Origin: Antedon mediterranea
Taxonomy: Eukaryota > Echinodermata > Crinoidea > Comatulida > Antedonidae
DNA: 64,000 nt
Assembly: GCF_964355755.1 (NCBI RefSeq)
Contig: NC_092674.1
Span: forward strand, 4,097,001-4,161,000
Direction: 5' to 3'
Part shown: positions 1 through 64,000 of the stretch, piece after piece
How positions within the stretch are numbered: position 1 is the stretch's first letter
Layout: each line of letters starts with the position of its first letter
Notes under the pieces: model-generated
The model's database searches: none
What the model was told of the DNA's origin: nothing
What the model saw: the letters and a program-made list of their open reading frames with translations, nothing else
Position numbers and translations under genes: made by a program

Positions 1-100
1 TTTTAGAATGATGGCCAAATATGACTGATGAAGAAAAACCAAAAACAATTGTTTATACTTTACACAGTTCAACATGAAATACAATGTTCACTGCACATTG

Positions 101-240
101 ATAAAGTCTACACTATCAAACGTTACAGTGTGACATGATGTCTTATGACATCATTACCATATTTGGGCATATCACTACCATATTTGGCCACATCACACTT
201 TTTTTGTCAAATTAGTTTGATAGTGTAGGCAGAGATTATA
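101..240. mobile_element. MITE family 1, copy 1
   Basis: Palindromic element with the family's features: terminal GTCTACACTATCAAA, an internal TATGACATCAT core, CATATTTGGGCATATCAC and a right end TTTGATAGTGTAGGCAGAG. It is non-coding. It lies upstream of the first recognised arrestin exon. Confidence 0.8.
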
Positions 241-277
241 AAGACAATTTTAATTCAATGTTTGCTTTTCTTTTTAG

Positions 278-334
278 AATCAGCAAGCATCACAGAAGAC
301 AAGAAGGTAAAAACAAATTATTAGTTTGAAAGAG
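278..334 (+). other. Probable 5' UTR part of the first seen arrestin exon
   Basis: A pyrimidine tract ending in TTTTTAG at 271-277 looks like a splice acceptor just before the arrestin start codon. The exon would then run 278-396, and the promoter and any earlier non-coding exon would lie outside the window. An in-frame TAA near 308 separates this leader from the ATG. The acceptor is inferred from sequence alone. Confidence 0.4.
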
Positions 335-3300
335 ATGGATAAAGAAAACCAGGATAAAAACGGTGCTGATCCACAATCTAAAAAACCGGGAACAAGGTGA
401 GATTTCAAATACTACAGTAGCTCCTCAAAATTGAATTCTCTGAAAATAAAATAGATATCAAAAAGAGTTGCATAGGCAGAGTAGATCAAGTTTAACTGCC
501 TCAATATAAATATAGTAACATAACATGTTTCGGCCTAGCCCATCATCAGTTGAAGAGAATTTTAATAACAAAGGATAACAATAAAATATATCAGTAAAAA
601 AATTACATAATACAACAAATCAGCCAATCAGATCAGCCAATCAAACTTGATTTTCTATGAAAACAGATGTTTTTTATGAACTTATTTGTTGTTTGTTTAC
701 TAAAAATAGAAATTGTTTTTTAATTTCTTTTTGTTCGGGTATCCATTGTTTACTTTAATAATAATAATAATAATATTTATTCGGTCATCAATGTAAAAAA
801 TAACCAGGAATGAGAATAGGCTAAAGCCCAAACAGATTCTGCACTCAGTCCATACTTTACAGCATCTAATGAAATCATTCGCATTAGTTGAGTGGAAACG
901 AGTATTTAGATGACCAGTTTGTTTATTATTTTATTATTTAGTTAATTATCTAACAATGTAATCCTTTCTCTGCTTTGTTTATAGTTTACAATATCATGCT
1001 CAAATAAAATTAGTTTGAAATAAGTAAACACGAAGAGAGGAATCTGTACATTATGTATTCTGTATAATGTCATTATCAATCAATCATGGAATGTTTATTT
1101 TTTGTTGATTTGGAATGACATCATCAAAATAATTAACACTAACAGCTTCTTTAACACCTTTTTTTAAATTTTTATTTTTATTCAAAATATAAAACGATAG
1201 AACTATTATTATTAGAATATGCTTTACATATACTGTATATATACTGTACATATACTATACATATACTGTACATATACTGTACATATACTGTACATATACT
1301 GTACATATACTGTACATACTGTATATATACTGTATATATACTGGACGAAGGAGACGATAATTTAACAGACTGTGATGGTTGTACAGTAGGACGTTCCATT
1401 TGCCACATAAAATGAATGCTTTTATTATTAACAGTCTACACTCTCAAACTTTATTTGACAAAAAAATGTGATTTGCCCATAAATGGACATAATGATGTCA
1501 TACACCATATTTAGGCACATCACAATTTTTTTGTCAAACTTGTTTAATAGTGTAGACAGAGCTTTAGATCCAAATATATTACATACACTCAGTTCATCAC
1601 CTGCACAATATATTTTCAAGTTGTGTAATATTCAAAAACCTTGGAAACGTACAAAACACAGTATGTTAATGAGAGCAATTTAATGTTGACTTATTAACAT
1701 ACGTAGTAGTAACACGGATTGTATTTATGCACAAAATATGTTGCTAAGTATATAATACATTGGCTACTTGAACGCAACAAAGATATTGTAGAGCATTAAC
1801 ATAACAGTGACAGTTGTATGTTCTGTACATTTAGTTTTGTGCAATAATTTGTGTGTGTGAAATACGTATTCTTATTTCCAAAAAATACTGACCAACTTCC
1901 ACAACACATCTCATGGCCAAATTGCATATAGAGTATCACGGTGTGACGTCACAAGGATAGAGGGCGCTGCATGGTTGCTAATGCTAGCCAACCAAAAAAT
2001 GCGTTCAGCGCTACTATGTTGATTTCTATCAAATTATGTATCTTAGCTTGATTTTTTTAAGCTTAAACTGTAGTTGAAGAATAAATAGATTATTAAAAAC
2101 AAATATTTAGTGATCTTTTGAAATTTTAGTTTGTTTTTATTGAAAATTATTAAGTTTTAAATGACTACTTCAATAAGCCTATTCCAAACCATTTTGGAGT
2201 CACTCAGGCTGAACGCATTTTTGGTTGCGCTAGCAACCACGCAGCGCCACCTACCGTCGTGACGTCAGCACCGTGATACTCTATAAAACATGTCAAAAAT
2301 ATATGTTATAATTTTTTTTATTATACTTTATTGTTTGCTAATTCTTAAAACAAATTTCTGTACTCAGTATACAGTATAATGTTTTGAGCTGTAGTGATGT
2401 GATACGCGCATATTGTGCTGGTACATGTGTTTACTGTATCAATGTTCTGAGATGACAGAAAACAAGCTATGCTCTTATGGTCACCCTCACCAATCATTAC
2501 CTATGTATTTTTATATTAGTTTATGATGAAATAAATTCATATTTTGATAATGTGATGTTAAATACAGTAATTTACGCAGAGCTCTTATACAGTAATGTGC
2601 TGTTGTACTGTAATGTGCTTTTGTACAGTAATGGTCTGTCATACAGTAATGTACTGCTGTACTGTAATTTGCTGTCATACAGTAATGTACTCTTGTACAG
2701 TAATGTACTCTTGTACAGTAATGTACTACAGTACTGTTCAGAAATGTGCTGTTGAACAGTATATGTGCAGTCATTCATTACTGTGCAGTCATACAGCAGT
2801 GTGCTTTCGTGCAATAATGTGCTGATGTGCAGTAATTTGATGATGTGCAGTCATGCAGTAATGTACTGACAATGACATGTAGTAATGTGCTGACAATGAC
2901 ATGTAGTAATGTGCTGACAATGACATGTAGTAATGTGCTGACAATGACATGTAGTAATGTGCTGACAATGACATGTAGTAATGTGCTGACAATGACATGT
3001 AGTAATGTGCTGACAATTACATGTACAGTAGTAATGTGCTGACAATGACATGTAGTAATGTGCTGTCATGCAGTAATGTGCTGTCATATAGTAATGTGCT
3101 GTCGTGCAGTAATGTGCTGTCGTGCAGTAATGTGCTGTCATGTATTAATGTGCTGACAATGACATGTAGTAATGTGCTGCCGTGCAGTAATGTGCTGTCG
3201 TGCAGTAATGTGCTGTCATGTAGTAATGTGCTGTCGTGCAGTAATGTGCTGTCATGTAGTAATGTGCTGTCATGTAGTAATGTGCTGTCGTGCAGTAATG

Positions 3301-6300
3301 TGCTGTCGTGCAGTAATGTGCTGTCATGTAGTAATGTGCTGACAATGACATGTAGTAATGTGCTGTCATGCAGTAATGTGCAGTCATGCAGTAATGTGCT
3401 GACAATGACATGTAGTAATGTGCTGTCGTGCAGTAATGTGCTGTCATGCAGTAATGTGCTGTCGTGCAGTAATGTGCTGTCGTGCAGTAATGTGCTGTCA
3501 TACAGTAATGTGCTGTCGTGCAGTAATGTGCTGTTGTGGATTAATGTGCTATTGTGCAGTAATGTGATATCGTGCAGTAATTTGATGTCATACAGTACAA
3601 CATTGATATGCTGTCATACATTAATGTGATTACACTGACAGTAATGGGACTTCATACATTATGCTGTCATACATTAATACAGTATATAACACTGTCAAAA
3701 GTGTTGACAGTAAAATGGAATGATATACAGTAAATTAGTATGTCTGAACTTTAAATACCACAAAGCTACTGTATACATATAAATGTAATAAATTATATTA
3801 TTGATATTATTATTACCGAATTAATCAATTTCAGCATAAGATTAAGATTATTTAAGAGCCATTGTCTGTAAAAATCAAAGATTTGGTGGCAGATGTAAAA
3901 AAATGGATTTCTCTCAAATTTTTACCATGAATAGACATTTCAATAAAAAGCATATCTACAACATTCATTATAATTTTTAGCCTCCGTTGCCATGACAACG
4001 GTCAATTATCCAAATTTTGATGTTTTTGCCATTTTTCACAGATTTTCTATAGTGAAAAAGTACAAACTTGTATACTTATTTTAACCAAAAATACTTACAG
4101 TATACAGTTTTTGTTTATAGCAGTGTAAACAACATGTATTGAGTTCCATTTAATGTAGAAAAAAAAGAAATTACAAAATGGAGTTTGGTTGATACCATTA
4201 TTTTAAAAAGGGGTGTTTTTAAAAAATATTTTTTTTTATAAAAGTATACCTCATAAACGTACCTATAACTTCCAAAGAGGTGTTTTTAAATCAATGAGGT
4301 TTTTTTAATTTGATAGTCAATAGGTTTGTCAACAATAATCACGAAAAAAACACTGGGGTAAATTTCGTAGATAGGTTCTGTGTTGCCAGGAAAATACGAA
4401 AAATACAAAAAATGTAACAAAATATCAACAAACAAAACACATGAAACACAATTTAAATATGGCTAATCCAATAATAAAATGTATATGTGGCTTGCCATAA
4501 TGCTACTAGAGTCATACGAATAGTTTAGATAAAATAGGAGAATGTGTTGCCAGGTTTATTTCAATTAATTGCCAGAAAAACAGTATTTTGCATTGAAATA
4601 TTTAGTTGATGGAAAATAATGTTAAACTTGGAAATAATTGCGTCAATAGTTTTTATAAATTTTTAAATCTATTTTGTGTAAAGAGATACAGAAAGACCTC
4701 TTAAAATATCTGACCTTGTAAATAGGTCATTTGAGGTCAAAAGGGGTCAGAATGCAAAACAGGACAGGTCCCCACTTTACTACAACTATTAATGTTTGAT
4801 CAAAATTTACAAGATAGTTCATAACAATTCTCAACAATTTTCATATTTTACCTATAGTGTTACCTTAGCAACCATTTCTATGTGTAACTAAGGAAAGTAA
4901 TTAAAAAAAAAACGTAAAAAATGGCGTTTTTATAAATACAAAGAATTGATTGCATTTGTAATTTTTCTCAATTTTACTTCTACTGCATTCCATTAATGAC
5001 AAACTTGACCTTGTAAATTCATTCATTTTGAGGTCAAAATTTTACCATAGTAACTGTTTCTATGCAAAAATTTCAAAAAAATAAGGAGTTTTTCATAAAT
5101 ACAAAACATTTTTTCTACATAGTTTTACATTTCTACTTTTTGCCAAATTTACTTTAAACACTGAATCCTAATAATCTCAGAAAGAAAGTCTTGACGAATC
5201 TGAATAAAGGTAAAAAAATGACCTTTAGTGTTATCTTAAACCTGTTTACGTAACTAATGATATTTAAAAAAAAAATTAAATATGGAGTTTTCATGAAAAA
5301 AAAAATGTTTACATATTGAAGTCAAATGACATCAACATTTTACCTATAGTGTATTGTATACAACTGTTTCTATACGTAACTAAGTACAATATTTTTAATA
5401 TGGGGTTTCATGACTACAAACAATTGATAACATAGCTTTACTACCTTTTCCCAAATTTACTTATCTACAGTGAATCCCAGAAAATGTCTGACCTTGTGAA
5501 AGGGTCATTTGTTGGGTCAAGTTATGTCAAAATGTATTATTTATGTTATGTTAGAACCTGTTTCTATGCGTAACTAAGGATAATTGTTTTTTTAAATACA
5601 GTTGAACCTCCCGTAAGTGGCCACCCTTGGGACCTGGAAAAGTGGCCGCTTATAATTGTAGGCCTATTATTATTTATAATCAGGTGGTTTAGTATTTTTT
5701 AGCATTTTCAGGGTGGAATGGAGGAGTTTGAATCCGTCTATTCATTGGAGCGATACTAGCGGCAATATGGGTGGTGCTTGAAATGCATGCATTTGACACT
5801 CTATAGTGGATGATCGACCAAAGTGTTGCAGTTTATCTTTTTGTGGTTATAGTCGTCGTGGTGGGGGGGGGGGGGGAGGGGTGGTTGTCGAAAGTGGTGG
5901 TAGATGGGCATGTGGGATCTGCTTAGGTTAGCAAATAAAAGAAGTAAACAAATGAAAGAGGAGCTTCAAAATAAGAGAGGAGTAATCTGTTGCAAAGATT
6001 AAAATTCACAACGATCTGATAATTTATTCAAATTTCCAGAGGATATAACCTATAAAATGACATTAAAACTGGGAATTACAGAATCTATAATTAAAAATTA
6101 ATTTTTTTTCTCTCAACACAACTAGAACTATATAAAACATTAAGAATTTTTCTGACCAATGAGTTTCAAATCAAATAATCAAAGAAAATAAAATGTTTCT
6201 ACTAATATACCATGTTTTTTTTTTATAAAAATGCCTATGTTTCTCGCAACACTGCTTGTAGATTTTAAATTTACCCCAGTATTTTATTTTAGAAATCAAT

Positions 6301-9300
6301 TATTAAACATTAGAACTACCTATTTGTATTAAATCAGCTAAAAAAATACACCACTTTGGGCGTTATGGTGAAGTAAAGTTTAGTTGCATTGAACAATTTA
6401 AAAAAAGTGAAAAACACCCCTTTTTAAATAAATGGTATCTCCCAAAGTATGAAATAAAAAAAAATAAAAAAATTTGAAACAGGTACACAATGCATTGTTA
6501 TTATGCATACACTAATTATTTTTTTATAATTAAATGAACAAAACAAAAATATCGTTCATCAAAGTAGTACCAATATCCATTTTAAAAAACCTTAAAAAAG
6601 GACAAAATTTGTCAAAAACACAAATTTGGCCGTTGCCATGGAAATATACGTGTGAAAAAAAAAATACTTCATATTTGATTTCTCTCAACACATATATAGC
6701 CATGTGCAAAATTTGAAAGAAATCCATTTTTTTGAGTCTGCCACTCTTTTTGATATTTCTTTGATTCTTACAGACAATGGCTCTTAATGTGTTTATACAA
6801 AGCTATAAATAATATGCTTGAGTTCATTTCACTGTTTGTGAACAATGAGATAATGATTTATGTGTAGCCTCACCTAATTATTGTAATTTTATGCAGAGTC
6901 TGTGCATACACACATTACTGTATGCTAAGATGAATAAATAGATTACCATTTTACATATTTTTACATTATGATGTTTGTCAATAACACCACATTATTTAAT
7001 AATAAAGTACTTCTAGGTTGGTACTCTTCTTTGCTTTGTACAGTATTTGTATAATGAAATAAATGTTTGTGGAATTTGAACTTGAATCTAGTAATTCAGA
7101 AAAAATGGATTAATTTAATAATTTTGCTTGTTTTTTAATATTACCATCTTATGATATTAATAACAATCATTAACTAAATATGTTATAAAATGTAAATTAA
7201 TGTTATTTTTATGACTACATCGTCTTTATTAATTGATTTATAACGATAATCTTCTTATTAGTTGTCAGCAATCTTGGTGTGAAGTGCTTTGACGGGTCAA
7301 GTGCTTTCACTACTCTCTTAGAATTAGAATCAATATTACACAAATCAGAAGATATGAAATTTTGAACATTTTGATTACAATTTGTCAACTAGATTTGAAC
7401 TTGTCATGACGGGTTAGGTGATCCGCGCTGGCAACATCTATAAGTCATGCTTAATTCTGACTTGGAAATGCTATTGTAAAGATCTCCACCTATAGATGCT
7501 CAGATGTACCGCGAAAACATAGATTGGCGAAGCGAGCTCACCCTCTAGGTATTGCCAATTAAGATTAAGATATGAGATAGAATATTCCTAAAGACCACGA
7601 TAATTTGTTTTCCTTTTGATGATTAATATTGAACATTCAATTGAACTATAAAGCTAAAGTTTAAAAAGTAGTATTCGGCCAGCGACAAACCATGTCAGCC
7701 ACCGTTTATATACTCACCAATCATAAGTTAAACATTCAATTAAAATATGGACCTAAAGTTTAAGATAAGTATCCCAAAAATAAAAAATACAGCCAGCAAC
7801 AATCAATTCATAACAATGCAGAAAAAATAACCAAATTATTACATATTATTAAATTGGTTAAAGGAAATGGTCATTATTTTGCACTAAACTCTAAAGCTCT
7901 GTCTACACTATCAAACTAATTTGACAAAAAAGGTGTGATGTGCCTAAATATGGTAGTGATATTTCCAAAGATGGTAGTGATATGACATCATCATGTCCAT
8001 AAATGGGCACATCACATTTGTTGTTACATAAGGTTGATAGTGCAGACAAGGCTTTAGAGAAGTACAGTACAGTATATATAGTATTTCTCCAGGCATTTTT
8101 AAATGTTACCATAAAATGTGATTTATTAAATATTATACTGTACTTGGATTATGGAATTCATTTTACGATGAGGATGTCTAACTTTAAAATAGCAAGTTGA
8201 CATTTAGCCTAGACCTTATTTCCAATTCAACCAACCTGATTTTAACAGAGAGTTTAATCTTCAAGTCAACAGAACGTACCATTTACGATGAAGTCCTATA
8301 TATTGAAATTAATTGACCTTATATTTCAACCAACATACTTTGGTTTAATCTTCTGTGGAATTACCGTTTATGAATACAGTTAGGACTCTTTAAACTGCTT
8401 TAAAAACAACTGTAATTACAGTACTATTTTTAAATTTTATTTTCAGCCTACTGTACTGTAAATAGAATATACCATTTCATTCTAGGTTACAATACATACT
8501 GTAGAAAACTTTTATACTGTAATTTGTTTTTGGTTCAATAACTGTTTCATGGGCATCATCAAAATTGTTTTTTTATGGAATTATTAAATTATTATTTATT
8601 GTCGGATAGGAGTGTTTAATGAATTTTTATATTACAAATTGTAGCACTGTTCTAGACCAATGTTTACCAATCTAGGTAAGCTGCAGTCATATACTACCAA
8701 CACCACTTTTTGTTTATTTCATTTCATTTCAATCTTTTATTTCGGAATCTCTGGTCCATAGAAAGTAAAAATTACATATACTGTAAAGTAAATGAAATAG
8801 ACTAATTACTACTACTCATCTCAGGATGGCATTCCACCTGGAGAGCATCTTCAATTGTAATTAATTGTAATTGTACCTGTAATATTCTTTATGTATTTTG
8901 ATTTAGGACCTCAATTTGTATCTGAAAATTTATTTTCTATGATGGCTGCTATTCTACTAACAAGCTAATTTGTTAGAACACGGAGGTATACACCTTATGG
9001 TTAGAAGACCCAAATGATGCCACACACGAACAAGCTACAGTACGTCATAGGTTTACATGCTTTGCTATGTAGGCCGTCCCAAGTTTGTGTGAGGCAACTA
9101 TCAAACTGACATCAACATAAACTTTAATCAACCTGTTTACTATGTAGGCCGACCCAAATCGGTGTGAGGCAACTCGCAAACTGACTAAATAAATTTGGAT
9201 CAACCTGTGAATTCCAAATGAGCTGATAGAATTACAAATTAATTATTGTACCTGTTTATTCTTATTATTAAAGTACTACTCTCCTGTGAAATGGTCAAGC

Positions 9301-12300
9301 CTGACGGAAAACCCTTAAATATTTATTCTTTTTATTTAAAAAAAATGTTTCATAATAAGTAACTAATCGAATGTGTATGTTCTGTCCATGTGATAATTGT
9401 AAAAGGTGATCTTTGTATGTGAAGTATGTGATCATAAAAATGTCTCTATGATATTATTGATTTAACAAGACACTATTTACTTCTTTCTCATTGGTTGATT
9501 GTAATCCTTGCTTAGTATCAGTAAGGTTATTTAAAGTGTACTGAATAATAAACAAATAATTTTTTTGTTGTTTTCTTTGTACAGTAGTAGGAAATTATTT
9601 TGAGGTCTAAAAATTCTGGTTTTTGGAGTCTTTAGTTTTTCCCGTTTAAAGGAGTTCAGAATTTCGTACAATTTTATTATTTAGTTAAAAAACTTACTAT
9701 AAAGTCGTACAGCAGGTAATTTGTCTTTCAATAAACAAATGCAATTATCGTTTACTATTCAATTAACAGGCTAATTAGTTTGTGAAAAATCACAATAGTA
9801 AAGAAGATAGCTCTTTAATGACTGGCAGCCAGTTTGAAGTTCTTAATTAGGATTAAAAAAATGGCTGTAAATCAAACTGATTTGTGGCCGAGGTTTTATT
9901 TGTGTGGATATGATGTGTAGGTTTCTATTTTCATACCATATTTGGTATTCGTCTACATTTACTATTACCGTATCCTCGGGTATAATCCCACTTCGGGTCA
10001 AATCCCATCCCTTACTTTATGTCTAATTTCCCAGGCATATCCCTGGGCATAGTATTGACTTTTCCTATGTATGTAGGCCTGTCTCTAGTTCACATGAGTT
10101 TTTACAAGAAATGCTTACCAACTTTTTGTTTTCTCAAAGTCAGCCCAATTCTCTGTTCTAGGTGGATGGGATTATACCAGAGGATATACAGTATAGTACT
10201 TTTATTTTATATCTTATTTAAATGTCAAAAGTTGGAGAGGCCTTTTTTACATTATAGAGCTTTTGAATTGCGACACATGAACAATCCCTTTGGTTGACAT
10301 AGAATCCAGTCTTAAGGAATCGAGTGAGGAAGCAAGTCCAAATGCCCTCACATGTCTGTATGTACACAAGTTCCTAGGTTGCGACAAGTTGAAGTACCCT
10401 AATGTCACCACATATGGTTAATTGATTACATTTGATTACGTAAAGTAACTGCTAGATCCCAGACCATCACAATTCGAAAGGTCCTTGTATAAAGTGCCTC
10501 TCCAACTTCTGTAGTCCTTCCAAAATGTGTGTTGGGTTTGAAGTAAAATTCTTGATCTGATCTACTGTAGTACAGTACTATCATTGTGGTTGTGTGTTGA
10601 CGTCAAACCTGTAGCCTTTATTAAACAAACAATGTTACTTCTGCTATATAGACATATTATATAAATTAAATAGATAGTGCTTTATTATTGGCCAAATTTT
10701 CCAGCGTTATTGACAACTCATGAAAGTAAATTAAAGAACCTACTAGGTCATTTGGAAAGATATTAATTCTAAATTAAGTAGTAAGGGACCGTATCAAACT
10801 TCCATTTAAAGGTATATAAAAAAGATACAGGTAGTTTCAGGTAGGTATGCCTCCCTAGTTTGTTAGTGAAGCATATTAGAATTATTATGGTTTTATGAAC
10901 CGGTAGACAATGTGAAAAAAAAGTAACATTACAAAATCAAAAACAGTGTGTTTATCAAGTTTGTTTTATTTTTTTTATAACCTTAATAAGCAGGACATCA
11001 TGGCGTTTTCTTTTATTGATTCATTTTTTAACATTCATGCAAGACTAAAATCCTGTAATTACAGAAACCACCAAATACTTCCCCCTCTTTATAAACCAGC
11101 TCGGTCTCTTAGGGCGCGTTTATACAACACGCTATTACAGGCATATTCTACACGCCTACGAGAAGTGTGTTGTATAACAACAAAGAGATTCCGTGTAATG
11201 AGATTTTAATTGCAAAAAAGGCTACTTGGCTGAATCCTAAAATTTTGTGGATTCCCGGTCACCGTTACCGTGTTGGAAGTGTCCTCAGGGTATATTTTGA
11301 CCTCTTGTTAAAACAGGTCGTAATATCAATCATGTCATGCGACGTTGCTAACAAGATTGGGCCCATTTATTGCTGCTTCGTTGCCAGCAATCATCCTCCT
11401 ACCACGTCTTACGCCTAGCCTAGTGGGGCCAACTCGTAGTGGTAGTAGGCCTCTATCATTTCCCACTCCAAACAGAATAAAAAATAACATCGCCAAAATG
11501 GCATCTTCTTCCATAGTGTATAGAGTGTATAGATGAAACAATGAAACCCTTAAAATAACTTTTATTAATTTAAATGAAACGAGAACAAAATAAATACAAT
11601 GCAAACGTGAACGAAGACAATAATGAAAATGGTAAAAACCGCGCGAATACATCGGACATACAGCGAGGAGGCGACGATGATTGTTGACAACTCCGCCAAT
11701 TCAAGCGATCAACGATTTGACCTTTTATCCTAGCATGCACTGCGTGTTTATGAAACTTCCGGTATAACACGGTATCGTGATTTCTAGTATAACAGCAAAC
11801 GTTAAGGTGGGTTGACCTCGGTCCGAACAACACGCTAAAAATTAAAGCCGTGTTCAAATTTAGGGTGTTGTATAAACACGACCTTTGAGTCAATCAATTT
11901 CTCGAATTACCTCATTGTAAAACCAGCAGACTTAGGTCGTCACTAGTTCCCACCATGGTTGATATAATTAATAGGCACCATTAGCCTTCCTTTTTTCGTT
12001 TTTCAATGGGCCTTGTTTGGTTCCTTGTTGAAATCTGATACCCCAGTATTGTAAGATATTTAAGAAGTGCATGTTTTGATGTTTTTTATTCATGTCTGTT
12101 TTCCTAACTAATGCATGGTACGATATTCAATTTTAATATAGGATGGTTTTATTTTTTTATAGCTATTTTATCCTATTTTTATATATTTGTAATGCCATTC
12201 ATTTCAGTCCTTGACTGTCGTTTTGTAATTGGATGTATTTTTATTATACCGAATAAATAAAAATAAATAAAAAATGTTTACACAGACTCACTTCCTCTAA

Positions 12301-15300
12301 AAACTCATTATCTCTTTAGATTATTACCTGTATAACTTCACATTCTATAAAAAGAAAAGTTTAACACTTTTAAAATCATAGTTTAGCAGTAATCAACATG
12401 GTTCCTCATCATGAACTTAACTGATGAACTATGACCTATGTATTATGTCGCCAGTTGATACAGACTCTGCCAAAATTGTGTTGAGGAGTCTGGTGAGGAA
12501 TCACCATGCTTTAGCATGTTTAACTTTAATAACTTAGCACATTTTGTACTAATCTATGCTTTTGCACATTACCATAAATAAGTTGATTATGATCAATCAA
12601 TTTAAACCTATGTATTGAGAATACAGAATATTTCTGTTTGTTTTTCAATGATTTTAAAGCTATTTATGCTACCGGGAGTAGTGTATACTTTTTTGCATAC
12701 ATATTTTGAATGATACAAACAACGATGATAGAAAGTGTGTGTTAAATCAAACTGATGTGATTTTTTCCTTTATGTATTGAATTGATTGTAATATGTACAA
12801 AAGAATATTGTTTGAAGGTTTTCATTGCGAAATCAGTAGATATAATGTTTGCAGTACACCACATATACTGTATATATAGTTGAGTTTCTCGTCGTTTCGA
12901 TCAATACACTTTGATCATCCTCAGGAGTGAGAAAAGCGTTTTTTGATTATATTTCCTTTTATTTATTCTTTCTTTAATTACTATTGAAAAAATGATGTAC
13001 TGTACTTTTTCTTTACAATTTTCCGCTAAAACCTGATTGAGTTTTCTGGTTTTTTAATAACATGTTTTGTAAAGCTCTGTTGTCATTAGTTTTGTGTCAT
13101 ATTCTTAATTTCAAATTGAGACGTCTTATTTCAATATCATCTTTTGTATCATATCCATGGATACGATATTACTTGTTTAATTTATTGCCTGTTTATTGGT
13201 AGATACTTAAAGATATAATTTACGATGACCTTCGACCTGACGCAGTCTCTTTATGATTGATGTAATTATATGAAGGAAGACATTGTATGCCAACTCATAT
13301 ATCAAAATTAAATTATTAATCATAATGTAACATAATATACCATGTCAGTAAATACTATAGTTATAACCATGACAAACAATTGACTAATTGACTATGACAG
13401 GATTCGAACATAACACTCTGTGGAATTGATAAAACACCAAGATTCAGTGCCACCATAAAGATATTATAGTGAACTACACTAAACTATATTATCTCTATAG
13501 TGACACTATCATTATTATGTTATTATTATTATTATTTATTCAGGCAAAAGATACATTTTACAAAATATAATACAAATCAACAAATTAAAAAAAACACAAC
13601 ACAAGGAGAAAATATAAAATCATAGTTACTAGCTGCCAGGAAAGCACAAAAGCAGCTAAGCTACTGTCACCCATTAGGTGTGTACTTCCAACCAGTTATT
13701 TTAAAATGATTTAAATGGGTTTTAATTTAAATTTGATGTTTTTTTTCTTGACAGAGTTTTCAAGAAGAGTAGTCCAAACGGAAAGGTATGTAAATAAAGT
13801 AATATCAGGAAAGATAATATTTCAGACATATACATGTATTAAATGTTAAAGGGCAATTTTTATTATCCCGGTTTAACCATCCTTTTCAACAACCTTTTTT
13901 TTTCCCAAACAATACACTATAGTACCTAGTAAGGTTTCGTTACAGCTTTTATTCAGCTGCCATTCGGGCACTGAATGCTTGTCACAGTATACCGTATGAG
14001 AGTGATGTGAAACTTTATAATTGTTTTTTTAGTTTTTCATTTATCTGCTTTTGTATATCTCAGAGCAAACAGAATTTCTATTTTATATGCAAATGACAAT
14101 AAATGGAAGTAATTTTCCACTGATCGATGAATGAAATTTGTGGGGAAATTAACTGGTTGTATTATACTCGGGAACAAGTTCATGGAAATATAGTAATTCA
14201 CTTGTCAGAATTCAGTCAAAGCTGTAGGATTTGTACATGTTTAGAATAAGATTTAAACAAGAAATATTTCTTACAAGAAACAGCCGCTCATCTCACGATA
14301 CTACTTTCTACATGTATCCCAATATTTATCAGCAAATGCTTTCATAGTCTCTCTTTTGCCCAGTTCGAGTTTCCAAATACTCATTTTTTCAGCCGTAGTA
14401 AACTTTAAGCTACTGAATGGTAACTGTTTCCTAATGTTTCCGTTCTCTTGAATATAACTTCCTAAATGAGTGACGCGAATCTGGTTAAATGAATCTGAGT
14501 TAAAAGAGAAAAATTGAAATTCTTGAGCTTTATAATGCAACCTTATAATGATATATGTAGACACTATTCCATTAAAGATGTATTGTCCCCCAAAAACATG
14601 AAAAATAAAGATTAACAAAAGACTTTAAATAGGCAATTTTGCAGTATTAATGACGTTATAATTTACTTCCATAAACAAAAACGAAAACAAATTATGATTT
14701 CACTTTATATAAAGACAACAATTAAGTTAAGTTTAACCAAAAATTCATTGTCTGATAGACAATTTGACTTTTTTTTTTTTCCAAGTAACTATTACTGTAA
14801 ATGTGACATTAAAATGGCATATTCAACAACAAAAATGTGAACAATTTTTTTTTTTAGGGGGACAATATATGTTTAAGCCACTGAGGTTTAATGAGATTAG
14901 GTTCCCAGGTCCTTTTACTCTCAATGTACCCACTGTTAAGGAGCATAGGTTACCACTAGTCTAGTTAGTTTTAGCACTCATCTTGTACCATGGGCTTAAA
15001 TTAGATCTTCAAACTCATCAGGAGGAATAAGTGGTTAAGTGAGATTGTTAACACCTGTGAGAATCTAAATATACCACAGGTGAACTTTTTTTTTCTAAAA
15101 TTATAATAATGAAGAAAATACAATAAGGTTTTATTATAATAAATAAATATGGATTTTTCAATACATTCTTATGTGTATAAATCTCATAAAGTTCCTTCCC
15201 TCTATTTTAGCAACAATATTTTTAGGTTTATATAGCTATACAGTATAGTACGGTAGCTATGTAGAACGAAGTGGCAATTTTTTGCCCCCAAAATCATGAA

Positions 15301-18300
15301 AAATAAAAATTAATACAATCAGACTTTTAATTCATTCATTTTCGTAGAAAAAAAACCCTAAAACAGAAAGACAAACAAAATCGGTTAAATTCAACCAATC
15401 TACAGTATTGACTTCCAGTCAATTTGACTATTTTTTGCTTTAAATCATAGTTTTTCATGCAAGTTATTTTTTTTTCAATCCAATTTTTGGTGAAAGTGAA
15501 TAACTATTATGTGACTATTAAAATGGCATATTGAACAAAAAAATATTTTTTCATGGGAGGGTGGGGGGTAAATATTTCACTTCAATAGTGTTTACATTAT
15601 AGACCTTTTTTCTCAAAGTGTGATAGGTAATATGGCCACTGAGCACTTGGGCTATAAATAAGCACATAAAAACCTTTAAAATAGTACTTTTATTATTAAG
15701 GGATATATTAACTATTTTATGTAAAATGCTTAATATCATGTGGAATATAAGTATGATGAAAATGTTTTTACTAAATGTGATTTGTGAATACGGTCACTGC
15801 ATATTAAACCATCAAACTGTACACAATCCACTATATAAAGATACCAGTATAATTTTACTGTAACAGACACTTAAATTTGAGATGATAAATTTCCTGTCTG
15901 TAAAATGTTGTTAGTGCGTTTTCTTTGCAATAAAGGCAATTATTATTAGCAATAAATTCACGCAGCACACTCTGAAATCGTGTTTTAGGATTGAAGACTT
16001 TTCCACTCTTTATATTAATTTCCTAGATTTCTAACAACACACCTCCCGAACAGCTATCTGTTGATGAATGGCCTAATTTTCACTGTTTGTATTAACCTTT
16101 GGTTGATGTGACCTTAAAACAGCGTTCTGTTTCAGAGCTACACTACAAACAAGACGTAAAGATTCTAGTGACAAAATAAATTATATTTTATTACATTTGT
16201 TTACAATAATTCCCTAACAAATATACTTATTTTATCGTCATAACCTAATTATTTTATTTATAGAAATATTTCAATTCAAACAAAATAATAATATCCTGGA
16301 TTTATAGCGCCTAATGTTGTGAAACCTCTAAGCGCTGTACATAAACTAATACGAAAAAAGGGAATTCCAACCATACCAAAAAAACAGAAATGAATTCTTT
16401 AAATCTATTAATACCATTTTTGGAACATTAAAATGTCAACTTGTGTTTAAGAAGGATTTGACTGCTAACGTCATCATATAAAAATAAAAGCTATTTTTAG
16501 GTTGTCATTATATAATTTCATTGCTATATTTAGCTTATTTCTATTATAAAGACATTTAGTATTTATTTTATACACAGTGCTCGCATAATATTTCATGTTA
16601 GGTTTGTTAAATCATTTCTATTGACAAGCAGCACCGTTGACAAGCTATATACCGTAATACATTTATTTTTGTAAATATTATTGTTGTAAACATATCAATC
16701 GCCAGAGTATACAGTGGCACAACACATTTGTTGTATCATGAAGGGTTCGAATCATTTGAGGCAACAAAATGGAAAAAAAAAACTTAGTGGGCGAATCCAT
16801 GATTTCGGAAACGGAAAAGGTTACTAATAATAAATTTGAGAGGTGGGTGGGATTACAGTAGCCTCCAAAGGGTCTGCCCAAAAGCACCGTAATGGTAACC
16901 ATTAAAAGCAAGACAGAATATGTTCTCTATAAGATGTAAAAATTGTTGGAACGCTTTGCCAAAAATGTGATTGAGTCTCAAAATTTAAAAACGAACTGGT
17001 CTAACCACCGGTTAAAATATAGCCCATTAAAGAAGAATATGTTCTGGCCACGAGGGGCACAGAAGCATTAATGTTTTAAGTCTCAAAATCCAGGTAGAAA
17101 GACACATTTTTATATATTTAAGTTAATGGAAGGCAGGGAAAATTTTCATTTAAAAATTTTGTTTAGCAATATTGCTAATCAAACTGATTTTTAAGTCGAG
17201 AAACATAGTTTTGTATTGTATTTTTTGCTACACAATTTTCAAAATGTGTAGCAATAAGGTTGTTTTGTATAGCTTTTTGCTACGCTACACTGGCGAAAAT
17301 GTTCCCTGGAAGGTACTGTAACCTTTCATTTTTGATTGCATCAAATCTTATGACGATTACAGTAATATTTACCCATATTTACAGTACAGTATATTAGAAG
17401 CCAGATCATACTGTAGTTAAATTAAATGGCAAAAAAATGATTAAATTTGATAAAAATTAATAATTTCATATTGGTTGTCAAGGGATGTGTCCTTGCTTGA
17501 TACAATAACAGCATGTAAAAAAACAGTATGCACTATTTACTAAACAAGGCCATATACATGACTGCAGTCTCGTGCTCAAGTTAGTGTTTACCGACTGACC
17601 AACCAACTGACATAGAGAGCTGTAGAGTCTCGTGGCTTCTTTCTCATGCATTATTATTATTAGGTCCGATAGAATTAAAACAGCGCTTAATCCATTAAAG
17701 CTTTTATGGACTATGTTATTAGCTATCTGTACAAGACACAATGACTAAATTCATATTGTGGCCTTGTGACTTTCCAATAATGAACATTTTAATACCAGTC
17801 CTGATGGCTTTAAATGAAAGAAAAAACATTGACTATATAAAATGCGGGACTTTTTTTGGCATCGGTATCCAACGATCAAATTACAATTAATAATTTAATA
17901 CAAAATTCATAAATATTTATGTACTAGTTTTTGCGGACATTCTGATTATTAAACCTTAATGGAAATAATGACATAAAAGGATATTATTAGTACATAATTA
18001 CAATAGTTAGTATTAGTAATTAATGGTAGTGTGTAGTACAGTTGCTGTATTGATCTGTCTTCATCATCAACCTTTTTATCTTTCTCCACTATCCAACTAG
18101 TTTGACAAAAAAAAGTGTGATGTGCCTAAATATGGCAGTGATGTACCCAAATATGGTATAAATGACATCATCATGTCCATATAATATGGGCACATCAATC
18201 ACATAGTGTGGACAGAGCTTTATGCATGCTCTGCTCCTTATCTATATTGGTTTTCCTCCTGCCTGTTCACCTTTGATCCTCCTTCCTACTTTTCAACTCC

Positions 18301-21300
18301 CTGATCAACCTTCTGTTTAGCTCCATTTTCCCTCCTCTTTTTCCTCTTCACTTTTTATTTCTTCTTCTTCTTCTTTTTCTTTTCCCTCCTATTCCCTAAT
18401 TCCTATTTTCTTTTCCATCTTCTTTTTTTTTTCCAAAATCCATTCACAAAATTCTTCCTCTTTCTTCACTTCCTGTTTCTCCTCCTTTTCTTAATCCTTT
18501 ATTTCTCACCTTTTCTTATTCTCCCATTCCTTCTACTATTCATCTCCCTCATTTCTTCACTTTTCGTATTCCTCACAAATCTTTTTTTTCATTTCTATGT
18601 TGTAATTGCCTTTATAACCTTTATTAATTACCAAATAAAGACATTCAAAAATTCAAATTCAAAACTTAATACTTCATCTACTATTGTGACTGTACGGCGC
18701 TATTCTATACATGATTTTTTTCAGTATTTTCCCACATTTCTAAATATTGGTAATTGTATGGTTTGTGTGCTTTTTAGATTACAACTTACTTGGGTAAACG
18801 AGATTTTGTTGACCATCTAACGCACATCGATCCAGTTGGTAAGTACATCAGATTAACCAGTTTATATCCCCTAATCTTTACGATTACAAGTTAATTTATT
18901 CATTAGAAATTCATCATATAACCATCATATAATTAGCACAGATTTGAATGTTAATTACAGTACTTTTGATACAAATTCCATAATTTTAAAATATTTTAAT
19001 GAGATTTTCTTTTTAATTAGTAGTAAAAATATTCACCCAAAATATGTAGTTGTAGTAGTAATTACTGCAATTATCATACCCAAGTCTGTAATGGCTAAGA
19101 AATAAAAGAAATTATTACAAATTACAAATTTTTTTTTTAATATTTAAATACGACTCGCAGTACCATGTAAATATGTTTCTTCTGAAATTGCCTATGAATA
19201 TTTGCATTTTTTATGCAATCATCATAATTGATGATAAATATGAAAATTACATAATTTGACCTCATACTACTGTAAAACCCCATCTGGCAATGAAATTGTA
19301 TCTTTATTGTGTCTTTTTAAATGCACTCTTGGCTTGCCATACTTGCCAGTTTTGCAAATTGGCTATTATAAGACCAAACAATTAAATTCTAAAACAATTG
19401 TGCTGTTTACAATTTTTATCTTTTTTCAGAGTATGTTATAATTTGATAATTTAGAATTTAATAGCTTTTCAAATACGCCCACTCACAATCTTAGAATTTA
19501 TTGAAATAATTTTAACATATGTCTGAAATTTGTCAAAATCTTTTCACAACATGTATTGAATATTTTCAATAATTGTTACTTTCATCAGATGGTTTTTTAA
19601 TGAATACAAATTATTTTTTTTGTAACTGACATTATTACAAAGTGCATTGTGAGCATGAGCATATGTCTGTTCAATTTTGATTGGCACACTCTATACACCT
19701 GCGTCAATATTTTTATTATCTTTCTTTTTTTGCATTTTATATTTAAAAAAAATAAGAAATTATTGGTTCGTTTTTGTAAGAACAGTTAATAAAACAAATC
19801 ATACTTTATTTTCTTTTCTTTTTCTTTATTATTGAATCCATGTAAAAGATGTAAAACATGGGTAGTGTGTTCTAACTGTATCATTTATGCAAATCTAAAT
19901 TATTTAAATAATTACAGAAGAACCACTTTGTTTGGGACACTCCAATTCAGGAGACATCCCTATCAAGTGGAGAAGGAAAAAAATAATGTTTACCACTATA
20001 ACCAATCCCTATTTATTTTATTTTATTTTATTTATTTAATCGAAACCAACAGCGATAATTACCGCCACTAACAGGTTTGATACAAACAAAGCCAGGACTG
20101 TTTAAAGCACCTTGATTGGTCCTAACATTGATCAAGGGCTTCTCTCGTCCAGTGCCCACCTTGACCAGAGGTCTGAGGCAGATACTAGATGCAGGGGCTG
20201 CCATAAGAGTCAGCAGTGCTGATTTCAGTTAATAAAACAAATCATACTTTATTTTCTTTTCTTTTTCTTTATTATTGAATCCATGTAAAAGATGTAAAAC
20301 ATGGGTAGTGTGTTCTAACTGTATCATTTATGCAAATCTAAATTATTTAAATAATTACAGAAGAACCACTTTGTTTGGGACACTCCAATTCAGGAGACAT
20401 CCCTATCAAGTGGAGAAGGAAAAAAATAATGTTTACCACTATAACCAATCCCTATTTATTTTATTTTATTTTATTTATTTAATCGAAACCAACAGCGATA
20501 ATTACCGCCACTAACAGGTTTGATACAAACAAAGCCAGGACTGTTTAAAGCACCTTGATTGGTCCTAACATTGATCAAGGGCTTCTCTCGTCCAGTGCCC
20601 ACCTTGACCAGAGGTCTGAGGCAGATACTAGATGCAGGGGCTGCCATAAGAGTCAGCAGTGCTGATTTCAAATGCCTAACGGGACCCCAGCTTTGTATAC
20701 AGCACCCGTTATTCCCAGATGGTCTCCCATCCAAGCTCTAACCAGGCCCAACATCGCTTAACTTCGGTGATCTGACGAGAACCGGTGTTTCAACGTGGTA
20801 AAGCCGTATTAATTATAGGACACCCTTATTAAGGGAACACTTTTGGGTCCCAAATTTCTACTTATAATTTGTTTTAAATTAATTAGTAAAAGAATTTGAA
20901 TGCTACTTTACCCATGTGATCTCATTCTATTTGAATTAATCAAGCAATTGTTGTTTCTAGATGGTGTGGTACTCGTAGATCATGAATATTTAAAAGATCG
21001 CAAAGTATTTGCCCACGTGTTAGCAGCATTCCGATATGGCAGAGAAGACCTTGATGTTCTCGGTCTCACATTTCGTAAAGATTTATTCCTAGCCTCCATG
21101 CAGGTGTACCCACCGATTCCAGATGAACAGAAACCTTTGACACGCTTACAAGAACGACTGATTAAGAAGCTGGGCGCGAGCGCGTACCCGTTTTGTTTTC
21201 AGGTAAGGAAGATTTTGCCGTGTATATTCAAGACTGTGTGTCTTTTTATTTAGCTTACATGGATTTTAAGCATTATTATCTTAAAATGACATACTGTAGA

Positions 21301-24300
21301 TTTACACAAAAAAACGTTTAAACTGATTATTATTATTATCATTTTTCTTTTCTTGTAAAGTTCCAAAAAACACTACCAAATAATATACAAGGTTATAAAT
21401 ACATAACAATCTAATTATAGTAACTAATCAATAGGAAATATACCACACCCTTTTCCTTCCACTTTTCAAGTTTTCTAATGTAGTTTAAAACCTTGTTAGT
21501 ATAATTCTGATCATTTTGATACCCCATTTGTGTGGACAGGTGTAGTTGGCAAAAAATTGTATAGGAACAAACGTACAAATGCTATTTCTTATCCTATAAA
21601 TATTTGCTTGCGTATTGCATTAATAATTTGTAAGTCACTTAATAAAAAAATCCCTATAATCACCTCAAAACCATTCAGAGATACACATACAGTATCTGGA
21701 TTGAACAATGTAAATAAATTGTTTTAGCTGTTTTTATTTAATACACTCAATTCTCAATTAACAGTTACCACAGAACTCACCATCATCGGTAACATTGCAA
21801 CCAGCACCAGGTGACACCGGCAAACCTTGTGGTGTTGATTACGAACTCAAAACATATGTTGCAGGTACTAATTTTTTAAATTATCCTTTACCATATCAAA
21901 GACTAAAAATATATTGCGCATAAAAACTGCGGAACTGTACATCAATTATTAGAGTACTGCTATCTAATTATTTTCATTTATAGCTCTGTCTACACTATCA
22001 AAGTTTATGTAATGTTCCCATATATATAGACATGATGACGTCATATCACTACCATATCTGGGCATATCACTACCATATTTGGGCACATAGCACTTTTTTT
22101 TGTCAAACTAATTTGATAGTGTAGACAGAGCTTTAGGCATTTTTATATATTTAAACATCACTAGTTGATACAGTCTTTTATCTTCATAATCGGCTTTTTA
22201 TTGACAGAAACAATAGACGATAAACCGCATAAGAGAAATTCTGTAAGTTTGGCAATCCGTAAAGTAACGTATGCCCCGGACAAGACAGGACCACAGCCTA
22301 CCGCGGAGGAGAGCAAAGAGTTTATAATGAGCCCGGCACCTCTTCACCTCGAATGCTCATTAGATAAAGAGGTAAGTACTATAGAACCTCTATTAAGGGG
22401 ACACCTTCTGGACCCAACAAAGTGCCTCCTTTTAGTGCTGTCACCTATAGGAGTTCACTTTAGTGTTAAAATATTCATTTCATGGGAAATTGTCCTCTAA
22501 ATAGGAGTGCCCTCTAAATAGGTTTGTCCCCTAAATAGGAGTGCCCTCTAAATAGGGTTGTCCCCTAAATAATAGGGGTGTAATCTAATAGGGTGTCTCC
22601 TAAATAATAGGAATGATCCCTGAATAATAGGGGTGTCTCCTAAATAATAGGAGTGTCCCCTAAATAGGAGTGCCCTTTAAATAGGGGTGTCCCCTAAATA
22701 GGAGTGCCCTCTAAATAGCGGTGTCCCCTAAATAATAGAAATGATCCCTGAATAATAGGAGTGTCCCCTAAATAGGAGTGTCACCTAAATAGGAGTGCCC
22801 TCTAAATAGGAGTGTCCCCTAAATAGGAGTCTCCCCTAAATTGGAGTGCCCTCTAAATAGCGGTGTCCCAAAAGAGGGGTTCTATTGTATTGTAATGAAA
22901 AGCAACTGTTTGCAGGTACAACATTTTTAGCTTATGGGTAAAGAAGATTTTTCAAGTGAAGGTTTCGCAATGTTTACATGACCCAAATTAAATGAGCAGT
23001 CTTATCTTTTAGATGTATTATCATGGGGAAAGCATTGCTGTAAATGTTCAAATTACTAACAATTCAAATAAAACGGTGAAGAAGATTCGTATAGCGGTAC
23101 GCCAGTTTGCGGACATCTGCCTCTTCTCAACTGCGCAATATAAATGCCCAGTAGCTGTCTTTGAAACAGAGTCGTGAGTTTGGTGTTGTTTCTATCTGTT
23201 ATCAACATTTTATTAAAGATGTATTGTCCCCCAAAAACATGAAAAATTACTTTAAATAAGCCTTAATTATAAATGTTACATAATTATAACTAAAAACCAT
23301 TGTCTGACAGATAATTAAGTATTTATTTTTTTTTTTTTTAAGTAAATAATTTTTTTTTTGTCAAAGTGAATAAGAATAATGACATTAAAATGGCATATTA
23401 AAAACAAATTTGAAAAAAAAAACTGTTTAGGGGGAAAATATATCTTTAATTTTAATCGATGACAATATTCTAACTTCTGAAGTCTATAAATAACTGTATA
23501 TAATAGAAAGAATAATGTACATTACAGAAACCAATTATACTAGAGACTAGATTTATTAATATATCCTTGAAATAATTAATATTCACAATTGTTTTATAGT
23601 GCATCTGATGGCTTACCTATCAAACCAAGTCAGACGTTGTCTAAAGTGTTTTATATCACTCCACTGTTGGATGACAATAGAGACAAACGTGGCCTAGCAT
23701 TGGATGGAAAACTAAAACACGAGGATACAAACTTAGCATCATCAACCATGTAAGTATGTTGCGCCCTCACACGTTTCCGAATGTGTTTACTGCAATAACT
23801 TATTTCAAGGTGCTTTAAACAGTCCTGGCTTTGTTTGTATCAAACCTGTTAGTGGCGGTAATTATCGTTGTTGGTTTCGATTGAATAAAATAAAAAAAAA
23901 CTAGATTTGAACTCGTCACTCCGGACGAGTTAGGTTATCCGCAGTCCTAAAGCCACGTGCACGTCATACGTTAAAATATTGCGCGCATAAAAACGATTAT
24001 GCCATTGAAAAAATGTGAGTGCGCTCTCTATTTTGTGTCACGTCAAAGTGTATACGGTATACACTATATACCGTATACGTACTACATACAGTTCAGAATA
24101 GGTGAAAATAAGTGACCAAAGTTATTGATGCTTTTGCACATGATGACGTCATAACAATTTTTAAAATGGTGAATCATGCGAAAGATAATTGATTGACATA
24201 GACAATATAAAGAAATGGAGGGCAATGGAATACGGATAAGTGGAGATGCGCTCTATTAAATGTGATGAGCTATACGAAAGAGAAAAAAATCCTATATTTT

Positions 24301-27300
24301 ATATTCGAGTGGCCATACGATGACGTCACCATGTCCGGTTAGCCATATCGATACATGATTTGATATCTACAACTCATTTACTTCCAGAATCTGAAATTTT
24401 AAAAATGTTCACCTCGTAGTTTACAATCTATGACTGTTTTAAAAAAGGCATAATTTTGACGAATTTTTGAACTTTTTCATCAAAAACGCGCGCAAATTGT
24501 TCAATTCTACGTGCTCGTATGACGTGATTTGAAGTCGAAATTGATTGAAAATTGGTAAATTTACTAGAAAATGCTGAAAAAACAAAAATCAAGCAAAAAA
24601 AAGATGTTTTTGCGCTAAGTGCGCACGCGCGCGTAAAAAAATTGGGCACCCGTGGGAAATTTTGAAATGCTCAAAATGACCTGAAACGCGTAGAAAGTTG
24701 ATTAGAAATTGATTTTACGCATTTTGAAATTTTAAACTCACGTGCACGCGTAACTTTATCTGAAACATGCCATTTTTAATCCATAGAAAGTTTGCGCATG
24801 ATATGACTTAAATTTTCACCAAGTTTCAATACAAAATGACTTTTAGTTTTTAATCTATGATCAATCATTGAAATTCATAAAATCGCGCGTAACTTACGCT
24901 GCGCGACTCTAAAGTAAAAAAACGAACGTCCTGCACATCTACCGCTAGAGGTCAATATTATGACAAAGTTACAAAATCTTATGTTGGCCAGAATTAGAGA
25001 TATGCGTGCAACAAAATTCGTGGAAAGAAAGAAGAAAATAGAAAAAAAAGAAAAAAAAAAAGAAAAAAAAAAAAAAGATCCTGACAATAACAAGGGGTTA
25101 TCCGCCAAGTGCGGATAACCAATTTAAACAATATATAAAAATGCCTTAAGCTCTGTCTACACTATCAACCTTGATGTGACATAAAAATGTGATGTTCCCA
25201 AATATTGACATGATGATGTCATATCACTTCCATATTTGGGCATATCACTACCATATTTGGACACATCACACTAGTTTGATAGTGGAGACAGAGCTTAAGG
25301 CATATAAATAAACATTGTGTGTGTATGTGAGATATCCAAAACATTTTGCTAAATAATTGCGAAAACAGGTTAGTATTTACTGCAGTAGAACAGAAGCAAG
25401 AATTAAAATATGTTTTTATTTTTTAGATTGCGGGAAGAAAGCCATAAAGAAAATCTTGGAATAATAGTACAATATAAAGTTAAGGTGAAACTAGTAGTGG
25501 CATATGGAGGGTACGTATGAAGATGCTGCTCTTGGTTGTCATAGGAACATGCTTCTCTTATAGTGCTAAGCCTTTCTCTTTGTAGCTCACACACCCCTGG
25601 TGTAACCAGGCCTATAATCATCAATATCTCAAGAGATCTCTGATGAAATACTGAATTTTCTTGTACTTGCAAATTTCACAATATGAGCACCTCCATTTTA
25701 TAATTACACTATCATATTACATGTATTCAATTATCCAAGACATGATTTATTATTAAACATTAATTGGAATTTAGGCTGAATGATAAATAAGTGAACTATA
25801 AATATGTATGTACACATATAAATTCATAACAAAATAAATCATAGCAGGCCTCGAATTTGGGGATTTTAGGGGCAAGGCCATTTGGCCTCCGGTTTTCATT
25901 GATTTTAGGGGCACCAAGGCCAAATGGGAGGGCACCAAGGCCATTTGTTTTAAATCAAAGGGGCACCAAGGCCAAAATCAAAAAATATTTCAATAACTAG
26001 GCCAAAATTTAAAAATAGCTTGTTTCCGGTTGAGGGTGGAATTTTTTTCCAAAAAAAAAAAAAAATTCTACCCGCAAAATGTTTTGAAGATTTCCCCCTA
26101 TTCATCAGATCGCGGAGTAGTAGTAGGACTGTCTACAATACATCTTTTTGTATTTCATATAAATATTACGTGTATTTACGATCCATATAAATAATAAATA
26201 GGTACGATGTTCAGCGTTTATAGTTTACCGTCCTGTGTTGAATGTTTCGTTTAGTTTCAAATAATGCGATAAAAAGGCATGTGAAGCCAACCAAGTAAGG
26301 CCCGGAACAGGTATAACAAGAATATTTCTTACAAAAAACGCTGCTCGCTTATTGTTATTGCTAAGGTCAAGTCTGGGGGTCACTTCATCACGCCTAGATA
26401 CTTCAAGTATCCTATTACAAACAAAAACTTCAATGGACTGTTTTGATAATAATTCAATGATTATCTGACAGCGAATTATATCATGGGACTCATAAATACC
26501 AGAATGCTTTGGGATTTGTCGTTAGACTCTTTTCTCAGCCGTTTTTGGATTCAACAGGTGGTACCAATAAATTATAGTGGAGTTTCCATTTTAACAAAAA
26601 TGTCAAAGTGTAGTACTATAAAGCTGCTTGATTTCATCTAATGAATGAGTCATCTCGTGTGACGTAGCGGGCTAGAGCAGCAGCGTGAAAACCCTTAATA
26701 ACAGCAAGCTACTCAGCCTTACTTAGCTAGCAGCCGACGGAGAAAACATGATACAAAAACAATTTGTTTGTAGGCCTTACCTACAACTATTCATACACAG
26801 AGTGTTAACCACGGTAAAAATCAAGCCAATGACATTATGTAGTAGAATATAAATTATAGTTATTTTCCGAGTTTCGATTTCTGAAGCTTTTTTGTTAGTA
26901 TAACCCATATGTATAAGAATTCAAAACACGGACGGACACCGACCCCTTTCTCTCTCTCTGTTCAGCCCAAAGATACTATAGCGCCACGATCTTTGGTTCA
27001 GCCTTCGGCACGTGTATTCTGGACTATACCATTTCCTTGAATTCGGTAAAAACGCGTTTGGTAATTTAGTGTACGACGTTGTTAAACAAGATTTTTCGAT
27101 GATCTGTCTGCTGGATTGAGGTGGGTGCGATAAAATATAAATATGATATACTTCCAACGATCTTCGGTTTGAGGTGCAGGTTTAACTTTGGTGCTAAAGG
27201 TAAACACCCCTAATTTTACACGTATAATGGACTACACCATGCAGGAACGCACATGGTATTTTCTTCTCAGAGGGTGCGTGTACGTCAAAAGGAATTGTTT

Positions 27301-30300
27301 TTCCAACGATCCGATCCTTCGCGCGTACTCTCACACACGACATTGTGAGTTAGTGTGTGAAATTTCTTATCAGAGGGTGCGTGTGCGTCAAATAGAATTG
27401 TTTTCCCAATGCATTGAATATTTGAATTGCGTGTGTTCGACCGGATCGGCGGCGGGAGGATAGGCTAGGCTAGCTAGGAGTGCATGTAATTTTTTTTATC
27501 GAAGGCGGCTAGCTCGATTATTGTGCGACTTTAATACTTTCAGTAACCTCCGATCGAGGAACGTTTTTAGCTTGATTATTAAAAGTTTACACCCCTGTAT
27601 TTTAATGTACTATCTATACCATGATTTACCACGCACGGCGGCCGGGATGATATTGTTTTGGTTACCCTATTGCAATGTTCGATGTTTTGTTTACTGTTTG
27701 TGTGTACAGTATTAATAAATGCGTTTATGGAAATCCCCTTGCAACGAAGACAGGCGATAGTTTTGCGTCTCGTCCGAGTCGTGTAAACAAATCTTCTTGA
27801 CATTATTTTCTATCTAATTCAGTGGTTTTTATTGTGGTAAAACTCGGGAAGGGCACTCGCGGCCAACGCAAAAAAAAGGGCAGGCCAGTAGTGGCCGTGG
27901 GTGCTATTTATTTTCGAGGGCATTGAGGCCAACTGGGAGGGCACCGACGGCACTGGCCGCGGTGGCCGCGGTAAAATTCGAGGCCTGTCATAGCTCACTA
28001 AATAAATCACACATAAAATAACATTTTTGTATGTTAATATATATGAAGTTTGCTCAATAATAGTACTGTATATTATTTTTTATAGTGATTTGTCTGTTGA
28101 GTTGCCATTTACACTCAGTCATCCGAAGCCTCAAGAAGAATTTGAAAAACCAGTGCCGACAGCTACTGATGAAACAGAGACACCAGGTATTTAGGCCTAT
28201 TGTCAATGATTCGCTCTGTCTACACTATTAAACTAGTTTGACAAAAAAAAGTGTGGTGTACCCAAATTTGGTAATGATATGACATCATCATGTCCATATA
28301 TGGGATATACAGTATGGGCACATCACATTTTTTGTCACATAAAGTTTGATAGTGTAGATAGAGCTTTAACATAAATCAATCCAAGGATGTTGTTTCTCAA
28401 AAATAAATAGATATCAAAAATAAATAATTTAATTTTAGCCGTCAACAACATGGTTGCTTTCCAATCCGAAGATCCAGAGAGCATTTGTAACCAAGGTTGT
28501 AACTCACAACTCTTTTTACTACATTCCGTTATCCTCAAATGAATCTATATATCTATATAATAATCTATATAAGCATAATATAGTTTATCCATCCTATAAT
28601 TGGTAACTTTCTTGCTGCTAGTGCTAGATGTATGTGAAATAAAATTTAAATATTTTGCTTTTTTCAGATACAAGCAAAGAGCAGGAAGTGCCCCCTCTTG
28701 ATGCAAACCTCATTCAATTCGACTCCAGGTTTGTAAATCATTTAAAATCTATTTTAACCTTCTTTCAAAATGTTTCAGAGGACGTCTTCAGGCTTAGTTA
28801 ATAAAGTATAACAAATAGTTTTTACAGAGATTTTGTTTTAAGAAAATTGTGTTGATAATCGTTAATTTGAACTTGTCCTGCCTCCTTATTTTCTTTTAAG
28901 CCCTGTCTACACTATCAAACTAGTTTGGGAAAAAAATGTGATCAAATATGGTAGTGATATGACATCATCATGTCCATATGTGCACATCACTTTTTTGTTT
29001 ACAAAGTTTGATAGTGTAGACAGAGCGTTAAGCATGGTATATACTAATTTGGTCAATCCTGAATGTATTGTGAAATTGATTCTGTTCTTTTTATTTTATT
29101 TGATATAATCTTCATAAATTTTAATGAAATGCGATTGATCTAATGTGTAGCAGTTTGTGCATCCCATTTGAGAAAGGTTAAATCTTTAAAGCACTGTCGA
29201 CAGACATGTGACAAAATAATGTAATGTGCCCATATATGGACATGATGATGTCATATCACAACCATATTTAAGCATATCACTACCATATTTGGGCACATCA
29301 CATTTTTTTGTCAAACTAGTTTGATAGTGTGGACAGAGCTTTAGTTATAGCATGTTTAACCCTTTTTCTTTTACTAATGGTATACTTTTCTCTATTTGAA
29401 ATTGTTGTTAACCTGATCATATGTAGGCATGATCCTAATAAAAGAGCAAATAAATATTGCGTTGGAAAGACGATGTCATGTGGCATGATATCTAACAGGT
29501 AGATTATTGTTGCATGTTGCTGTTCTTCGTGTACATTTTCTTTGTATAGGATAATATTAATTGGAATATTGTAATATCTCGACAAAAAGTTTATTGTAAA
29601 AAACAAGCACAGATGATATTACATTCTTTGTCTGCACAAAAACCACGCCCTTGCCTTTTAGATTAAAGGTAAAGTCCTTTACTCATTTTGAACGTAGGGG
29701 TGAGCTGTTCAGAGCTCATTGTACTAAGCATTGGCATGATACGGTAACCAGTTTGTTTCCACTCCACCTTATTCACCCTAGTATTTTTCAACCAGGTACT
29801 CATTTACAGCTGAGTGGACTGGCAGTTCTTATCAGGACTTGAACCCAAGTCTTTATGAATCAAATCTAGAGAACCTTATTGTGATTTATTCCTTTCCCGA
29901 CATGTGACTATTTATCACTCACAGAAATCATGCACTCAACTTTCTGATTTAATATCTGAAAATGAAATAGATTGAGTAGATGTCACACACACTTTGTTAA
30001 TGTCATTCTACAGTTGCAATGGATTGTGCTCAATGTTGTACACTTCTCCACATAATTGTATTTTGAGAACGTTTGTTGGCTTGTCCTAATGTATTAGCAA
30101 CACAATGCTATATTATTAGGAACACATGTTGTGGATAGTGTGTATTTATTGTGAACAACAGCTGAAAATAAAAATGTTAGGTGGTGAGGGGGCTGAGAGA
30201 TGTTGGGTGGTGGTGGTTGGGGGAAGGAATGACAAACAGTATTAACACAAATGTTGTATTGGCTAGACTTATTAATGTAGGATTTCCATACAGTAGATTT

Positions 30301-32410
30301 GCTACAGTATCTAAGGCCACTACAGACACACCTGTCATCATAACAATGTTTGCATGCTATGCTATAACATTGTCATTACTTTTTCAACACTGATCATCAT
30401 TGTCACAGTCAATATTTCCGTATTTAAAACTCACTTTATTTGAGGACACAAATAGACACAAATGTTGCTTAAATGTTCAGATGTTGTTTCTTGGTAAGTG
30501 GTAAATTTAAACACATTTTTCTTGTGTTAAAATTGTCACATAAATGAGTAATGTTTGTCAGACCAAATTGGCGCACAGTTTTATGATCATATATTGTATT
30601 GATAGTACTACAGTAATTTAAATGAGTTTTATTTTATCAAAGAAACATAAAGAGATTGGATCACTGTCATAGTACATTCATGTTACATCTTGTTTATAAC
30701 AATTGCACATTTGTATTATTTGTGGTAGTGGAATGGACTTTCTGGGTATGGTGTGACAAAAATATCATGGTTGAAAAGGGTATGGTGTGCCAACCAATAT
30801 TATGGTTGAAAAGGGTATGGTGTGCCAACCAATATCATGGTTGAAAAGGGTGTGGTGTGCCAAAAATATCATGGTTGAAAAGGGTATGATGTGCCAACCA
30901 ATATCATGGTTGAAAAGGGTATGGTGTGCCAACCAATATCATGGTTGAAAAGGGTATGTTGTGCCAACCAATGTTATGGTTGAAAAGGGTATGGTGTGCC
31001 AACCAATATCATGGTTGAAAAGGGTGTGGTGTGCCAAAAATATCATGGTTGAAAAGGGTATGATGTGCCAACCAATATCATGGTTGAAAAGGGTATGGTG
31101 TGCCAACCAATATCATGGTTGAAAAGGGTATGATGTGCCAACCAATATCATGGTTGAAAAGGGTATGGTGTGCCAAAAATATCATGGTTGAAAAGGGTAT
31201 GGTGTGCCAACCAATATTATGGTTGAAAAGGGTATGTTGTGCCAACCAATGTTATGGTTGAAAAGGGTATGGTGTGCCAACCAATATCATGGTTGAAAAG
31301 GGTGTGGTGTGCCAAAAATATCATGGTTGAAAAGGGTATGATGTGCCAACCAATATCATGGTTGAAAAGGGTATGGTGTGCCAACCAATATCATGGTTGA
31401 AAAGGGTATGATGTGCCAACCAATATCATGGTTGAAAAGGGTATGGTGTGCCAACCAATATCATGGTTGAAAAATCTATGGTGTGCCAACCAATATGGGT
31501 AAAACGATTATGGTGTGACAAACAATATCATGGTTGAAAAGGGTATAGTGTGCCAATCAATATCATGGTTAAAAAGGGTATGTTGTGCCAACCAATATCA
31601 TGGTTGAAAAGGGTATGGTGTGCCAACCAATATCATGTCTGAAAACTAGGTTGTGGTGTGCCAACCAATATCATGGTTGAAAACTAGTGTGTGGTGTGCC
31701 AACCAATATCATGGTTGAAAAGGGTGTGGTGTGCCAACCAATATCATGGTTGAAAAGGGTGTGGTGTGCCAACCAATATCATGGTTGAAAAGGGTGTGGT
31801 GTGCCAACCAATATCATGGTTGAAAAGGGTATGGTGTGCCAATCAATATCATGGCTAAAAAGGGTATGGTGTGCCAATCAATATCATGGTTGAAAAGGAG
31901 ATGGTGTGCCAACCAATATCATGGTTGAAAAGGGTATGGTGTGCCAACCAATATGGGTGAAACAATTATGGTGTGACAAACAATATCTTGGTTGAAAAGG
32001 GTATAGTATGCTAACCAATATCATGGTTGAAAAGGGTATGGTGTGCCAACCAATATCATGGTTGAAACGGGTATGGTGTGCCAACCAATATCATGGTTGA
32101 AACGGGTATGGTGTGCCAACCAATATTATGGTTGAAACGGGTATGGTGTGCCAACCAATATCATGGTTGAAAAGGGTATGGTGTGCCAACCAAGATCATG
32201 GTTAAAAAGGTTATGGTGTGCCAACCAATGGTATGGTTGAAAAGGGTATGGTGTGCCAAACAATATCATGTTTCATCATCAGCGAACTAATCTGTACTTT
32301 TTTTTTCTAGCATGGAACCAACTCGGCATGACGAGGATGATGATTTAATCTTTGAAGATTTTGCCCGTCTTCGTTTGAAAGGCGTCGAGGGAGAGGGAAC
32401 CGAAGCTTAA
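335..32410 (+). CDS. ARRB (beta-arrestin-like): Non-visual (beta-type) arrestin, 12 coding exons, 438 aa
   Basis: Cytosolic adaptor that binds phosphorylated GPCRs, blocks G-protein coupling and links receptors to clathrin and AP2. Coding exons: 335-396, 13755-13785, 18778-18838, 20961-21202, 21765-21864, 22208-22371, 23013-23173, 23600-23749, 25427-25510, 28086-28186, 28668-28728, 32311-32410. All introns are GT-AG and all phases agree. Seen: the finger-loop region [16 protein letters not shown]; the phosphate-sensor arginine in AIRKV; the lariat-loop aspartates in LALDGK and KHEDTN; a clathrin-box-like LIQFD; and the C-terminal AP2 and polar-core motif [11 protein letters not shown]. The start is chosen because a TAA lies in frame just upstream and because KPGTRVFKK follows. 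The N-terminus is longer than in vertebrates (about 18 residues before GTRVFKK). Oddities: the arginine four residues before the sensor is serine (SVSL), and eight residues between exons 9 and 10 are missing. The clathrin and AP2 motifs argue for a beta rather than a visual arrestin. Confidence 0.96.
756..800 (-). repeat. (TAA)n tail of a retroelement fragment
   Basis: Read on the minus strand, a CCGAATAAATA motif is followed by a run of ATT/TAA triplets. The same arrangement is seen at 13505-13560 (minus) and 12240-12275 (plus). This is typical of the 3' end of a non-LTR retrotransposon or SINE. The body is not recognisable. Confidence 0.4.
1226..1341. repeat. 11-bp tandem repeat (ACATATACTGT)n
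   Basis: About ten near-perfect copies of an 11-bp unit, shifting to TATATACTGT at the right end. It lies in arrestin intron 1. The small open frame across it on the minus strand is a product of the repeat. Confidence 0.85.
1430..1566. mobile_element. MITE family 1, copy 2
   Basis: Begins with GTCTACACTCTCAAAC and ends with AATAGTGTAGACAGAGCTTTA. The interior holds the usual TTTGACAAAAAAATGTGATTTGCCCA and GGACATAATGATGTCAT segments in shortened form. In arrestin intron 1. Confidence 0.85.
1929..2283. mobile_element. 355-bp MITE with about 80-bp terminal inverted repeats, TA target site
   Basis: The left end TAGAGTATCACGGTGTGACG and the right end, read on the other strand as TAGAGTATCACGGTGCTGAC, continue as imperfect inverted repeats through GGCGCTGC, GGTTGCTA and AAAATGCGTTCAG. 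Both ends are flanked by TA (1927-1928 and 2284-2285), as expected of Tc1/mariner-type insertion. No coding capacity. In arrestin intron 1. Confidence 0.85.
2579..3640. repeat. Minisatellite of 18-bp and 24-bp units (about 1 kb)
   Basis: Tandem array of AGTAATGTGCTGTCATGC-like 18-bp units. A stretch at about 2870-3020, and isolated later units, use a 24-bp form containing CTGACAATGACATGT. Both unit lengths are multiples of three and carry no stop in several frames, so long frames stay open on both strands; these are not genes. It sits in arrestin intron 1. Confidence 0.95.
3856..6783. mobile_element. 2.9-kb TTAA-flanked inverted-repeat element with internal repeats
   Basis: The left end GAGCCATTGTCTGTAA and its reverse complement at the right end (to 6783) form imperfect inverted repeats of roughly 60 bp, including GGCAG and ATGGATTTCT. 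Both are flanked by TTAA (3852-3855 and 6784-6787), the target site typical of piggyBac and Kolobok groups. No transposase frame was found. The interior carries about four degenerate units with CTGACCTTGTAAA, GAGGTCAAA and TTTCTATGCGTAACTAAGG near 4708, 5004, 5330 and 5489. A piece of another element (GTTGAACCTCCCGTAAGTGG) is nested at about 5597-5662. Confidence 0.75.
7386..7560. repeat. Dispersed repeat sharing ends with the 23.9-25.1 kb element
   Basis: ACTAGATTTGAACTTGTCA followed by GGGTTAGGTGATCCGC resembles the left end of the block at 23899 (ACTAGATTTGAACTCGTCA and GAGTTAGGTTATCCGC). The sequence after that differs. Probably two members of one diverged family. The class is unknown. 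Confidence 0.35.
7891..8056. mobile_element. MITE family 1, copy 3
   Basis: Complete palindromic copy. The left end AAAGCTCTGTCTACACTATC is matched in reverse by GATAGTGCAGACAAGGCTTTA. The interior has GTGTGATGTGCC, a tandem GGTAGTGATAT segment and ATGACATCATCATGTCCAT. Flanking bases read CTC-TA and TA-GAG. In arrestin intron 1. Confidence 0.9.
8705..8780 (-). repeat. Probable LINE 3' end fragment
   Basis: On the minus strand, ATGGACCAGAGATTCCGAAA is followed by AATAAAAGATTGAAATGAAA. This gene-less motif followed by a short A-rich tandem tail resembles CR1/L2-type retrotransposon 3' ends. Too short to classify. Confidence 0.35.
9063..9213. repeat. Two-copy tandem duplication of about 76 bp
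   Basis: GCTATGTAGGCCGTCCCAAG and CTATGTAGGCCGACCCAAAT open two adjacent units. Both continue with GTGTGAGGCAACT, CAAACTGAC and ATCAACCTGT. The units have diverged noticeably. In arrestin intron 1. Confidence 0.7.
9966..10194. mobile_element. Small inverted-repeat element (about 230 bp)
   Basis: The left end TACCGTATCCTCGGGTATAA plus TCCCA is matched in reverse by TGGGATTATACCAGAGGATA near 10166-10190. No coding content. MITE-like, class unassigned. Confidence 0.5.
10229..10511. mobile_element. Small inverted-repeat element (about 280 bp)
   Basis: The left end AAGTTGGAGAGGCC and the right end GCCTCTCCAACTT are inverted copies. The similarity continues inward through GAGCTTTTGAATTGCGACA against CACAATTCGAAAGGTCC. 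MITE-like and non-coding. Confidence 0.55.
11107..11890. mobile_element. About 780-bp element with GCGTTTATACAACAC ends
   Basis: The left end GGGCGCGTTTATACAACACG and the right end GGTGTTGTATAAACACGACC are inverted repeats. Such GGGCGCGTTTATA-type termini are common in DNA transposon derivatives. The interior is more GC-rich than its surroundings and holds several short frames, none recognisable as transposase. Exact borders and target duplication are unsure. Confidence 0.55.
12180..12275 (+). repeat. Retroelement 3' end with (AAATAAAT) tail
   Basis: ACCGAATAAATAAAAATAAA and further A-rich units follow a T-rich stretch. The CCGAATAAATA motif is shared with the minus-strand fragment near 756. 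Probably the 3' end of a non-LTR element. Confidence 0.4.
13505..13690 (-). repeat. Retroelement 3' end fragment with (TAA)n tail
   Basis: On the minus strand this ends in TGTATCTTTTGCCTGAATAA followed by ATAATAATAATAA. The arrangement matches the other (TAA)n fragments in the window. Its right part lies only about 65 bp before arrestin exon 2. Confidence 0.4.
14572..14876. mobile_element. TTAA MITE family 2, copy A
   Basis: Opens with TTAAAGATGTATTGTCCCCC and closes with GGGGGACAATATATGTTTAA. Internal landmarks shared with the other two copies are AAAACATGAAAAAT, ATTGTCTGA, a T-run, GACATTAAAATGGCATATT and a second T-run. The flanking TTAA is consistent with TTAA target duplication. Confidence 0.85.
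15266..15575. mobile_element. TTAA MITE family 2, copy B (degraded)
   Basis: Shares TTTGCCCCCAAAATCATGAA, AAAATGGCATATTGAACAA and GTGAATAACTATTATG with copies A and C. The right terminus is rearranged to GGGAGGGTGGGGGG, and the ends are no longer clean. Confidence 0.6.
16285..16365 (-). repeat. Retroelement 3' tail of the GCGCTATAAA type
   Basis: The plus strand reads ATCCTGGATTTATAGCGCCT then AAGCGCTGTACATAA. On the minus strand this is TTATGTACAGCGCTT...GGCGCTATAAATCC then an A/T triplet tail. A plus-strand relative lies at 40620-40672 (ACAGCACTTATAAACATT, AGGCGCTATAAACG). Probably the 3' end of a SINE or LINE family. Confidence 0.5.
16400..18080. other. Arrestin intron 2, no feature recognised
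   Basis: This AT-rich stretch inside intron 2 of the arrestin gene shows only short chance frames, all without recognisable protein similarity. No clear inverted repeat or tandem array was seen. Confidence 0.5.
18085..18222. mobile_element. MITE family 1, copy 4
   Basis: Recognised by CACTATCCAACTAGTTTGAC, GTGTGATGTGCC, GGCAGTGATGT, ATGACATCATCATGTCC and the right end GTGTGGACAGAGCTTTA. The left terminus is eroded. Confidence 0.8.
18230..18660 (+). repeat. Polypyrimidine tract ending in a LINE-like tail
   Basis: About 350 bp of almost uninterrupted C/T (for example CTTCTTCTTCTTTTTCTTTT). It is followed by TGTAATTGCCTTTATAACC and AATAAAGACATTCAAAAATT with ATTCAAA repeats. The last part looks like a CR1/L2-type retrotransposon 3' end. 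The pyrimidine tract may be its 3' UTR or an unrelated simple repeat. Confidence 0.45.
19783..20670. repeat. 443-bp tandem duplication, copies apparently identical
   Basis: The segment from about 19786 repeats at +443. Copy 1 runs to about 20227 and copy 2 to 20670, and the junction carries the shared bases TTCA/CAG. I saw no difference between the copies over their length. Each copy contains the 3' part of the 5S-headed SINE (reverse orientation) plus flanking single-copy-looking sequence. Only the second copy is followed by the 5S head. In arrestin intron 3. A very recent duplication or an assembly artefact. Confidence 0.95.
20453..20810 (-). mobile_element. 5S rRNA-headed SINE (SINE3-like), near full length
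   Basis: Read on the minus strand from 20810, the first ~117 nt are a 5S rRNA-like head (20694-20810). It is followed by a unique body of roughly 180 nt, a motif GTGGCGGTAATTATCG and an A-rich AAATAAATAAAATAAAAT tail near 20453. The tail region recurs at 20010-20227 (the tandem copy) and, in the other orientation, at 23805-23898. This fits a retroposed SINE whose RNA polymerase III promoter comes from 5S rRNA. Confidence 0.8.
20694..20810 (-). pseudogene. 5S rRNA-derived sequence (head of SINE)
   Basis: The minus strand reads CACCGGTTCTCGTCAGATCA, CCGAAGTTAAGCGATGTTGG, GCCTGGTTAG, CTTGGATGGGAGACC and TGGGAATAACGGGTGCTGTA. These correspond along their length to eukaryotic 5S rRNA, including the internal A box, intermediate element and C box. 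Substitutions and the continuation into a SINE body show it is not a functional 5S gene. Confidence 0.85.
20811..20865. repeat. Fragment of the GGGACACC/GGTGTCCC repeat family
   Basis: ATAGGACACCCTTATTAAGG then ACACTTTTGGGTCCCAAA. This is the left part of the element seen more fully at 22380, 40943, 42098 and 42788. Confidence 0.5.
21981..22135. mobile_element. MITE family 1, copy 5
   Basis: Complete copy from TAGCTCTGTCTACACTATCA to GATAGTGTAGACAGAGCTTTA. The interior has GACATGATGACGTCATATCAC and two CATAT.TGGGCA segments. It lies between arrestin exons 5 and 6, only about 70 bp before exon 6. Confidence 0.9.
22380..22890. repeat. Minisatellite grown inside a GGGACACC MITE
   Basis: The ends ATAGAACCTCTATTAAGGGG and AAAAGAGGGGTTCTATTGTA are the inverted termini of the small element found elsewhere in the window. 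Between them are about 25-30 short units alternating GTGCCCTCTAAATAGG and GTGTCCCCTAAATAGG. The element starts within about 9 bases of the arrestin exon 6 donor site (exon ends 22371). Confidence 0.85.
23213..23449. mobile_element. TTAA MITE family 2, copy C
   Basis: TTAAAGATGTATTGTCCCCC at the left, GGGGGAAAATATATCTTTAA at the right. The same internal landmarks as copy A are present (CCATTGTCTGACAGATAATT, GACATTAAAATGGCATATT). It is flanked by TTAA. In arrestin intron 7. Confidence 0.85.
23805..23898 (+). mobile_element. 5S-headed SINE, truncated 3' copy
   Basis: CAAGGTGCTTTAAACAGTCC through GTGGCGGTAATTATCGTTGT to GATTGAATAAAATAAAAAAA. It matches the tail half of the SINE at 20453-20810 in the opposite orientation, with an independent A-rich end. 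Its second, dispersed location supports a retroposed family. Confidence 0.8.
23899..25135. repeat. About 1.2-kb CG-containing repeat block, class unknown
   Basis: This stretch differs from its surroundings: many CGCGC and ACGCG words, a purine run of AAAGAAAAAA type near 25020-25078, and a perfect 10-bp hairpin GGTTATCCGC / GCGGATAACC at the right end (about 25095-25120). The left end carries GTTAGGTTATCCGC, related to the hairpin arm and to the repeat at 7386. No coding capacity was seen. Probably a non-autonomous mobile element. Confidence 0.4.
25145..25298. mobile_element. MITE family 1, copy 6
   Basis: The symmetrical ends CCTTAAGCTCTGTCTACACT and GTGGAGACAGAGCTTAAGG bound the copy. The interior carries GACATGATGATGTCATATCAC. 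Right after the 23.9-25.1 kb block, in arrestin intron 8. Confidence 0.9.
25845..27987. mobile_element. 2.1-kb DNA-transposon-like element with CAGGCCTCGAATTT ends and 6-bp target duplication
   Basis: The left end CAGGCCTCGAATTTGG and the right end AAAATTCGAGGCCTG are inverted. The element is flanked by a direct repeat TCATAG (25839-25844 and 27988-27993). Subterminal regions on both sides are rich in GGGAGGGCACC and AAGGCCA words. An internal pair of units with CAGAGGGTGCGTGT and GTCAAA at about 27270 and 27373 is repeated in tandem. No transposase frame was found. It lies in arrestin intron 9. Confidence 0.75.
28212..28368. mobile_element. MITE family 1, copy 7
   Basis: CGCTCTGTCTACACTATTAA to GATAGTGTAGATAGAGCTTTA, with GACATCATCATGTCCATATA inside. 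It begins 25 bp after arrestin exon 10. Confidence 0.9.
28437..28657 (+). mobile_element. tRNA-derived SINE family B, copy 1
   Basis: GCCGTCAACAACATGGTTGC, TTTCCAATCCGAAGATCC, then CTCAAATGAATC, AGTTTATCCATCCTATAATT, GGTAACTTTCTTGCTG and GATGTATGTGAAATAAAA. The same order of motifs is seen at 43751 (plus) and 44490 (minus). Confidence 0.6.
28897..29031. mobile_element. MITE family 1, copy 8
   Basis: TTAAGCCCTGTCTACACTAT to GATAGTGTAGACAGAGCGTTA. Slightly shortened interior with GACATCATCATGTCCATATG. In arrestin intron 11. Confidence 0.9.
29187..29343. mobile_element. MITE family 1, copy 9
   Basis: TTTAAAGCACTGTCGACAGA at the left (eroded) and GATAGTGTGGACAGAGCTTTA at the right, with GACATGATGATGTCATATCAC and CATATTTGGGCACATCACA inside. 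It lies about 155 bp after copy 8. Confidence 0.9.
29640..29870 (-). mobile_element. tRNA-derived SINE-like sequence
   Basis: On the minus strand, ACTTGGGTTCAAGTCCTGAT resembles a tRNA B box. It is followed by CTGTAAATGAGTACCTGGTT and GAATAAGGTGGAGTGGAAAC. The 5' end with an A box was not clearly found. Confidence 0.4.
30735..32268. repeat. 35-bp minisatellite, about 43 copies, with higher-order structure
   Basis: The unit is GGTATGGTGTGCCAACCAAT followed by ATCATGGTTGAAAAG (35 bp). A 34-bp variant carries GCCAAAAATATC. Variant units recur in the same order about 276 bp apart (for example the ATGTTGTGCC...AATGTTATGG variant near 30955 and 31231), so the array has a higher-order period of about eight units. 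It ends about 40 bp before the last arrestin exon. Confidence 0.95.
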
Positions 32411-33215
32411 AGTTGTTTAGCGTGAATGACCGCACATTTCACAAATATTATTATATACAAGCTTACACTAATATTGTCTAGTGTCAACTTTAACTTAATT
32501 TTAAAGATTTTAAAATTCAATGTTTCAGTGATAGTTTGTGCGTTTTAATGGTTATGTCATAGTTCACAGTGATGTCATATGTGATGTCATAGATGAGGCT
32601 ACATGTGATGTCATGGTTCATGGGTGATGTCATAATGTAATATGGGATGTAATCAATATGTCATGATGATGTCAATGTTTATGTTATAAATTATATAATT
32701 TTGTATGTTGTAATGTCATTTTTTATGTCATAATTTGAAGCAGAGATGATGTCATAAATTGTTGTGACATCATCTGTGACATCATCATGATGTCATAATC
32801 TTGACATCTAGGTGCTGTAAGTAACAAGCTTCTATTTTTATACCTGAAAGGTAATTGTTGGAGATTACAAATATGAATTTACTGTTCTACAATTATTTCA
32901 GTAGGAAATATAATAACAATTTAAATCTCAATATTCAATCGCCGATAAGATTTTAAATTTTACCATTGCAGATACTTTTTAAATTTGTTTTTGCAATAAT
33001 ATATATATATGTTATTTTCATATTTACAACCTAGTGATTAACCATAGAATTTTCAAATATTATTTTTTAGATACAACTTCATAAATATAGTTTAAAAGTT
33101 CAAAAACATAATGACATGATTTATTTTTAGATAAGATAAAGCAACGATTAGGATCAAATGTCGCCTGTAGGGTTTATATTTTCTTAGGCCTATGAGAGTG
33201 TTTCAATAAAGGTGC
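32411..33215 (+). other. Arrestin 3' UTR with poly(A) signal
   Basis: The sequence after the stop is AT-rich and contains a dense cluster of TGATGTCAT/ATGACATCA words at about 32565-32815. The first good poly(A) signal in a T-rich setting is AATAAA at 33205-33210. The 3' end of the mRNA is inferred from that hexamer only. Confidence 0.5.
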
Positions 33216-36200
33216 ATTAATATATGTATATTAAATGTTTACAAATCCCAGCATATCATGTATAGGTGTGGACAAGCTCTTTAAATTGAGTGAATTACTG
33301 TTGGACGAAATATTAATCATATTAAATTATTGATCATGAATAGGACCATTGGGATCACCTTGATTGGATATTGTGATCAAAATGGTGGTTTGTGATAGCA
33401 TCTGTTTACTGTGATCATCAGCGTTTACTGCGATGTATGCACTGTAGTAAATGATTTCTTTAAATTTGTATTTTATATTTACTTAATAATCAAACAACTG
33501 GTTGTCTTTATTTGTGATCACTATAACAAAGTAATCATGACTTGTTGTGATCGCTGTGATCATTCATTGTGCATTAAATTAATCATAGTGTGTTATTCAT
33601 CGTATGTGATCACTTATGGGTTTTCTGATCAGGGTCTGATAATATTGCCCCTTATTAGGTTGTACCTTGTGGTTCTCTAATAGGATTTCTCCTGACGTTG
33701 ATGTTTCTTACTAAGGTTGCCTCTCAATAGCAGCGCCTCCTTATATGGTTGTCACATGATAAAGGGTGTTTTGTGATAGAGGTGTCCCTTAATAGGGCTG
33801 TCCCTTAATAGAGGTGTTCACAAATGTATAGCCTGCTATTCTGCACAAGTTCACAGTGTCATGGCTTATCATTATTTATTCCTATGTTTTTGTACTTTTT
33901 AGATAGGGTGCTATCAAAGAGATTATATAATTTACTAGAGAGTGATCCATATATCACAACTCAAAAACAGCTGTCATTTTGGGTACCTCCTTTGAAACAC
34001 TAGGTCTACCTCTAGTAAATTATATAAGCTCTTTAGATGCAATTGACCATTCCTATGTGATGTTAGATAAGTTGTTAATGTTTGTTTTCAATTTTAAGTG
34101 TTGGCAGGAAATTATATTTGCATCCGACTTCTAAATGTTGTAATTTAATGACAATTATGTTGAGCATAAACTGAATCTCTCTGGCAATTTTGTGAAAGCA
34201 CTCACATTCAACAACGTTTGTAAATTCCGTTTTAAATTTATTCCATAATTATTTCCCGTTAAATAAATTACTAACAGTATTTTATTTTGTAGAGAGTGGT
34301 TGGGATTTTCCTGTTTTAACATATCATATTTAAACCATAAACTTATTATTTACTTTATTACTATAAGATCAAAAGCAAATTACTACTTATTTGAGAAATT
34401 TTAATTAATATTCTTTTCCTTACCAAATTTATTTGCTGTTATTGGCCATAAGTTGGCATAGGTATCAATTATTACTGAGCTTTGATGTGTGACTCAGAAT
34501 TATGTAAATTATGCATTATGTAATTTTTCCACGTCATCTCCCGGCTCTGTAAAATTGATTTACATTTTTACAATGACCAAAAAGGATTCAAATATAAATG
34601 TATGTGATAGAATCAACCAAATTGGGTCCTGTGACTTGATAACAAGTTGACAAATCAAACATGTTAATAGTACATTCATATGATGACATAGTTTGTTGTA
34701 AAACCAAAAGCATCTTCTGCACAATAATATATTGCCATGTGTTCTACTTTTTTTGGTCACTATTGTCAATACTATCATAATCATCATAAACAACATTTAT
34801 TTCCAAAAATAGTGGCATCATCTAGAAAGCAGTATGCTTGTGTCAAGGATGCCAGTGTCAAGGATGCCATTTACAAAACAGATGAAGCGAACAACAAAAA
34901 TATATCACAGATATATATAAATAAAACAAAACTAAATATTATTGGGTAATCTAAAAATTACTATACTATCTATCACTGGTGTTCATCCCATTTATTGATA
35001 TTACAAACAAATGTATCTTTTCTCATATCATTTTAGTGTAATTTACGTATTAGAACATTGTATAATATGAATAGTATCCTTTATCATTTAAATTAGTACA
35101 CTGTTATTATATTACCATATGCTGTTAATATTAAATTAATGGTTATATTAGTATAAAATGTATCGTGTATTTATGAGGGAAAATATCATGTATTATAATA
35201 CCATATTGTTTCCACATGTGGGATTTTAACATAAAAATCTCATAGAATTGGATAATGATTTGAGTAAACTAAACTGAACCTAAGAAACTGCAAGGCATGT
35301 ATCATGTTATTTTGTCACTGTTGCCCAAGTTGTCTCCAAAATTAGAAAATTTTGCGAAAACAGAGTAAAACTGCTGAGTTAATATTGGAATCATAAAACA
35401 AAACTAATTGAAAAAAAATCTATAAGAAATATCTATTAACCAATGAAATTGCTGGTTTACTCCACCCAGTTGTTTTTGCAAAAATGACGAAAGCTCATTT
35501 AAGTTTGAGTCTCTGATGAAGCAAAGTAGCATGAACAGTGTGGACACCCACTAAAGAACTTATTTTTACATTCTGAAGTCTGATAGAGTCTTGCCTATGC
35601 CAAGTGTAATTAAAACACAGGCAAATATATTTAACTATTCCCATACTACCTGTCTGTATGGTATATTATTATTACTAAATTCATTCTAAATATTTAAGAA
35701 AGAAATTCCTTCTACTTCTGTGTTTGTAGAGTAACTGCTGAATCACTGCATTGTATTTAATTGTATGTAACCTGTCAAGCAACTACAAGTGAATTAGTAG
35801 CTATATTTGCATTAAGTTTGTGTTTGTGGTATTAAATTGTAGCGTACTGGCAATTGAATGACATGTTTTTTATTTTGTTTTCTATTCAAATATTGCAAAA
35901 AAACATTTGTTTAAAGCCCATAGACTCAAAATATATGACAATTACATTTTCTTTACTAAAGAAAGGATTGCTGACAAACGAACAAGCAAAAAACAATCTC
36001 ATGCAGTATTTTTCACCTTTTGCGCGCCATAGGTTATAATTTCTGCTCGTGGCATGCTCCATAATTTTACAGGTAACAGAGGTTCATTTACAGGTTTATT
36101 TTTTCAAACATAATGGCTGTTTATAGTAAAATTTTACCTAAGTTAAATAGCCGTAAAATTCAATTCAGTTCTGTATAATAATAATATATCAAAGAATGTA

Positions 36201-37191
36201 TTGATATTCATTATACTGTATTTGTATAATTTAATCAATACCTTTTATTAAATAGTACAAACCTTCCAAATATGGAAAAAGTAACGCTTGAGTAAGCAAC
36301 TAATCGGCAGTTGTCCAATCATCATCAACGTTATTGAGCTACATGGTTAAATTTTGACGCAAAAACAGCGTTTGCATACTCGAAAAGAAGACAACACGTT
36401 AGCTAGCCCAGCCTTTATTTGAAATTAAATATCTAATAATAACATGTAAAAATTAGCTATTTTTACATTATATGTATAAGGTAAGCGAGTTTATAGTTAG
36501 GGTAACTAATGTAACGATTTGAAGGTTTTTATAAGCGGCATTATGTTCAATTTTTAAACATCTTTTTAGGCCATCATCCAGACCATGGCATGGTGGTGGA
36601 GGTATACCTCCATGATGATCAGACAGAGTCAAGAGCCGAGAAAATCAGGCTTTAGGCTAGTTTAGTTAGAAGAAAGAATAGAAAATAAATGGAGGGAGCA
36701 ACAGCCTGCTGCTCTCTGGTCTGTGCGATGTGCTAATAATAGTTGTAGGCCTAGCCTGTTTAGATTTATGATGCTAATTTTAAATGTTTACTTCATTAAA
36801 TCATCACAGTTTCTAGGCCTACGTTTTACTTCTTTCTTCTTTTAGTTAGGCTAAATTGAATCTAACTTAAAAATGTTTCAATCTACAATAATATTGTTTA
36901 GTACACTGAGCTAGGCCTACCTATTTAAATAATCTAGTAAGGCAATCTTGTCTAGGCCTAACTTGTAGGCTTCTTGATAAAAAATGTCTATATGATATGA
37001 TACATTATTTAATCTATAATTTTTCTATAATGATAAACAGACACAGCCAGTACCAAACAAGACAACAACAAAATATAGACATAAACAAAGAATCCTGCCT
37101 ACCAAAACAGAAACATAATATTAATCCACCATCTTCCTTTTCTGTGTGAAAAATCTATCATTGTATCATTTTTATTACCTTATAATTTCAG
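33216..37191. other. Intergenic region between arrestin and SAP130
   Basis: No protein-coding gene recognised. At 33640-33825 lies a diverged piece of the GGTGTCCC/TTAATAGGG repeat family. A GATCA-rich stretch is at about 33400-33640. The SAP130 promoter and untranslated first exon must lie upstream of 37192; the region around 36290-36660, richer in G and C and in TAGGCCTA words, is a candidate but shows no decisive signal. Confidence 0.4.
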
Positions 37192-37192
37192 T

Positions 37193-40100
37193 ATGAGTTC
37201 CAACAATACAAACACCTCTGATGCTATTTCAACTTCAGTTAGCAGTGATGTTTTGTCCGAGAATGTATTAAAGCTGAACCATGGAGATGGGCCGAAAGTT
37301 TTGGTACAACCTGCCAACCCTCCGATGCCTGTGATTTCTCCTGAAGCATTAGGAATTACAAATATTTCTCATATGACAAGTATGCAGGTAATGATTAAAT
37401 CATGTTCATTCAGACATTATTTATTTGAATTTTGTGTGAACATTTTGTGCTAACTGAGTGTATAGACAAATATACAATTATATAATTATAACAATAATAA
37501 TAATAAAAATAGTTAATATTTTAACTACTTGAGTCTCATCCCACAGGCCCCGCTCTGTTTTATTTCTTTACAATTATTTTGTAATTTAGTAATAAATCCA
37601 AAAATTGTTAGGTAGTTACTGTTTTTAAAAAAAATTTAAATCAATTTTTCTTTCAGGAGAAAGATAAGCAGAGCATGGCAGCTCGTACCTTCCTTCCCGG
37701 ACCGATTGTCACAGGGGTCAAAGATCAAATCAACATGTCGCGTACCTGTACCATCACTGCCAGTAGCACTCTACCTTCAGCTATCAGTTTGCCCGTGCAA
37801 GTTGCTCCAAACATTCAACATTTTCCCACCAACATCTCAGTACCTAGTAGTATCGCCATGCCATTTGTTAGTCACATGGCACAGAAAGGAAAAGATGAAC
37901 CAAGGATAGCGCCCCCTACAAGTCATGCACCGATAGTCACACATCATAAAAGAGGTGGGTGTTTTGAATTACCAGGATGTTATTAGACCTAAAAATAATT
38001 TAAAATATAACATAATACTACACACTATAATGCTTGGTTCTGAATGTTATGCCCTAAAGGCATTCAAATTGAGTGATAGATTAAAAAATGTAAAGCTCTG
38101 ACTACACTATCAAACTAGTTTGACAAAAAAAGTGTGATGTGCCCAAATATGGTAGTGATATGACATTATCATGTCCACATATGGCACATGACATTTTTGA
38201 TAGTGTAAGACAGAGCTTAAGTTTTAATGAAAATTATATGTTTAATTACTAACAAACCTGTATTTATTTTTTTAGAATTAAAAGCAAACATTAGTGGTAT
38301 TCCGTTAAGAGCTACCCAAGCAGTTCCAGTTGTGGCTACATCAGTACCAGCAACAGCCAAGTCTAGTGCTACAACTGCCCTGTTGCAAACCAGTTCTATT
38401 GCCACTCAGCTTCAGGTAAAGACCACTATAATATTAGACAGTGCTTTTAGCAACATTGCCCATGGCCTAGCCTTTGACATCTGATGGAAGCGGCCAGTAT
38501 ATAAATATTATTAGTTACACCCTGCTTGTTCATGAAATACGGGAAATATCTACGTTCTGGTTCCATATTCCATATAAGCCCTTTATTTTCATCCATTTTG
38601 ACCTCCACCTATCACAACAACAATAAGGAGCTTTCGACGATTACGATTAGCATTTTTTACGGACCGTCAAATATGGGTTCATATTCGATGGTTGAAATCA
38701 CAACTACGCTTGCGCTCAACGATAAAAATACAATATAATACATAAACAACACACGCATAGAAACATCAAACAGGTAATACGGGATATATTACCCTTCTGA
38801 TCCGCTTGACTGAGTAAATGGGCGTAATACGGAATTATATCTCATAATATTGACCAATCGGATTACAGTAAGAGATAAATAAATATCTCCCCATTCAATT
38901 CATATATTCATTGTATTGTAAATTTAATTTTTTTTTAGAACACAAGTTCTCTTATTCCAATGAGGAGCACTTCAGGAACCAAAAGCAGTCTGCAGAGTAT
39001 TCAAGATTTGAACAGGTCAGTACACAATATGCTAATGATGATGGGCTTAATTAACATGTGATGAATAATTCAGTAGATTTACACATATTTACATACTTAA
39101 TAGTACTTGGCAAATATTTTATATAAAGCTCTGTCAACACTTTCAAATAATGATGTCATATAAACACTATCAATGTAGTTTGACAAAAAAATGTGGTAGT
39201 GATATGCTCAAATATGGTGGTGATATGCCATCATCATATCCAAATATATCATATTTTTTGTCACAATAAGTTTAATAGTGTTTGATGTTTAATGAATTTT
39301 AATTGTTTTTGTTAATTAAAATAGACAAGTCTATTCACAAGCATTGAAGGTATCAACTACCCCACCACCATCAGCCATTGACAGTCGAACTGAGTCTAAA
39401 CTTGCAGCTAAAATACAGATAAAAAGCGAACCAAAACTGGACGATAGCAAAGTTAGCGGTAAAGGAGATGCGACGCCCAAATTGAACTGGCCAATCCAAA
39501 CAAGCAAGTCATTTTCAACAAAACACAATGTGTTTGGAGTCGCACGTGGTATTGTGTCGTCAACTGCCATACCGATTACTTACATCAGTAAGCCTGTCTC
39601 TGCTAGAAGTAACATCACCAATTCAAGTAAGTATATGTCTCCAATTAATGGGCACACCTCAGGATATAAATCCTCTTTTGGGGATTTAGAGGGCTATCCC
39701 CGGTACCATACAAAATGATTGTGATGTTTTTTGGGTTTTTTTTATCTGTTTTTGTTCATGTATGGTATGGTATTGAAATAAAAATCAAAGATTGTTGCTT
39801 GTGATTTGGTCATTGTGCCTAACCAAGACATTTCTAAATTATATACAGTATATATGTTTCACCGCTGCCACCATGTAGTGAATTTATTTTAGTTGGTTCC
39901 AAGCTTTCTCAGGCGTATATATATATTTCCACGCGACGTACACTGCTGTCACTGAATGATAACTCATACAAAAAGTATATTTAACTCAACTAGAACTTTT
40001 ATTCCTTGTAATTCGATTAATACATCTTTCTACCACTACCAGTCAAGCCTTAATATTTTCTTTATCATCTTTCCGTTTATCTACTCTGATCTTATTCTCT

Positions 40101-43100
40101 CTTCTCCCCCTAATATCTATTACATTCCACTTTTATACTGGACATGCAAATTTTAGGCTTCAGAGGAGGATAACATTTTCCCTCCAAAATTTATACGATT
40201 TTGATTGGCTAATAATATAAGGCGGACCTGGTCTAAAGCATCCTTCTCTAAACACAGAGAATCACAACATTTAATATGACAATATACATTATATACAACT
40301 ACTGAAGAATTAACCCCGAAAATCTGTTTTTGTGTTTTCGTAGGTTCGTCACATGTTGTTGTAGGCCAGCCTGCAACATGCACCGGTGGCATCAACACAA
40401 CTACTTCAGTTCCTATACCGATTGGAGTAGCATGTAAGTTGTAAATATGTTCATCATAATTGTTCAACAAATCAACTTTTTTATGCTCTAGTCGTCTAGT
40501 TCCCTCTGAAAAATCAAATGTTCATCTGACAATTGACAGGCTCTCATGCTGGAGAACGGTGCAGTGTAAATGGTTCCTCTGAATTTTCTTAGGATATTTT
40601 TATAGACTGTTTTTGTGTGTACAGCACTTATAAACATTGTATTAGGCGCTATAAACGACAATTATTATAAAGAAATCTATATATGTTCTTATAGCTAAAA
40701 TTCTCCAGCAAGCACCTGTCCCCAGACAACATGGCGGCTTTCCACCAGACAGTCAACCGATATTTTTAGCTGGACCCCGCCAACCTGTGAGTGCCGTCCA
40801 TGGCGCAGTACCTGGAGGTCACCCAAGAGTAACTATACCGCCTCAATATCCTTACTACCTTTACCCAGGTGATGGTTCATGTAAGTTGAACATTTTCAGT
40901 TTTTATATTTTTGCTTCTGGAATTTATGTAACACTATCTTTGTACAGTAGAACCACTCCTTTGAGGACATACCTCTATTTAGGGGACACAACCTATTAAG
41001 GGGACATTTTGGTCCCAAACGTGTCCTTTTAATTGAGGTTCTACTCTATGTCAATATTTGAAATGACATCCCCTTTCATATTTTACTTGCAAGATTGAAA
41101 AATAATGTCCATTATTTTTAAGTTATGTTATGTACGGTATGTTGCATAATATTCATCCTATTTTAGTCCCCAGATACCAACCACCAATGTCATCATATGT
41201 TGGGCATAGTTTTACACCAATCACAAATGCAGGAGTTCGGCAACAGCTGAATGGTATGTATTTTTAAAAAAAATTGGTTTTTCAGCACAATACATAAATA
41301 TCTGTTACAAGATTCTAGGTCCAAATCCTGTAAGATTCTTTTTTTTCAAACATTTCATTATGTAATCTATTTATGTAAATTATCTTAAATAAAAATTTGT
41401 TTCAGTGAATCCTCAAATATCTTTGCAACCCACTTCAAATACAGGGGCTGCAGCAACAGTTGCAGCGGTTGCACGTGCAGCTACGGTTGCTGGAGGTCCA
41501 GTCAGACTAGGCCCATTGGTTGCAGATCTCCGAACAGCTGGATCACCATATACCATACCTCCATTGACGTCGACAGAAGGTAGTTTGCAGTTATATTTTT
41601 AGAAATTATAGAATAAGTACCAACCCTTTAGATTTTTTGTATGTTGACTTTCAGGTCAAATTTTGTTGACCTTTGAACTTTGCCACCATATTACCCTTTA
41701 AAAAATGTCAATAGCTGAAGTTGTTACAGTAAAAATAAAACAGACACTACCAAACTATGATATGGCATCATCTTCTCTTCAGAAGTCTTCAAATCAAATA
41801 GATGAAATGAATAAATCTCAGAAGCTTCAAATAGTTACATTTTCTTTAAACAATTTTTTTGTTTCAGGTGATGTTGTAACAGGTGGTATGTTTGCTGGTA
41901 ATGTGTCATCTCCAAGCAATCAAACTTTGCCGAATCCAGGTTCCTCTCCAAGGCCAAGTATTTTGAGGAAAAGACATAATGATGGGTGAGTGCTTTATTA
42001 TTGAAGAAGAAACACAAAACATATATGGAGGCTTTCATTGAACTTTACAGGGTGGAAGAGATTTACCCATCAAGATAATAGTGAAGACTCATTTAAGTAC
42101 AGTTTAACCCCTCTGGGATGCCTCTTTTGAAGGGACACCCCTATTAACAGTGATTTAGGGGGGGTTTTTGCAAGAAAAGGGAACAATCTTCATTCAAGTC
42201 ACTGGGTTGTCAAAGGCCTTTGTGAAAAAGTGGTCAGGTTGAAACCTTACCAACCATACTGGTGGCTACGGCCCTGCCTGTAATGTAGCCACAAGAAATA
42301 AAATGGTATGATTTTCGCAAGAAAATGGAATAATCTCTTTTCAAGCCACTGGGTTGTCAAAGGCATCTGTTAAAGAGTGGTCAGGTTGAAACCTTACCTA
42401 CCATACTGGTGGCCCTGATTAAAGGGACACTTTCCCATGACATGAATGAGTTGAAATATGTTTTAACGCTACAGTCAATCCTATTGAGTGGACACTTGGT
42501 CGATTCCTCAGTTTGAAAGTGTCCCTTTAGTAGTAGTTGGTTCTACAGTATTTCATAATATACAATCGGTTTTTTTTTTTTTATTTCAGAAATATTGCAT
42601 CTGTACGTAAACCCTTATTCCAGAATCCCTCAGGAGCTGAACCAGCCAGCCCAAGTTCAAAGGTCGAAATTCAAAGGCAAACCACATCTCCAAAACAAAG
42701 GTAGTATTACTTTTACTAAACGTATATCATGGTGTAAGAGGTAGATTCACAACAAATATAGTATTCATATTAATATTCATTTTGTAATACAGTAGAACCT
42801 GTATTACCACTTTGTTATGTCCCAAAGGTGTCCCCTGAATAGAGGTTACCTGTAGTGTTAAAACACATACTTCACCCTGTTCGTTTCATGGGAATTGTTC
42901 CCTGATTAGGAGTGGTTCTATTTTATGTAAAGATCTAATGGGTTAAATGTAACTCTTTTGAACATTATGCTTTCTTTAGTGAATCACTATCAAGCAGTCA
43001 GCAGTCCATAGAGAGTTCTGTATCAGAAACAAACAATGCTCAGTCAATGTTGATAAAAATCAAACAAGAAAAGAAGGAAAATGACGTGCCATCAATGTTA

Positions 43101-45193
43101 TCCAGTCTACAAGATTCATTACATCTGCCGGAAAGAAACGAAGAACCATCACCAAGGAAACGCCAACGTAAACAACAACACAAGTAAGACGATATTTGTA
43201 GCTTTGCTCGATATTTTGAAATGATTGAAGATGCAGAGAAACCATTTCACCATTCTGTTCTCCAGTATTTATTTATTTATACTGGGTAACCTCTTTAGTC
43301 GAAGACTGGTCTCCCAGTAGAGGACCCAGTTATGATCAGTGGCTGTGTGTGTGTACTAGTACACCGGGGTAACCCCTTACTCATCTCGAAAGATGTACTA
43401 GTTCTTTAAAGTGCGTGCAAGCTAGATGTGTACACTGGACCAACAGTTTATAGTCCTTATCCAAGAAGTTCTTTCATCCAGAACCATTGCGCAAGTGAGC
43501 CTTGAACCCTTGGCTACGTAATTACGGTTTACTGTCTTAACTTTTTGGCCACTCACTACAATTGTTAAGACATTTTATATTATTAGAATTAGTTAAAATG
43601 TCCATTTTTTTTTTCTTTTTGTCATCTTGTAGAATTGCTTCCCAGCAGATGTTGGATGATAAATCCACAGATGACGAGACCGAAACCAAAAAAGATACGA
43701 CGCCAACGAAAAAAGAAAAAAAACGTAAGTTATGATGTGTTCTATTTCAAGTAGTGGAGCTGTAGCTTGGTGGTCAACATTCTTGCATTCCAATCACAAG
43801 GTCCAGTGTCCAATCCTGACTTCATTTCCTAAGCCTCAAATAAGCACAATAAATTATTAAATAATTTATCCATCCTGTAATTGGTGAGTTACTCGCTGTT
43901 GGATGCATATGAAATATAAAAAAAAACTATGATTTCTATCGTGCCCAGTGTAATTTAAACTAATTAACAATATTTTTTACTTTTTTGTATGTCAGCCTAT
44001 TTATAACACATTATTATTATTACCTTATAGAGCGAAAAATGAAATTAGTTCAGTACATAAAACGGTCGTCATTGAAACTACTTGATAGCTACCACCAGAC
44101 GTGGAAACCAACACATAATCACTTTCAGCGTTACTCAGATGTGAAAGCTAAAGGTTGGTTACATTATTCAATATCATTTATGTTATGCAGTATCTTGTTG
44201 ATTTGAGTCAAAAATATGAATTACTGCAGTTACTGCAGGAGCTACATTTATTATTGCAATAACATTTTAGCTAGTTTCAATGTAGTATTTTAAAATGTTT
44301 TATTGGTAAATATTTTGTTTCTGTTTTTGTTTCAGAGGAAAAGAGAACGGGAATACACGAGATAGCCAACCAAAGAGGCATCATTAAAAAAACGGATGGA
44401 TGGAAGATAAAACATGTTGGACATCAACTTACAGATATGGTGATTATTTTATTTCCATCCGTTTCATTAGAAGAAAGAAAGAATTTTGTACTTCATACGC
44501 ATCCAACATTGACTAACTTGCCAATTACAGGATGGATAAACTATTTCATAATTTATCATGCTTATAAACTAAGTATCATTTGAGGCTTAGGGAGTGGAAT
44601 TGAAAGAGTCACTGGCATTAGGTCAGGATTGAACCCTACACCTTTAGATTGGAAAGGCAACCTTGTTAACCACCACTGAAATTATATTCACCGTTAAGTG
44701 ACAGTTTTTCATAAAACATTGGCAACTATAATTTGCCGCCTTTTTTTTCAGATTGATCAAGAACAGGAAGTATACGATGAGATGCAAGCCATCAAAGCAG
44801 GAATGGGTCGTCAGCTAACGGAGAACATTGAGGGCAGTGTTATCGATAAGTCACTCATTGAAACGGAAACTAATCGTATTTACGAACTCATCCAGGTAAA
44901 ATTGTTTATTTGCCTTTTTGATTCAAATTATATAATTTCAATCCATCAGGTAGTAAACCCTCTATCAGATAATGACCTGACCTTACCATAATCCTTTTAT
45001 GTTATAAAACTTACTAATAAAAGAAATATTTGATTTTCAAAAGGGTAATATTCAGAGAAGCAAGTATGTTTTAGAACACATTGAGGAAACAAAGACGATT
45101 ATGGGAAGACTACTGGACCACAAACCAAAGGTTGTTAGTATCATAAAAAAACATGCTAATAAAAGACATGCTAAGAAGAAGCATGCTACATAG
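37193..45193 (+). CDS. SAP130: Histone deacetylase complex subunit SAP130, 17 coding exons, 864 aa
   Basis: Nuclear subunit of the Sin3-HDAC corepressor. Exons: 37193-37387, 37657-37954, 38276-38415, 38939-39015, 39325-39626, 40344-40433, 40695-40880, 41167-41253, 41406-41579, 41868-41985, 42590-42700, 42980-43183, 43633-43724, 44031-44153, 44336-44439, 44752-44895, 45044-45193. All junctions keep phase. The N-terminal two thirds is low-complexity (S, T, P, A, V), as in the family. Recognisable blocks: SFTPITNAGVRQQ, GSSPRPSILRKR, SPRKRQRKQQH, then a C-terminal conserved domain starting near WKPTHNHFQRYSDVKAK, EIANQRGI and ELIQGNIQRSKYVLEHIEETK. The C-terminal domain is the known Sin3-binding part. 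It is shorter than the human protein (about 1050 aa). The ATG sits one base inside its exon, so an untranslated exon precedes it. Confidence 0.95.
38091..38220. mobile_element. MITE family 1, copy 10
   Basis: TAAAGCTCTGACTACACTAT to GATAGTGTAAGACAGAGCTTA. It lies in SAP130 intron 2, about 55 bp before exon 3. Slightly shortened on the right. Confidence 0.85.
39124..39282. mobile_element. MITE family 1, copy 11 (degraded)
   Basis: TAAAGCTCTGTCAACACTTT at the left. A partly duplicated left arm follows (AACACTATCAATGTAGTTTG). The right end fades at TTTAATAGTG. In SAP130 intron 4, ending about 45 bp before exon 5. Confidence 0.75.
40620..40672 (+). repeat. Retroelement tail of the GCGCTATAAA type
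   Basis: ACAGCACTTATAAACATTGT, AGGCGCTATAAACGACAATT. It is related to the reverse-oriented fragment at 16285-16365. It ends about 20 bp before SAP130 exon 7. Confidence 0.45.
40943..41046. mobile_element. Small MITE with TACAGTAGAACC ends
   Basis: TACAGTAGAACCACTCCTTT at the left and GAGGTTCTACT at the right are inverted. Between them are CTATTTAGGGGACAC and TTTTGGTCCCAAA. In SAP130 intron 7. The same family seeds 22380-22890. Confidence 0.75.
42098..42550. mobile_element. TACAGT...ACTGTA MITE carrying a 149-bp internal tandem duplication
   Basis: The left end TACAGTTTAACCCCTCTGGG and the right end GTTGGTTCTACAGTA are family termini, with GGGACACC and GTGTCCCTTT inside. Two internal units of about 149 bp start near 42172 and 42321 and share ACTGGGTTGTCAAAGGC, GTGGTCAGGTTGAAACCTTA and CATACTGGTGGC. 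It fills most of SAP130 intron 10 (41986-42589). Confidence 0.65.
42788..42922. mobile_element. Small MITE with TACAGTAGAACC ends
   Basis: TACAGTAGAACCTGTATTAC at the left, AGGAGTGGTTCTATTTTATG at the right, with CCAAAGGTGTCCCCTGAATA inside. In SAP130 intron 11. Confidence 0.65.
43264..43557 (-). mobile_element. tRNA-derived SINE family A, minus copy
   Basis: Read from 43557 on the minus strand: GAGTGGCCAAAAAGTTAAGA (A-box-like), then AAGGGTTCAAGGCTCAC (B-box-like), then a body with a GTGTACACATCTAGC-type segment, CTAGTACATCTTTCGAGATG, GATCATAACTGGG and a 3' end GGTTACCCAGTATAAATAAA. It corresponds in order to the plus-strand copy at 53731-54020. In SAP130 intron 12. Confidence 0.7.
43751..43926 (+). 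mobile_element. tRNA-derived SINE family B, copy 2
   Basis: GTAGTGGAGCTGTAGCTTGG TGG (A-box-like region), CCAGTGTCCAATCCTGACTT (B-box-like), CCTAAGCCTCAAATAAGC, ATTTATCCATCCTGTAATTG, CTGTTGGATGCATATGAAAT and an A-run. In SAP130 intron 13. Confidence 0.7.
44490..44682 (-). mobile_element. tRNA-derived SINE family B, copy 3 (minus)
   Basis: Read in reverse: GTGGTGGTTAACAAGGTTGC, AGGGTTCAATCCTGACC (B box), CCTAAGCCTCAAATGATAC, TTTATCCATCCTGTAATTGG and TTGGATGCGTATGAAG. Same motif order as copy 2. In SAP130 intron 15. Confidence 0.7.
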
Positions 45194-45465
45194 CGAGTGT
45201 TAGCGAAGTAAGCAGCTTGTCACACACATTGCTGGAGTGTAGCATGACATATGGAAAACAACAAACAAGAAAATCAATTTAAAATTTAAGAAGCATGCTT
45301 CATAGCAAGTGTTAGGAACGTAAGGGGCTTGCCACACACATTTGCTGGAGCGTAGAATGGCATATGAAAATTACAACAAATAAGAAAAGCAGTATATTTC
45401 AATTTCGAAGAAGTAGCATGCTACATAGCATTATCTTGCTGGCGAAGTAAGATATGTGTGGCAAG
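45174..45465 (+). repeat. Tandem repeat of about 115 bp overlapping the SAP130 stop codon
   Basis: AAGAAGCATGCTACATAGCG at 45174, AAGAAGCATGCTTCATAGCA at about 45289 and a third partial unit AGTAGCATGCTACATAGCAT near 45412. Units share GTGTTAG, GCTTG.CACACACATT and GCTGGAG. The TAG in the first unit is the SAP130 stop codon, so the last few residues (KKKHAT) belong to the repeat. Confidence 0.8.
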
Positions 45466-45978
45466 AAAAGAACAGGGTGATGATGTGACATAACAACCCA
45501 GGTGCTGTACTACAGTATAAGTATTATGTAGCATGGCCACAAACACAGTGTAGCATGCTACAAACTACAGATAATACTATAATAAGTATTTATTAACAAT
45601 TTGTTATGGCATCTTCATCACTACCAAATCAAATACTTGAGTGTAACTTATACAGTTGCATCCCTAATACCAAACACCCTTGGACTGGTTAATATGTCTG
45701 GTTTTCTGAGAAGTCTGGAAGCTTTATGGACCATCCTCATAAAATAATTGTGAAGGAAAGTTTCAGTTTTCAGAGATATTTGGAAAGTCACATGTATGGC
45801 ACGCTACCAGGGAAAAATTATGCGAAGGAAAGATTGCGTCCGATATTATACTATTGTACATTCACACAGATAAGTAAACAGGGCAATTTTTGGTCAATTA
45901 TTTTCTTTTTGGTTTTTAACTGTTAAAATCCATCTGAAAAATTGTGTAAATAGTTTGTGCAAAGTATTTCACATTGTA

Positions 45979-45984
45979 AATAAA
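45979..45984 (+). terminator. Candidate SAP130 poly(A) signal
   Basis: AATAAA about 790 bp after the SAP130 stop, in an AT-rich leader. A second AATAAA follows near 46190. Choice between them is not possible from sequence. Confidence 0.35.
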
Positions 45985-45999
45985 AGTGGATAACATTTT

Positions 46000-47017
46000 A
46001 ACTGGGAGGAAGAAAGGTTTGAAGTCACCGTGTATTTCAACCCGCGTGTTTCCTTATAAATATTACTATAAAAAACAGCAAATAATTGAATAAGTCAAAA
46101 TAATTCCATTTCAGACGAATTTTGGTGTTTTTTTATGCGATACAATTATGAAATTATTGATTATTATCTTTGATTGAATATCCCAATAAATTTATTAACA
46201 AAAATTATTAGAAAAAGTCCTGAATGCTTACTAAATAGTAGTGTATTTATTTCCTTCATATCTGAACGTATGAAGGAGGACCACTCCTTTTTATTTGCTA
46301 CTGTAAAGATTTGCAGCAGTGCTTGTAAACTTTATTATTAACCTGATGCCAAATGTTGTTGAATTACAAGGCCAAAGGGTACAAAACCAAACTTAGGCTC
46401 TGTCCACACTATCAAACTAGTTTGACAAAAAAGTGTGATGTGCCTAAATATGGTAGTGATATGACATCATCATGTCCATATAGGTACATCACATTTTGTT
46501 GTCACATAATGTTTGATAATGTAGAGAGATCTTTATTCACTTAGTTTTCATTGATGATTGATATGGGAGGGTATATAAAAATATTGGTGCTCAGGTATAT
46601 TTGTGTTCCAATCTAAAATTCCTTATTTTGCAAGCGAGTTTTTATATGCAGTACAGTATTGCCTCCAATTAATTTTGAAATATTTATTTTAGGCTTTCTG
46701 TACTAAAATTACCCCAACAAAAGATTGATGTGAATTTTTAGTTTGTATAATTTTTTTTCAATATAATAAAACTGTAGAATTCAGATGACTTTATTGGAAT
46801 TATTGACTTTGTGTTGTGTGAAAATGTATTCTCATTTTTTTTACAAACTGTAGCGTGTCCATTTTGTTTGGCACTATTTGCGCTTCATAGCCCAGGAAAA
46901 CAGCGCCACCATACATAATTTTTGCAGAGATACAAAAAACGAGTTTTTTTGTTGTTCGCCAATAGATAAATACAGTAACATTCTTATTGATTTGAAGAAT
47001 TTTACTAAATTATTCTC
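46000..47017. other. Intergenic region between SAP130 and MED11
   Basis: About 1 kb that holds one family 1 MITE (46393-46534). The last 160 bp before the MED11 ATG contains AGCCCAGGAAAACAGCGCCA and is the likely promoter and leader. No TATA-like element could be singled out. Confidence 0.4.
46393..46534. mobile_element. MITE family 1, copy 12
   Basis: TTAGGCTCTGTCCACACTAT to GATAATGTAGAGAGATCTTTA, with the usual GTGTGATGTGCC and GACATCATCATGTCCATATA. It lies between SAP130 and MED11. Confidence 0.85.
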
Positions 47018-47596
47018 ATGGACGACTCATATGAAAGATTACAAAAGTTAGTTAGCATTGAAAAAGACATTGCAGGCATCGTGCACCACGCAGGTAAGTG
47101 CATATTATGCTATTCCTAACTTTAGGCCTAACTTGTTTCCCCAGCCAGTTGTTGACCAGCAAGCAGTGTCTGGTACTGCAGCATTGAAAGAAAAGGAAGT
47201 GCCAGACATGGCCTAGGTCAGGTGTGTGAGGGCGTATCTTGGCCTTTGTAACTTATGCTTTAATATTATTTATAATCATAATGTCTTATTGCATTTTTTT
47301 TTCTATTCCGTCAATTTTTGTTTTATTTATAAAATAAAGGTCAGGCTGTACTGGAACTGTCAAAAGATAAACCAATTGCAACAAATGCAGAGAATGAATC
47401 CAAGCACTTTTTAAAAATGTTGAAAGATGTTGAAAACAAACTCACGGAACAGATTGCGTACTTAGGACAAGTTGCAAGTGGACAACCTCATGAAGGCAGC
47501 AGTTATCTGCTCCAAAAGGATGCGTTGATGGCGCATCATCGACTTCGATATACCACGACGAAACTAAATGAATTGCAGAAAACTTGTGCAAGCTGA
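47018..47596 (+). CDS. MED11: Mediator subunit 11, 2 exons, 110 aa
   Basis: Small helical subunit of the Mediator head module; in the family it pairs with MED22 and supports pre-initiation complex assembly. Exons 47018-47093 and 47340-47596, with a phase 1 intron ending AAAG. Seen: an N-terminal helix YERLQKLVSIEKDIAGIVHH, the VLELSKDKP segment, then VENKLTEQIAYLGQVASGQP and HEGSSY, which is the most conserved block of MED11. Length is close to the human protein (117 aa). The ATG is preceded by an AT-rich leader with an upstream stop in frame. A poly(A) signal lies at 47851. Confidence 0.95.
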
Positions 47597-47639
47597 ACTA
47601 ATTTCGATTAATTTTTTTTTTCACCATTGATGCACTGTA

Positions 47640-47790
47640 ATGACATCTACGAACTGTCTCAATATAATAATGATATCATCTTTTTTTAAATGATGTTATC
47701 AGATATGAGTTCCTTTGATGATGTCATCAGATATGATGTCATGGTTGATTAATAACATTTTTCATGATGTCATCCGTCAGATATTTGTAT
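47640..47790 (+). other. MED11 3' UTR rich in TGATGTCAT words
   Basis: Within about 120 bases after the stop there are repeated ATGATGTCATC, AGATATGATGTCATGG and TTCATGATGTCATCCG words. A similar cluster is found in the arrestin 3' UTR at 32565-32815. The palindromic word also occurs at the centre of the family 1 MITE, so both could be remnants of it. Confidence 0.5.
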
Positions 47791-47850
47791 AATACAACAT
47801 AAATCAGGGCAATATAGTCCTGCGACATTAATAATGCATTATACTTTTTC

Positions 47851-47856
47851 AATAAA
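47851..47856 (+). terminator. Candidate MED11 poly(A) signal
   Basis: AATAAA 255 bp after the MED11 stop, followed by a T-rich stretch (TCTTCTGTTTT). This is the only canonical hexamer near the gene's end. Confidence 0.55.
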
Positions 47857-47897
47857 ATCTTCTGTTTTACAAAATGCTTGTTGTTAATGTTATTTTC

Positions 47898-48091
47898 TAA
47901 AGCTCTGTCTAAAGTATCAAACCAGTTTTACAAGAAAGGTGTGATGTCCATATATGGGCACATCACATTTTTTTTGTCATATCAAGTTTGAAAGTATTAA
48001 ACCTGTTGGACAAAAAGTGTGATGTGCCCATATATGGTAGTGATGTGCTCAAATATGGTAGTGATATGACATCATCATGTCCATATATGGG
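47898..48091. mobile_element. MITE family 1, copy 13 (two partial copies in tandem)
   Basis: AAAGCTCTGTCTAAAGTATC opens a shortened copy ending near GTTTGAAAGTATT. A second partial copy follows at once (AAACCTGTTGGACAAAAAGT through GACATCATCATGTCCATATA) and lacks the right end. Between MED11 and KDM8. Confidence 0.7.
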
Positions 48092-48448
48092 CTAAGCAGG
48101 TGCACTAATTCAAGCTGTTGTTAACAGGTAGTGCAGTGCCAGTGTGGTATGAGTAATGAGCTACTTTAGTGTGTAGTACTATCTAATAGCTCTCTTTTTT
48201 TTTTTTATAAAAACTTTTTTCCTGGTGGAACCTGTCTTAAAGCTCTCTGAGCTTATTTGAGTTTGTCCAGATACAAGGCATTAACTATTAATTTGATTCA
48301 TATTTTGTTAACCTATTTTGAATTTTGCTTTGTGTAAATAATATACAGTAACAGTATGTTTAATTTTATATTTGAAAAGTAGGCTACTCCATCAACAATA
48401 ATAAAATAAATATTTATTTATGATAAATATTCATTTTTTTCTTGCAGA

Positions 48449-48475
48449 ATGTTGAACCTCTATAATGGCTCATAA
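48449..48475 (+). promoter_or_regulatory. 8-codon upstream ORF overlapping the KDM8 start codon
   Basis: In the exon that begins after TTTCTTGCAG (ends 48447), an ATG at 48449 opens a frame of eight codons. It ends at TAA 48473-48475, just past the KDM8 ATG at 48465. An overlapping uORF of this kind would be expected to lower initiation at the main start. Whether it is in the mature leader depends on the unproven acceptor at 48447. Confidence 0.45.
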
Positions 48476-51400
48476 CTTCCCAACATTTTTTCCGACAAAA
48501 GAGAACGAGCTACAAATAATTTGTGATGACGACATTCCATCTGATATCCATCAACTTCTTCAATCCTGCATCACCAAATTCTGTTGCCAGGAATACAGCC
48601 TTGCTGGTGAGATGTGCGAAGAGCTTCTGGATATTACATGGGAGAGGTTAAACACAGGTCATTGGAGCCAGGTGGCCATTACATGGAGGCAGCTGTACAC
48701 TTTGGCATCCTTATTAAAAGCTGGCACAATATTAGCAGATACACAATGTGTTCTTCAGGTACAGTAATTTCTGTTTTTGAGTTAAAAGCTTCATAATTTA
48801 TGAATTTATGACTAATCTAATTAGCTGTTATAGTCTCAGGGCTGTGCATGCTTAATTAAAGCTTTGTCTACACTATCAAATGTTATGTCACAAGCAAATG
48901 TGATTTGCCCAAATATGGACATGATTATGTTTTTTTTATCCTAATTCAACGAACAGAAGACAAAAGTAACAAAAACAAAATGGCATATGTTATAATGTTA
49001 TATTATTACTACCATATTTGGGCACACCACACTTTTTTCAAACTACTTTGATGATGTAGACAGATCTTTAGATTCACTATTTGTCTTGATGTTTTCTTCA
49101 CACAAAGTGTATTGTAATCTGCCATTTTTCTTCTTTATCTAGAATGCTTTAAAAGTGTGTGATCTTGGTCTAGTAATGGGAGCTCCAATTATAGACAACA
49201 TATTGCACAGACTTGCTTCTTACATTCACAGTAAGATAATACCTGAGAAATCAGTGTCAAGCAATACTAAGGTATGCAGTATAGAATTATATCAATATAT
49301 ATTGAATAAACGAAAACGAATCATTATTCCGGTTTTCATATTTACTATTCAATCCTTTACTCTACTTTTGCCTCGATGTTTTTAAAGAAATGACACTCAC
49401 AGTATCACAACATACTCCTTTAGCAGTAAACATTCGATTTCTGGTAAACAAAATTAGTATTTCATTTGTTATTAATATTATTATTTTTTTCGTTTTCTGC
49501 CAGTGTACAGATGAGATACATCATAAACTGCACAACATCACAATCAAGCATCCAATACAGGAAGTCAATTGTCCGTCGTTGGAATCATTTAAACGACTGT
49601 ACATGGAGTCTAATACACCAGTGGTTATCACTGGCGCCATGGAGCATTGGGCAGCTATGTCAAGTAGACGATGGAGGTAAAAGGAATATTTTAGACTGAA
49701 GTGACTGATTTATTGTTTACAATATCATACCACAGTACCATACATTATCATTCCTTCTATGGGTATAGACCCGTCCCAAGTCTGTATTTGACGTATGAAA
49801 TGCCATATGTGCCAAAATATTTACCTTTTTACTAATATTACGGTCTAGAACCTAGACTAAAGTTTATTGTACTATATATTTAATTTAAGTTTATGGGTAT
49901 AGACTTGTCCCAAGTCTGTATTTGACGTATGAAATGCCATATGTGCCAAAATATTTACCTTTTTACTAATATTATGATTAATTGTATTATATATTTAATT
50001 TTCAGTTTAGATTATATAAGGAGGATAGCTGGTGAGCGATTGGTACCAATAGAGATAGGCTCCAGGTACACGGATGACACCTGGTCCCAAACACTAATCA
50101 CTGTGTCGCAGTTCATCCAAGATTACATCTGCACAGATGTAAGTAAAGTGTATAAAAAAATCATCTGAAATCTAAAAATGGGTTCTGGCATTTGAAGGTA
50201 GTACATACCTGCAAAGAATTGTACGATACTTTATTATTTGTTGTCATTTTTAAAAGGTAAAAATGAAATTTGCTTGGTTGATTTACATACAATTTGACAA
50301 ATGAATGGAAAAAACATCGTAACCAGTGATTTTAAAGGCCAGGTGCGGGCAAAAAATTTCTATTGATCATACATTCCAATAATTATCGATCTATAATTTC
50401 CCCTATGCTTCATAATTTTTGGGATTTTATTTGTGTTTCAGGAGCTTTTTGAAAATTAGCACTTTCATATCAGTGGGGGGATAGTTCAAATTACACAGTA
50501 AAATCTCTATTCTTTTGTACACAAATTTTGAAAACAGAGAGGCATTTTAAAAAGCTATGAAAAATAAACGGTGTGGTAAAAAATGTTATCAGATGACTAA
50601 ATATAGGTAATATAACTTGAATTTTACATTTCTGTTATTTTTATTCAACTTCAGAATTTTATTTACATGCTATAGCAAAAATTATCCACCGTATATCCAC
50701 CATCTTTTTTCACCTTCTAGGGAGTCACCAGACATGTTATTACATTATGTTAACTACCTAACTACTGAAAAAAAGTCTTCCTGGTTTTTTTGGCAGAATT
50801 GTGCCAAATTTTGTATTTGACCATATTAGGGAAAATTCATGGTTTTTCATCTTGATTTTTGTTACAAATATTTGATTTATGTACAATTAACCAGATATTA
50901 TATTTAAAATTCATGCCTGTACCTGAGCTTTAAAGTATAATATCACCCTTACAATTTCACCCTATAGTTTCACTAATATTAGTTATTACAAATCCACCCA
51001 TAGTAATTTGTGGTACTTAATTCACATTTCTAAATTACTTTTTATTTCAGAGCTCAGGTCAGACTGGCTATCTTGCTCAGCATCCACTGTTTGATCAGGT
51101 AGTACATTAATTGTATTGTATTGCTCAAAATTATAGACACATAGTACATTATAATTATCCTATCCTTTGATAGCTTGGTATGAAAAAAAGTCATTTTCTC
51201 CTGACTGTAATAGAAATCCTTCACTCTCTTTAGACCATTCAAACATCCCTTATACATATATGTAATGTAAATATAGTAGGCCTGCATACTTCAAACACAA
51301 TGATGCACTATGGAATTTCAGGTGGTGTACTAATTTTCATGAACAATCTTCATTTTGTTTTATCAGATTCCAGAGTTAAGATCAGACATATGCATTCCAG

Positions 51401-52317
51401 ATTACTGTTGTCTGACAGAAGGAGAAGAGGGTGAAGATACAGTGATCAATGCATGGTTTGGACCTGAGGGAACTGTATCACCCATGCATCACGACCCAAA
51501 ACACAACTGCCTAGCGCAAGCTGTCGGCGAGAAATACGTAAGGTTGTATGATCCCAAATATTCAGAGATGCTCTACCCGCACACAGGATGTATGCTGGAC
51601 AATACAAGTCAGGTTGGTATATAGGTCTACGTGTACTGCCAACTAGTCTAGGTTATAGACAGGCTATACAGATAGAGAATAGGCTTAGTTTTCCAAAAAA
51701 TATGTCATACCTATACTTGGAAAAAAAATTTAAATCGGCCACTGGTTGAATTTACCTTGAATCGCCACAGTCCATCTTCTTTCGATAGAGTGTGGCAGGG
51801 TTAAGGGGGCTTTTTGGCCCATTATAAACCCATGTGTTTATTTATCTCTTTCTTTATGTAGCAACATACTATAGGCCTATTATTTACTGTATATAATGTA
51901 TAGATCCTCTCTTCAATATTTAAGTAATATCATAGAGATATTATTATTATAGTGAACTGTAATATCTATATGGTAATATGAATAAAATATACTATAATAT
52001 TTAATCGCAAGATCGCAAAATTAATGACAGACCATCAGACCACCGAAAGAGAGTCATGGAAACAATTAGCGTACGCAATGTCTACCCAAGACGAATAGCG
52101 TAACGGATGATGATGATGATAATATTTAATATTTTATCTTTGATTGATTTAGGTGGATGTTGAGGCAGTGGATGAGAATTTGTACCCTTTATTCAAGTCA
52201 GCACCATACACTGAATGTATCTTGCAGTCTGGACAGATCCTGTACATTCCTCCCAAATTCTGGCATTATATCCGCTCTCTCTCCACAAGTTTCTCTGTGA
52301 GCTTCTGGTGGAAATAG
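48465..52317 (+). CDS. KDM8: JmjC-domain oxygenase KDM8/JMJD5, 7 exons, 395 aa
   Basis: Fe(II)- and 2-oxoglutarate-dependent oxygenase; family members hydroxylate arginine residues, and a histone demethylase role has been debated. Exons: 48465-48758, 49143-49271, 49504-49676, 50006-50138, 51051-51098, 51367-51612, 52153-52317. All phases agree. The N-terminal helical part ([32 protein letters not shown]) matches KDM8. The JmjC domain shows [46 protein letters not shown], then iron ligands H and D in MHHDPKHN and the distal H in KFWHYIR. The 2-oxoglutarate lysine is likely that of [10 protein letters not shown]. It ends with SFSVSFWWK. Length is near the human protein (416 aa). AATAAA signals follow at 52387 and 52395. 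Confidence 0.96.
48857..49070. mobile_element. MITE family 1, copy 14 with internal insertion
   Basis: TTAAAGCTTTGTCTACACTA to GATGATGTAGACAGATCTTTA. The centre is interrupted by about 70 bp without family similarity (CCTAATTCAACGAACAGAAG and following). In KDM8 intron 1. Confidence 0.75.
49757..50005 (+). repeat. 134-bp tandem duplication ending at the KDM8 exon 4 acceptor
   Basis: ATGGGTATAGACCCGTCCCA (49759) and ATGGGTATAGACTTGTCCCA (49893) open two units. Both continue through TGACGTATGAAATGCCATAT, CCAAAATATTTACC and end ATTGTA(C/T)TATATATTTAATTT. The second unit then reads TCAG, the acceptor of exon 4; the first reads AAG. The conserved part is about 83 bp plus the end. Confidence 0.85.
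50139..51050. other. KDM8 intron 4, nothing recognised
   Basis: About 910 bp of AT-rich intron. Only short chance frames occur. No inverted or tandem repeat was found. Confidence 0.5.
51613..52152. other. KDM8 intron 6, nothing firm
   Basis: About 540 bp. A segment near 52020-52115 (AGACCATCAGACCACCGAAA, ATGTCTACCCAAGACGAATA, then GATGATGATGATAAT) resembles the end of a retroelement reading frame but is too short to name. Confidence 0.3.
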
Positions 52318-52386
52318 AGGTGTCATTGTTAATCAAAAGAATAATCAAAGCGTGACCAGGAAGGAAGAGGAGGAGGCAGATATTTA

Positions 52387-52400
52387 AATAAATCAATAAA
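52387..52400 (+). terminator. KDM8 poly(A) signals
   Basis: Two AATAAA hexamers (52387-52392 and 52395-52400) lie 70-80 bp after the KDM8 stop. Another AATAAA is near 52556. PIN4 starts at 52838, so KDM8 transcription must end within about 500 bp. Confidence 0.55.
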
Positions 52401-52837
52401 ATGAAAACTGATGCGGATGGTGGATTGACAAGATATAAAAATCAGTTTTAATGCTGTGTACTTTTTGCTAATTAAGAAAATTGAAGAACATCTACCTGTT
52501 TACTGTATGGATTTGAATATAGTTTTTGTAATATTGATATTTTATATAATCAGTTTAATAAATTAATTACACAGCATTTATACATTCAGCAATGTTTTAA
52601 TTGTATACTTTTAATTAATAGTCAATTTAACTACACGAGTAAATGTATACCTTACTGCTTACTATATAGCTCACTACACAGAATTACAATTACACATGTG
52701 TGTGAATAAATGGATGAAGTACTGTGTAAACAAAAACGCTCGAGTTCTGATTGAAATTGCACAAGCGCGGTGTAATCGAATCCTGTTAAAAAACTAAATA
52801 AGTAGGAAATGCCTGATAATTATTTGGTGTTTTAAAT

Positions 52838-54274
52838 ATGCCAAAAGGAAAGGGTTCTGGTGGAGCAAAGGGTGGTGCCAAAGGCGGGAAAGGAAAAAGT
52901 GGAGATGGTAAGTATTTTGTCAACGAGAGCTAGGCCTAGCTGTTAAGAACAATTTCCAAAATCAAGCGCGGCGGAAAGGGCAATACGAGTGCCTTTGAGG
53001 CTTTGACGACAAAGGTCTGTAAACTGAACTTCTAGCCTAGGCCTATATTAGTATTTAAAGCAATATTTTAATATGTTTTAGCCTGTTTCTAGAGCTAGTA
53101 GGTTACATTCATACACTATTGCATTCCCCACATATTATACATTAAATTAGTTATTTTTAGCTTAATCCTACACCCTAGCCTAGTACTAGTAGTAGTTCTA
53201 GGCAGGCTACTACTAGCTAGGCCTAGCCCATCCAATATGAATAGGTAGGGCCTAGTAAATAAAGACACATAAAATTACCTGTCTAGTGGGGTGGCTATCC
53301 TTAAATTTATAAGCATAATAATGAAATATTGAATTTATTTCAGATGGTGGCGATACAAAGCAAAAGGAAAAGAAAGGTGGAGGGTCCAGTCAGGTGAAGG
53401 TGAGGAAAATCTAAAAAAACATATCAATTTAATCAATACTGTCTATTATTGACCAATACATTTAATGTGAAAACCAGCCAATGTCTATACATGTTTTTTC
53501 TTATCTTCAATCAAGGTAAGACACATTCTGTGTGAGAAGCATGGGAAATGTATGGAAGCAATGCAAAAGTTAAAAGATGGTACAAAGTTCAACGAGGTTG
53601 CAACACAATTCAGTGAAGACAAAGCAAGACAGGGAGTAAGTATTATAATAGTAATAGCATGGTTACTCCATGGTAATAGTATCCACGTACCCAATATATG
53701 CCTTTGTATTGTTCATCATTGTATATTGTATAGCTGAGCTGTTAAGACCAGTAATTACTTGGCCGTAATATCGGCAAGGGTTCGAGGCTAACTCACTCCA
53801 TGGCTCTGGTGGTAGAACGAGTCTTCTCGGCAGATACGGACTATAAACCGTGGTCCAGTGTACACATCTACCTCATGTGCACTTTAAAGGAACCTAGTAC
53901 ATCTTTCGAGACGAGTAGGGGGTTACTCTGGTATACTAGTACATCACAGCCACTGATCATAAGTAGGCCCTCTGGGAGAGCAGTCTTTGACTGAAAAGGT
54001 CACCCATTATAAATAAAAACATTTCAATCACTCAGTGTACGTACTGTGTTGATAAACCAAAATAAATCTTTGAATGAATTCAAACTATAAAATTTATGAT
54101 TATTTCTTTTCGCAGGGTGATCTTGGATGGATGACCCGAGGTTCAATGGTAGGGCCGTTCCAAGATGCTGCGTTTGCTCTTCAAGCCAGTACAGTTAACA
54201 ACCCTACCTACACAGATCCCCCAGTTAAAACAAAATTTGGTTATCACATTATTATGATAGAAGGCAAAAAATAA
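52838..54274 (+). CDS. PIN4: Parvulin-type peptidyl-prolyl isomerase PIN4 (Par14), 4 exons, 134 aa
   Basis: Peptidyl-prolyl cis/trans isomerase of the parvulin family; Par14 is nuclear and nucleolar and linked to pre-rRNA processing. Exons 52838-52907, 53344-53399, 53516-53635, 54116-54274. Seen: a basic glycine and lysine-rich N-terminus ([20 protein letters not shown]), typical of Par14 and used for nucleic acid binding. The parvulin domain follows with [49 protein letters not shown] and [18 protein letters not shown]. The conserved histidines (RHIL, GYHI), the aspartate (SEDK) and the core phenylalanines are present. Length is about that of human PIN4 (131 aa). It is convergent with IFT80, with 497 bp between stop codons. 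Confidence 0.97.
53731..54020 (+). mobile_element. tRNA-derived SINE family A, plus copy
   Basis: TAGCTGAGCTGTTAAGACCA (A-box-like), AAGGGTTCGAGGCTAACTC (B-box-like), a body with CCAGTGTACACATCTACCTC, TAGTACATCTTTCGAGACGA, CCACTGATCATAAG, and a 3' end GGTCACCCATTATAAATAAA. It corresponds along its length to the minus copy at 43264-43557. It fills most of PIN4 intron 3. Confidence 0.75.
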
Positions 54275-54443
54275 AATGTACGAACAATTTTACTTTGGTT
54301 TATATATTTTTGTAAATGTGACTTTCTATTCTTGAATCATAATATGAAGTTGAGTACTATTATTATAAAGATGAAAGTGGGGTTAAAAAATGTTATCATT
54401 TATCTTGACTGTAATATTCTTACATTTATTTTCCTCACAAAAC

Positions 54444-54529
54444 ATAGTTTACACACTATCGCACAGTAAATTGTCTACAGTGCTATAGTTTACACACTAT
54501 CGCACAGTAAATTGTCTACAGTGCTATAG
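54444..54529. repeat. Two-copy tandem repeat of 41 bp
   Basis: ATAGTTTACACACTATCGCA with CAGTAAATTGTCTACAGTGCT occurs twice with no visible difference. It lies in the short space between the convergent PIN4 and IFT80 genes and could be in either 3' UTR. Confidence 0.9.
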
Positions 54530-54771
54530 GTTCCGACTTCATGTACCATTTTTGGGTTTCTTTTTTTTTCCAGTTCATAATATATGAATGGACAATTTCA
54601 AGTTAAGTACAGTGCCTTCAAAGCAATACAATTTAAATATATGTACAATACGAAAGAGAACAAGGTGATTTGTTTTAACAAACTACGATTCCAAGATTTA
54701 CCAGCAATTCTTTAATCAGTTCTTCAATTTCGCTGGCTAAATTGAAAATGTTCAGCATGTGAGCAATGCTT

Positions 54772-57700
54772 TTATTTTTTGTAAGGTTTTGATGCAGGGC
54801 CTTCTCTCTCACGTTGGTATTCAGCTTCCATCTTAGTTTGCACATTCTCCCAGTTTACTTCAACCTGAAGAAAAAAACAAACAGGAAGTGATCAATCATG
54901 TACAGAACCAGACTTTTCCATTCCAACAAACTTTTTCCAATTTCCTATATTTAATTGTGTGCGACAGCTTGAACTATTATTTTAAAGAATGTTGAATTAT
55001 TTTCTACAACCATTTGATATCCTCTATGTATTTGATCCTTATCACTACCCTATGTTACATACCTCTTGTGAGAAATTTGTGAATCTTTTACTGGTTTCCT
55101 TCTTGTCGAACATTTCTAGGAACTTTTGTCTATGAGCAAGTACTGTGTCTACATGGGTCTTGTTCTTTACTGCTAATTCTAATGCTCTAAAGTTGAAAGC
55201 AAATAAATACAGTACTTTATTAATACAGTATAACACAAAGAATGACCAATGTATGTTCACAAAAAGAACTTGTAAAGGTAACCACGTTTGTATATTTATT
55301 CATCATAAATGCATGCCCACTTCATATATTGTACAATATCTAGAGATTCAACCAATCAAAGAACAGGAATTTGGTTAAATTTATGTGTCTGAGCATGTCT
55401 GTTTAATTTCTGAAGATTCAACCAATCAGAGCAGAGATTATGTCAAGACTATGTGTCTGAGCATGTCTATTGAATTTCTGAAGATTCAACCAATCGGAGC
55501 AGATATTATGTCAAGACTATGTGTCTGAGCATGTCTATTGAGTTTTTGAAAATTCAACCAATCACAGCACAGAGATTGTGTCAGACAATGAAAAAAATTA
55601 TCTAGATGAAGGGATGTGACTGTTATGATACACTGACACACACTGGCTTAAATTATTTGATTATTTAAAGAAAATAATTGGTTATGGAACTTATCGTGAC
55701 CAGAATACAAACATAAAAGCATGATGTTCACTACCAGGCAGTCAATTACTTGTAAACTAAGAGAAAAAGGTATGTTTTGAAAGATAGGCCTATATCAAAT
55801 TGATCTGTGTTTGGGGGCCTAGCTATATTAATTTTAGATACTTGGAAGCCATATGTCTGGTAGATTATTGTATGACAGTGAGTAGGCCTACCTATGTGGT
55901 AATGTTTGACCATACATTGCATCAATTGATCATTATCAAGTGAACAACAAAAAAACAGTATATTTTAGGCACAATCATGAGATAATAAATGAGTATTTGT
56001 TCTTAGAAAAATTAATATTTATACCTGTCCCAATTATATAAGTTAATATTCATCATGATGGCTCTAAATACCAAGTTGGCCTGAAGTAAGATGCCCTCTG
56101 CATCTTGAGCATTGCCACAAAACAAAGCCATCTCTGCATTCCGTGCTTCTTTTAATGGGATTTCTTTTATGTGCAGAATATACTGAACTTTATCTGCCTA
56201 AAAATAAACAAGACATCAAAATGGGGTTTTTTTCTGAGCAATAAAATAAAATGTTTCATAGTATTATACCTCTGATTAAAACAACTATTATATTGTTCAT
56301 ACACCAGTGTAGATGTCAATGTTGTATTTCGGAGTTTGTGCGAGGCAGTTGTTTAGACTTGAGTATAGTATTTTACCATAGGCATGGAATCTCCTGTACA
56401 ACCTCCTTACCTCCCTGGTCTCTCGGTAATAAATAGAGGGTGCTGTTGGCATAAAGAAAAACACCACCTCCCGTTTTTTTAACTTCAGATGTTGGCATGT
56501 ATGTTTTGCTAAAACTATGAATATTGACAGAAAATACATATAGTTTTATTATTCTGTATTAGTATTGCATTAGTTTTAATAATTCCTTTATCTAATATTT
56601 TTAATTTGCAAACCTCATCAATTGCAGCATAAGCTACCTCAGCTGTGGACAGGTCTTTAGCATATGCAGCCATTGTGGCCATGCATGCCCACAACACTGG
56701 ATCCTACACAAAAAGAAAAACACATTTTATTCCACATTATTTAATGCTTAAATTCAATCAAGTGACAAAAACCATAAATTGACTGAATTAGTAGTTTTGT
56801 CTTTTAAAATTTCAAATAACAGTTCAAATTAAGCAATGAAGATAATGTTGATCTTATATTAGATAAAAAAATATTTGCAAATCAAATATTACCTTCACAA
56901 AGCGGCATAGCCGTACAGCATCATCCCATCGTCCACTGCCAACTAGTTCATGCAGCATCGCAGGGTAAGGTACGATTCCGGTGCTCACCAAGGCTCCGTC
57001 CGCACGTCGTATGGTCACATGATTACCAACAAAACTAACAATCTGGGGATTCTTGCCAAAGTCACTAAAGAGAATGTAAAATGAGAGGCGTATTCACATG
57101 TCAGGTTATGTAGAAAAGAGATTTATTTTTGTTTTCATACATACAAACATACTCGGAGTAAAGCTCTGTTCACACTATCAAACTTTGTGACAAAAAATGT
57201 AATGTGCCCATATATGGATATGATGTCATATCACTACCATATTTGGGCACATCACACTTTTTTACCAAGCTAGTTTGACAGTGTAGCAGAGCTTTATGAA
57301 TGTACGTCTATTGTTAATTTTTGAAGATGTCTATTGTGGGTTCATACATATAGTCTATGTTTATAGTTTCACCAACTTAATTTAAAGTCATTTTTTGGTT
57401 ACCTGGTATCTTTGATGTAAATTGTTTTTGGTAGAATATCTTTGTCAACATACACAGCATTCGGATAAAATAGAACAAAGAGTTTGCTGTCTTGCAGAGC
57501 TGCTAACATATTAGTAGTGTCATTCCACGCTAGACTGGTTATCATATTACCTAGGTAACATAGAATTTAAAAGTAGATTTAAAGCCTGTTGACCAGGCAA
57601 ATTGCCAAGGATAACCATAAGCAAATTCATTCACTATAGTTCTTAAAGGTTGCAGTGGAGTCTTAGGGAGTAGAGAACCCAGGACCCTTGGATTGGTAGC

Positions 57701-60700
57701 CAGCATCAACTTTATACAGTTGAGAGATATATATATATGGATAAAGTGGTTGGAAAATTGACTGGGCAATCAGTTATATAAATACCTAGCTTAACAATGC
57801 GCGGCCCTTTTCCAAATGTTCGTACAGCACTCAGATACAAGTCTCTGTTTTTATCTACAATTGCTAGATGGCGTTCAGCTGGTGGGCCACAATGATCGAG
57901 AGCTACCTCTAGAACCTCAAGCTAAAGAAAAAAACAAGAAAAAGCATTATCTATTAGTGTATACTCTACTACTATTTTATCCTCATTTAACCATTCTGGA
58001 CATGGAAACTGTCTTTTTGAGATTCTTGGTCATTGGTAAACACTTGAAATTAAATAGAACATTAAACTTTAACCTTTGAACTTACATTATGTTGAATTGG
58101 CTTGCTGTCCAGTGCTTTTCCGTTTGATGCATCAAACACATGCACCAATTTCTCGTTGGATTTGTCACGGATGGCTACGGTGTCATTTGACACAGATAGT
58201 GACATCATATTCAGGGTGTCAAGGCGCATACCTTGGAATTTTGGAGAGGAGATTAGCCGACCCTATTAGAAAAACAACAATTGCTTAAAAACACTATTTA
58301 CATATGGAATGAAATTAGTTATATTTTGTCATCAACTAAAATTGTTGCAAAAAAAGATATGTTAGAAAAATATTTACCTCATAGGAATAGATATTGACAC
58401 CAGTTGATACCACTAAAGCAAAATGCCTGAAAACAAATTGTATAAAATAATTAGAGGCTATACAAATTATTTCTTTCTTACCCAGCCTATGCTCATTGTG
58501 AAAAGGTGCCTTTTTGTATACTTTGCATCCCCAGCCAACATTGTTATGAATTGCGATTCCTTTCACTCCTATTTACACCCCAAAACAACAAACTTAGGAT
58601 CAGAGAGCAGCAACCTTATATTAAATTAAATCTTACTTTTCAGCCTGGACGATTAGAGTAACAGTGCCCTCTTTCAGATCAAATATCGTTGGTGTGTTTA
58701 AATTCTTTGTACTGTAGATAAAACACTGCGAAGAAGTTACCACAACTAGGTAACCAAAAGATAAAGACATCTTGATGATACTGTCTCTGAATTCTAACTT
58801 CTCAATTGCTTCGTTGATGACCTCTCGTACAACAATTGTTTTTCTTGATGAGTTTACTACTTCAAAGTTTTTCCATTCCAGTCTCCTGAATGATAAAACA
58901 AAAATTCAGTAACATAATGATACTTACTAAATTTTATTATAAATTTAAAGCCAGTTTGCTACATCCCAAAAAGTCAACTCTCCCAATACCGGACACCATT
59001 GGGCTGGCCAAATATGTCTGGTTTTCTGGAAAGTCTGGTATTCTGAATGTGTTTTTAATGGTAAAATGAATTTAAGACTATTTGAACTTCAAGAAAAGTA
59101 TGGTTGGGAGAGTTTCCAGTTTTCAGAAAGTCTGGTATTTGGAGAGTTTACTGTACTATCAAAATATATCTCAAAGTTTTTTCATTTTACAGCAAATACA
59201 TAAAAAATATCTGTAAAAGATTGTTGATACAGTTTTTTTTTACTAAAATGAACAAAATGGTACCTTTCTATCATGTGACCAAATATGACATGGCCATTCC
59301 CACAAGCCCCTGCAATTTGTGTACCATCAGCACTCCATGCTATACTGTATATACTGCCTGTGTTTGGTTTCTCCAAGGCATGAGACCACTAGAAAAAAAC
59401 AGATAAAAAAGTTGATACAGCACATTGATATTTTAATGACGTGGTGCTTTCCTACCAATCTCAGAATCCTGGGTCTAGTCTAATAGTTGAATGTTATCCT
59501 CATAAAAAACTCCTCTCCCAAAGATTACTTTTAGTCGCGTGCAACGCAACTCTACACCTCAATAAGTCGGTCGGTTTTTTAGCACGCGACTGCAGCCATG
59601 TATATGTTTATTTTTCCACTATACATACAAACATTACACATTCGTCGAGAATGGGCTATTGTTGGTTTATCCAGGTAAGCTAGGCACGAAATAGACTTTG
59701 TGTTTCTATGATATAGATTACCACTAAATAGGACAGTTTTTGAATTAGCAAACACTTAATAAAGAATATGAATCTAGTCTTTTAAATCTCATTAATACAG
59801 TCATTATTTTGATCTTTGTTGCCGGATTATTTGTAATGACCATTATCTTACCCCAGTTTTGTCACATAATCTCAGCGTGTTAAAAGAACCAATAGCAAAG
59901 AGTTCTCCATCCGGTGCCCAAGAGACAGACGTGATTGGATAATCATGAGGATGACTCGAGAACATCTGGCGGCCATAGCTATCCCACACTTTGTACTTGC
60001 AATCTTCACCGCCGGACAATATGAGATTGTTTGATGGATTCCAATCAACTTTTAATATAACTCCATCATGGGCTTTCCACTAAAAAGCAAATAGTAGTTG
60101 TTAAGCTCTGTCTACACTACCAAACTTTATGTGTGTGATGTGACCATATATACACATGATGATGTCATATCATTAGCATATTTGGGCATATCACTAACAT
60201 ATTTGGGTACATCACAGTTTTTTTGTCAAACTAGTTTGATAGTGCAGACAGAGCTTCAGCCCTAAAATCTAGGGTTGCCTTTTTTTTTTTAATTGATATG
60301 CATCATTTCACAGGAAAATTACAGCACATTTTAGATGGGATTATAACCAAGGCGAGCTTATACAATTTGTCAGTATGCTTGCCTTTCAGCCACTGTAATC
60401 TTTAGATCAGAACCATGAAATAAATTTTTAGTATAAAAGAATTTTTTTTTTAACATTTTTTTATTGAAAAGTATTAGTAATGGTAAATACATACCTGGAC
60501 AGGTTTTACATTTGCTTGCAGTGATTTGATTATAAGTTGTTTGCTATTAGTCAGCAAAACTTGGTTAGAGTCAGGAGACCAGGATATCGAGTACACTGGA
60601 GTACCTACAAGAAATTAGTCATATATATAAGTTCTGAATACATGAACTACTCTTTGCAAGGGTGTGCAAAATAAACAGCCAGGGTATGCAAAATAAACAG

Positions 60701-62332
60701 CCAGTGTGCACAATAAACAGCCAGGGTGTGCACAAAAAACAGCCAGGGTGTGCAAAATAAACAGCTAGAGTGTGCAAAATAAACAGCCAGGGTATGCAAA
60801 ATAAACAGCCAGAGTGTGCACAATAAACAGCCAGAGTGTGCACAATAAACAACCAGAGTGTGCACAATAAACAGCCAGGGTGTGCACAAAAAACAGCCAG
60901 GGTGTGCAAAAAACAGCCAGGGTGTGCAAAATAAACAGCCAGGGTGTGCACAATAAACAGCCAGAGTGTGCACAATAAACAACCAGAGTGTGCACAATAA
61001 ACAGCCAGAGTGTGCACAATAAACAGCCAGGGTGTGCAAAAAAGCCAGGGTGTGCACAAAAAACAGCCAGGGTGTGCACAAAAAACAGCCAGGGTATGCA
61101 AAATAATTAGCCAGGGTATGCAAAATAAACAGCTAGGTTGTGCAAAATAAACAGCTAGGTTGTGCAAAATAAACAGCCAGTGTGCGCAAAATAAACAGCC
61201 AGGGTGTGCAAAATAAACAGCCAGGGTGTGCAAAATAAACAGCCAGGGTATGCTAAATAAACAGCTAGGGTATGCTAAATAAACAGCCAGGGTATGCTAA
61301 ATAAACAGCCAGGGTATGCAAAATAAACAGGGTCTGCAAACCAATTTCATATCACAGTTTTAGATGAATAACATGTTGCAAACCTGTTTGTGCAAGCGTT
61401 GACCGCAGCATACCACTCCTTGACCAGATCTTAACTTGACCATCTTCTCCAGCTGTTGCCATAGCCGACCCATCATAACTCCATCTACCAGAAAGAACCG
61501 CTCCCCTATGTGCTTCCACAGATTTTTCAACACGGCCAGATTTAGAAACCAACAAAAATTTTCCTATAACATAAAAAATTAAAGTTTTGTTTATCTTAAT
61601 AGCCATACAAAGAACAATTAACAAATATTTATTTTTTTTCCAAATTTAGTTTCATATAGTTATAAGAAATTTACGCACCATCTGTAGATGTCAAAACGAA
61701 TACTTCGCTCCCTGTTTGTTTTCCTTTACCGGCGATGCTCTTTGGAAAAAAGTGAATGTCTGTAGCGTAGATTTCCTCAGCCAGCTTGACCAGAACTGAG
61801 GTCTCATCTGACAATTGGCTCCATTTTAGAACCTGGTGGTCATCGCCGCATGAGAACAACTGTTCAGATGTAGTCCATGCTACACAGCTTACCAATTCAC
61901 TATGTGTGTTTTAGTTAAGGAAAATATTAGTTTTAATTTAATATATTGTCAGGCTCTACTACACTTTCACACTTACTGAGATTATCTTCAATATAGGGAT
62001 AGGTTCAGGCAAGTCAATCTAACAACAGGATTCTGAGCTCCAGAGATCAAAGGGTTTATCTGTGGCTGCGACACCATCAGTTCCACGCACCTTAACAGAC
62101 ACTGTACACCGCAGAGAATATTTAAATAGTACAGTACTGTTGGTATATCAGTCAGACAGTTACAAGTTCCTATCTTGGCAAGGGGAGCTCAGTGTCCTGT
62201 TGTTAGATTCCCTTGGTTCAGGCCACGGAAACCAGTAGCTAAAGATAGTCTGACATACTGTAGGTGATAAAGTCTAGATAAAATGATAAGGATATGTTTA
62301 GGCTCTTTGGCTAAGGTTGTCTTGAATCGCAT
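54772..62332 (-). CDS. IFT80: Intraflagellar transport protein 80, 16 exons, 771 aa
   Basis: IFT-B subunit needed for building cilia; two WD40 propellers followed by a helical C-terminal part. Exons (minus): 62332-62296, 61903-61679, 61563-61384, 60604-60495, 60079-59852, 59388-59264, 58885-58637, 58426-58378, 58262-58086, 57921-57786, 57550-57403, 57064-56893, 56703-56614, 56197-56025, 55186-55063, 54864-54772. All phases agree and the length is close to human (777 aa). Seen: [13 protein letters not shown] start, [87 protein letters not shown]. The first intron fits an AT-AC minor-spliceosome intron; all others are GT-AG. The C-terminus ends [11 protein letters not shown]. Confidence 0.97.
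55343..55590. repeat. 70-bp tandem repeat, about 3.5 copies
   Basis: AGATTCAACCAATCA recurs at about 55344, 55414, 55483 and 55553. Between these are TATGTGTCTGAGCATGTCT and AATTTCTGA segments. In an IFT80 intron between exons 14 and 15. Confidence 0.85.
57159..57296. mobile_element. MITE family 1, copy 15
   Basis: TAAAGCTCTGTTCACACTAT to GACAGTGTAGCAGAGCTTTA, with GGATATGATGTCATATCACT and CATATTTGGGCACATCACAC. In the IFT80 intron between exons 11 and 12. Confidence 0.85.
57580..57735 (-). mobile_element. tRNA-derived SINE-like fragment
   Basis: On the minus strand: TGGCTACCAATCCAAGGGTC then CTGGGTTCTCTACTCCCTAA, which resembles the B-box end of family B, followed by diverged body sequence. 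In the IFT80 intron between exons 10 and 11. Confidence 0.35.
60101..60257. mobile_element. MITE family 1, copy 16
   Basis: TTAAGCTCTGTCTACACTAC to GATAGTGCAGACAGAGCTT, with GATGATGTCATATCATTAGC and two CATATTTGGGCA-type segments. It begins 20 bp upstream (in gene sense) of IFT80 exon 5. Confidence 0.9.
60655..61340. repeat. 22-bp minisatellite filling IFT80 intron 3
   Basis: About 31 copies of CAGCCAGGGTGTGCAAAATAAA, with variants GTGCACAATAAACAGCCAGA and shorter AAAAAACAGCCAGGG units. It occupies nearly all of the 779-bp intron between exons 3 and 4 (60605-61383), leaving about 45 bp on each side. Three minus-strand frames of 104-204 codons are open only because the unit lacks stops; they are not genes. 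Confidence 0.95.
61904..62295 (-). other. AT-AC U12-type intron (IFT80 intron 1)
   Basis: In gene sense the intron starts ATATCCTTAT (62295 downward), the U12 5' splice site consensus. It carries TTTTCCTTAACT (61924-61913), the U12 branch-site consensus. It ends CACAC at 61904, 11 bases after the branch adenosine. Joining AAAC to ATAGTGAATTGG gives [14 protein letters not shown], the conserved IFT80 junction. No GT-AG pair nearby gives an equally good join. Confidence 0.9.
62016..62209. mobile_element. 194-bp inverted-repeat hairpin inside IFT80 intron 1
   Basis: Arms AATCTAACAACAGGATTCTG plus AGCTC (62016-62040) and the inverted copy at 62185-62209 match at 23 of 25 positions. The centre is non-repetitive. 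It may be a small MITE, and it could bring the intron ends together in RNA. Confidence 0.6.
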
Positions 62333-63792
62333 GTTGATATTATTGGTTCTGACAGTCACACATCTATGAAATCAGCATCTGAATTTAAAAAGAAAGCAAC
62401 TATATTAATATTTAAATTCAAAATAATAAAATATATTCAAATAAGGTGTTTTGATATTTAGAAATATTAATGATCAATATTCTGAGGGTAGCAAATATGC
62501 AAATTAAAAAATAACTATATTTTCTAATTTATTCACTTACATTTTCTTTGTTTCATTTCACTCCCAATTTATTAATTTACTTTTGACACCAATTCATGGA
62601 ATGATTTAATATTTAATAAAATACTATTTTATGTTATATAGACCTAACTTTGCTTGAAATTGTTTACTGTGTGTGACAAAAGAAAAAGCTGTTGGTGATA
62701 ATATTATTAAGGGGGTTACACCTTTTAACAAACATGCATTTACTATTGCTTAGGCTACCGGTACTAGCCTAGAATCCCCACCTGCCTGCTCTGCTGAGCC
62801 TGTGTGTGGCTGTTGTGTGTGTGTCGTGTGTGGACCGTGGACCCTACTAGGCTAGGCCTACGTACTTTCTAGTAGGCCTAGCTATCCTACTACTACTATA
62901 CTCTAAACCTACAGCATATTAGGCTTAGTTATTACATTCTGAATAATATACTATTTTAATCTTATAAACAAAACGGTGTTACTATGAACCTAACTACACA
63001 TTATACTTTTTAGCAAGTGTTTTGTCCACTCACATTAAAAATTGTGCTCGCCATACTTTTGGAATGTGTCTCAACATGAAATTCTGATTCATTAATATTT
63101 ATACAATACCAATTGAAAAGTAAATTAATATAATTTTATTTTTAATAATCATAAAATGTAATAAGTTAATTATTTGATTAAATAAACAAATTGATTTACT
63201 AAATATTTTACAAATTATTGATTTCAAATCTAAAACTCTTTTAGAAAATACTGCATCTTGGGATGTCAAAGCGTCAAAAACTTAGCAACAGTAAATACGG
63301 AAGTGAACAATAACATTCCATAAAAACCTATTACAAATGCATAAATAAGCTTTGGTATTGTTTATATTATAATATTATATGTGTTATAATTGATTTTTGT
63401 TTAAAGTATTGAATGTTAAATTACCAAACGTTAGCATTTAGCAAGCTAGGCCTAAGCTGAACTTTATAACTATTCTCGAGCCTGACTCGGCCGACTTGGG
63501 AGTAAAATATCGGGTATGATGAAGGTCAAAGTCGGTTCGCCCCACATGTTAAATTAATTAAATATTACAATAAATTATGAAAACCTTTCAACAAAAAGGT
63601 ATTTACTGTATAGCTTATAATTAAGAATAGCATGAATAAATGTGAAATTTTTTTTTCTATTAAATAAATTTTTTTCTTCTCAAGAATTAATTCATTATTA
63701 TTACTTAGGCCTAGGCCGGAATCATAATTTATTGATTGTGATATTCTATCTCTAGGCATGTTTGTATAATGGATTCGTGAAAAGTTGCAAAG
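62333..63792. other. Intergenic space between divergent IFT80 and the next gene
   Basis: About 1.46 kb head-to-head region. It holds GTGTGTGGCTGTTGTGTGTG (62800s), TAGGCCTA-rich stretches (62850-62900, 63450s) and GACTCGGCCGACTTGGGAG near 63483. It must contain both promoters. The IFT80 leader may have a non-coding exon here. No firm core-promoter element was seen. Confidence 0.4.
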
Positions 63793-63956
63793 ATGGATAA
63801 CGGCAACAGATCATCAATCAATGTTACTTTACCCAGCGAACATAAAGTATCACGAGAAAACATCCAACCACAGCCCCCACCTCCATCATCACCGCAAGAT
63901 GAACATCAGCTAAAAGAAGAAAATATAATCAGCCCAACATTTATTAAGGGAAGAGA
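63793..63956 (+). CDS. First coding exon of an unidentified gene, running out of the window
   Basis: ATG at 63793 in a good context (AAGATGG), with an in-frame TGA 15 bases upstream. It is followed by 54 codons and a strong donor GAGA|GTAAGT at 63956/63957. The peptide is hydrophilic, with a proline run (QPQPPPPSSP) and an acidic stretch (DEHQLKEEN), and ends ISPTFIKGR. I do not recognise the protein. It is divergent from IFT80. In vertebrates, as I recall, IFT80 is head to head with SMC4, but these 54 residues do not establish that identity. Confidence 0.5.
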
Positions 63957-64000
63957 GTAAGTGAGCTCTTCGTACATTTTTAATACATTTAATACAAACA

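Follow-up and report, generated by a model that had tools for sequence, protein, structure and literature searches.

The window, meaning the whole 64,000-nucleotide stretch of Antedon mediterranea DNA that was analyzed, contains the gene IFT80 on its minus strand (Table 1). In the gene model, the spliced product is 771 amino acids long and is encoded by 16 coding exons. Residues 1 to 301 match Chlamydomonas IFT80 (5n4a, 8bd7) from residue 1 with an E value of about 1e-106, the remaining protein matches the same Chlamydomonas chains (E about 1e-138), and the C-terminus matches the TPR_IFT80_172 family (PF23387). This full-length match, including the TPR_IFT80_172 domain, identifies the gene as an IFT80 orthologue. 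It is present as a single copy in the 354-Mb genome that was searched, the one other match being weak (37% identity over 79 residues). All 14 of the introns numbered 2 to 15 are of the GT-AG type, most of them with a pyrimidine-rich 3′ end, and the sole exception in the gene is intron 1. A 22-bp minisatellite occupies most of intron 3. Two short upstream open reading frames (ATGCTGATTTCATAG and ATGTGTGACTGTCAGAACCAATAA) lie in the leader directly before the IFT80 ATG and are themselves preceded by what may be a 3′ splice site, TTTTTAAATTCAG; further upstream there may be a non-coding first exon.

Table 1. Features of the IFT80 locus and other elements of the window (positions are those of the window)
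Feature	Position	Strand	Remarks
IFT80 exon 1, coding part	62296..62332	-	ATG at 62332; 12 residues plus first base (C) of codon 13
IFT80 intron 1, almost certainly U12-type, AT-AC	61904..62295	-	392 nt; phase 1, inside codon 13 (C|AT)
5′ splice site ATATCCTT	62288..62295	-	exact U12 consensus, matching [AG]TATCCTT
Branch site TTTTCCTTAACT	61913..61924	-	exact motif; genome position C5:4158913-4158924
AC 3′ terminus of intron 1	61904..61905	-	nearby AC/AG ends checked for frame
In-frame GT-AG alternative (GTATGT...CATAG)	61900..62258	-	adds 12 residues; weak score
IFT80 exon 2 (SELVSCVAW...)	61679..61903	-	no methionine
IFT80 intron 2	61678-61564	-	GT-AG
IFT80 exons 3-16 and 13 more GT-AG introns	54772..61563	-	stop codon 54774-54772
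Leader with two short upstream open reading frames	62380-62333	-	
22-bp minisatellite	60659-61330		about 31 copies, 90% matches
5S rRNA gene	20694-20811	-	single, complete match; 81 bits

Intron 1 starts with ATATCCTTAT and ends with TTTTCCTTAACTAAAACACAC in the minus-strand sequence of the window. Its placement in codon 13 of IFT80, and its extent, are as given in a preliminary description of this DNA, which had also called the 5′ end, the branch site and the AC located 11 nt from the branch adenosine close to the U12 consensus; the donor and the branch site are in fact exact. The motif TTCCTTAAC is found near the 3′ end by virtue of the exact TTTTCCTTAACT, the distance from the branch A to the last intron base is 11 nt, and the terminal sequence, AAAACACAC, ends in AC and lacks a polypyrimidine tract. 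Among the nearby AC and AG ends, only the AC at 61904 keeps the frame with the intron 1 donor, while ends at 61906, 61908 and 61900 lead to a stop after 14 to 17 residues. Downstream of the intron, the reading frame picks up at 61903 as AT-AGT-GAA-TTG. Joining 62296 to 61903 produces a protein that aligns without a gap to the solved Chlamydomonas IFT80 structure (5n4a), with VHSEL opposite KHSEL, and the conserved protein thus continues in frame across the junction. The methionine that the preliminary description had placed in exon 2 (MVSC) does not exist; its codon is TTG and the frame reads ELVSC, the next in-frame methionine after the IFT80 start being residue 122, in exon 3.

Counting both strands of the 354-Mb genome, there are 83 copies of the 12-nt branch motif, a frequency of about one in 8.5 Mb of strand; in the 64-kb window, ATATCCTT is present four times when both strands are counted, or about once per 32 kb. 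Multiplication of these frequencies suggests a probability on the order of 1e-10 that both motifs stand where homology requires them, well beyond chance. Within the window, intron 1 of IFT80 is the only place where an RTATCCTT donor is followed by an exact TTCCTTAAC within 5 kb. Genome-wide, neither the branch motif alone nor the donor motif alone was enriched over its reversed form, and the evidence therefore lies in the combination of the motifs and their position. A donor-to-branch pattern with a gap of 40 to 60 nt turned up at three sites and its control at four, a result that carries no information.

Removal of a U12-type intron calls on the minor spliceosome, and the genome was found to contain genes for U11, U12, U4atac and U6atac: one U12, two U11, one U4atac and one good U6atac gene, all scoring above the Rfam cut-offs. 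A degraded second U6atac copy (L008 1501-1602, 33.7 bits) is probably a pseudogene. The U12 sequence GUAAGGAAAA is complementary to UUUUCCUUA(A)C of the IFT80 branch site with one A bulged, and AAGGG of U11 and AAGGA of U6atac are both complementary to UCCUU of the 5′ site. These pairings were read from the sequences, with duplex folding serving as a rough guide only. PDCD7-like exons are also present in the genome, as are exons for U11-48K-type zinc fingers, which constitute weaker evidence because that family also matches one archaeal control.

For calibration, a 1.5-kb upstream stretch was read at 80 of the 82 other perfect TTTTCCTTAACT branch motifs in the genome. A same-strand ATATCCTT was present in this interval at 2 of the 80 loci and GTATCCTT at one, while the opposite-strand version of the search returned nine, so that the upstream motif count itself represents background. 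At both ATATCCTT loci, an AC end follows 11 nt past the branch A and open frames are joined at the exact junctions. One of them (L101) joins its exons in frame into a conserved protein, an FKBP, as judged by homology across the junction; the other (L102) is ZNHIT1, in which the junction ...PQRHFCNVCG-FPSNYTCVSCGARYCCVKCLGTHQDTR aligns without gaps to 8x15. In this small sample, each pairing of ATATCCTT with the branch motif coincides with a real exon junction. Like IFT80 intron 1, the ZNHIT1 and FKBP introns carry a ATATCCTTT donor, the identical TTTTCCTTAACT branch site, an AC at a distance of 11 nt from the branch A, and an exact junction within a conserved protein; they differ in belonging to other genes and in being longer (roughly 0.65 to 0.77 kb). 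Judged from these signals and junctions, the genome is home to further predicted AT-AC introns resembling that of IFT80. The GTATCCTT/branch pair (L030/L103) has no open frames at its junction and was not accepted as a U12 intron within coding sequence.

Minor introns in IFT80 have been described before. Human IFT80, IFT88 and IFT74 are minor-intron-containing genes that are down-regulated when ZCRB1, a minor-spliceosome protein, is reduced (PMC13216214), and a studied IFT80 intron of human and naked mole-rat lacks canonical splice sites (PMC7730772). The crinoid intron shares with the human one the gene and, probably, the minor class. AT-AC introns make up about 26% of human minor introns, minor introns are biased away from phase 0, and most deuterostome groups have minor-intron densities like those of vertebrates (PMC10639083). 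Compared with U12-type AT-AC introns in general, IFT80 intron 1 shows no difference of substance, sharing the ATATCCTT donor, the TTCCTTAAC branch site, a short distance from branch to end, the AC end and a phase other than 0. Because a minor or non-canonical intron in human IFT80 and the deuterostome minor-intron densities had already been reported, IFT80 intron 1 is most simply read as the orthologue of the known human minor intron. Very probably, the gene inherited this intron, which would then be a known trait and not a novel phenomenon. The U12-type reading of the preliminary description is supported by signals and homology; the novelty that it implied is not supported, and a link of cilium genes to the minor spliceosome had already been published. 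We consider it very unlikely that the minor intron occupies a position unused in vertebrate IFT80, through independent gain or relocation, or that alternative use of the AT-AC pair (62295-61904) or a GT-AG pair (62258-61900) yields a second isoform with 12 extra residues.

Between exons 1 and 2, this GT-AG pair is the only one in frame, and its use would put 13 residues in place of HS. That intron 1 is an ordinary U2-type intron spliced at 62258-61900, giving a product with 12 extra residues, is very improbable, even though the pair is in frame, introduces no stop and has an acceptable GTATGT donor. When scored with a generic U2 matrix built on approximate frequencies from general knowledge, the pair reached a combined score of -4.6, the weakest in the gene, whereas in the other IFT80 introns the top candidates scored 2.1 to 15.8; its acceptor, which has no pyrimidine tract, scored -4.8, the lowest in IFT80. 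In the scan of intron 13, a spurious internal donor came out on top at 3.9, with the chosen pair at 3.5. Furthermore, splicing at 62258-61900 would disrupt the gapless match to Chlamydomonas IFT80 and would leave two exact, correctly placed U12 motifs unexplained. We do not think that 62258-61900 is the main splice; it might be chosen infrequently, for a possible minor isoform.

We give scarcely any credence to exon 1 lying outside the main transcript, with IFT80 starting elsewhere and the U12-like motifs arising by chance: the short upstream open reading frames ahead of the ATG would fit such an arrangement, but exons 1 and 2 together form the IFT80 N-terminus from residue 1, the coincidence of both motifs at these positions is again of the order of 1e-10, and a start downstream of exon 1 would cost 121 residues of the first propeller, since exon 2 contains no methionine. 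A small number of AT-AC introns depend on U2. Both intron classes include AT-AC members (PMC7367187), yet with an exact U12 donor, a U12 branch motif and no pyrimidine tract, there is next to no probability that the major (U2) spliceosome removes this one.

Collectively, the position, codon phase, protein homology and exact motifs, the absence of any competent GT-AG alternative and the presence of a minor spliceosome indicate that intron 1 is almost certainly a real U12-type AT-AC intron. It lies where a single-copy IFT80 orthologue begins, and most likely it was passed down from an ancestral animal. From the genomic sequence, we infer that splicing would take place at the AT-AC pair. U11, and then U6atac, would pair with ATATCCTT, and U12 would pair with TTTTCCTTA(A)C, leaving a single bulged A as the putative branch nucleophile. 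The joining of C|AT would then create His13 of IFT80. If the intron were retained, translation would stop after 47 residues, and IFT80 output would for that reason be predicted to depend on the minor spliceosome.

The locus provides a clean case of a first exon hidden by an AT-AC intron from gene finders that assume GT-AG. An IFT80 model without the AT-AC intron would either drop 121 residues and start at Met122 or carry a spurious insert of 12 residues. The intron also contributes an invertebrate genome to what is known of how ciliary genes depend on the minor spliceosome, and it leaves current understanding unchanged.

Several other elements were noted in or near the window. SMC4 is the divergent neighbour of IFT80 in vertebrates; assignment of the divergent neighbour beyond the window as SMC4 was not supported, its first exon matching no Pfam family when joined on trial to a guessed second segment. 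The window also contains a 5S rRNA gene match (Table 1). Just past the window end (L020 2161-5651, minus strand), reverse transcriptase-like and tyrosine recombinase-like open frames resemble, by eye, a DIRS-type retroelement.
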